A stretch of 35,280 bases of DNA from Lachnospiraceae bacterium (lineage in GTDB: Bacteria; Bacillota; Clostridia; Lachnospirales; Lachnospiraceae): the NCBI GenBank assembly GCA_016290905.1, contig JAEEVO010000022.1, forward strand, positions 1 through 35,280, in the 5' to 3' direction. Shown in pieces: positions 1-35,280 of the stretch (positions are counted from its first letter, which is position 1; each line of letters begins with the position of its first letter). The translations under genes and the position numbers were made by a program. The notes under the pieces are model-generated. The model was not told the DNA's origin, did not search any database, and saw only the letters and a program-made list of their open reading frames with translations.

Positions 1-43
1 TTCGCTACGCTAAGAGGTGGGGGATATCTTCTGTTTTGTTATA
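1..43 (-). repeat. possible truncated copy of the dispersed two-hairpin repeat
   Basis: Read on the minus strand directly after the clpX stop, the sequence begins TATAACAAAAC, the same start as the repeat copies at 10634-10705 and 19766-19840. The rest of the copy would lie outside the window and the visible loop differs, so the match rests on about 10 bases and could be chance. No gene is seen in these 43 bases. Confidence 0.25.
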
Positions 44-1384
44 TTACGATGCCTGTATTTTTTTCATCGGTCTGTTGCGATATAACGGTTTTCTCTTTAG
101 ACCGTTCTGTGAATAGATCAGCTTCGGCTTTTCCGTACCCTCTGCAGCAGCTTTGGTAATAATGCATTTTACGACCGTCAGATCCGAAGGTGCTTCGAAC
201 ATGGCATCCATCATTATGCTTTCGCATATTGCTCTTAAGCCTCTTGCCCCGGTCTTGCGCTCAAATGATTTTTTCGCTATGACCTCAAGCGCTTCCTGTT
301 CAAACTCAAGCTCGACATCATCAATCTCAAACAGCTTTTTATACTGCTTCGTGAGTGCATTCTTAGGCTTGGAAAGGATATCGCACAACGCTTTTTCATC
401 CAGCATGTCAAGCGCGGCCATGACCGGAACACGTCCGATAAACTCCGGTATGAGTCCGAACTTGATAAGATCCTCGGGAAGAACCTGACGGAACATATCG
501 CCTATATCCAGATTCAGGCTGTCATTTATCTCAGCGTTAAAGCCCATTGATTTCTTGCCTATTCTGGATTCCACTATCTTTTCAAGGCCGTCAAAAGCTC
601 CGCCGCAGATAAACAGTACATTTGTGGTATCAATCCTTATAAGATCCTGATGGGGATGCTTTCTTCCTCCCTGGGGAGGCACCGATGCGATAGTACCTTC
701 AAGTATCTTTAAGAGAGCCTGCTGTACGCCTTCGCCCGATACATCACGGGTAATGGAAACATTCTCCGACTTCTTTGTTATCTTGTCTATCTCGTCTATA
801 TATACTATACCGTACTGGGCACGTTCGATATCATAATCCGCTGCCTGGATAAGCTTAAGCAGGATATTTTCAACATCTTCACCGACATAGCCTGCTTCGG
901 TAAGTGTGGTCGCATCCGCCATGGCAAAGGGAACGTTCAGTATCTTTGCCAGTGTCTGTGCAAGATATGTTTTTCCGGAACCTGTCGAGCCTATCATCAG
1001 GATATTGCTCTTCTGAAGCTCCACATCTGATTCCTTGATTGAAAGAACCCTCTTGTAATGATTATATACAGCAACGGAAAGGATCTTTTTGGCATCCTCC
1101 TGACCGATAACATAATCATCCAGGAATTTCTTGATCTCTACAGGCTTAAGCAGGTTAATCTCGCCGGCAAGCTCTGCACCGTTCATGTCACGCTCGTCAT
1201 CGGCGTCATAATATTCCTCGTCAAGGATTTCCGCACAGAGGTTTACACACTCATCGCAGATATAAACATCATCAATACCCGAGAAGAGTCTTTTTACCTG
1301 ATCCTGTCTCTTCCCACAGAAACAACAGCTTATAGATCTTATCTTCCTGCTATCATCACTTCTATTTGCCACATCCGACTCCAT
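44..1384 (-). CDS. clpX: ATP-dependent Clp protease ATP-binding subunit ClpX
   Basis: ClpX is the AAA+ unfoldase that forms a hexamer, recognises tagged proteins and feeds them into the ClpP chamber in the cytosol. The 446-residue product starts with the family's zinc-binding domain: Cys pairs in [10 protein letters not shown] and CDECVNLC, about residues 20-55. A Walker A motif (GSTGSGKT, about 132-139) and a Walker B motif (IVYIDEID) follow, then the pore/GYVGE region and a C-terminal small AAA domain. Length is normal to slightly long for ClpX (about 410-430). The ATG at 1384 has only a weak purine-rich site upstream (GAAGA). It is the last gene of a tig-clpP-clpX cluster, 58 bases after clpP, an order common in Firmicutes and Proteobacteria. 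Identification is very safe; only the exact start is a little uncertain. Confidence 0.97.
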
Positions 1385-1442
1385 TCTTCAAAAATCCCAA
1401 ATAACCGTACTTAGTTACTCGGCATAATATTTCCTGTTATGA

Positions 1443-2024
1443 TCATCTGTGCTCAATGACTCTGTCAATGAGACCGTATTCAAGAGCTTCCTCTGCGGAC
1501 ATGTAATTATCCCTGTCGGTATCTCTCTCAATAACATCTATGGGCTTGCCTGTATTTGCCGCAAGCATTTCATTAAGCTTTCTCTTGGTCTTTAAAATGT
1601 TTTCGGCAACAATCTGTATTTCCGTAGCCTGACCGCGCGCTCCGCCTGAAGGCTGGTGTATCATGATCTCGGCATTGGGAAGAGCCATTCTCTTTCCTTT
1701 TGTTCCGCCTGCAAGCAGGAATGCTCCCATGCTTGCGGCAAGACCTACACAGATAGTGGAAACGTCACACTTAATATACTGCATGGTATCATAGATGGCA
1801 AAACCCGATGTTACAGATCCGCCGGGACTGTTAATATAGAAATTAATATCCTTATTGGGATCTTCGGACTCCAGGAACAGCATCTGGGCAACAACAAGTG
1901 AAGCTGTAACATCATTAACCTCTTCGGAAAGGAAGATTATCCTGTCCTTTAACAGTCTGGAATAAATATCATACGAACGCTCTCCACGGCTCGTCTGCTC
2001 TATTACATAAGGGACTAAACTCAT
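1443..2024 (-). CDS. clpP: ATP-dependent Clp protease proteolytic subunit ClpP
   Basis: ClpP is the tetradecameric serine protease that degrades substrates unfolded by ClpX or ClpC. The 193-residue length is typical. The catalytic triad is visible: Ser98 in AASMGAF, His123 in MIHQPSGG and Asp172 in DTDRDN. The oxyanion-hole glycines are in [11 protein letters not shown] (about 65-75). The N-terminus ([11 protein letters not shown]) is the usual short processed region, and a GGAGG site at 2030-2034 supports the ATG at 2024. It lies 26 bases after tig and 58 bases before clpX, consistent with co-transcription and with ClpXP being made as a unit. No odd features. Confidence 0.98.
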
Positions 2025-2050
2025 ATAAACCTCCGATTACTTCTTAAGGA

Positions 2051-3337
2051 TTATTTTTCAATAGCTGCCTCACGGATAAGATCTGCTGCCTTACCTACAG
2101 CTATGTTACGCTTCATGTTCTCAAGCTCCTTACCAACTACGAGCTCCTTGATCTTATCCTTCTCCATCTTGTACATCTCAGCCATGGTAGTGAATTCCTG
2201 ATCTACTTCCTCAGGGCTGACCTCAATCTTTTCAGCTTCAACAATTGCTTCAAGAACAAGTCTTGCCTGAACACGCTTTAATGCCTGAGGCTTTGTCTGC
2301 TGAACAAACTGCATTGCATTCATTCCGCTGTACTTTAAGTACTGCTCAAAAGGCATACCCTGCTGCTGGATCCTCGATGCGAAATCCTCTACCATGTTAC
2401 GAGCCTCGTTCTCAATCATGGCATCGGGGATATCCATCTCTGATGTCTCGATAACCTTAGCGAGTACTTCGTCTTCCTTAGCCTGCTTTAACTCCTTTTC
2501 CTTGCCCTCCGACAGTTTCTTCTTAATATCCTCTTTTAACTCGGCAAGTGTATCAAACTCCGATACCTCCTGAGCAAACTCGTCATCTGCCTCAGGAAGC
2601 TCCTTACGGGTGATGGCATTGATCTTGCACTTGAACACTGCGGGCTTGCCCTTCAGGTTCTCAGCATGGTATTCTTCGGGGAATGTAACATTGATATCCT
2701 TCTCATCGCCGATATTCATACCGATGAGCTGTTCCTCAAAGTTGTCGATAAAGGTATGTGAACCGATAACAAGCTCTGCATCCTCAGCCTTTCCGCCTTC
2801 AAAAGGAACCCCGTCTACGCTTCCTTCATAATCAAGCTTGATCGTGTCGCCGTCTTCAACGGCTCTGTCTTCAACGGTGATGCTTCTTGAATTCTGATCT
2901 CTGAGCTTGTCGATCTCGGCGTCGATCTCGGAATCCGTAACTTCAATCTCTTTTTTCTCAACCTCAACACCCTTATAGGTGCCAAGCTTAACCTCGGGCT
3001 TAACTGCAACCTTTGCTGTATATATAAGGCTCTTGCCCTTCTCAACCTGCTCAATGTCAACTTCAGGTCTGGAAACTATATCAAGACCGCTCTCCTCTGC
3101 AGCCTGTGCATATGTGTCGTTTATAACGGCATCGGCTGCATCCTCATAAAATACTCCGGAACCGTAAACCTTCTCGATAAGTGCAAGAGGAGCCTTGCCC
3201 TTTCTGAAGCCCTGTATCTGAATCTTGTTTTTGTTTTTCTGATATGCCTGCTGATATGCTTTTTCAAAAACATCGGCATCTACTTCTACCGTAATCTTAA
3301 AACTGTTTTTTCCTAAATCTTCTGTCTTGACTATCAT
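2051..3337 (-). CDS. tig: trigger factor (ribosome-associated chaperone / prolyl isomerase)
   Basis: Trigger factor binds at the ribosome exit tunnel and shields nascent chains; it also has FKBP-type peptidyl-prolyl isomerase activity. The 428-residue product has all three parts. The N-terminal ribosome-binding domain carries the signature GFRKGKAP (about 43-50). The middle FKBP-like domain (about 150-245) includes GDTIKLDYEG and FEEQLIGMNIGDEK. A long helical C-terminal substrate-binding domain, rich in Glu and Lys, follows. A strong AGGAGG site sits at 3345-3350, and a TTGCCT-17-TATAAT promoter lies at 3376-3404. It is the first gene of the tig-clpP-clpX operon. Length is normal. Confidence 0.97.
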   Translation of the reverse strand: MIVKTEDLGKNSFKITVEVDADVFEKAYQQAYQKNKNKIQIQGFRKGKAPLALIEKVYGSGVFYEDAADAVINDTYAQAAEESGLDIVSRPEVDIEQVEKGKSLIYTAKVAVKPEVKLGTYKGVEVEKKEIEVTDSEIDAEIDKLRDQNSRSITVEDRAVEDGDTIKLDYEGSVDGVPFEGGKAEDAELVIGSHTFIDNFEEQLIGMNIGDEKDINVTFPEEYHAENLKGKPAVFKCKINAITRKELPEADDEFAQEVSEFDTLAELKEDIKKKLSEGKEKELKQAKEDEVLAKVIETSEMDIPDAMIENEARNMVEDFASRIQQQGMPFEQYLKYSGMNAMQFVQQTKPQALKRVQARLVLEAIVEAEKIEVSPEEVDQEFTTMAEMYKMEKDKIKELVVGKELENMKRNIAVGKAADLIREAAIEK

Positions 3338-3375
3338 TTGTCGTTCCTCCTGAAATTATATTCACAATCTTGGTT

Positions 3376-3404
3376 ATTATATCATATAAATTTCAAAAAG
3401 GCAA
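3376..3404 (-). promoter_or_regulatory. sigma-A promoter of tig-clpP-clpX
   Basis: On the minus strand, -35 TTGCCT (3404-3399) is separated by 17 bases from -10 TATAAT (3381-3376), about 40 bases before the tig start codon. A second possible -35, TTGACT, lies just upstream but at the wrong spacing. No CtsR- or HrcA-type operator is evident beside it. Confidence 0.75.
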
Positions 3405-3430
3405 GAGTCAATTTATTTTAAAAGTCGCGC

Positions 3431-3461
3431 AAAAAAAGGAACGGCAGAATATGCCGTTCCC
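3431..3461 (-). terminator. intrinsic terminator of the small membrane protein gene
   Basis: A nine-base-pair stem (GGAACGGCA at 3438-3446 and TGCCGTTCC at 3452-3460) with a five-base loop is followed on the minus strand by seven T residues (3437-3431). This is a textbook rho-independent terminator, about 25 bases after the stop of the gene at 3486-3908. It separates that transcript from the tig promoter. Confidence 0.9.
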
Positions 3462-3485
3462 AAATAGAAATCAGATCTTTTCCGA

Positions 3486-3908
3486 TTATCTTCCGAGTGT
3501 CAGATGCTTCTCTACGAAACCATCGATGAAGCCGATCCTTAAGGTCTTCATTCCAAGTGCCATGAATGCAAGGATGATGAAGAAGATGTACTTGAAGATG
3601 CTTATCATTGACTCAAGTGCTGCGATGATCTGTCTGAGCTTAGCGTAAGGAACGTTGCCTTCGAATACTGCTGCCCATGAATTGAACATACCGAACAGAT
3701 CGGGCAGGAAATCAAGGATGTATCCCAACAGTGAGAAACAGATTGCAAGGAATAATGCCTTGGCTACGGTTGCCCTGAGCCATTCATTGCCTTCACAAAC
3801 AAGAACATAGCCTACTGCTATGATAAGGGGAAGATATCCACCGAAAATCGCTAAAAGGAAAGTAAAGAATGCGTATGCTCCTGCTGAAAGTCCAATTTTT
3901 GTCTTCAT
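3486..3908 (-). CDS. small hydrophobic membrane protein, function unknown
   Basis: A 140-residue protein that I do not recognise. It is strongly hydrophobic, with about four likely membrane segments (roughly residues 8-24, 26-40, 47-68 and 100-125), and a short charged stretch in between (CEGNEWLRATVAK, about 38-50). There are no catalytic motifs. A GGAG site about 8 bases before the ATG supports the start, but it lies partly inside a short inverted repeat (CCGGAT...ATCCGG, about 3914-3932), which could fold over the ribosome binding site. It follows a zinc-ribbon membrane protein on the same strand with a 90-base gap and has its own terminator, so the two are probably one transcript and may form a membrane complex (inference). 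Confidence 0.75.
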   Translation of the reverse strand: MKTKIGLSAGAYAFFTFLLAIFGGYLPLIIAVGYVLVCEGNEWLRATVAKALFLAICFSLLGYILDFLPDLFGMFNSWAAVFEGNVPYAKLRQIIAALESMISIFKYIFFIILAFMALGMKTLRIGFIDGFVEKHLTLGR

Positions 3909-3998
3909 AATTTTTTCTCCGGATCCTTTATCCGGATTCCTCCTTCTGATAATGTAATGACCAATACACTAAAGAATGTTACATGTTGCCGGCTCCGG

Positions 3999-4922
3999 TT
4001 ACGCTTTGAATATTACCTTCGTCAAAAGTATCTCTATAAGCAGATAGATCAGACCGTACAAAGTAACAAGAACCACATTGCACCAGAACCGTTTGTTTTC
4101 GCTCTGATTTTCCGAAAGAGCTCTTTCAATACTTATGTTCTGGTAAAAAACTATGCCGAAATAAAGCGTCAGGAAGAATGTTACAAAATATCCCGTAGCA
4201 AACTGGAAAAGCGACATAACGAAAAGGACACAGTCAAGTAATGCCGTATTGATCAACGTTGCCGACAGGATCTTTACATAATCGATCTCCTTTTTTTCCC
4301 TGAACGCGCATATGATCGCGGCAGGAATAAATTTGACGATACAGAAGATGGTTGCCATAAGCGCACCCCAACCTAAAGCCGGTGCAAAATTACGGCCACC
4401 CGTTCCGATAAAATACAGCAGTGTTGACAGCCATGTAATGATAAAGAAAATACCCAACATTACAAACCCTGATCCCACCGGTATCTTTCCGTCAAACACG
4501 CCCAGACATGCCGTACCGGGATGTACAAAGCATTCTCCGAATGCTTTAAATGCCTCAACAAAAGGATTCGGTCCCGAAGGAACCTTGACCATGTATACCG
4601 GGGCATTCATCTGCCCTTGCGGATTGTTGGGCATAAACATATATACGGGCTGCGGTGCTCCCTGTTGATACTGCGCCTGTTGGGGCGGTATCTGTTGCTG
4701 AGCCTGCATCTGCGGCTGAGCCTGCATTGGCGGTTGAGGCTGCGGCGTCGGTTGCTGAGCCTGTATCTGCTGCGGGGACATCTGCGGCTGAACCGGCTGC
4801 TGGTATCCGTTAGAAGCCTGCTGCTGAACCATGTTCGGCGCTGCATTCATGTTTACGCTGTTTCCGCATGAACAAATCCCGTTCGGGGGAAGCTGTTTCC
4901 CGCACAAGGGACAAAAACCCAT
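3999..4922 (-). CDS. zinc-ribbon, Gln/Pro-rich linker, multi-pass membrane protein
   Basis: The 307-residue product begins with a compact zinc ribbon (Cys4-x2-Cys7 and Cys17-x-Cys19). A low-complexity linker of Gln, Pro, Met and Ala repeats follows (about 35-95), then a C-terminal part with about five predicted membrane segments (about 140-305). This zinc-ribbon plus membrane layout is widespread in Clostridia and its role is unknown. Start choice: a GTG at 4928 is also in frame, but the strong AGGAGG (4935-4930) is only 1 base from that GTG and 7 bases from the ATG at 4922, so 4922 is preferred. A promoter lies at 4998-5026. The gene is followed by another unknown membrane protein, suggesting joint function at the membrane. 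Confidence 0.8.
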   Translation of the reverse strand: MGFCPLCGKQLPPNGICSCGNSVNMNAAPNMVQQQASNGYQQPVQPQMSPQQIQAQQPTPQPQPPMQAQPQMQAQQQIPPQQAQYQQGAPQPVYMFMPNNPQGQMNAPVYMVKVPSGPNPFVEAFKAFGECFVHPGTACLGVFDGKIPVGSGFVMLGIFFIITWLSTLLYFIGTGGRNFAPALGWGALMATIFCIVKFIPAAIICAFREKKEIDYVKILSATLINTALLDCVLFVMSLFQFATGYFVTFFLTLYFGIVFYQNISIERALSENQSENKRFWCNVVLVTLYGLIYLLIEILLTKVIFKA

Positions 4923-4997
4923 TTTCACACCTCCTCGACATTTATAGTTTCATGCAACTTAGAGAATCAAAAACATACCTTTTGAAACCTGTTATTC

Positions 4998-5026
4998 ATT
5001 ATAGCACATTGTTTCAAGATTGTAAA
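4998..5026 (-). promoter_or_regulatory. sigma-A promoter of the zinc-ribbon membrane protein gene
   Basis: On the minus strand, TTTACA (5026-5021) and TATAAT (5003-4998) are 17 bases apart, with an extended -10 (TGC before TATAAT). The 4929-5073 intergenic stretch holds nothing else clear except a weak five-pair hairpin (CAGAT...ATCTG, about 5038-5052) in an A/T-rich run, which might help terminate the helicase transcript. Confidence 0.7.
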
Positions 5027-5073
5027 AGACTTTTTTCAGATTTTTTATCTGTTTTTCACATTATTTTTTCTTT

Positions 5074-6942
5074 TTAAAGCCCCAGTTCCTTAATAAATCT
5101 TGAACGTAACTGTTTTTTACCTCTCCTGTCAGACGAAAATGTAAGAAAAAGCCTGTTTTTGGCACGAGTTACGGCAACATAGAACATCCTCCGTTCCTCC
5201 TCTATCTCTTCTTTGCTTACCGCCTGCCTGTGAGGTGAGCCGCCTTCACACAGATCCATGACGAAAACGGTATCAAATTCAAGACCCTTGGCGCTATGAT
5301 ATGTTAGCAGGCTCACTCCCGCTTCCTTCTCCTTTTCCTGTCTTTCAAAACGTCTTGCCTTCAAAGCCTCCGTATAATCTGCTATGTGCTTTTTCCAATC
5401 GGCATATGTAGCGAACTCTGCGGAAGACGCCTCTATCTCGTCAAGTATCTCAAAAAGGCCTTCCCGATCAAGATTTCTTTCATTTGCGTACTTATCCAGG
5501 AAATCATCGTATCCCACAGCCCTTCGTATATATTTCACCGCCGCCTTCGGATCAAGCTTCTTTATAATGTACAGGTCGTATTTCAGTTTTTCAATTCTGT
5601 CCCTTACATACTGCCTGTCCTTATAAGACGCCATGAGAATATCAAAATCCAGCTCACGTTTTCTCATCACATCCCTTGTGATATACCTCGACGGCCGGTT
5701 CGCTATCTGAAGAAAGAGTTCTCTCCATCTCACCCTGTCCTCCTGTGGCCTTTCGATAAGCGCCATTTCGATATATGCAAAAATATTTAATGCTATCCAG
5801 TGTTCATAAATATTCGGCACATTGTCCCTGAGACAGAACCTGATGTTTTTTTCCTTAAGTCTTGAGATCAGTGCGCCGGGCTGTGTATTCACCCTGTACA
5901 GAACGGCAATCTCGGATTGGTCAATCCCCTTTTTCAGCAGCTCCTCTATCATGACCGCGATATACTCCGATTCATTCTTTATCTCCCCGAATTCCCTGAA
6001 GAGCACGGTTGATGTCCTCGGTACCGAAGTTCTGCCCGATCTGATGTTTTTCCTGTATCTTTTTTTGTTATGCGAGATGAGTTTTATCGAATGTTCCGAT
6101 ATCTCGGGAGAGCACCTGTAATTGACGCCCAGAATTATCTTCTCATATCCGGGACATTTTCCAAAATCCTTTTCAAACTCAAAAAGCATACCCGGATCCG
6201 CACCTCTGAAGGAATAGATGCTCTGATCGTCGTCTCCGACAACAAAGATGTTGTTATGGAGAGCGCACAGTCTTTTTGTCAGCCTGTACTGAAGCGGACA
6301 TATATCCTGGAACTCGTCTATAAGCACATATTCATAAATGCCCCGCCAAAATTCCAACACCTCGGGTTTTTCATCAAAAAGTCTCGAACACAGAAGCAGC
6401 ATGTCATCAAAATCAATTTTCATCTCACTTCTGAGCATTCGTTCAAATTCTTCATATATGATCCGGAAAGTTTTACGATCAGTGACGGAGGAATTAAATC
6501 CGTCAGGGTCTGCCCCGCTGTTTTTCAGGCAGCTTATTTCATTAGACAACGTAAAAATAAGATTGTTATCGCCATAAGACTCAATGCCGGCTTTTTCCGC
6601 CGCCAGCTTAATGAACCTGTTTCTTTCGTCCTCGGCCAATATCGCGGACATATCGTAATGGTATGCCCACCTTAAGATTTTATAAAACAAAGCATGAAAG
6701 GTACCGAAGGATACTCCCTGTTCTCCGCCCGCAAGGATCCTGTAACGTTCCTGCATCTCCCGGGCGGCGGTCCTTGTAAAAGTAATGACAAGTATCTTTT
6801 CGGGAGAAACACCGCATTCTCCCGTAAGAAATCTGATACGGTTGACTATGACCGTGGTTTTACCCGAACCGGGCCCTGCAAGTACCATGCAAGGCCCGTC
6901 GGTATGCGTAACCGCTAAATTCTGTTCTTCATTAAATCTCAT
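5074..6942 (-). CDS. UvrD/PcrA-type superfamily 1A DNA helicase, short form
   Basis: An ATP-dependent 3'-5' DNA helicase of the UvrD/Rep/PcrA family, likely acting in DNA repair or removal of replication blocks. All family motifs can be read: Q motif Gln7, Walker A AGPGSGKT (22-29), ITFTRTAA, motif II DEFQD, motif III GDDDQSIYSFRGAD, motif IV NYRCSPEI, motif V TYHSAKGLEFDTVFV, and motif VI FYVAVTRAKNRLFL near the C-terminus. At 622 residues it is about 100 shorter than PcrA or UvrD because it stops soon after motif VI and lacks their C-terminal tail. It is therefore probably a paralogue rather than the main PcrA. The ATG is five bases after the gltX stop with almost no ribosome binding site, suggesting translational coupling to gltX. 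Confidence 0.92.
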   Translation of the reverse strand: MRFNEEQNLAVTHTDGPCMVLAGPGSGKTTVIVNRIRFLTGECGVSPEKILVITFTRTAAREMQERYRILAGGEQGVSFGTFHALFYKILRWAYHYDMSAILAEDERNRFIKLAAEKAGIESYGDNNLIFTLSNEISCLKNSGADPDGFNSSVTDRKTFRIIYEEFERMLRSEMKIDFDDMLLLCSRLFDEKPEVLEFWRGIYEYVLIDEFQDICPLQYRLTKRLCALHNNIFVVGDDDQSIYSFRGADPGMLFEFEKDFGKCPGYEKIILGVNYRCSPEISEHSIKLISHNKKRYRKNIRSGRTSVPRTSTVLFREFGEIKNESEYIAVMIEELLKKGIDQSEIAVLYRVNTQPGALISRLKEKNIRFCLRDNVPNIYEHWIALNIFAYIEMALIERPQEDRVRWRELFLQIANRPSRYITRDVMRKRELDFDILMASYKDRQYVRDRIEKLKYDLYIIKKLDPKAAVKYIRRAVGYDDFLDKYANERNLDREGLFEILDEIEASSAEFATYADWKKHIADYTEALKARRFERQEKEKEAGVSLLTYHSAKGLEFDTVFVMDLCEGGSPHRQAVSKEEIEEERRMFYVAVTRAKNRLFLTFSSDRRGKKQLRSRFIKELGL

Positions 6943-6947
6943 CTGAG

Positions 6948-8411
6948 TCAGGATACTACTTTAGCCTCAAGAAGAGCGATGCCCTTGCGGATACGCTCAA
7001 GAGACTCATCCTTTCCCAGAATTTCCATGATCTCGTAGGCTCCTCCGGGAGTCATCTGCTTACCCGATACCGCTGTCCTTAACGGCCAGAGGGCTATGCC
7101 GTTCTTTATGCCTTTTTCCTCGACATACCCGGAAACAAGCGCCGATAATGTGTCATTGTTATAAGTATCAAGTGCCTCAAGCCTCGGCAGAAGATCCTTT
7201 AACGACTCCAAGGAATTCTCCGAATTGGTCTTCATCTTCTTATGGGTATACATCTCAGGATCATACTCGGGAAGCTCGTTGAAGAAATCTATCTTTTCGG
7301 GGATGTCGCAAAGCGTCTCTATCCTCGTTTTTACAAGATCGGCGATCTTTTTCTTATCATAATCCTTTTTAACAGCCTGCTCCACATACGGAAGTGCCAG
7401 CGAATAATACCTCTCGTTGTCCATCATCTTAAGATACTCGCCGTTCATCCATCTGAGCTTTACGATGTCAAATACCGAAGGTGACTTGTTTATCTTAGTA
7501 TAGTCGAACAACTCTATAAGCTCATCAAGTGAAAATATCTCACGGTTCTCCGGCCCGCTCCATCCGAGAAGCGCCATATAGTTCACGATTGCCTCGGGTA
7601 CAAAGCCCTGATCGGTCAGATCCTCAAACGAAGCATGACCGCATCTCTTTGAAAGCTTCTGATGATCCTCGTTCGTTATCAGCGGAAGGTGGACATATAC
7701 CGGCTCCTTCCATCCGAACGCCTGATAAAGACGTGTATACTTCGGTGTTGAAGAAATGTACTCATTTCCTCTGACCACATGTGTTATCTCCATCAGATGA
7801 TCATCTATGACATTTGCAAAATTGTATGTAGGGAACCCGTCAGACTTGATAAGTATCTGGTCGTCAAGCTCTGAATTATTTATCGTGATCTCGCCGTATA
7901 CCGCATCGGTAAAGCTCGTGGTACCCTCCCTCGGGATATTCTGCCTGATAACAAACGGCATCCCCTTGGCGAGATTTGCCTCCACTTCCTCTTTGCTTAA
8001 AGAAAGACAATGCTTGTCATAATGGGTTATTGTCTCTCCTCCCGCCTCGGTTGTAAGAGACTCCAGTCTTTCTTTTGTACAGAAGCAGTAATAAGCAGCT
8101 CCGCTCTCAACAAGCTGTTTTGCATACTTCATATAAAGACCGGACTTAACGCGCTCACTCTGAACGTAAGGTCCGTAACCCTTATCCTTATCGGGACCCT
8201 CGTCGTGTACGAGCCCCGCAGCCTCAAGCGTCCGGTTTATGATATCTACCGAACCCTCAACCAGTCTTCCCTGGTCGGTATCCTCTATTCTCAATAAGAA
8301 ATCCCCACCGGCATGCTTTGCAATAAGAAACTCATACAAAGCTGTACGGAGATTTCCGACATGCATCTTCCCCGTAGGTGAAGGTGCATACCTTGTACGT
8401 ACTTTGTCCAT
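6948..8411 (-). CDS. gltX: glutamyl-tRNA synthetase
   Basis: Charges tRNA-Glu (and, in organisms lacking GlnRS, also tRNA-Gln) with glutamate. The 487-residue class I synthetase shows the N-terminal RYAPSPTGKMHVGN signature (residues 7-20, HIGH variant), a zinc-type Cys cluster (YCFCTKERLE ... HYDKHC), VRGNEYISSTPKY, and the KMSKS-equivalent HQKLSKR. A helical anticodon-binding domain follows. An AAGGAG site 8 bases upstream supports the ATG at 8411; this site overlaps the 3' end of the preceding lipoprotein gene. Whether it is discriminating cannot be read from sequence alone. It sits between a lipoprotein gene and a helicase gene with gaps of 5 bases each. Confidence 0.97.
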   Translation of the reverse strand: MDKVRTRYAPSPTGKMHVGNLRTALYEFLIAKHAGGDFLLRIEDTDQGRLVEGSVDIINRTLEAAGLVHDEGPDKDKGYGPYVQSERVKSGLYMKYAKQLVESGAAYYCFCTKERLESLTTEAGGETITHYDKHCLSLSKEEVEANLAKGMPFVIRQNIPREGTTSFTDAVYGEITINNSELDDQILIKSDGFPTYNFANVIDDHLMEITHVVRGNEYISSTPKYTRLYQAFGWKEPVYVHLPLITNEDHQKLSKRCGHASFEDLTDQGFVPEAIVNYMALLGWSGPENREIFSLDELIELFDYTKINKSPSVFDIVKLRWMNGEYLKMMDNERYYSLALPYVEQAVKKDYDKKKIADLVKTRIETLCDIPEKIDFFNELPEYDPEMYTHKKMKTNSENSLESLKDLLPRLEALDTYNNDTLSALVSGYVEEKGIKNGIALWPLRTAVSGKQMTPGGAYEIMEILGKDESLERIRKGIALLEAKVVS

Positions 8412-8416
8412 TTTAA

Positions 8417-8794
8417 TTACTCCTTTTCAAATTCCATTACCATTTTTATTTTTTCGCTGTCATTTATCTCGGTAACTTCGATATTTAAGGTGTTACCCGA
8501 TAAAGTCCCTGCCCATTCGGTCTGCTGAAGGAAAATGGTGATCTTATTGGAATCACTCTTCCATGAAGCACCGTATTTATGACCGTCTATAGTCACGTCG
8601 CATGCACCTGCAGTCTTAAGCACAATGTCGGCCCCGCTGTCAAAGGCTTGCGATGCCGGTACGCTGATACCGTCAACCGTCACGTTTTTACATTTATAGT
8701 TTCCACAGTTCGGATCTGCGGAGCATGCTGTAAACGACAGTGTAAGCACCAGGATCGTTACAACACTGACAAATCTTTTCAAAAGCTTTTTCAT
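8417..8794 (-). CDS. small secreted lipoprotein, function unknown
   Basis: A 125-residue protein with a lipoprotein signal peptide: Lys/Arg-rich start, a hydrophobic stretch (about 9-22) and the lipobox-like LSFTAC with the lipidated Cys at 24. Phe at -3 is slightly atypical. The mature part is short, polar and beta-rich, and resembles small Clostridia lipoproteins of unknown role with a conserved pattern of the type 'G.Y......GT..G..L'. AAGGAG lies upstream of the ATG. It is 24 bases after the HerA-like ATPase gene and 5 bases before gltX, so it is probably co-transcribed with both. No enzyme motif is visible. Confidence 0.8.
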   Translation of the reverse strand: MKKLLKRFVSVVTILVLTLSFTACSADPNCGNYKCKNVTVDGISVPASQAFDSGADIVLKTAGACDVTIDGHKYGASWKSDSNKITIFLQQTEWAGTLSGNTLNIEVTEINDSEKIKMVMEFEKE

Positions 8795-8818
8795 AATGCT
8801 CTCCTTAAATGATCAATC

Positions 8819-10600
8819 CTATTTTGCAAAAAGCGTACCAATGATACCACGTCCCAAAGATGCCCCGACATTACCTCCGAGCTTCTTTCCGAACGAACCG
8901 AACGAAGAACCGAGATTGTTTCCTATCTCACGTCCTATGGTCCCGGTTGCTGCCGAAGCCGTGCCCCTCAAAGCCTGCTTAATGGCCCGGTCCTGTCTGT
9001 CCTTCTGCTTCTGCTGTTCCTTTAAAGCTTTTTCCTGAGCCTTCTGCTGTTCTTTAAAAGCTTTTTCCTGAGCTTTTAACTGTTCCTTGTAATATCTTTC
9101 TTCAAGTCTTGCCTGTTCTTTTGCGGCTCTTTCTTCGGCTCTCTGCTGTTCTCTTTCAGCACGTTCTTCAGCCTTCTGTTGTTCTTTCTGCTTACGTTCC
9201 TCTTCCTTAGCCGCAAGTGCCGCTTCTTTTTCTGCCTGCTTCTGAGCCAGAGCCTCTTCCTTTGCCTGCTGTGCGGCAAGTGCTTCCTGTTCGGCACGTT
9301 CCTGCTGTTCGATGTTCAGTCTCTGGAAGAACTCATATGCCGAATCCCTGTCAAAGGTATCGCAATACTTGTTGTACAACATACAGGAATCTATCTGTCT
9401 TCTGCGTTCGTTATCATCTATCATTCCCATATAGCTCTGGGGAGGAAGGATCTTCGCCCTCTGAACTATCGTAGGGATACCCTTTTCATCAAGAACGGAA
9501 ACAAGAGCTTCACCCGTTCCGAGTTCCTGAAGTGTCTGCAGGGTATTAAACTCCGAATTCTCCCTGAAGGAAGATGCGGCAGCCTTAAGTCCCTTCTGGT
9601 CGGCCGGCGTATAAGCGCGAAGCGCGTGCTGAACCTTGTTTCCGAGCTGTGCCAGAACTCCGTCCGGAATATCCTTCGGATTCTGCGTTATGAAATAAAT
9701 CCCGACACCCTTTGAACGTATAAGCTTTACAACCTGTTCTATCTTTTCAAGAAGTGCCTTTGAAGCCGAATTGAAAAGCATATGTGCTTCATCAAAGAAG
9801 AATATCATCTTCGGGCGGTCAAGGTCTCCTACCTCCGGAAGGGTTTCGTAAAGCTCGGACATAAGCCAGAGCAGGAATGTCGAATACATCTTCGGATGAA
9901 GTATGAGCTTCTGGCAGTCAAGTATCTGTATCATGCCCTTTCCGTTATAATCCGTTGCGAGGAAATCACGGATGTTGAGCGCAGGTTCACCGATAAAGAA
10001 CTCCCCGCCTTCCGATTCCAGTGCTATGACCGAACGCATGATCGCCGCTATGCTGTTCACAGACATATTCCCGTACTGCCTGCTGTAATCCTTGGAGTGT
10101 TCGCTCACAAACTGCAGCATGGAACGCAAGTCCTTTGTGTCTATAAGTAAAAGCCCTTCATCATCAGCTATCTTGAATATTACCGTAAGTATGTCAGTCT
10201 GGGTATCGTTAAGCTCAAGTATGCGTGCCAGCAGGAGCGGTCCCATTTCGGATACCGTGGTCCTTAACGGCATGCCCTTTTCTGCATAAACGTCCCAGTA
10301 ATTCGAAGGGAAACTCTTAAATGTAAAACCACGTTCTGCGAGCCCCATTTTCTGAACTCTTTCTTCAGCGCTGCCTCCGCCGATGCCCGGAGCGCACATA
10401 CCCGAAAGATCCCCCTTTACATCCGCAAGAAATACGGGTACTCCTATATCGCTGAACGATTCCGCCATGACTTTTAAGGTAACTGTTTTTCCGGTACCCG
10501 TCGCTCCGGCTATAAGTCCGTGACGATTAGCCATTTTCGGATAAATATACAGATCTTCTTCTCCCGATTTTCCTATTAAAATTTTCCCGTCGTAAAACAT
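8819..10600 (-). CDS. HerA/YjgR-like P-loop ATPase (DUF853 family)
   Basis: A 593-residue P-loop ATPase of the HerA-FtsK superfamily, closest in pattern to YjgR/DUF853. The N-terminal part has HGLIAGATGTGKTVT (Walker A about 32-39) and ADVKGDLSGM. The middle has a Walker B (MIFFFDEAHMLF) and IYFITQNPKDIPD. Residues about 425-540 are a long charged Glu/Lys/Gln/Ala coiled coil with repeated KEQQKAQEKA units. The end is a Gly-rich tail (IGREIGNNLGSS ... GRGIIGTLF) that matches the family's usual C-terminus. Function of the family is unresolved; HerA proteins pump DNA with a NurA nuclease, but no nuclease gene is next to it here. GGAGG precedes the ATG. First gene of the HerA-like, lipoprotein, gltX, helicase run. 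Confidence 0.88.
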   Translation of the reverse strand: MFYDGKILIGKSGEEDLYIYPKMANRHGLIAGATGTGKTVTLKVMAESFSDIGVPVFLADVKGDLSGMCAPGIGGGSAEERVQKMGLAERGFTFKSFPSNYWDVYAEKGMPLRTTVSEMGPLLLARILELNDTQTDILTVIFKIADDEGLLLIDTKDLRSMLQFVSEHSKDYSRQYGNMSVNSIAAIMRSVIALESEGGEFFIGEPALNIRDFLATDYNGKGMIQILDCQKLILHPKMYSTFLLWLMSELYETLPEVGDLDRPKMIFFFDEAHMLFNSASKALLEKIEQVVKLIRSKGVGIYFITQNPKDIPDGVLAQLGNKVQHALRAYTPADQKGLKAAASSFRENSEFNTLQTLQELGTGEALVSVLDEKGIPTIVQRAKILPPQSYMGMIDDNERRRQIDSCMLYNKYCDTFDRDSAYEFFQRLNIEQQERAEQEALAAQQAKEEALAQKQAEKEAALAAKEEERKQKEQQKAEERAEREQQRAEERAAKEQARLEERYYKEQLKAQEKAFKEQQKAQEKALKEQQKQKDRQDRAIKQALRGTASAATGTIGREIGNNLGSSFGSFGKKLGGNVGASLGRGIIGTLFAK

Positions 10601-10633
10601 ACACTACCTCCGCCAAAAAAATCATACGTAGTG

Positions 10634-10705
10634 TCAATGTCACCTCGAAAACGCATTCAGCATTTCCTCGGTAACAAAACGATGCTACACATCCATTTTG
10701 TTATA
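10634..10705 (-). repeat. dispersed two-hairpin repeat, copy 1 (leader of the HerA-like gene)
   Basis: A 72-base element almost identical in skeleton to 19766-19840. Read on the minus strand it has a first stem TAACAAAA/TTTTGTTA (extended by a U-G and a G-C pair), and a second stem AAATGC/GCGTTT around a five-base loop, ending in CGAGGTGACATTGA. It begins immediately downstream of the -10 of the promoter at 10705-10732, so it would form the first 70 or so bases of the HerA-like mRNA leader. Confidence 0.75.
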
Positions 10706-10732
10706 TTATACCAAAATATACCGATAAATCAA
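10705..10732 (-). promoter_or_regulatory. promoter of the HerA-like/lipoprotein/gltX/helicase cluster
   Basis: Minus strand TTGATT (10732-10727), 16-base spacer, TATAAT (10710-10705). Transcription would begin around 10698, inside the dispersed repeat. Confidence 0.6.
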
Positions 10733-10749
10733 GCATAATTATGAAAAAG

Positions 10750-10799
10750 GCCAAAAACATAAGAGCCTATTGCAGGTCTGCCTGCCGATAGACTCTTAT
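10750..10799 (-). terminator. terminator of the ABC exporter transcript
   Basis: An interrupted long hairpin (ATAAGAG, CTAT and GCAGG on one arm; CCTGC, ATAG and CTCTTAT on the other; 10759-10799) lies 36 bases after the stop of the second ABC gene. On the minus strand it is followed by GTTTTTGGCCTTTTT, a broken T tract. It probably ends the exporter transcript before the HerA-like promoter. Confidence 0.75.
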
Positions 10800-10834
10800 A
10801 AGGGATTTTCACTATGAAATGTTATAATCATTGA

Positions 10835-12751
10835 TCATCCTGCAATCTGGTTTCCGGTATAGAGCTGATAATACTTGCCCTTTTCCTCTATCAGATCGTC
10901 ATGGGTTCCGCGCTCTATGATGCGGCCCTGTTCAAGAACCATGATACAGTCGCTGTTCTTTACGGTTGAAAGCCTGTGTGCGATAACGAAGGTTGTCCTG
11001 CCCTTCATAAGCTTATCCATACCCTCCTGTACAAGCTTTTCTGTACGGGTATCGATCGATGATGTTGCTTCATCAAGGATAAGTACGGGCGGATCTGCGA
11101 TAGCCGCACGTGCTATGGCAAGCAGCTGACGCTGACCCTGAGAAAGATTTGCGCCGTCTCCGGTAAGCATCGTATTGTAGCCTTCGGGAAGCCTTCTGAT
11201 AAAGCTGTCGGCATTTGCAAGCTTTGCGGCTGCCTTAACTTCTTCATCTGTTGCATCAAGCTTTCCGTACCGGATGTTTTCCATAACCGTACCGGTAAAG
11301 AGATGTGTTTCCTGAAGAACTATGCCGAGCGAACGTCTAAGGTCCGCTTTTTTGATCTTGTTCACATTGATACCGTCGTAACGGATCTTTCCATCCTGTA
11401 TATCGTAGAAACGGTTAATAAGGTTTGTGATGGTAGTCTTTCCGGCACCGGTGGAGCCTACGAAAGCAATCTTCTGTCCGGGCGTAGCAAAAAGCTTAAT
11501 GTTATGGAGTACCATCTTTTCTTCAGTATAACCGAAATCAACGTTATCGAATACCACGTCACCCTTAAGTTCTACATAGGTTGTGGTCCCGTCTGCCTTG
11601 TGGAAATGCTTCCAAGCCCAGATACCGGTCCTTTCCTCTGTCTCCGAAACAGAGCCATCGGCATTTTTCTTTGCGTTTACAAGTGTTACATAGCCTTCGT
11701 CAACCTCAGGCTTCTCATCCATGAGCTGGAAGATCCTATCGCCGCCGGCAAGTGCCATGATTATCGAGTTGATCTGCATGCTTATCTGGTTGATGGGCAT
11801 GTTGAGCTGTCCGTTAAAGGTAAGATAACTTATAAGCGCGCCAAGTGCCAGGCCGCCCACTCCGTTGATAGCCATGATACCGCCGACTATCGCAAGTACA
11901 ACATAGCTGAAATTGCCAAGCTGTGCATTGATGGGCATGATGATATTCGCAAAACGGTTTGCATTGTTTGCGCTGTCAAAAAGCTCATCGTTAAGCTTAT
12001 CAAAGTCTTTGATGTTCTGATCTTCATGGCAGAATACCTTTACAACCTTCTGGCCGGACATCATTTCCTCAACAAAACCGTTAAGTGCACCAACAGCCTT
12101 CTGCTGTTTTACGAAATACTTTCCGCTCTTTCCCGAAATCTTCTTTGTACAGAAAAGCATTAAACCTATCATCACAAGCGAGATCAGCATCAGCTGCCAG
12201 CTAAGCAGCAGCATGCTTATCGATACACTTACGATAGTAATGATACTGTTCAGGAACTGCGGGATACTCTGTGAGATCAGCTGTCTCATGGTATCAACAT
12301 CGTTCGTATACATCGACATGATATCACCATGCGAATGAGTGTCGAAGTACTTGATCGGAAGTGTTTCCATGTGTTCGAACATATCATCCCTGAGCTTACG
12401 CTGGAAGCCCTGGGTGATCCTTACCATGATACGAGCCTGAACGAAGCTGGCCAGGATACCTACAAGTATGAAGCATACCGTGATAAGTATCTCCTGTCCC
12501 AGATCCCCGAAGGTTTTTGTTCCCGCCTGGATCCCGGGAATATAATCATCCAGCAGAACCTTCGTAAACAAGGTTCCCTTAACTGTCATACAATAAACGG
12601 TGATACCGATACACGCCGCAACACATATCCATAAAACCAGATTGTCAAGTACCATGTACTTTAAAAGCCTTTTAAGAATCTTTCCCGGATTCTTAACTGT
12701 AGGCTTCATTCCTCTGGGCATCGGCCCACGTCCCATACCAGGTCCCGGCAT
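10835..12751 (-). CDS. ABC exporter half-transporter, canonical-site subunit (BmrD/TM288-like)
   Basis: A 638-residue half-transporter: membrane domain (six segments, about 30-340) plus C-terminal ATPase, typical of heterodimeric multidrug or peptide exporters. Walker A is GSTGAGKT (about 429-436), Walker B is VLILDEATSS with the catalytic Glu, and the switch is VIAHRLST with His, so its own Walker site is fully active. Its signature motif is altered, LSQGQ instead of LSGGQ, which is expected for the subunit that contributes to the degenerate site. It has a Gly/Met/Pro-rich N-terminus and an inserted segment of about 40 residues between membrane and ATPase domains (about 365-405). The ATG overlaps the upstream TAA (TAATG), and its GGAGGTGA site is encoded in the tail of the upstream gene, so the two are translationally coupled. 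Confidence 0.93.
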   Translation of the reverse strand: MPGPGMGRGPMPRGMKPTVKNPGKILKRLLKYMVLDNLVLWICVAACIGITVYCMTVKGTLFTKVLLDDYIPGIQAGTKTFGDLGQEILITVCFILVGILASFVQARIMVRITQGFQRKLRDDMFEHMETLPIKYFDTHSHGDIMSMYTNDVDTMRQLISQSIPQFLNSIITIVSVSISMLLLSWQLMLISLVMIGLMLFCTKKISGKSGKYFVKQQKAVGALNGFVEEMMSGQKVVKVFCHEDQNIKDFDKLNDELFDSANNANRFANIIMPINAQLGNFSYVVLAIVGGIMAINGVGGLALGALISYLTFNGQLNMPINQISMQINSIIMALAGGDRIFQLMDEKPEVDEGYVTLVNAKKNADGSVSETEERTGIWAWKHFHKADGTTTYVELKGDVVFDNVDFGYTEEKMVLHNIKLFATPGQKIAFVGSTGAGKTTITNLINRFYDIQDGKIRYDGINVNKIKKADLRRSLGIVLQETHLFTGTVMENIRYGKLDATDEEVKAAAKLANADSFIRRLPEGYNTMLTGDGANLSQGQRQLLAIARAAIADPPVLILDEATSSIDTRTEKLVQEGMDKLMKGRTTFVIAHRLSTVKNSDCIMVLEQGRIIERGTHDDLIEEKGKYYQLYTGNQIAG

Positions 12752-14565
12752 TATCGTTCACCTCCTTCATCAAAGTCTCCGTTACCGCCTGTCTGAGATT
12801 CGTAAACATCGCGGTAAATCTCATTATTCTTTAACAGCTCCTCATGCGTTCCGAAGCCGTTGATCTTTCCGTCTTCCATAACGATGATCCGGTCAGCGTT
12901 CATAACACTTGAAATACGCTGTGCAATGATCAGTTTCGTGGTGCCGGGGATCTCCTCGGCAAATGCCTTCCTGATCTTGGCATCGGTCGCAGTATCAACA
13001 GCACTTGTGCTGTCGTCCAGGATAAGTATCTTCGGTTTCTTTACCAGAGCTCTTGCGATACATAATCTCTGCTTCTGTCCGCCGGATACGTTCGTTCCGC
13101 CCTGCTCTATATAGGTCTCATACTTATCAGGCATCTTCTCGATAAACTCATCGGCACATGCAAGCTTGCAGGCTCTTCTGCACTCAGCCTCGATTTCTTC
13201 CTTCTCCCGGGGTGTCTCGGGGACATCTTCCTTGCCCCTGTTTTTTCTGACACCCCAGCGAAGGTTATCCATAATAGTTCCTGAGAAAAGGACATTTTTC
13301 TGGAGGACTACGCTTACTTCGTCACGAAGTACTTCTAGATCGTAGTCCCTTACATCTGTGCCGCCTACCAAAACGGTTCCGTCGTTTACGTCATACAGAC
13401 GGCTTATAAGGTTAACAAGAGTGGACTTGGCACTTCCCGTTCCGCCTATTATTCCGATCGTTTCACCGGAATCTATGTTGATATTGATATTGCTTAGTAC
13501 GTTTTCCTTACCTTCCTTATTGTAACGGAAGTTTACATTCTTAAATACGATACTTCCATCCTTTACTTCCATAACAGGGTTCTCGGGATTTGTAATATCG
13601 GGCTCTTCATCCAATACTTCGCAGATACGTCTTGCGCTTGCGGCACTCATGGTAATCATGATGAAGATCATCGACAAAAGCATAAGGCTTATCAGGATTC
13701 TCATACAGTACTGAAGAAGCGCCGTAAGGTCACCCAGGTTAAGGTCGGTAGCCCCGGTATTCACTATCATCTTGGCTCCGAACCAGCTGATGAGCATTGT
13801 ACATGCGTATACCGTAAGGCTCATTGCCGGTCCGTTGAAAGTGGTAAGCTTCTCTGCTGCAGAGAAAATCTTATAGATATTATTGCTGGCAGTCTTGAAT
13901 TTCTTCTTCTCATGCTCCTCGCGGACATAAGCCTTTACCACACGGATAGCATTTACGTTTTCCTGTACGCTGGCGTTCAGCTCATCATACTTCGGAAATG
14001 CCTGTTCGAATGCCTTCATGGCCTTTGAAATAATAAGAGCCAGGATTCCTCCAAGGATAATAACCGCTACCAGATAGATAAGCGCAAGCTTTGGCTTGAT
14101 GGCGAAGGACATGATCATCGCAATACTGAATGTCATTGGGATCCTCATACCCATTCTAAGTATCATCTGATAAGAGTTCTGAACATTGTTAACATCGGTG
14201 GTAAGTCTCGTAACCAAACCTGCGGTACTGAACTTATCTATATTCTTAAAGGAGAATGTCTGGATCTTATCAAACATGCCTTTTCTGAGATTCCTTGCGA
14301 ATCCGGTGGATGCTTTTGCTCCGAACACGCCGCCCATGATACCGCCGCCAAGACCTACAAGAGCTGCCAAGACCATAAATACACCGATCTTAATAATATG
14401 CCCCATATCCCCGGTACCGTCATTACCGTTAATTCCGTCATTAACCAGGGATGCCATAAGTATCGGCACGACCATCTCCATAGCTACTTCAACGATCATG
14501 CTCAAAGGAGTAAGTATGGATTCTTTTTTATACTCCTTAACATAAGATAATAATCGCTTTATCAA
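12751..14565 (-). CDS. ABC exporter half-transporter, degenerate-site subunit (BmrC/TM287-like)
   Basis: A 604-residue half-transporter with an N-terminal six-segment membrane domain (about 15-315) and a C-terminal ATPase. The ATPase has the marks of the non-catalytic partner: Walker A is GGTGSAKST (Ala where the last Gly is usual, about 373-381), Walker B is ILILDDSTSA (Asp instead of catalytic Glu), and the switch loop is IIAQRIS (Gln instead of His). Its signature VSGGQ is normal and would complete the active site formed with the partner's Walker motifs. In characterised pairs such as TM287/288 and BmrC/BmrD the same asymmetry occurs. The start is a TTG at 14565 with AGGAGG 8 bases upstream. 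It follows marR, which probably controls it; the substrate is unknown. Confidence 0.92.
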   Translation of the reverse strand: MIKRLLSYVKEYKKESILTPLSMIVEVAMEMVVPILMASLVNDGINGNDGTGDMGHIIKIGVFMVLAALVGLGGGIMGGVFGAKASTGFARNLRKGMFDKIQTFSFKNIDKFSTAGLVTRLTTDVNNVQNSYQMILRMGMRIPMTFSIAMIMSFAIKPKLALIYLVAVIILGGILALIISKAMKAFEQAFPKYDELNASVQENVNAIRVVKAYVREEHEKKKFKTASNNIYKIFSAAEKLTTFNGPAMSLTVYACTMLISWFGAKMIVNTGATDLNLGDLTALLQYCMRILISLMLLSMIFIMITMSAASARRICEVLDEEPDITNPENPVMEVKDGSIVFKNVNFRYNKEGKENVLSNININIDSGETIGIIGGTGSAKSTLVNLISRLYDVNDGTVLVGGTDVRDYDLEVLRDEVSVVLQKNVLFSGTIMDNLRWGVRKNRGKEDVPETPREKEEIEAECRRACKLACADEFIEKMPDKYETYIEQGGTNVSGGQKQRLCIARALVKKPKILILDDSTSAVDTATDAKIRKAFAEEIPGTTKLIIAQRISSVMNADRIIVMEDGKINGFGTHEELLKNNEIYRDVYESQTGGNGDFDEGGER

Positions 14566-14589
14566 AATATGTTCCTCCTGAATAAAATA

Positions 14590-14850
14590 AGTGCATCTTA
14601 AATCTACCGGTGCTTAGAAATTTCTTAACGCGGCGCACAGGCAAAGCCCGTGCTTTTTCGCTAAAATTTCTAAAGTTAGTGCAACCTCAAGCTTCCGGTG
14701 CTTAGAAATTTCTTAACGCGGCGTTTAAGCGAAGCTTAAACTTTTTCGCTAAAATTTCTAAAGTTAGTACAACCTCAAGCTTCCGGTGCTTAGAAATTTC
14801 TTAACGCGGCGTTTAAGCAGAGCTTAAACTTTTTCGCTAAAATTTCTAAG
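14590..14850 (-). repeat. three tandem 88-base hairpin repeats between marR and the ABC exporter
   Basis: Units start at 14590, 14678 and 14766 with an exact 88-base period; the third ends right at the marR stop codon. Each holds a long imperfect palindrome (14613-14675, 14701-14763, 14789-14850) with outer arms TTAGAAATTT, an internal loop, and an inner eight-pair tip. The tip is GTTTAAGC/GCTTAAAC in units 2 and 3 but GCACGGGC/GCCTGTGC (minus strand) in unit 1, still fully paired with one G-U. Unit spacers (AGTGCAACCTCAAGCTTCCGG) are also conserved. No T tract follows, so these are not ordinary terminators. They lie within the presumed marR-exporter transcript. Confidence 0.9.
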
Positions 14851-15303
14851 CTACTCCTCAAAACCGCTTCGCTTCATGTTTTCCGATATCTTATCGAATA
14901 TATTGTGAAGCGTCTGTCTTTCCTCATCGGAAATACCTTCCTCCATCTTTTCGTTGGTGGCGAAAATGCTCTTCATGCTCTCTTCATGAACTTTCTTTCC
15001 GGTTTCTGTCACTATTATCCGTTTGAGTCTTGTATCCTTTTCATCCGACTGCCTGGTTATATATCCCATCTGCTCGAACTGCTTCATGACATTTGCGACA
15101 GTAGAACGGGGCATACAGAATCTTGTCTCTATATCCTTCTGATATATGGTCATATCTTCATGGTGAACCAAAAAACCCAATATCCAGCCATGGGTGATAA
15201 TGATCTCATCAAATCCGGCTTTCGTAAGCTCTGCTCCGATAAAGCTTCCTATCGTATTGCTCATACGTTTAAGTTCCCAACCTAAAGATTCCTTACGATC
15301 CAT
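14851..15303 (-). CDS. MarR-family transcriptional regulator
   Basis: A 150-residue winged-helix regulator of the MarR type, expected to be a homodimer that represses its own promoter and the exporter genes downstream. Visible are the N-terminal dimer helix (LKRMSNTIGSFIGAEL), the HTH (YQKDIETRFCMPRSTVANVMKQ), the wing with the usual DxR (EKDTRLKRIIVTETG) and a C-terminal dimer helix. Start choice: a GTG at 15321 is in frame, but AAGGAGG lies inside that extension 5 bases before the ATG at 15303, so 15303 is preferred. A consensus promoter and a five-unit operator array lie upstream. Three hairpin repeats separate it from the exporter genes. The ligand is unknown. Confidence 0.92.
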   Translation of the reverse strand: MDRKESLGWELKRMSNTIGSFIGAELTKAGFDEIIITHGWILGFLVHHEDMTIYQKDIETRFCMPRSTVANVMKQFEQMGYITRQSDEKDTRLKRIIVTETGKKVHEESMKSIFATNEKMEEGISDEERQTLHNIFDKISENMKRSGFEE

Positions 15304-15384
15304 GTACTCCTCCTTTTCCACCTTTATACAGCTTTCCGTTTCTATTCAATACTGAACTCAAACTGTTTATTTACAACTTTTCAG

Positions 15385-15464
15385 ACAATTCCATTTGGAA
15401 TTGTTCAATTTCAGACTGTTCTGTTTTGGACAGTTCCATATGGGACTGTTCTATTTGGGATAAT
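15385..15464 (-). promoter_or_regulatory. MarR operator array: overlapping palindromes made of 15-base repeats
   Basis: Five consecutive 15-base units (15385-15459), consensus AC(A/T)GTTC(C/T)ATTTGGG, with unit 2 the most degenerate. Because each unit is a near half-palindrome, neighbouring units create palindromes: ACAATTCCA/TGGAATTGT at 15385-15404 (perfect arms), 15415-15434, 15430-15449 (one mismatch) and a weak one at 15445-15464. The array starts at the edge of the -10 box and covers the predicted transcription start and leader. Confidence 0.85.
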
Positions 15465-15488
15465 ACACCCAATTATTAAATTTGTCAA
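15460..15488 (-). promoter_or_regulatory. sigma-A promoter of marR and probably the exporter genes
   Basis: Minus strand TTGACA (15488-15483), 17-base spacer, TATTAT (15465-15460). Transcription would start near 15453, giving a leader of about 150 bases that carries the 15-base repeats. Confidence 0.85.
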
Positions 15489-15640
15489 TACCATTTTTTT
15501 ATTTTTTTAGATTTTTATCAGGCTATAACATTATGATATATCACTTATATCTCACGGCTCATTTTTTGTATAAAACATTCATATATTGTGTACTTTTCGT
15601 ACATCAAGTTAGAATTTAAAAAACCCATTCCATATGATAG

Positions 15641-15713
15641 TATAATAATTGCTGTACAGCATGCCATCATCCCCCATCGATTTACAGAGGTTCCCGATGG
15701 GGGGAATATTTTT
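15641..15713 (+). terminator. leader with terminator-like hairpin (possible attenuator) before the small HTH gene
   Basis: A TATAAT box (15641-15646, no good -35) is followed by a strong nine-pair hairpin, CCCCCATCG (15671-15679) and CGATGGGGG (15695-15703), then GAATATTTTT. This resembles an intrinsic terminator placed in the leader of the gene at 15743. It could instead end an unseen short transcript. The 15489-15640 stretch is A/T-rich with no gene visible. Confidence 0.5.
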
Positions 15714-15742
15714 AATACCATCACCGAAAGGAAAAGCTAAAA

Positions 15743-16120
15743 ATGCATGATTTCATTGATATAAAAAAAAATATACTGATAGAGTATGCCAACAATCCTA
15801 TAAATGCAGTATCCATTCTTTCCGAATACATTAAGCTGTACAAGATCTATAACAACAAGAAATCTCTGGATGATACTGCGGACTGTCTTAATGTATCCAG
15901 GGGTACCTTGATCAAGATATGCAAGAAAAAAGCAAATCTCAGAATGAATACGATCACGACCATAATCGATGCATTGATAGAAAGCAGATGCCCCGAACCC
16001 GACCTGCTTAAGACCCTGCATTGCTTAAACTTTGAAAACTGCAAACAATGTCCCCTTGTAAAATACATTTTTGCACTCGGGAAATTCACTTACAGTTTCG
16101 TCAACAACACTATCAAATAA
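15743..16120 (+). CDS. small helix-turn-helix protein, function unknown
   Basis: A 125-residue protein with a probable helix-turn-helix in the middle (SLDDTADCLNVSRGTLIKIC, about 46-65, followed by NLRMNTITTIIDAL), similar in layout to XRE-like DNA-binding domains though not a clear family match. The C-terminal part has a Cys cluster (CLNFENCKQCPLVK, about 93-106) that might bind a metal. A weak AAAGGA site lies about 11 bases before the ATG. It sits behind a terminator-like hairpin and in front of an independently promoted peptidase gene. I infer a regulator; its target is not visible. Confidence 0.65.
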   Translation: MHDFIDIKKNILIEYANNPINAVSILSEYIKLYKIYNNKKSLDDTADCLNVSRGTLIKICKKKANLRMNTITTIIDALIESRCPEPDLLKTLHCLNFENCKQCPLVKYIFALGKFTYSFVNNTIK

Positions 16121-16132
16121 GCCAACTTTATA

Positions 16133-16161
16133 TTGACACCACATCTGTAAACTGTTATTCT
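16133..16161 (+). promoter_or_regulatory. promoter of the M15 peptidase gene
   Basis: TTGACA (16133-16138), 17-base spacer, TATTCT (16156-16161), starting 12 bases after the HTH gene stop. Shows that the peptidase gene can be transcribed on its own. Confidence 0.65.
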
Positions 16162-16182
16162 ATAAATCAGATAAAAATCAGG

Positions 16183-16203
16183 AAAGGAGCCGCCTTTTGC
16201 GGC
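16183..16203 (+). promoter_or_regulatory. ribosome binding site separated from its GTG start by a small hairpin
   Basis: AAAGGAG (16183-16189) is 25 bases from the GTG at 16215, too far for normal use. The five-pair hairpin GCCGC-ctttt-GCGGC (16189-16203) lies between them; if folded, it leaves an effective spacing of about 11 bases. No better site is closer to the start. Confidence 0.45.
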
Positions 16204-16214
16204 AGAAAAGATAA

Positions 16215-17060
16215 GTGGCTAGAAAATATATTTCCATTTTTTTCCTTACGCTACTGGCCGGTATACTGATTTTCTGTGTTTATATGATGATACAGCTTTA
16301 TAAAGACAAAGAAGCCTCCGAACAACAGGAGTCTGTTCTCCAGAAGACAGATACCGCAGATACCGTCACTTCTGTTCCCGTTCCCACAAAGGCAGCGGTG
16401 AAAGAAAATATACCGGATTTCTTATCCCCGACTCCCACCGTCTCCCCCACTCCCGTTCCCGTCAGGGATTATTCCGCAGAGTTCTATATGACAAGGATTT
16501 CGGAAGAGATCCTTGCACGCATAAGTGGGAAATCGTACCCGGAAGGGGCTTCGATATCTATTGATGACCTCAGATGGTGTCATGTACTTCATTACGGATT
16601 TGACGGCGAGATACACGAAGGCGAGCTGATCGTAAACAAAGAAATAGCCCACGACATACTTGAAATATTCCGTGAGCTGTTTGATATTAAATATGAAATA
16701 GAAAAAATACGTCTGATAGATGAATACAATGCCGAGGACGAGGCTTCCATGGAAGACAACAATTCCTCCGCCTTCTGTTATCGTACTATAGCAGAATCGA
16801 CTACGCTTTCAAACCATGCCAAAGGGCTGGCAATAGATATCAACCCTTTATACAACCCCTATGTTTATACCAGGAAGGACGGTTCCCTGTTCCTTCAGCC
16901 CGAAAACGCGGGCGAATATGTTGACAGAGACAGGGAGGACTCCCGTTATATAAGAAAAGATGATGTCTGCTACAATATCTTTATCGCCCACGGATTCACC
17001 TGGGGCGGTGACTGGTCAAGCAAGAAAGACTACCAGCACTTTGAAAAGGAACCAGACTAG
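16215..17060 (+). CDS. membrane-anchored M15-family peptidase (VanY / D-Ala carboxypeptidase-like)
   Basis: A 281-residue protein with an N-terminal membrane anchor (about 5-27), a Ser/Thr/Pro-rich spacer (about 35-85) and an extracellular zinc peptidase domain (about 110-278). The M15 metal-binding pattern is readable: SNHAKGLAIDINP provides His and Asp, and WGGDWSSKKDYQHFE provides the second His. This matches the M15 branch that trims peptidoglycan peptides (D,D-carboxypeptidase or L-Ala-D-Glu endopeptidase), so a cell-wall role is expected. The start is GTG at 16215 with the unusual leader described at 16183-16203; an internal ATG would lose the anchor. It converges with the metallopeptidase gene at 17076, 15 bases away. 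Confidence 0.88.
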   Translation: MARKYISIFFLTLLAGILIFCVYMMIQLYKDKEASEQQESVLQKTDTADTVTSVPVPTKAAVKENIPDFLSPTPTVSPTPVPVRDYSAEFYMTRISEEILARISGKSYPEGASISIDDLRWCHVLHYGFDGEIHEGELIVNKEIAHDILEIFRELFDIKYEIEKIRLIDEYNAEDEASMEDNNSSAFCYRTIAESTTLSNHAKGLAIDINPLYNPYVYTRKDGSLFLQPENAGEYVDRDREDSRYIRKDDVCYNIFIAHGFTWGGDWSSKKDYQHFEKEPD

Positions 17061-17075
17061 CGAGCCCGGAGCTGC

Positions 17076-19562
17076 TTATCCGACTTTTACCCTGACACTG
17101 TCCGTCATGCCGTTTTCGGATATGCAGTAGATATAGCAGCTTCCTTCGGCCACGGCACTAACCTTTCCTTTTGAATTTACCTTAGCGACATTCTCATCGG
17201 AAGAATAGTATCTTACCGCTTTCACTTTCTTTCCGGAATAAACTTTCTTTTCTTCAAGGCTTTTCGCGATCTTTGCGGAAAGTCTTTTGTTTTCTCCCGG
17301 CTTAATATCTATTTCTTCTTCTCCTTTAAGCTCTATCAGGTTTATGTTTGTGTATTTCCGGTTCCCGTCAGATACCAGGAAGCTCTTAAAACTCTTTCCG
17401 GCGGAGTACATCTTTCCGTTTTCATCCTTATACAGGGCTACAACATAATATTTCCAAACCCGGTTATCGCAACCGGTATTCACGAACGAAGTTTCATCAC
17501 CGTCAAGTGTTGCGAGCTTCCGGTATTCCTGTCCCAGCGGTGCCCCGTAAACCTTATATCCGGCTGCATTGGGATATCTGTCCCATGATAAAGCATGCCC
17601 GCCTTCTTTATCTAAGCTTCCTTCAACGGTAAAAGGAGCCGGTTCGACCTCAAACTGTACCTGAGTACTGTTTCCGAACCCGTCGGTTGCGATTACGGTT
17701 ATGGGACCGTTTGCCCCTCCGACGTCAAAAGTTCTTCCCGGAATGCCTAAATCCCTGCCGTCAGCAATAACTCTGACCAAAAGCTTCCCTGTATCACTTA
17801 CCGTTATCTGCACGGTTTTGGAATAAGCAGCACCATCTTCTACTCCCGTAATGACCGGTACATCCTTATCTTTATAAAGATCAAGCATATTGTCCAAAAA
17901 GCTGTTTAATGACTCCTGACTCCAGCTCTCGGTAAATCCGGCACCGAGACCGGTCTCGTTTTCCAAGGAATTAACCTTTTTCAAAAGACCAAAATACATC
18001 TCAAGCGCAGCATTATAATCTGCCTTTGAACTTTCGTACAGCTCCAGAGTATTTAATGCTGAATAAGCATAGCTTATGTAATATCCGGGAGTGTCAAAAA
18101 TATGATCGATCCAGTACCATACTATGCCGCCCGGATAATACTCCGATCCCGTAGCCGTTAACGCGCCCGCAAGCTCTTCCGCAGTCTTATATTTGCCCTT
18201 GTATGCAGCATACTCTACAGCTGTTACCGCACATCCATCATAAAGATTCCGCAGGAATTCCCCGACAGCGCACATCTCGGCACTCTTTCCGGCTTCCCCG
18301 TATATATCATCATAATGACGCAATGCCAAAATTTCCATTCCCTGTGAAAATATTTCTTCCACATCAAGTTCGTTTAAGATCACATTTGAAACAGGTCTCC
18401 AATAATACGAATTATAATGTCCATACTCATGGAACACCGATGACAGATCACGTGAAGCATCTGCCGATTCCGTAAGTATGCTGAACGGGAGCGCATATTT
18501 TCTTAGTTCCGACGTGAAACCGAAATAATTGCCGTCGGTCTCATTCTCAGGTATCAGACAAAAACTGTTGGTTCTCATCATAAAGTCATAACTCTCTTTG
18601 AATTCGGGAGCCATCTTCTCAACACAATCCCCAAGTATCTCAAGATAATCCTGTTCTTTTAAACCTACTTCAATACCGTCAAGCCACGGACTGTCATATA
18701 TGTCAAAAAGTTCTGTTATTCCGGAAAGCTTATCGCGTACCGCATTACAAAGTTCAAGCGCTTCTTCCGGTGTATAATCCCTGTTATATTTCTCGGCATA
18801 TACATAATCAAGATAATTATCAAACCCGTACAGTTTTGCCAGTTCATTGTTATTCTCTATCATTTTCAGATAAATTTCGGCTACACCGATCTCCAGCTTG
18901 TCCTTAACCTCATAATACAGCCTCAGCGCATCAAAATATGGAAGCGTACCATCTTCAAATTCCTTATTGACCCTTACAAGATCGTATTCTTCACCGTTAT
19001 ACTCAACTGTAGGATTATTATTGTCCAGATACTCCGTATACAGCTCCTTGTGTTTTTCAATATACTCAAGCTCTCCGTTTTGGGGAGTATATGCCCTTTC
19101 CAGATTCTTTATACCGTCCTCTGTCAGATACTCATACAGTACAGATCTGCAGGGCGATGCCGCTACAGTCTTCAGATTATCCAAAAAAAGATAATACATA
19201 TCATTAGCAAGTGAGTTATTATACAGATACTCTTCCTTCCAATATTGATCTTTACTGTTTTTATAATAACTGATAGCAGAAAGGTACACCGCTTCTTCAA
19301 GATCCAGAACTATCGTCATGCCATCTATTATGAGATCATTCAGCTCTTCAGCATTATTTTCATCCGAACTCCCATCACCAATCCGATTAATTGTACTCTC
19401 AACCTCTTCCCTGTCATAATGAACATACTCAAGAGCACTAAAATCCACCTCTTCATGGTAACACTCGACAAGTCTTGCGGATTTAGCCGATACCGGAACA
19501 CTGACCACCGATATCACAAGCAAAAAAGCAGTTATCAATGCAGAAAGCATCTTAAATCTCAT
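17076..19562 (-). CDS. secreted M3-like zinc metallopeptidase with Big2-type C-terminal domain
   Basis: An 828-residue secreted protein. A signal peptide (MRFKMLSALITAFLLVISVV, cleavage after about VSA) is followed by an all-helical peptidase domain similar in pattern to oligopeptidases of family M3. Its motif is VFHEYGHYNSYYW (HExxH at about 378-382), with a likely third zinc ligand in VEEIFSQGME about 21 residues later, corresponding to the VExPSQ motif of M3 enzymes. After about residue 560 come Ig-like and fibronectin-III-like segments, then a terminal Big2-like domain (YYSSDENVAKVNSKGKVSAV). Most M3 peptidases are cytosolic, so the signal and surface domains are unusual. Start: AAAGGA directly abuts the ATG at 19574 but is 12 bases from the ATG at 19562, which is chosen; the longer start would add four residues. 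Confidence 0.85.
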   Translation of the reverse strand: MRFKMLSALITAFLLVISVVSVPVSAKSARLVECYHEEVDFSALEYVHYDREEVESTINRIGDGSSDENNAEELNDLIIDGMTIVLDLEEAVYLSAISYYKNSKDQYWKEEYLYNNSLANDMYYLFLDNLKTVAASPCRSVLYEYLTEDGIKNLERAYTPQNGELEYIEKHKELYTEYLDNNNPTVEYNGEEYDLVRVNKEFEDGTLPYFDALRLYYEVKDKLEIGVAEIYLKMIENNNELAKLYGFDNYLDYVYAEKYNRDYTPEEALELCNAVRDKLSGITELFDIYDSPWLDGIEVGLKEQDYLEILGDCVEKMAPEFKESYDFMMRTNSFCLIPENETDGNYFGFTSELRKYALPFSILTESADASRDLSSVFHEYGHYNSYYWRPVSNVILNELDVEEIFSQGMEILALRHYDDIYGEAGKSAEMCAVGEFLRNLYDGCAVTAVEYAAYKGKYKTAEELAGALTATGSEYYPGGIVWYWIDHIFDTPGYYISYAYSALNTLELYESSKADYNAALEMYFGLLKKVNSLENETGLGAGFTESWSQESLNSFLDNMLDLYKDKDVPVITGVEDGAAYSKTVQITVSDTGKLLVRVIADGRDLGIPGRTFDVGGANGPITVIATDGFGNSTQVQFEVEPAPFTVEGSLDKEGGHALSWDRYPNAAGYKVYGAPLGQEYRKLATLDGDETSFVNTGCDNRVWKYYVVALYKDENGKMYSAGKSFKSFLVSDGNRKYTNINLIELKGEEEIDIKPGENKRLSAKIAKSLEEKKVYSGKKVKAVRYYSSDENVAKVNSKGKVSAVAEGSCYIYCISENGMTDSVRVKVG

Positions 19563-19603
19563 ATCTTTTTCCATTCCTTTTCATCCAAAAATCATATGCC
19601 GGA

Positions 19604-19654
19604 TAACGAAATTGCTTTCCTGACCGGATTACAGCAAAGAAAACCATTTCGTTA
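19604..19654. repeat. 9-bp inverted repeat upstream of the metallopeptidase gene
   Basis: TAACGAAAT (19604-19612) and ATTTCGTTA (19646-19654) are perfect arms around a 33-base loop. The arms resemble the TAACAAAAT...TTTTGTTA stem of the dispersed repeat, so this may be a diverged relative or an operator. The rest of 19563-19688 holds no clear promoter. Confidence 0.5.
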
Positions 19655-19688
19655 CCTTACATAATCTGACGTTTTATTTGTATCAACA

Positions 19689-19756
19689 AAGGGATGGATT
19701 CACGTAGTCCTCTTTCAACCTGATGTTAAAAGAGAAACCATCGGACTCCATCCCTT
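19689..19756 (-). terminator. long structured hairpin downstream of tkt
   Basis: Perfect ten-base arms AAGGGATGGA (19689-19698) and TCCATCCCTT (19747-19756) enclose further pairings: AGTCC/GGACT, and CTCTTT-c-AAC-ctgat-GTT-a-AAAGAG (19710-19734). On the minus strand it follows tkt by about 105 bases and is followed by TTTGTTGAT rather than a clean T run. It probably ends the tkt transcript or protects its 3' end. Confidence 0.55.
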
Positions 19757-19765
19757 CATAATATA

Positions 19766-19840
19766 TCAATGTCACCTCGAAAACGCCTTCAGCGTTTCCT
19801 CAGTAACAAAACGAGTTGCTCCGCATCTCATTTTGTTATA
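19766..19840 (-). repeat. dispersed two-hairpin repeat, copy 2 (downstream of tkt)
   Basis: A 75-base element matching 10634-10705. On the minus strand it has TAACAAAA...TTTTGTTA with tip pairs G-A-G/C-T-C, then AAACGC-TGAAG-GCGTTT, then CGAGGTGACATTGA. Loop and tip bases differ from copy 1 but stay paired. It lies 22 bases after the tkt stop. Confidence 0.75.
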
Positions 19841-19862
19841 TCGGGATATTCATCCCTGCTTT

Positions 19863-21845
19863 TTACAGAACAGACTTAACCTTTGCTGCTACGTTCTCAG
19901 CTGTGAAACCGAACTTCTCGAAAAGTAAGTTCTGAGGTGCCGATGCACCGAAGCCTTCCATGCATAAAGTAGCACCGTCAAGTCCTACATACTTGCCCCA
20001 GCCGAAATCTGAAAGAGCCTCAACAGCAACTCTTGCACGAACTGCCTTGGGAAGTACGCTCTCCTTATACTCTGCGCTCTGCTCCTCGAACAGATCCATA
20101 CAAGGCATGGAAACTACTCTTACATCGATACCTTCTGCCTTTAAGAGTTCCTTAGCCTTTACAGAGATGCTTACCTCTGAACCGGTAGCGATAATGATGG
20201 CATCAGGAGTTGCCTTCTCAGAATCCTGGATAACATATCCGCCCTTAAGAGCATCCTTTGATGAACCTGCAATCTGAGGAAGGTTCTGACGGGTAAGAAC
20301 AAGTCCGGTAGGAGTATTCTTTGATGTAACTGCGCTGTACCAAGCAGCCAAAGTCTCGGTAGCATCGCAAGGTCTGAACATATGGAAGTTAGGAAGTGCT
20401 CTCCACATAGCTGCCTGCTCAATAGGCTCATGTGTAGGTCCGTCTTCACCGACACCGATACTGTCATGAGTAAAGATGAAGGCTGTCGGGATCTTCATAA
20501 GTGAAGCAAGTCTTGCCATGGGCTTTGTATAATCACTGAATACAAAGAAGGTTGCGCCGTATCCGCGAAGTCCGTAAAGTGTAATGCCGTTAGCGATAGC
20601 TGCCATCGACTGCTCACGAACACCGTAGTGGATATTCCTGCCTGTGCCGTCTTCCTTAGAGAAGAAAGGCTCATTCTTCATATCGGAAATGTTCGAAGGA
20701 GCGAGGTCTGCCGAACCACCGAACAGTCCGGGTACATATTCCTTAACGCGGTTAAGAGCCATACCGGAAAGCTTACGTGTAGCCTCAGCCTTGTCCTCAA
20801 ATTTCCAGTACTCTTCATTATTTATAAGATCCTTAGCAATATCAAGGTTGAAATCATCCTCGATAGCTTTCTTTAACTCAGGGAATTTCTCACAGTACTC
20901 TGCATAAAGCTTGTTCCAAGCTTCCTCTGCTTTTGCTCCGTTAGCTGCAAGAGCCTCATAGTTAGCATATACCTCATCGGGTACGAAGAAAGGCTCTGTA
21001 CTCGGCCAGCCGATATTTTCCTTAAGTGCTAATACATTCTCATCACCTAAAGGCTCTCCATGTGCTTTTGCGGAGCCTTCCTTAGCGGGACAGCCCTTAC
21101 CGATCTTAGTCTTGAACATGATGAAGCTGGGCTTGTTCTCTTCTGCCTTTGCTTCTTCGATAGCCTTCTGGATAGCAGCCATGTCGTGACCGTTCTCAAC
21201 TACGATGGTCTGGAAGCCGAAAGCTTCAAATCTCTTCTCAACATTCTCTGCGAATGCGATATCTGTTGAACCCTCGATCGTGATATTGTTTGAATCGTAA
21301 AGAACGATAAGTTTTCCAAGTCCCAAAGTACCTGCAAGTGAGAATGCCTCGGATGAGATACCTTCCATCATACAGCCGTCGCCACCGAGAACGTATGTAA
21401 AGTGATCGAATACCTTGTAGCCGTCCTTGTTATATTTTGCAGCCATATGCTTTTCAGCCATAGCCATGCCGACTGCCATTGCCATGCCCTGTCCGAGAGG
21501 TCCTGTTGTAGCCTCAACGCCCTTGGTATGTCTGTACTCGGGATGTCCGGGTGTAAGTGAATCCATCTGTCTGAACTGCATAAGGTCTTCTTTTTTCAGA
21601 CCATATCCGAACAGATGAAGAAGTGAATATAATAAGGTCGAACCATGTCCGCCCGAAAGGATGAAACGGTCTCTGTTTCTCCACTCAGGGTTCTTGGGAT
21701 TGTGGTTCATCTCTTTTCCCCATAAAACATAAGCGATGTCCGCACATCCCAAAGGAAGTCCGGGATGACCTGATTTTGCTTTCTGAATAGCGTCTGCTGC
21801 CAGCACACGAATGGCATTTGCCGACATAATGTCAATATTGCTCAT
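19863..21845 (-). CDS. tkt: transketolase
   Basis: Thiamine-diphosphate enzyme of the non-oxidative pentose phosphate pathway, moving two-carbon units between sugar phosphates. The 660-residue product is full length. The N-terminal domain has KSGHPGLPLG, the His-rich HNPKNPEW/SGGHGSTLLYSLLH, and the cofactor motif GDGCMMEGISSEA ... DSNN. The middle domain has the transketolase signature VGEDGPTHEPIEQ and RPCDATET. A C-terminal domain with VSMPCMDLFEEQ follows. AGGAGG precedes the ATG, and a TTGCCA-17-TATACT promoter lies at 21899-21927. It appears to be a single-gene transcript. Confidence 0.97.
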   Translation of the reverse strand: MSNIDIMSANAIRVLAADAIQKAKSGHPGLPLGCADIAYVLWGKEMNHNPKNPEWRNRDRFILSGGHGSTLLYSLLHLFGYGLKKEDLMQFRQMDSLTPGHPEYRHTKGVEATTGPLGQGMAMAVGMAMAEKHMAAKYNKDGYKVFDHFTYVLGGDGCMMEGISSEAFSLAGTLGLGKLIVLYDSNNITIEGSTDIAFAENVEKRFEAFGFQTIVVENGHDMAAIQKAIEEAKAEENKPSFIMFKTKIGKGCPAKEGSAKAHGEPLGDENVLALKENIGWPSTEPFFVPDEVYANYEALAANGAKAEEAWNKLYAEYCEKFPELKKAIEDDFNLDIAKDLINNEEYWKFEDKAEATRKLSGMALNRVKEYVPGLFGGSADLAPSNISDMKNEPFFSKEDGTGRNIHYGVREQSMAAIANGITLYGLRGYGATFFVFSDYTKPMARLASLMKIPTAFIFTHDSIGVGEDGPTHEPIEQAAMWRALPNFHMFRPCDATETLAAWYSAVTSKNTPTGLVLTRQNLPQIAGSSKDALKGGYVIQDSEKATPDAIIIATGSEVSISVKAKELLKAEGIDVRVVSMPCMDLFEEQSAEYKESVLPKAVRARVAVEALSDFGWGKYVGLDGATLCMEGFGASAPQNLLFEKFGFTAENVAAKVKSVL

Positions 21846-21898
21846 AGCTGCCTCCTGAAATTATAGTTTTGCGCTTAAAGAATGCGTCATTTGGTGTT

Positions 21899-21927
21899 AG
21901 TATAGCATAAATATCCGTAAATGGCAA
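21899..21927 (-). promoter_or_regulatory. sigma-A promoter of tkt
   Basis: Minus strand TTGCCA (21927-21922), 17-base spacer, TATACT (21904-21899) with extended TGC. The remaining 21928-22081 between tkt and aroC has a GGCCGGCC palindrome (about 21963) and an A/T hairpin overlapping the aroC stop (AGATATA/TATATCT, 22072-22089), perhaps a weak terminator; no gene is seen. Confidence 0.7.
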
Positions 21928-22081
21928 ACAATATTTTTGAGCAAAAGGACTTATAATGGAACGGCCGGCCTGCTTTGTCAGCCTTATTTCTATAATGCGC
22001 CTTTTTATATGTCACGAATAATTATCCATAGGGGCTCTTTCATATGTTTAACACTATATTTTTTATATGTCAGATATATTT

Positions 22082-23182
22082 TTATATCTTTAGGGCATCA
22101 TACACAGCAACAGCTGCCGCAGCCTCAATGCATGGAACGGCACGTGGCACGATGCATGGGTCATGCCTTCCGGGAACTACGAGCTTTGTTTCTTCCATGG
22201 TTTTCAAGTTCACACTGTCCTGCTCTTTTGCTATGGAAGGGGTGGGTTTAAATGCTGCCCTGAAGATGAGCGGCATTCCGTTTGTTATGCCACCGAGTAT
22301 ACCGCCGCAATTATTAGACTTCGTTCTAACCTGACCGTTTTCAAGGTAGAAAGGATCGTTGTTTTGGCTTCCGGTAAGTCTTGCTGCTTCAAAGCCGTTT
22401 CCAAACTCCAGACCTTTAACCGCAGGTATCCCGAAGACTATCTGTGCTATTCTGTTTTCCATGCCGTCAAACATGGGGTCTCCCACTCCTGCAGGCATTC
22501 CGAATACAGCGCACTCTATGATACCGCCGACAGAATCTCCCTCTGCTTTTTTCTCAGCAATGAAAGCTTTCATTTTTTCGCCCTGTTCGGCCGATATCGT
22601 TGGGAATTCACCCTCCGCTCCGGGATTCAGATAATTTTGGCCCGAACTGGTCAAAACATACTTTTGAGCATAATCCACAAGGTCGCCTTCATCCTCTATT
22701 CCACCTATGGAAGCTATCCTGGAGCATATATATATCCCTTCCTCTTCGAGGAATTGCTTTACAATTCCTCCGGCTATGCACAAAGGCGCCGTGAGCCTTC
22801 CGGAGAAATGTCCTCCTCCGGTATAGTCCCTATCCGGACCGTATTTAACAACTCCGGTATAGTCTGCATGCCCCGGACGGGGTACATCCTTCAAGATATT
22901 ATAGTCCTGAGATCTGGTATTTGTATTCCTTATTATGGCTGTTATAGGAGTTCCGCAGGTTACATTTCCTACCACTCCGCTTAAGAACTCCGGGAGATCC
23001 GCTTCCTTACGTGGTGTTGAATAAGCGTTATTCCCCGGTGCCCGACGTTTCATGAAATCATTTAGTTTCTCAAAATCTATCCTTTTACCGGCAGGGATCC
23101 CCTCCAAAGTCATCCCTATGGCCGGCGAATGCGACTGTCCGAAAATGGTCAGCCTTATATTATTTCCATAACTGCTGCTCAT
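22082..23182 (-). CDS. aroC: chorismate synthase
   Basis: Last enzyme of the shikimate pathway, converting 5-enolpyruvylshikimate-3-phosphate to chorismate with reduced FMN. The product starts MSSSYGNNIRLTIFGQSHSP, the standard family N-terminus. Other family motifs are RRAPG, RPGHADYTG, the signature GGHFSGRLTAPLC and NNCGGILGGITNGMP, ending in RHDPCIVPRAVPCIEAAAA. The usual start is the ATG at 23182 (366 residues), with AAGGGA about 6 bases upstream; an upstream TTG at 23233 has no ribosome binding site and adds residues the family lacks. A hairpin with eight pairs including one G-U (AACCGGCC/GGTCGGTT, 23197-23219) lies just before the ribosome binding site. No other shikimate genes are adjacent. 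Confidence 0.97.
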   Translation of the reverse strand: MSSSYGNNIRLTIFGQSHSPAIGMTLEGIPAGKRIDFEKLNDFMKRRAPGNNAYSTPRKEADLPEFLSGVVGNVTCGTPITAIIRNTNTRSQDYNILKDVPRPGHADYTGVVKYGPDRDYTGGGHFSGRLTAPLCIAGGIVKQFLEEEGIYICSRIASIGGIEDEGDLVDYAQKYVLTSSGQNYLNPGAEGEFPTISAEQGEKMKAFIAEKKAEGDSVGGIIECAVFGMPAGVGDPMFDGMENRIAQIVFGIPAVKGLEFGNGFEAARLTGSQNNDPFYLENGQVRTKSNNCGGILGGITNGMPLIFRAAFKPTPSIAKEQDSVNLKTMEETKLVVPGRHDPCIVPRAVPCIEAAAAVAVYDALKI

Positions 23183-23285
23183 ATACTTCCCTTCATAACC
23201 GACCGTTTCCCGGCCGGTTGCCAAATACCGCAAGACTCGTCATTACAAGGACTCTATCGGTACATATTTCTTTGGTAACGGCTAT

Positions 23286-23314
23286 ACTTTAGCATAAAAA
23301 TGGTCTTATTGCAA
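23286..23314 (-). promoter_or_regulatory. promoter of aroC
   Basis: Minus strand TTGCAA (23314-23309), 17-base spacer, TAAAGT (23291-23286) with extended TGC. AATTCATTAGAC at 23327-23338, just upstream, matches one half of the BlaI-type operator at 27680-27699. Confidence 0.5.
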
Positions 23315-23401
23315 TACTTTCTTGCCAATTCATTAGACGTACCGCAAGCTCCGCGAACCACAAAAAATCATGAACACTGCTCATATCATAAGCAGACCGG
23401 C

Positions 23402-23530
23402 AAATACAGATTTTAATACCGATTACAGAATTTGCAGATTTTGCAGAAATTACAGAAAATACAGAAATGACAGAAATATGACAACAATACAGAATTGACA
23501 GAAATCAAACATTGGTGTATAATTACAGAA
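23402..23530 (+). repeat. 9-base-period repeat array upstream of the AAA ATPase gene
   Basis: Units of the form nnnACAGAA repeat every 9 bases: 23422, 23431, 23440, 23449, 23458, 23467, then after one degenerate 10-base unit 23486 and 23495, and again at 23522. An isolated AAATACAGA lies at 23402. The unit at 23495 supplies the -35 (TTGACA) and the one at 23522 begins inside the -10, so the array brackets the promoter. It is too short in period for a CRISPR. Likely an operator array for a protein that binds cooperatively; its own product carries a C-terminal winged helix. Confidence 0.85.
23495..23523 (+). promoter_or_regulatory. consensus sigma-A promoter of the AAA ATPase gene
   Basis: TTGACA (23495-23500), exactly 17 bases, TATAAT (23518-23523): a perfect consensus, embedded in the 9-base repeats. 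Such a strong promoter implies repression by whatever binds them. Confidence 0.9.
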
Positions 23531-23572
23531 AACTTTAGGAAAAGATGATGTAAATGTATGGAGGATATGTTT

Positions 23573-24727
23573 ATGTTTGAAAATCCGTTTTCACCTATAT
23601 TTGGCGGAAAGCCGGGTGTGTTCTTCGGACGCGATTCAATATTGAAACTGTTTGATCATGCTATGATTGACACCGGAAGTGAAGATCGGGCCATCTTTGT
23701 TACGGGTACATGTGGCAGTGGTAAAACTGCACTTCTTGAACAACTTTCAATTAGAGCAGGAGATAAAAAAAGAGTTGTAATAGATTTAGGACCGGAAAAC
23801 ATGATAATGCAGCTTGTTCACGTATTGGCCGGAGTTGATGAAGTAACAAAAACAGTAAGTCCGCAAGCTAACGTGAATATTCTGGGAATTGGCGGTGGTA
23901 TTAGTACCGGTTCGATATCAAAGACTGAACGTATAGGAAGAGAAAACCTTCAAGAACTCTTACTGGAAGCGTGCGCAAATTCTAAAAAAGGAGTTCTCAT
24001 TACTGTTGATGAGATTCAGAAAGTCCCGATAGATGATGTTTCGTCTCTCTGTAATGCGTTCCAAATGGTGTCTCGAAAAGGCTATGATATCATGCTGGTT
24101 GTTGCGGGGCTCCCTTATGCTTATTCTGAAATAATCAGACACGAAGGGTGTATCTACCTAAGACGGGCAACGCATATAGAACTTGGTTTATTCACATGGG
24201 CGGAGGCAGAAGAAGCTTTTAAAAAGGCCTTCTCGCTCGTTAAGGGGTTAACTGTCAACAAAGAGTTAATTACAAAATTAAACCAGACTAGTTTTGGACA
24301 CCCTTATTTAATGCAGCTTTTGGGATACCATCTTGTCTTATTGATAAACGATCGAATAACAGAAAAAAAGCATCAAGTCGAGGAAACAGAGATAGACGAA
24401 GCCACAACTAATGCCATATATGCGTATGAACAACGTGCACTTAAGCCTCTCCTGGATGAACTGCCAAATAATGAAAAGATGTATCTGATAAAAATGTCGG
24501 AATCTTTAAATTCCGACCGGCTTGCTTTATGTTCTGACATTGCCCGCAAAATGGGTGTAAAGCAGAATAATCTGAGCAGAGCAAGAGCATATCTCATAGA
24601 TCATGGTATTATTGCAGCTCCCGAGCGCGGCAAGGTAATGTTTTGTATTCCTTATCTTGCAGATTTTGTTAAAAAGGAAGAACAGATTACAGGCACTATA
24701 GAAATTGCAAGACAACGTAAAGTATGA
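23573..24727 (+). CDS. AAA-type ATPase with C-terminal winged-helix-like domain
   Basis: A 384-residue P-loop ATPase. It opens with FENPFSPIFGGKPGVFFGRD, the entry motif of a family of stand-alone bacterial AAA_16-like ATPases. Walker A is GTCGSGKT (45-52), Walker B is VLITVDEIQ (141-149), and a sensor-like LVVAGLP (176-181) follows. The C-terminal third (about 310-365) looks like a winged helix (LCSDIARKMGVKQNNLSRAR). The biological role of these proteins is not settled. Start choice: ATGs at 23558, 23567 and 23573 are in frame; GGAGG at 23560-23564 is 8 bases from 23573, so that is used. It is single and convergent with the BlaR1-like gene. The upstream 9-base array suggests autoregulation (inference). 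Confidence 0.85.
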   Translation: MFENPFSPIFGGKPGVFFGRDSILKLFDHAMIDTGSEDRAIFVTGTCGSGKTALLEQLSIRAGDKKRVVIDLGPENMIMQLVHVLAGVDEVTKTVSPQANVNILGIGGGISTGSISKTERIGRENLQELLLEACANSKKGVLITVDEIQKVPIDDVSSLCNAFQMVSRKGYDIMLVVAGLPYAYSEIIRHEGCIYLRRATHIELGLFTWAEAEEAFKKAFSLVKGLTVNKELITKLNQTSFGHPYLMQLLGYHLVLLINDRITEKKHQVEETEIDEATTNAIYAYEQRALKPLLDELPNNEKMYLIKMSESLNSDRLALCSDIARKMGVKQNNLSRARAYLIDHGIIAAPERGKVMFCIPYLADFVKKEEQITGTIEIARQRKV

Positions 24728-24739
24728 AGCTAATATTAT

Positions 24740-24770
24740 CCCCCTCTGTCCCAGACCGCGACAGAGGGGG
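24740..24770. terminator. bidirectional terminator between the AAA ATPase and BlaR1-like genes
   Basis: A perfect 11-base-pair stem, CCCCCTCTGTC (24740-24750) and GACAGAGGGGG (24760-24770), with a nine-base loop, lies between two convergent genes (stop at 24727, stop at 24777). The tails are weak in T on both strands, but position and strength support termination. Confidence 0.75.
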
Positions 24771-24776
24771 CTTGTC

Positions 24777-27242
24777 TTATGAAATGAACATGGTCCATCC
24801 TTCAAAGGATACTTCGCTTTCGGGAACGTTATCCTGGACTACTACAAATTCACCGTCTATCTTTTGCAGTTCGGTATATCTGGGGTATCCGCAGTTGGTA
24901 TCATACTCTTCTATCATTGTGGCGACCTTTTCGATCTTATTTCCGTTTATAATGTACTGATTTCTTATGTTTCTGGCAACATCTTCTTGATAGAAATCAT
25001 ATATTTTACCGGTACGTGTATCAAATACTGCGTTGCACAACTCGGAATAGCCATCTAAAAATACATACATTAATGTATCATTATTCCAGATTATACATTC
25101 GCCCTTGCAACCTTTACCTAATAAACCATAGTCTATGATAAAATCCATATATCCGTCACGCTGCATATCAACCTTTATTACCGGGGTACTGATGCTGTCC
25201 GGTCTGATATCAAAATCTATCCTTCTTATAAGTGTCTGACAGGTTTTGCCCCTGTTCCAATGAACAAAGACTATTTTCCATTCAGACTGCTCTGTCTTTA
25301 TGATCTGAATATCGCAGCCGGAACCTTTCTCATAGCTTTCACCACTTATGATCCCGCGATATGAAATGACCTTTTCATCCACGTCCTTAAATGGAATATC
25401 AAACTCCGCGCATAGGTCTCCTTTAACTATCCTGTAATGCCCATCCTCCAACTCGCCGTACATAAAAAGATTGCATTTTATCTGTATTGCTTCACCGGGA
25501 TTAAGCATATATAAGGGTAAGTTAAAAACAACATTTGAGACTGTCGGTATTTCATACCAATCATCAAAATATTTCTGAAGAGTAAAGCTTTCTCCGTATG
25601 AGAACTCTTTGTCAGAATCATTACGGTACTCAAGGGTAGCAGTATCACCGTCCATAGAAACCACCCTTAACGACACACCATCTTTTTCGGTATACACTTC
25701 GCTTGAAGACTTACAACAGTATTTCCGGTCATATTTACTTAATATGACGGCGTTTGGCATCCTTATACCGGAATCAAAAAAATCTTCAAGAGTGCCTTTA
25801 AGTCCGGAAGCCTCATTAAAACATTTTTCCAAGTCAAATTCTCCCTGATACAGGGAACCATCTTTAGTCAGCCAAAGACCGTTGGAATAAGTAAGCCATA
25901 TTTCCCAGCCTTCCGTATCACATATGCTAATCCCATAGCAAGGTTCATTCCATTTTGATAATTCATCCTTGCCGGTGGCTTTTAGTTTAAGGTTATTTAT
26001 CTCATCTATGACTTTCTGTTCCCATTCTCGGTCGAAAACCGTCCTCTGGGTTGTCTTTTCTCCGTCGAATCGATATAACATGATCGCGCTGGTTTCGGGT
26101 GATGCATGCTCTAAAAGCTTTACCTGTGTTCCGGTAACATCATCCCCTTGTCCGTTTTCTTTAGTATTTCTTGCGAAAAAGAATACAGCAAGTCCTATTC
26201 CTGCAATGACTATTATTAGAACTGAAATCCATAAGGCTCTTTTTTTATAATTAACAACACTCTCAATCCTGTCCTTTATTTTCTCTTCACCAAAAGATAC
26301 CAGACCGACTTCTTTATTGGAATATCTTTTGGTACTGTCCAGTAAGACCTGAGCATAATCCGCCCTGTAAGTTTCACCTTTTCCTGTTATTACTTTCTCA
26401 TCACATGCAAGCTCGACATCCCTGCCAAACAAGATATATGCCACCCACACCCAGGGCATAAACCAATACACAGAAAGGATCAGATACGCCAGAAGTTTTG
26501 TAATATGATCTTTTCTTGAGATATGTGCTCTTTCATGTGCAAGCACATAGTCACGCTGTTCAGCTTTAATAGAAGCAGAAACATATATCTTAGGACTTAT
26601 GCTGCCAAAAACAAAGGCAGAACTGATAGCTTCACTTAAATATACATCATCATAAGCTGTAAGCATGATTGCACCCTTTAGTTTTCCCCTTATCTTAATA
26701 TATCTTCTCACCATCAAAAGGATAAAAATGCCGGTCCCTGCAAGCCAAATATATCCCAGTATTAAAAAGATCAGGGAAACCTTGTCTGTATCTTGCACGT
26801 GCTCTACTACCGGCTGTTCATTGCCTGTGACAACTTGTATAGTGTCGTTTTCTTTATTATCTGTTATTATTTCTATTATATTTTTAACAGTATTATCCTG
26901 TTGAATATACCTTTTCTCAGATATATCAGCATGATTTTCTGATTCGGATACCGGCATTTTTATATTTATCTGCGGAGTTATATCACTATCTTTGTTCTCA
27001 GGCTCCTCATCACTTGTAAGTATTTCTTTCACTATGTTTTCCGGTGAGATTGCCGGTATGGGCGCAAAGGCAGACTCTATCCGAATCGGGATTATCAGCC
27101 TCACAGCCACAAAAATCCAAAGAGCACACAATGCCGTTTTTGATGCCCTTTTTTTAAATACTATTCTCAATAGAACTATAATAAGGATTATCCCCAATGA
27201 ATATATTCCCGTCTGTAACACAGCAGAAAAAATCCGATCCAT
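24777..27242 (-). CDS. BlaR1/MecR1-type M56 membrane metallopeptidase with large unusual extracellular region
   Basis: An 821-residue sensor protease. The N-terminal membrane part (segments about 12-30, 38-56, 155-178, 250-272) carries the M56 zinc motif HERAH (236-240) with the third ligand in VELACDE (Glu277), facing the cytosol as in BlaR1. A last membrane segment (about 336-357) leads to about 460 extracellular residues. In BlaR1 and MecR1 this region is a penicillin-binding-protein-like sensor with SxxK; here none is obvious. It instead reads as beta-rich domains of unknown ligand (YRFDGEKTTQRTVFDREWEQ-type and a repeat-like end). By family precedent, activation would cleave the BlaI repressor encoded one base upstream (TAA-A-ATG). 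CAGGAG precedes the ATG. The signal sensed is not known. Confidence 0.88.
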   Translation of the reverse strand: MDRIFSAVLQTGIYSLGIILIIVLLRIVFKKRASKTALCALWIFVAVRLIIPIRIESAFAPIPAISPENIVKEILTSDEEPENKDSDITPQINIKMPVSESENHADISEKRYIQQDNTVKNIIEIITDNKENDTIQVVTGNEQPVVEHVQDTDKVSLIFLILGYIWLAGTGIFILLMVRRYIKIRGKLKGAIMLTAYDDVYLSEAISSAFVFGSISPKIYVSASIKAEQRDYVLAHERAHISRKDHITKLLAYLILSVYWFMPWVWVAYILFGRDVELACDEKVITGKGETYRADYAQVLLDSTKRYSNKEVGLVSFGEEKIKDRIESVVNYKKRALWISVLIIVIAGIGLAVFFFARNTKENGQGDDVTGTQVKLLEHASPETSAIMLYRFDGEKTTQRTVFDREWEQKVIDEINNLKLKATGKDELSKWNEPCYGISICDTEGWEIWLTYSNGLWLTKDGSLYQGEFDLEKCFNEASGLKGTLEDFFDSGIRMPNAVILSKYDRKYCCKSSSEVYTEKDGVSLRVVSMDGDTATLEYRNDSDKEFSYGESFTLQKYFDDWYEIPTVSNVVFNLPLYMLNPGEAIQIKCNLFMYGELEDGHYRIVKGDLCAEFDIPFKDVDEKVISYRGIISGESYEKGSGCDIQIIKTEQSEWKIVFVHWNRGKTCQTLIRRIDFDIRPDSISTPVIKVDMQRDGYMDFIIDYGLLGKGCKGECIIWNNDTLMYVFLDGYSELCNAVFDTRTGKIYDFYQEDVARNIRNQYIINGNKIEKVATMIEEYDTNCGYPRYTELQKIDGEFVVVQDNVPESEVSFEGWTMFIS

Positions 27243-27243
27243 T

Positions 27244-27609
27244 TTACACTCCTGTTCTTAAGTTATCTATCATAACTTGAAGATCTTCTATATCCTTATC
27301 CGACAACTTTCCTTTTCTGATGAAGGCTGCCAGGAAATCAGGACTTGAGCCATCAAACTTGTTTTTCAAAAGCTCCTCCATTTCCGCTTCCTGGGCTTCC
27401 TCCTCTTTTACCAGAGAAGTCACCGTAGAGTTTTCGTTTTTAATGACTCCCCTCTCCGACAAACGTTTTATAACCGTATATGTGGTGGAATTCTTCCAGC
27501 CCAGTTCCTCCGCGCAAAGCTTGGAAAGCGCTCCGCTCTTTATAGGTTCATGCTTCCATACAAGCTTACAGAAGCGATATTCACTCTCAAATATCTTAGG
27601 TGTTTCCAT
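27244..27609 (-). CDS. BlaI/MecI/CopY-family repressor
   Basis: A 121-residue winged-helix repressor (KIFESEYRFCKLVWKHEPIKSG; HTH NSTTYTVIKRLSERGVI; wing about 60-68) with the C-terminal dimerisation and cleavage region (residues about 75-120). It is expected to repress its own operon until cleaved through the BlaR1-like partner. AAGGAG lies 10 bases before the ATG, directly next to operator 1. Two near-identical operators flank its consensus promoter. No beta-lactamase gene is near, so the inducer may not be a beta-lactam. Confidence 0.92.
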   Translation of the reverse strand: METPKIFESEYRFCKLVWKHEPIKSGALSKLCAEELGWKNSTTYTVIKRLSERGVIKNENSTVTSLVKEEEAQEAEMEELLKNKFDGSSPDFLAAFIRKGKLSDKDIEDLQVMIDNLRTGV

Positions 27610-27623
27610 GTTATCAAATCTCC

Positions 27624-27643
27624 TTGTCTAATCCGTTAGACAA
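27624..27643. promoter_or_regulatory. BlaI-type operator 1
   Basis: TTGTCTAA-tccg-TTAGACAA, a perfect 8-base inverted repeat adjoining the -10 box, covering the likely transcription start and ending next to the ribosome binding site. Confidence 0.88.
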
Positions 27644-27672
27644 ATTATATCAACTGTATTATGGTCTGTCAA
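27644..27672 (-). promoter_or_regulatory. consensus sigma-A promoter of the blaI-blaR1-like pair
   Basis: Minus strand TTGACA (27672-27667), exactly 17 bases, TATAAT (27649-27644). It sits between the two operators, the geometry expected for tight repression. Confidence 0.92.
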
Positions 27673-27679
27673 GTATTTT

Positions 27680-27699
27680 TTGTCTAATTCATTAGACAT
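27680..27699. promoter_or_regulatory. BlaI-type operator 2
   Basis: TTGTCTAA-ttca-TTAGACAT, one mismatch between arms, 56 bases centre to centre from operator 1 and just upstream of the -35. It lies in the divergent intergenic region and might also affect the HTH-Uma2 gene promoter at 27763. Confidence 0.88.
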
Positions 27700-27762
27700 A
27701 TGGTAAACTCAGTTTTCTGATATGTATTTGCTATTTTTATGTTATTTTTTGGTATTTTACTA

Positions 27763-27791
27763 TTGATTTTTCGACGCGTTGCATATATAAT
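27763..27791 (+). promoter_or_regulatory. promoter of the HTH-Uma2 gene
   Basis: TTGATT (27763-27768), 17-base spacer, TATAAT (27786-27791), about 40 bases before the ATG. The rest of 27700-27762 is A/T-rich with no gene. Confidence 0.75.
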
Positions 27792-27831
27792 GGAATGTAT
27801 TAGGAATATTATTTAAAAGGACGGTCTGCTT

Positions 27832-28773
27832 ATGAAACTTATGACACTTGACGAAATGCTTATATATAAAAAATTGGCAGGTTTATCCTGCATCGAGATT
27901 TCTAAAAAATCAGGCGTACCGCTCAGTACCGTACAAAAAGTGTTCAGCAAGACTACCTCTGTACCCAGGAACAAAACTTTAGTAGAACTCGGCAAGGCAT
28001 TTGAAGAATACTCCAGGGACAAACTTTTTGTCTGCGACCCGGCTTATGAGGCCCAGCTCTTACAATCCATAAAAAATAAGAAAAAGCATATCTCTACAAA
28101 CACTACCGATGCAGATCCTTTTACAGAAGATTTTGAAGACAATCCTGTGAGTCATGTTGAAGAAGGAATGGCTGAATACATCGCTACCGGCAGTTCAAAT
28201 GCCCTTGATCTGTCTTTATATAAAGATAAAACAATCGATGATTATCTTGCTCTGCCAAACGATGTCCGTGTAGAATTGATCGATGGTGTATTCTATGACA
28301 TGGCTGCTCCAAACTACCTGCACCAGCAACTTGCTGCTTTCATCTGGAGGATCTTACAAAACCACATAGATTTCAACAAAGGGAAATGTAGTGCGGCTCT
28401 TTCACCAATCGATGTCCAGCTTGACCGTGATGACAAAACCATGGTACAACCGGATGTCATGATCATATGTGACAGGAATAAGATTACCGGTCCAAGGGTG
28501 GTAGGTGCTCCCGATTTCATAATTGAGGTTGTCTCAGATTCTAACATGTATCATGACGTCTTCCGAAAAAAACTAAAGTACCAAAACGCCGGAGTCAGGG
28601 AATACTGGATGGTCTTTCCAAAAGAAAAAGAAATTCAGGTCTTCTTTTTTGAGAAGTCCTATAAACCTATCGGATACACCTTTAACGATTCCATCCCCGT
28701 TAACATCTGGGACGGAAAGTGCTGTGTTAACTTTAAAGAAATATCCGAAGCACTTGCATATTTGATGAACTGA
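27832..28773 (+). CDS. HTH-domain / Uma2-family (PD-(D/E)XK) fusion protein
   Basis: A 313-residue two-domain protein. The N-terminal about 65 residues form a helix-turn-helix (LSCIEISKKSGVPLSTVQKV, about 18-37). A charged linker (about 66-130) leads to a Uma2/DUF820 domain (about 135-310), a restriction-endonuclease-like fold. The pattern is RVELIDG (Glu149), QPDVMI (Asp208), FIIEVVS (Glu232), then K at 246-247 and YQNAGVREYWMV. Uma2 proteins are often stand-alone and are poorly understood; a fused DNA-binding domain suggests sequence-directed nuclease or regulatory action (inference). AAAGGA lies about 11 bases before the ATG at 27832. It is divergent from blaI and convergent with the DUF4143 ATPase gene, 33 bases away. 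Confidence 0.85.
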   Translation: MKLMTLDEMLIYKKLAGLSCIEISKKSGVPLSTVQKVFSKTTSVPRNKTLVELGKAFEEYSRDKLFVCDPAYEAQLLQSIKNKKKHISTNTTDADPFTEDFEDNPVSHVEEGMAEYIATGSSNALDLSLYKDKTIDDYLALPNDVRVELIDGVFYDMAAPNYLHQQLAAFIWRILQNHIDFNKGKCSAALSPIDVQLDRDDKTMVQPDVMIICDRNKITGPRVVGAPDFIIEVVSDSNMYHDVFRKKLKYQNAGVREYWMVFPKEKEIQVFFFEKSYKPIGYTFNDSIPVNIWDGKCCVNFKEISEALAYLMN

Positions 28774-28806
28774 GAGAGGACTTTCCAAATTATCTCGTCG
28801 ACATTA

Positions 28807-30024
28807 TCAGGTAAGAATCAGCGTTTTCCTTCTCAGCAGAAAATCCAGGATGTTCATGTGTATTATACCGTCATGGCTCAGATCAACCTTGTCGAGCGAC
28901 ATCACGTACTTTGGTGACGCATCCGTTATTTTACTGTATGCACCAAATTCTCTCTTTATTGTTGCCTCAGATGCCAATAGGTATGATACCTGGATGAAGC
29001 ATTTTCTGCCGTTCCTGATAGCTACGAAGTCTATCTCCCCCTTATGTGTCTTGCCTGCAAAAACGGTATAGCCCCTTGTAAGCAACTCATTATATACTAT
29101 ATTTTCCAGATAAAAGGTGTCCTCATAGTTTACGGTGTTTGTATTGATCGTACGGAATCCCATATCTACAGCGTACTGTTTTTCCCTGTTGCTGAGCGCA
29201 GCCTTTCCGACAATATTATACCTTCCCACACCATGGATCAGATATGCTTTTTTCATCCTTTCAAGGTAGTTATATATCGTTCGTTTTGCAATTTCCTTAT
29301 TGCTCTTTTTGTAGGTTTCAATGACATTGTCAATCGAAAACTCTTTACCGGCATTTGCAAGGATATATAGGGATATATTCATGAAGCTTTTTTTGTCTGA
29401 GCTTCTGCTCTTCCCTATAATATCCCTGTTGACAATGCTTTCATACAGATTTGAGATATATTTTCTTACCGAGCTCTCATCATGGTAGTCAAAACGAAGA
29501 GGAAACCCGCCCCATTTAAGATAGTCGAAAAACATATCTTCGTTCCATTCCATTTTATTAAGCTCATAATACTGCTTCATTTCATAGAAAGAAAACGGCA
29601 GTATTTCAAATTCTACAGTACGTCCGGTAAGCAGTGTAGACAGTTCTCCCGACAGGAGCGTTGAATTGCTCCCGGTCACAAATAGTGAAACATCCATGGT
29701 GGCTCGAAAAGAAGCCAACGCTTTTTCAAAGTTCTTGATATGCTGTATCTCATCAAGAAAAATATAGTGTTTGCCTTTCCCTGATATACGGGCTTTTATT
29801 TCCTTATTTAGATCAGAAGCGTCAGTGATATAATCATAATCCATATCCTCAAGATTCAGATATATTATCTTGTCTCCGGGAATTCCTTTTTCTATCAATT
29901 CGTCCTTTATTGTATCAAGCAATATAGATTTTCCGGCTCTCCTTACGCCTACGATAACCTTAATGATATCGGAATCATAGTAAGGACGTATCTGCTCAAG
30001 GTATACTTCTCGTTTAAGTCTCAT
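28807..30024 (-). CDS. AAA_14 / DUF4143-family ATPase
   Basis: A 405-residue protein of the large AAA_14-DUF4143 family, whose role is mostly unproven. N-terminal P-loop domain: Walker A GVRRAGKS (26-33) and Walker B IFLDEIQH (88-95). It has the typical TGSNSTLLSGELSTLLTGR and PFSFYEM. The C-terminal DUF4143 part (about 230-405) includes a winged-helix-like region (RTIYNYLERMKKAYLI) and a nuclease-fold-like segment (GEIDFVAIRNGRKCFIQV). Start choice: the ATG at 30048 is upstream of the predicted transcription start (near 30040) and lacks a ribosome binding site. The ATG at 30024 follows GGGGGT by 8 bases and gives the normal family N-terminus. The start lies in a GTGCAC palindrome array (see 30025-30117). 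Confidence 0.9.
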   Translation of the reverse strand: MRLKREVYLEQIRPYYDSDIIKVIVGVRRAGKSILLDTIKDELIEKGIPGDKIIYLNLEDMDYDYITDASDLNKEIKARISGKGKHYIFLDEIQHIKNFEKALASFRATMDVSLFVTGSNSTLLSGELSTLLTGRTVEFEILPFSFYEMKQYYELNKMEWNEDMFFDYLKWGGFPLRFDYHDESSVRKYISNLYESIVNRDIIGKSRSSDKKSFMNISLYILANAGKEFSIDNVIETYKKSNKEIAKRTIYNYLERMKKAYLIHGVGRYNIVGKAALSNREKQYAVDMGFRTINTNTVNYEDTFYLENIVYNELLTRGYTVFAGKTHKGEIDFVAIRNGRKCFIQVSYLLASEATIKREFGAYSKITDASPKYVMSLDKVDLSHDGIIHMNILDFLLRRKTLILT

Positions 30025-30117
30025 AATGTGCACCCCCATCGTGCACATTATATCACAGTATCATGATTTGTGCAAGCATATCGTGCACAATTTATGCATT
30101 TTGTATTTTTTGTGCAT
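30025..30117. promoter_or_regulatory. GTGCAC operator array over the DUF4143 ATPase promoter
   Basis: GTGCAC occurs at 30028-30033, 30041-30046 and 30083-30088, with variants GTGCAA at 30070-30075 (the -35 itself) and GTGCAT at 30112-30117. The first two form a perfect nine-base palindrome, AATGTGCAC...GTGCACATT (30025-30049), around a seven-base loop. If transcribed, this would put the ribosome binding site in a hairpin next to the start codon. Confidence 0.75.
30047..30075 (-). promoter_or_regulatory. promoter of the DUF4143 ATPase gene
   Basis: Minus strand TTGCAC (30075-30070), 17-base spacer, TATAAT (30052-30047) with extended TGA before it. Start site predicted about 30040, so the mRNA leader is only about 16 bases if translation begins at 30024. 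Confidence 0.8.
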
Positions 30118-30307
30118 GTAAGTCAACCTTTATGATTCACATTTTATATCCAACAGTCTAAAGTTATTATAATTCCATTTTTTCGGAGAAAAAACGCCTA
30201 GACACATCCGGACTTTTTTATACTTTGCGTTTGGGACACGAAGATTCCTTCAGTGCTCCGGCGAAAATATGTATATATCTATGTATAATCCTCTCGGATG
30301 AGCTTGG
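30118..30307. other. intergenic stretch with no gene seen
   Basis: About 190 bases, A/T-rich, without a convincing open reading frame, promoter or tRNA. Only a short T6CGGAGA6 inverted run (about 30177-30193) and scattered A/T tracts are visible. Confidence 0.6.
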
Positions 30308-30356
30308 AAAAAGGGGGCTGTCACATATCACTTAATGCGACAGCCCCCTTTTTTTT
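30308..30356. terminator. strong bidirectional terminator after the 1040-residue secreted protein gene
   Basis: A ten-base-pair stem GGGGGCTGTC (30313-30322) and GACAGCCCCC (30339-30348) is flanked by A5 on one side and T8 on the other, so it works on either strand. It lies about 40 bases after the stop at 30397. Confidence 0.93.
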
Positions 30357-30396
30357 GTTAAATCTCGATTAGATTCTGATGGAGCTGAACCGTTAA

Positions 30397-33300
30397 TCAA
30401 CTCTTCAGTTCTATTATATCAACAGATACCTTTGGAATAGATATCTTTGCACCCAATACAGATGTGTATGTATAAATCCCACGAGCTTTTCCATATACTG
30501 TTACATAATCATCCTCTAAAATTCTATATGATGTTAAAGAAGTGGAATATTCACACCAAATCACCTGACTGCTATTATTATTTACTGCCAAACGTATAGC
30601 ATTGGTTTTTGAACCTTCTATTACCTGATATACCTTTCCTGTAAATGTCACATACTTCCCTTTATAGTCATCAGGAGTCCTTGCTATCTGTGTATATGTT
30701 ATCCCGGTGTTATATAGCGCATCCTTTTTATCCTTTAGAACTCCGTTCTTATCAGCAATATAAGTTACTCCGGAAGACTTATCTTTTACTTCTTTATTCT
30801 GAGCAACTACTCCATCCGAATCCGAATAGTAAAGTTTCCCATCTAGAGTAGTAAATGCTTTCTGTACCAAAGAATTATCAGAGGCAAAAATGTATAATTT
30901 CCCATCTATCTTCTGCAATCCTGCTTTAATCGGGTGGCCTTTTTTATAATAATACTTTTTCCCTTTTTCTGTAACCCATCCGGTCACATCCTTTATGGTT
31001 TTTGCTTCAACCTTTTTTGAAAGTTTCTGTTCAACCAGAATTCCCTGCACTTTAATATTTGCCGCAACCTTGAATAAGTATTTTGTATCAGGTTGTAACT
31101 TCTTAGCTACATAAGTATTTTTGCTCGTCTTGCCTAAAAGTTTATATTCATTAGATGCTTCATCAAATATGTACACCGAGAAACTTTTAGCACCCTCATA
31201 TTCATCCCAGTACAATTCAACTTTATTGACATCACTTACACATTTGATGTTCTTAGGTTCTGCCATTATTTTGACTTCAATCTCTATTTTGACCGGCATA
31301 TTCATAAATTTATGTTTTTTGCCGTTTTTATCTTTAACCGTTATTTTTTCAAGTACACCATTTATACTTGTATGTCCGGCATTAAGACCATATATATACC
31401 CTTTTTTGTGTATTGCTATAGTATCATCATCAGAAGAAAAATCATTTTTCGGATCAGATGAATCTTTATCAACCACGTTCTTTATGTCCATAGATTCCAG
31501 ATAATACCGTTCTCCGGAAGTCAGCTTTTTCTTTAGTGATAATACCAAACTCAGTTTTCCTTTTTTATCAGCCAAGAACCTCAGACCTGTTTGAGGATCC
31601 AATATTTCTTGATTTTTTAAAACTTTTCCTTCGCTATCAACATAAAAATAATTACCATCAAGACTTAAGTATGAAGATGTTTGCAGCGCTCCCTCTTCAT
31701 CAAATATATATGTTTCTCCGTCAATTTCTTTTTTGATATCGGATACCTTAAAGCCATTTTCATAGTAATATTTCTTATCATCAATGACCTTCCATCCTTT
31801 TACAGCTTTTTTAGCTGTCTTACATTTTATCTTTTCCGAAAGTTCTTTTTCGATTATACTCTTACTATCACTCTTGTAATTTCCGGCGACTTTAAAATTA
31901 TATGTTGCTTGCGGTTCTAAGCCTTCTACAATAAACCACGTGGTTTTCGTATCTCCGATGATTTTATAATTTTTTGAATCTTGATCATATAAGTATACCG
32001 TATAACTAACCGGTTCGATTTCCCAGCCGGCATAATCAACCCACTGGCACTTTTCCCACTTAAGCTTTATAGCCTTGTCGGATGACTCATACTCGAATTC
32101 AGTTGGAGCCTCTCTCTTTATAACAGTGACTTTATAAGTTAATATTTCATCTGCGATTTTCACAGTAATATCTGCTGAACCTACTCCTACCGCAGAAACA
32201 CAGCCGGCTCTATCAACTTTTGCGACAGTTTCATCACTCGATGAGAATAATGGCTTATAATCAGATCCTTTAACAACTATCGAATCTTCATCATCAATAT
32301 ACAGACTTATACTATCTTTCTTCAAACTGCTTTTATCTACTGTAACAACACATTCCAAATCTTGTGTTCCGGTATTCGCGTGAATCTTTGTAGTTCCCGG
32401 TTTTAACGCAGTAACAACTCCGTTGTTAACAGTTGCTACAGTATCATCCTCTGAAGACCAAATGACCTTAGTTTCCGTGCCGGATACAGTTATCTTTTTA
32501 CTATCCCCGGAAAACAAACTAATATTGTTTATTGACAGAACTCTTTCTTTTACAGTTACATTAAAACTCAATTCTAATCCATTTATTGTTCCGATAATCT
32601 TTGTAACGCCGGCTTTTTTAGCAATGACATACCCATTATCAACAACTGCTATATCTTCATTCTCCGACTTCCAGATAACAGTCCCCCGTACTCCATCAAC
32701 AGAAATCTTACTTCTGTCATTATCGTATAAGGACATATCCGCCTGCATGTCAAAATCTTCCACATATATTTTCTGTGTAAAGATGGTCTGCCCTTCAATA
32801 CTTAAACTCAGCGTTGCTTCGCCCCCGCTTTTTGCTTGAACATAACCTTGTGAATCTACAGAAATTACTTTCTCATTGTCTGAGCTCCATGTAATACTTT
32901 CATAAAAATCTTCACATTCAAAAAATGCTTGAACTTTATCGCCCACGCCTAACCAATTATCCTCAACTCCCATCTTGCCAATGTCATAATAGTATTCTAC
33001 CAACTTAACAAAATCCCCATGAACACCATCTGGATTATAATTGTTGTTATCATCATAGCCACCTTTATTATGCAAATCTGAATGCTCTCTATATAATGAT
33101 ACCATATATTCCGATTTAACATCTATACCGCTAATATTCTTTTGGAATTTTGGAAGAAAAATACATATTTTTCGGTTTTCGTTCCAATCAAAATGTTCAG
33201 ACTCGTAAATGATATCTCCATACCTCTCTTCACCCATAAAATGCCAACGCATAATAACCTTAAAAAAAACAGTATTTTCACATCTACATTCTTTCTCCTT

Positions 33301-33519
33301 TTCAGAGCCATAATAATCAATAAATAACAATCTGTCATTTGTGCTATTTATAATAATCCGAGCAGTTTCATCTACATATTGATATAAAAAACCTTCCTTA
33401 GTATTCTTCTTTTTAATTACATGCTGTTCTGCACTTACTGTTCTATTATTAATGAGCATCAAAAACATAATAACAGCTCCAAATATGATAAAAAATTTTG
33501 ATTCATTTCTCCATTTCAT
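30397..33519 (-). CDS. secreted multi-domain surface protein (Big2, fibronectin-III, cell-wall-binding-like repeats, OB-like C-terminus)
   Basis: A 1040-residue protein with a signal peptide (hydrophobic 9-24, cleavage near VSA/EQ at 30). After an N-terminal unknown region (about 31-190) come about four Big2/Ig-like domains (about 190-455) with the repeated form 'V.W.S.D..VA.V..G.V.A...G.T.I'. Next are a fibronectin-III-like domain (about 460-560), a cell-wall-binding-like block (GWKVIDDKKYYYENG ... YIFDEEG), another Big2-like stretch, a second fibronectin-III domain (about 755-850) and a second wall-binding-like block (GWVTEKGKKYYYKKG ... YIF). The last about 100 residues resemble an OB-type domain (YKGKYVTFTGKVYQV ... 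YTYTSVLGAKISIPKV). No sortase motif is seen. AAGGTGG lies upstream of the ATG. It stands alone; an adhesion or wall-associated role is inferred. Confidence 0.85.
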   Translation of the reverse strand: MKWRNESKFFIIFGAVIMFLMLINNRTVSAEQHVIKKKNTKEGFLYQYVDETARIIINSTNDRLLFIDYYGSEKEKECRCENTVFFKVIMRWHFMGEERYGDIIYESEHFDWNENRKICIFLPKFQKNISGIDVKSEYMVSLYREHSDLHNKGGYDDNNNYNPDGVHGDFVKLVEYYYDIGKMGVEDNWLGVGDKVQAFFECEDFYESITWSSDNEKVISVDSQGYVQAKSGGEATLSLSIEGQTIFTQKIYVEDFDMQADMSLYDNDRSKISVDGVRGTVIWKSENEDIAVVDNGYVIAKKAGVTKIIGTINGLELSFNVTVKERVLSINNISLFSGDSKKITVSGTETKVIWSSEDDTVATVNNGVVTALKPGTTKIHANTGTQDLECVVTVDKSSLKKDSISLYIDDEDSIVVKGSDYKPLFSSSDETVAKVDRAGCVSAVGVGSADITVKIADEILTYKVTVIKREAPTEFEYESSDKAIKLKWEKCQWVDYAGWEIEPVSYTVYLYDQDSKNYKIIGDTKTTWFIVEGLEPQATYNFKVAGNYKSDSKSIIEKELSEKIKCKTAKKAVKGWKVIDDKKYYYENGFKVSDIKKEIDGETYIFDEEGALQTSSYLSLDGNYFYVDSEGKVLKNQEILDPQTGLRFLADKKGKLSLVLSLKKKLTSGERYYLESMDIKNVVDKDSSDPKNDFSSDDDTIAIHKKGYIYGLNAGHTSINGVLEKITVKDKNGKKHKFMNMPVKIEIEVKIMAEPKNIKCVSDVNKVELYWDEYEGAKSFSVYIFDEASNEYKLLGKTSKNTYVAKKLQPDTKYLFKVAANIKVQGILVEQKLSKKVEAKTIKDVTGWVTEKGKKYYYKKGHPIKAGLQKIDGKLYIFASDNSLVQKAFTTLDGKLYYSDSDGVVAQNKEVKDKSSGVTYIADKNGVLKDKKDALYNTGITYTQIARTPDDYKGKYVTFTGKVYQVIEGSKTNAIRLAVNNNSSQVIWCEYSTSLTSYRILEDDYVTVYGKARGIYTYTSVLGAKISIPKVSVDIIELKS

Positions 33520-33768
33520 AGTTTTACCACCTTTCTTGACATTTATTTCTCCAAATCGTTTGTGCTTTATGCGGTTTACTTTTTCAATCGAAAAATCTCT
33601 TTAGTTCTATCGATTTCTTTTACTCCCCAAGTTATTTATGCCATAACTATCTAATAATTACAAATTGTATGTCTATATAGGTATGTTTAACTTTTATAAG
33701 TTATTTTATCATACTCTTCCATATATTACAATAAGATTCATTAAAAAAATCATAAAGGCAGGTTCCCT
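33520..33768. other. divergent intergenic region with a small palindrome
   Basis: About 250 A/T-rich bases between the secreted-protein gene and the XRE gene. It contains a perfect palindrome TAACTT-ttat-AAGTTA (33688-33703), a plausible operator for the adjacent XRE regulator. A TATATT at about 33722 might be a -10 for the + strand but has no good -35; no convincing promoter was found for the minus strand. Confidence 0.5.
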
Positions 33769-34089
33769 ATGCTTCAAAATATAGATTATGCCATTCTCGG
33801 TAAAAGAATAAAAGAAACTCGCCAAGCTTCCGGTATTACACAGGAAGCTTTAGCAGAAATGGTAAGTTGCAACACTTCACATATTTCTAACATTGAGAAT
33901 AATTATACAAAAGCAAGCCTTAACGTTCTATTATCTATTGCCAATGCTCTTAATACTTCTATTGATTACTTGCTATCGAACCAATACAACAATGAGTCTC
34001 TAGCCTTAAATAATGAAATCCTCCGACTTTTTTCTATGTTGCCAGAAGAAAAGAAACAACAACTCATCCGTATAATAAAAGCCCTTTGA
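33769..34089 (+). CDS. XRE-family transcriptional regulator
   Basis: A 106-residue protein with an N-terminal lambda-Cro/XRE helix-turn-helix (LGKRIKETRQASGITQEALAEMVSCNTSHISNIEN, about 10-44, then LLSIANALNTSIDYLL) and a short helical tail (EILRLFSMLPEEKKQQLIRII) that probably mediates dimerisation. This is the usual small XRE layout of Clostridia. A weak AAAGGCAGG site precedes the ATG. A palindrome at 33688-33703 may be its operator. It lies next to a structured element and a toxin-antitoxin pair. Confidence 0.9.
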   Translation: MLQNIDYAILGKRIKETRQASGITQEALAEMVSCNTSHISNIENNYTKASLNVLLSIANALNTSIDYLLSNQYNNESLALNNEILRLFSMLPEEKKQQLIRIIKAL

Positions 34090-34364
34090 TAACAATTATC
34101 CCAAAAAACTCTCTACCTCCTTTGCTTAATCACATCCTTTGATTTTAGTGTACCACATCATATAGAGTACATTTAAAAACAGATTCCATTAAATGATACT
34201 GCTAATATTATAAAAATGATATATATCGCCTGCTACTCGATTGTAGTACTTTTTATTGAACTTGTGGTGTGCCGGCAGCACAAATTTCATGCTCTTACAA
34301 ATCCCTTTTACATATTTTATAAAAGTTTTTTCAAAAAAGGTTTAGTTATGAGATTAAGAAAGGG
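34090..34364. other. intergenic region without a supported gene
   Basis: About 275 A/T-rich bases. A 72-codon open frame from 34216 runs into the repeat element and has no ribosome binding site, so it is not accepted. No terminator or promoter is clear. Confidence 0.55.
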
Positions 34365-34601
34365 GTACAGGGAGGGGCATGACTATCATCTCCCTCCGCA
34401 TACTCCGCTCCGCGCGACGTTTTTGCATGAATAAGAGGACTGGAATCTGCGTTAGCAGTTTCAGTCCTCTTGCAAAAATGTCGATAAGGATTTTGCGTAT
34501 ATCACAAAGCCCGGCATGTAAAAACAACGCAATATATTTACAGGAGCTTCGCAAAATCCGCCTTCGTATGCGGGGGAGAGATTGTCATGCCCCTCCCGTA
34601 C
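34365..34601 (+). repeat. 237-base multi-branched inverted-repeat element (structured RNA or MITE-like)
   Basis: Terminal arms GTACAGGGAGGGGCATGAC (34365-34383) and GTCATGCCCCTCCCGTAC (34584-34601) pair almost perfectly with one bulge. A second outer stem is TCTCCCTCCGCATA (34389-34402) with TATGCGGGGGAGA (34567-34579). Inside are two independent arms. Arm A: GACGTTTTTGC (34416-34426) with GCAAAAATGTC (34472-34482), continued by AAGAGGACTG/CAGTCCTCTT (34433-34442, 34462-34471) and CTGC-gtta-GCAG. Arm B: GGATTTTGCG (34488-34497) with CGCAAAATCC (34550-34559), with inner TGTAAA/TTTACA. Two positions are G-U only if read as plus-strand RNA. No open reading frame, transposase or reverse transcriptase is in it or beside it. 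Confidence 0.85.
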
Positions 34602-34736
34602 AGGAAACCCCACAATCGTTCATTTCCCAATAATCTCCCAGAACCCCGGAAAAGACTTATCGGTACACTCCGCGGAAAGGTGAGACAGTCCCTTTGTGCA
34701 GGTTGTTTAGCCAGGTCTTTTTTGGCAGAAAACACA
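34602..34736. other. short intergenic stretch, nothing clear
   Basis: About 135 bases between the structured element and the toxin stop. No hairpin with a T tract and no small gene can be supported here. Confidence 0.5.
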
Positions 34737-35063
34737 TCAAGTGTCATCTGTAAGCCTGTGCATGTACTCATTGCACAGTTCTATTATATCCGCAGGAGCC
34801 TTCTCCACAAACCTTGCGCCTCTTGCAACAAGATCCAGCGTCCTCACCTGAAAACACAGAACTACTCCCTGTGTCTCTGTTCTGTTATCCAGTTCGACTT
34901 CCAGAGGATACGTTTTTGGTTTGCTTGTGATTGGAAGTACGACATTGATGTCTCCAGGAAGGGGGACTGAGTTCATAACGATAACAGGCCTGAAATTACC
35001 CTGTTCATGTCCTGTTGTCGGGTTAAGGTTAACCTTTACGATATCGCCTTTATGGAAACTCAT
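34737..35063 (-). CDS. MazF/PemK-type mRNA-interferase toxin
   Basis: A 108-residue protein with the MazF/PemK layout: GDIVKVNLNPTTGHEQGNFRPVI at the N-terminus, LPITSKPKTYPLEVEL in the middle and GVVLCFQVRTLDLVARG near the end. MazF-type toxins cut mRNA at short sequences and are held inactive by their antitoxin. GGAGGTGAG precedes the ATG, and the start overlaps the antitoxin stop (ATGA), the classic coupled arrangement. Length matches the family. Confidence 0.93.
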   Translation of the reverse strand: MSFHKGDIVKVNLNPTTGHEQGNFRPVIVMNSVPLPGDINVVLPITSKPKTYPLEVELDNRTETQGVVLCFQVRTLDLVARGARFVEKAPADIIELCNEYMHRLTDDT

Positions 35064-35280
35064 AAAATCTCACCTCCAACATCCTGACCCCACTCGATTT
35101 CTCCTGTGTCCCCTATATCCTTCAATGTGATTTCCGAGAACGGCTTACCATAAAATTCTTCAAACATCTGTGCTGTGGTCTTTTCTTTTTTTATAAACAT
35201 CCCTCCGTTCTTCAACTCATAAGACACCTTGTCTCCAGCTTTGAACCCCAGTGTCTCTGATATAACCTGAGGGATCCTTA
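35060..35280 (-). CDS. MazE/AbrB-type antitoxin, 3' part only (runs off the window)
   Basis: The last 72 codons of an open frame read RIPQVISETLGFKAGDKVSY near the window edge, then FIKKEKTTAQMFEEFYGKP. The first part matches the AbrB/MazE swapped-hairpin DNA-binding domain (PQVISETLGFKAGDKV); the tail is the toxin-binding part. The TGA overlaps the toxin ATG by four bases, and the toxin's GGAGGTGAG ribosome site is encoded by its final residues GGEIL. The start and promoter are outside the window. Confidence 0.85.
   Translation of the reverse strand, partial: RIPQVISETLGFKAGDKVSYELKNGGMFIKKEKTTAQMFEEFYGKPFSEITLKDIGDTGEIEWGQDVGGEIL

Follow-up and report, generated by a model that had tools for sequence, protein, structure and literature searches.

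A clade-restricted family of four-armed interspersed repeats in rumen Lachnospiraceae, apparently a small mobile element for which the folded single strand is important

Bacterial genomes commonly contain small folded repeats, for which it is often hard to say whether selection maintains the fold or the palindrome simply carries it along. The window analysed here, a stretch of 35,280 nucleotides from a Lachnospiraceae genome, contains at positions 34365-34601 an element of nested stems, which a first-pass annotation considered to be either a structured non-coding RNA or a MITE-like mobile element. The locus therefore raises the question of which of these it is, and of whether the fold itself is maintained.

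The fold is pronounced on both strands. The region 34345-34621 folds at -130.7 kcal/mol on the plus strand (z -12.8; mean of the shuffled sequences -72.2, with 0 of 200 shuffles as low) and at -128.1 kcal/mol on the minus strand (z -10.4). The element proper, 34365-34601, is predicted to form a single closed structure with four arms (-126.2 kcal/mol on the plus strand), which bears out the nested stems of the first-pass annotation, and the two G-U pairs expected of a plus-strand RNA occur at the places that it had named, 34419-34479 and 34443-34461. A covariance model of the family, introduced below, matches the window copy at 34368-34599 with 184.6 bits. The element and its parts are as follows.

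34365-34601, plus strand: whole element, from the fold, with the subfamily ends CAGGG...CCCGT
34365-34403, plus strand: 5' arm of P1, the outer stem, pairing with 34566-34601 in 35 pairs, from fold and alignment
34566-34601, plus strand: 3' arm of P1, from fold and alignment
34406-34414, plus strand: P2, a small CGC-loop-GCG hairpin in which 34406-34408 pair with 34412-34414 (3 pairs), absent from some copies
34415-34483, plus strand: P3 hairpin, with a lower stem of 34415-34427 paired with 34471-34483 (13 pairs)
34488-34559, plus strand: P4 hairpin, with a stem of 34488-34497 paired with 34550-34559 (10 pairs)

The arms of P3 and P4 are conserved in sequence among copies, whereas P1 is conserved in shape, its sequence varying widely with the pairing preserved. 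Briefly, the lower stem of P3 (TTTTTGC / GCAAAAA) is conserved and adjoins a variable mismatch or bulge, and the upper stem, 34434-34450 with 34455-34470 (16 pairs), covaries among copies. The arms of P4, GGATTTTGCG / CGCAAAATCC, are likewise conserved and enclose a loop of about 50 bases that varies among copies and within which the window copy forms two additional 6-pair helices; P4 is shortened or absent in some copies. Open reading frames of 66 to 127 amino acids overlap the window element.

Both kinds of homologue search that the first-pass annotation had proposed, by nucleotide sequence and by covariance model, found many copies with covarying stems in the same genus. At the DNA level, three further copies were obtained from the same genome (76-96% identical to the window copy), and a search of 61 genomes, this one and 60 relatives, gave matches in 9, all of the same genus. 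A covariance model was then derived from 19 well-aligned copies (50 pairs by RNAalifold, 31 of them changed on both sides) and, at 47 bits or more, matches at least 71 places among the 24 genomes of the genus; 10 of these genomes are carriers, with at least 3-15 places each (at least 8 in G000, 3 in G012, 10 in G007, 5 in G003, 9 in G001, 6 in G019, 3 in G009, 9 in G006, 15 in G022, and 3 in G016). The genus-wide matches comprised 81 rows, of which 71 were kept, 6 were opposite-strand echoes, and 4 were weak (31-40 bits) and left out; in 65 extracted stretches, 88 model matches included 17 weaker ones on the opposite strand of a place already counted, which again leaves 71 places. Furthermore, all 35 occurrences of the inner motif of P3 and P4 in the genus genomes fall inside a model match, and its reversed control has 0 occurrences.

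Beyond the genus, one genome from each of 297 other genera contained no model match under stricter filters; this wide sample comprised 299 genomes of 298 genera, including two of the same genus, and the window's own genome alone matched. An exact form of the motif was found in a named collection in 8 stretches of 3 Lachnospiraceae assemblies, two of whose three titles name rumen or omasum, and was not found in viral contigs; the window copy had no match among 50,697 phage and 72,556 plasmid records. All 10 carriers fall in one clade of a helicase tree (support 99/98) with no non-carrier inside. The tree covers 21 of the 24 genomes, three non-carriers (G005, G008, and G020) having no helicase match at threshold, and genomes are counted as non-carriers from assemblies of 64-99% completeness. 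In Rfam 15, the best match for 33000-35280 was BTnc231 at 21.7 bits (cut-off 80.4, E 0.15), with none above the gathering cut-off, and no earlier description of the family was recognised from titles and the beginnings of abstracts in the open-licence PMC literature. On the best reading, the family is new and restricted to one clade, being seen here in one group of rumen bacteria only.

Some copies are only 134-143 bases long and retain P1 and P3 but little or nothing of the P4 hairpin; P4 therefore seems optional.

Short copies: L105:8567-8708, L064:5033-5175, L065:5040-5179, L068:5063-5200, L076:5066-5206, L123:5072-5205

Comparison among copies indicates that the fold has been maintained. 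In an alignment of 67 copies, 95.4% of cells are paired, as against 72.6% after shuffling and 33-57% in slid controls; changes on both sides occur at 40 of the 50 pairs, and the covariation score is 0.58 (shuffled, 0.16; slid controls, 0.04-0.11). This alignment was fitted to the covariance model and hence leans toward structure, but the slid controls are far lower; L086 and L120 are omitted from it, and a copy split by an IS110 gene, together with L077, fell under the threshold. Many copies occupy matching sites in different species, and 18 syntenic pairings are supported by flank matches, with some copies used twice. Across these pairings, the pair survived 90 double changes and was lost in 18; with one arm slid by 1-3 bases, the corresponding figures were 15-27 and 32-42. 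Single changes point the other way, breaking the pair in 83 cases and keeping it in 54. Base changes at the syntenic sites affected 365 of 2455 paired and 345 of 1077 unpaired positions.

The mismatches tolerated within P1 are, in addition, unequal between the strands. In a strand-neutral alignment of 69 copies, isolated P1 mismatches comprise 103 G.T and 17 A.C; with one copy taken from each of 38 groups, defined by flank matches and close similarity, the counts are 53 and 8, the excess of G.T being present in 26 groups, reversed in 2, and tied in 10 (sign test, 3e-6). These stem counts leave out L120 and L086, and the number of copies is 69 with the IS110-split copy and 68 without it. A replication-linked mutational cause was rejected because the excess is present in both orientations relative to local GC skew (46:3 and 57:14). 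The single plus strand, as RNA or as single-stranded DNA, therefore appears to be what selection sees, and compensatory change at shared sites together with the one-strand G.U bias argue that the folded structure of one strand is under selection.

Many intergenic copies, one common fold, and restriction to a lineage are the marks of an interspersed structured repeat, and the preferred reading, to which we give a probability of roughly 55%, is a clade-specific family of such repeats, of the BOX/ERIC/bcr kind, that spreads non-autonomously via a folded plus strand, whether RNA or single-stranded DNA. Full copies would fold on the plus strand into a variable P1, a small P2, and the sequence-conserved P3 and P4; the folded strand would be recognised through P3 and P4 by a trans-acting enzyme, with P1 probably required as a shape and not as a sequence; and some sites would have retained their copies long enough for upkeep of the fold in several species. 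A more specific version, which we consider unlikely, is a minimal mobile RNA of about 230 bases, without a protein or conserved ends, whose folded plus-strand RNA would itself be the unit that an enzyme acting in trans, possibly a reverse transcriptase of the carriers, recognises and returns to the genome as a copy, leaving the outer arms free to change while they pair.

Retained syntenic copies could instead reflect a settled cis-acting role, and the family might be a functional non-coding RNA, either a cis-acting UTR element or a trans-acting sRNA, that has been duplicated, its cellular job being primary and its mobility secondary. The strong covariation and the plus-strand G.U bias also suit such an RNA, as do its presence in all 10 members of the clade, its retention at shared sites in each of the clade's two halves ({L099,L107,L069,L088} and {L093,L106,L117,L085}), and two copies (L084 and L111) that end directly before an apparent ribosome-binding site and start codon. 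We nevertheless regard this reading as doubtful, if still tenable, in view of the genomic context. The copies lie between genes, often near stop codons, at sites that differ among species and in inconsistent positions and orientations: among 61 copies with two scored neighbours, both genes run opposite to the plus strand in 30 and along it in 14, diverge in 9, and converge in 8, with orientation and intergenic position alike taken from crude ORF calls (neighbours of 80 amino acids or more). Relative to local gene direction, 45 copies run against and 26 along, a weak figure in which orthologous copies are counted separately. The 13 neighbour translations, which by eye we take to be mostly core genes (rplA, nrdD, recG, infC, ispF, pta, metA, rseP, and others), share no functional theme, and no Rfam family lies above its cut-off. 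Moreover, no promoter signal into the element was detected by a crude sigma-70 score (8.96, as against 8.93 for shuffled flanks, in 67 copies with enough flank), and because the two neighbouring genes also run more often both opposite to the plus strand than both along it, plus-strand transcription of the copies is not evident.

A classical MITE, derived by internal deletion from a DDE or IS110 insertion sequence and mobilised by the corresponding transposase via its terminal inverted repeats, would account for the small size, the many intergenic copies, and the long terminal inverted repeats, which are present as P1 (35 pairs in the window copy). Dispersal, which counts for the preferred reading, is apparent in that 4 of the 8 copies in the window's own genome, at different places, are 71-97% alike, and four G001 copies at different places are 86-91% alike; at several shared sites, the copies there are most alike one another. 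However, end sequences differ among copies and it is the inner arms that are conserved, and no target duplication was found: with boundaries varied by 6 in 68 copies, the mean longest match is 3.24 as against 3.33 in shuffled sequences, and flanking matches of 5 bases or more occur in 10 copies as against 10.4; with fixed boundaries the score is 0.72 versus 0.51. In favour of spread under the preferred reading, the L081/L108 copy (G006/G003) is absent between the same genes in the carriers G007, G009, G016, and G012, two of which contain other repeats there, and two G022 copies (L094:9818 and L096:5028) are absent at matching places in G007; however, other repeats and sequence divergence obscure all three of these comparisons, none of which yielded a clean empty site. 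One copy, L060:3846-5635, is split by an intact IS110-family transposase gene between the P4 arms, which would favour an IS110 partner, but near relatives of this gene elsewhere in G007 and G019 lie in stretches without a model match, so it is taken as an ordinary insertion into the P4 loop of a single copy and rejected as an autonomous partner. A classical MITE is accordingly judged distinctly unlikely. Least probable of all is a palindrome kept by hairpin correction at the DNA level (template switching), with folding unselected: this process would leave long, near-perfect stems of copy-specific sequence, yet it yields Watson-Crick arms and gives no reason for an excess of G.T over A.C on one strand in both orientations, and it leaves the sequence conservation of P3 and P4 unexplained.

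The two alternatives of the first-pass annotation thus each stand in part. The dispersed copies agree with its MITE-like option, and covariation, syntenic retention, and plus-strand G.U bias agree with its RNA option, extended to single-stranded DNA; a MITE as it was described is not established, because neither target duplication nor a transposase with matching ends, which it had named as decisive, was found among the enzyme families considered. Neither 'single-copy RNA' nor 'ordinary MITE' is an adequate description of the element. Returning to non-autonomous spread via a folded plus strand, two further enzymes were considered. Y1 transposases (PF01797) were detected in 7 of the 10 carriers, the exceptions being G000, G001, and G003, and in 5 of the 14 non-carriers, in incomplete assemblies; a Y1/RAYT partner is unsupported, as these genes fail to track the element. 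Reverse transcriptases (PF00078) track it loosely, with matches in 9 of the 10 carriers as against 5 of the 14 non-carriers; since the carriers form one clade, which confounds the association, and the window's own assembly (81% complete) contains none, they are a candidate mobilising enzyme as a lead and no more.

Several known families are comparable by description. The bcr repeats (bcr1-bcr18) of the Bacillus cereus group are described as interspersed, intergenic, and group-restricted, some being MITE-like and some having conserved RNA secondary structure (PMC3446304, PMC6542083), with mobility tied to a TTTAT motif (PMC6542083). The present element is similarly interspersed, intergenic, group-restricted, and structured; going by those descriptions, it differs in its taxon, in that no target duplication was found, and in its four-armed plan with a variable outer stem and conserved inner arms. 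BOX and RUP of Streptococcus pneumoniae are presented as small, tightly folded interspersed repeats, thought to be non-autonomous, with some BOX copies expressed (PMC3049150); the likeness to these small folded repeats is again one of description, and taxon and architecture differ. ERIC, YPAL, NEMIS, and other stem-loop families are outlined as dispersed repeats sharing a predicted structure (PMC2267715), from which, as so described, the present element differs in being multi-branched and in showing compensatory change across species at shared sites. In distribution and folding, the family thus fits among known interspersed structured repeats (BOX, ERIC, bcr); going by these descriptions, its four-armed plan and plus-strand bias set it apart. 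It also resembles the REP/REPIN and RAYT system as a folded intergenic repeat, 10 of 71 copies being flanked by a GAACCGTC-type inverted repeat, but here Y1 transposases do not track the element. By the usual definition of a REP, the element itself is not a pair of REPs.

A dispersed, protein-free element with evidence for selection on the fold of one strand makes the nature of the substrate, RNA, single-stranded DNA, or double-stranded DNA, a testable question, and the covariance model can be used for annotating these rumen Lachnospiraceae genomes.

The immediate surroundings of the window copy comprise three features.

33769-34089, plus strand: HTH_3 regulator (Pfam), the upstream neighbour, pointing toward the element and outside it
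34620-34670, minus strand: aroA remnant, the last 16 codons and stop (ECTDKSFPGFWEIIGK*), read by eye and from a DNA match
34737-35063, minus strand: PemK/MazF-like toxin (Pfam), the downstream neighbour, convergent and outside the element

The MazEF-type pair reported beside the element is half substantiated: MazF is recognised by Pfam, and its candidate partner, of 72 amino acids at 35060-35278 and extending past the contig end, has no Pfam match. As other copies adjoin unrelated genes, this adjacency looks coincidental. Window positions 34354-34673 match C184:29-348 of the same genome (G000) at the DNA level; the C184 copy (L060 = G000:C184, 1-1614) adjoins an intact aroA and the window copy the aroA tail only. 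The window copy and the tail may have been copied together, yet in this alignment the spacer that separates them is more diverged than the element or the tail. An island may have integrated here, with the tail as its attachment site, or the tail may be left from an old duplication.

Other short repeats accompany some copies. In 10 of the 71 copies, units of a different short palindromic repeat (GACGGTTC ... GAACCGTC) stand inverted on either side, so that the element sits like cargo in the middle of a REPIN.

Copies flanked on both sides by the GAACCGTC-type inverted repeat: L079, L082, L083, L101, L103, L104, L105, L110, L116, L065

Furthermore, a very frequent short repeat (CTTCGCTTCGCTCAGAAT) adjoins the L081 copy near 5277-5304 and is present in numerous contigs across the genus genomes.
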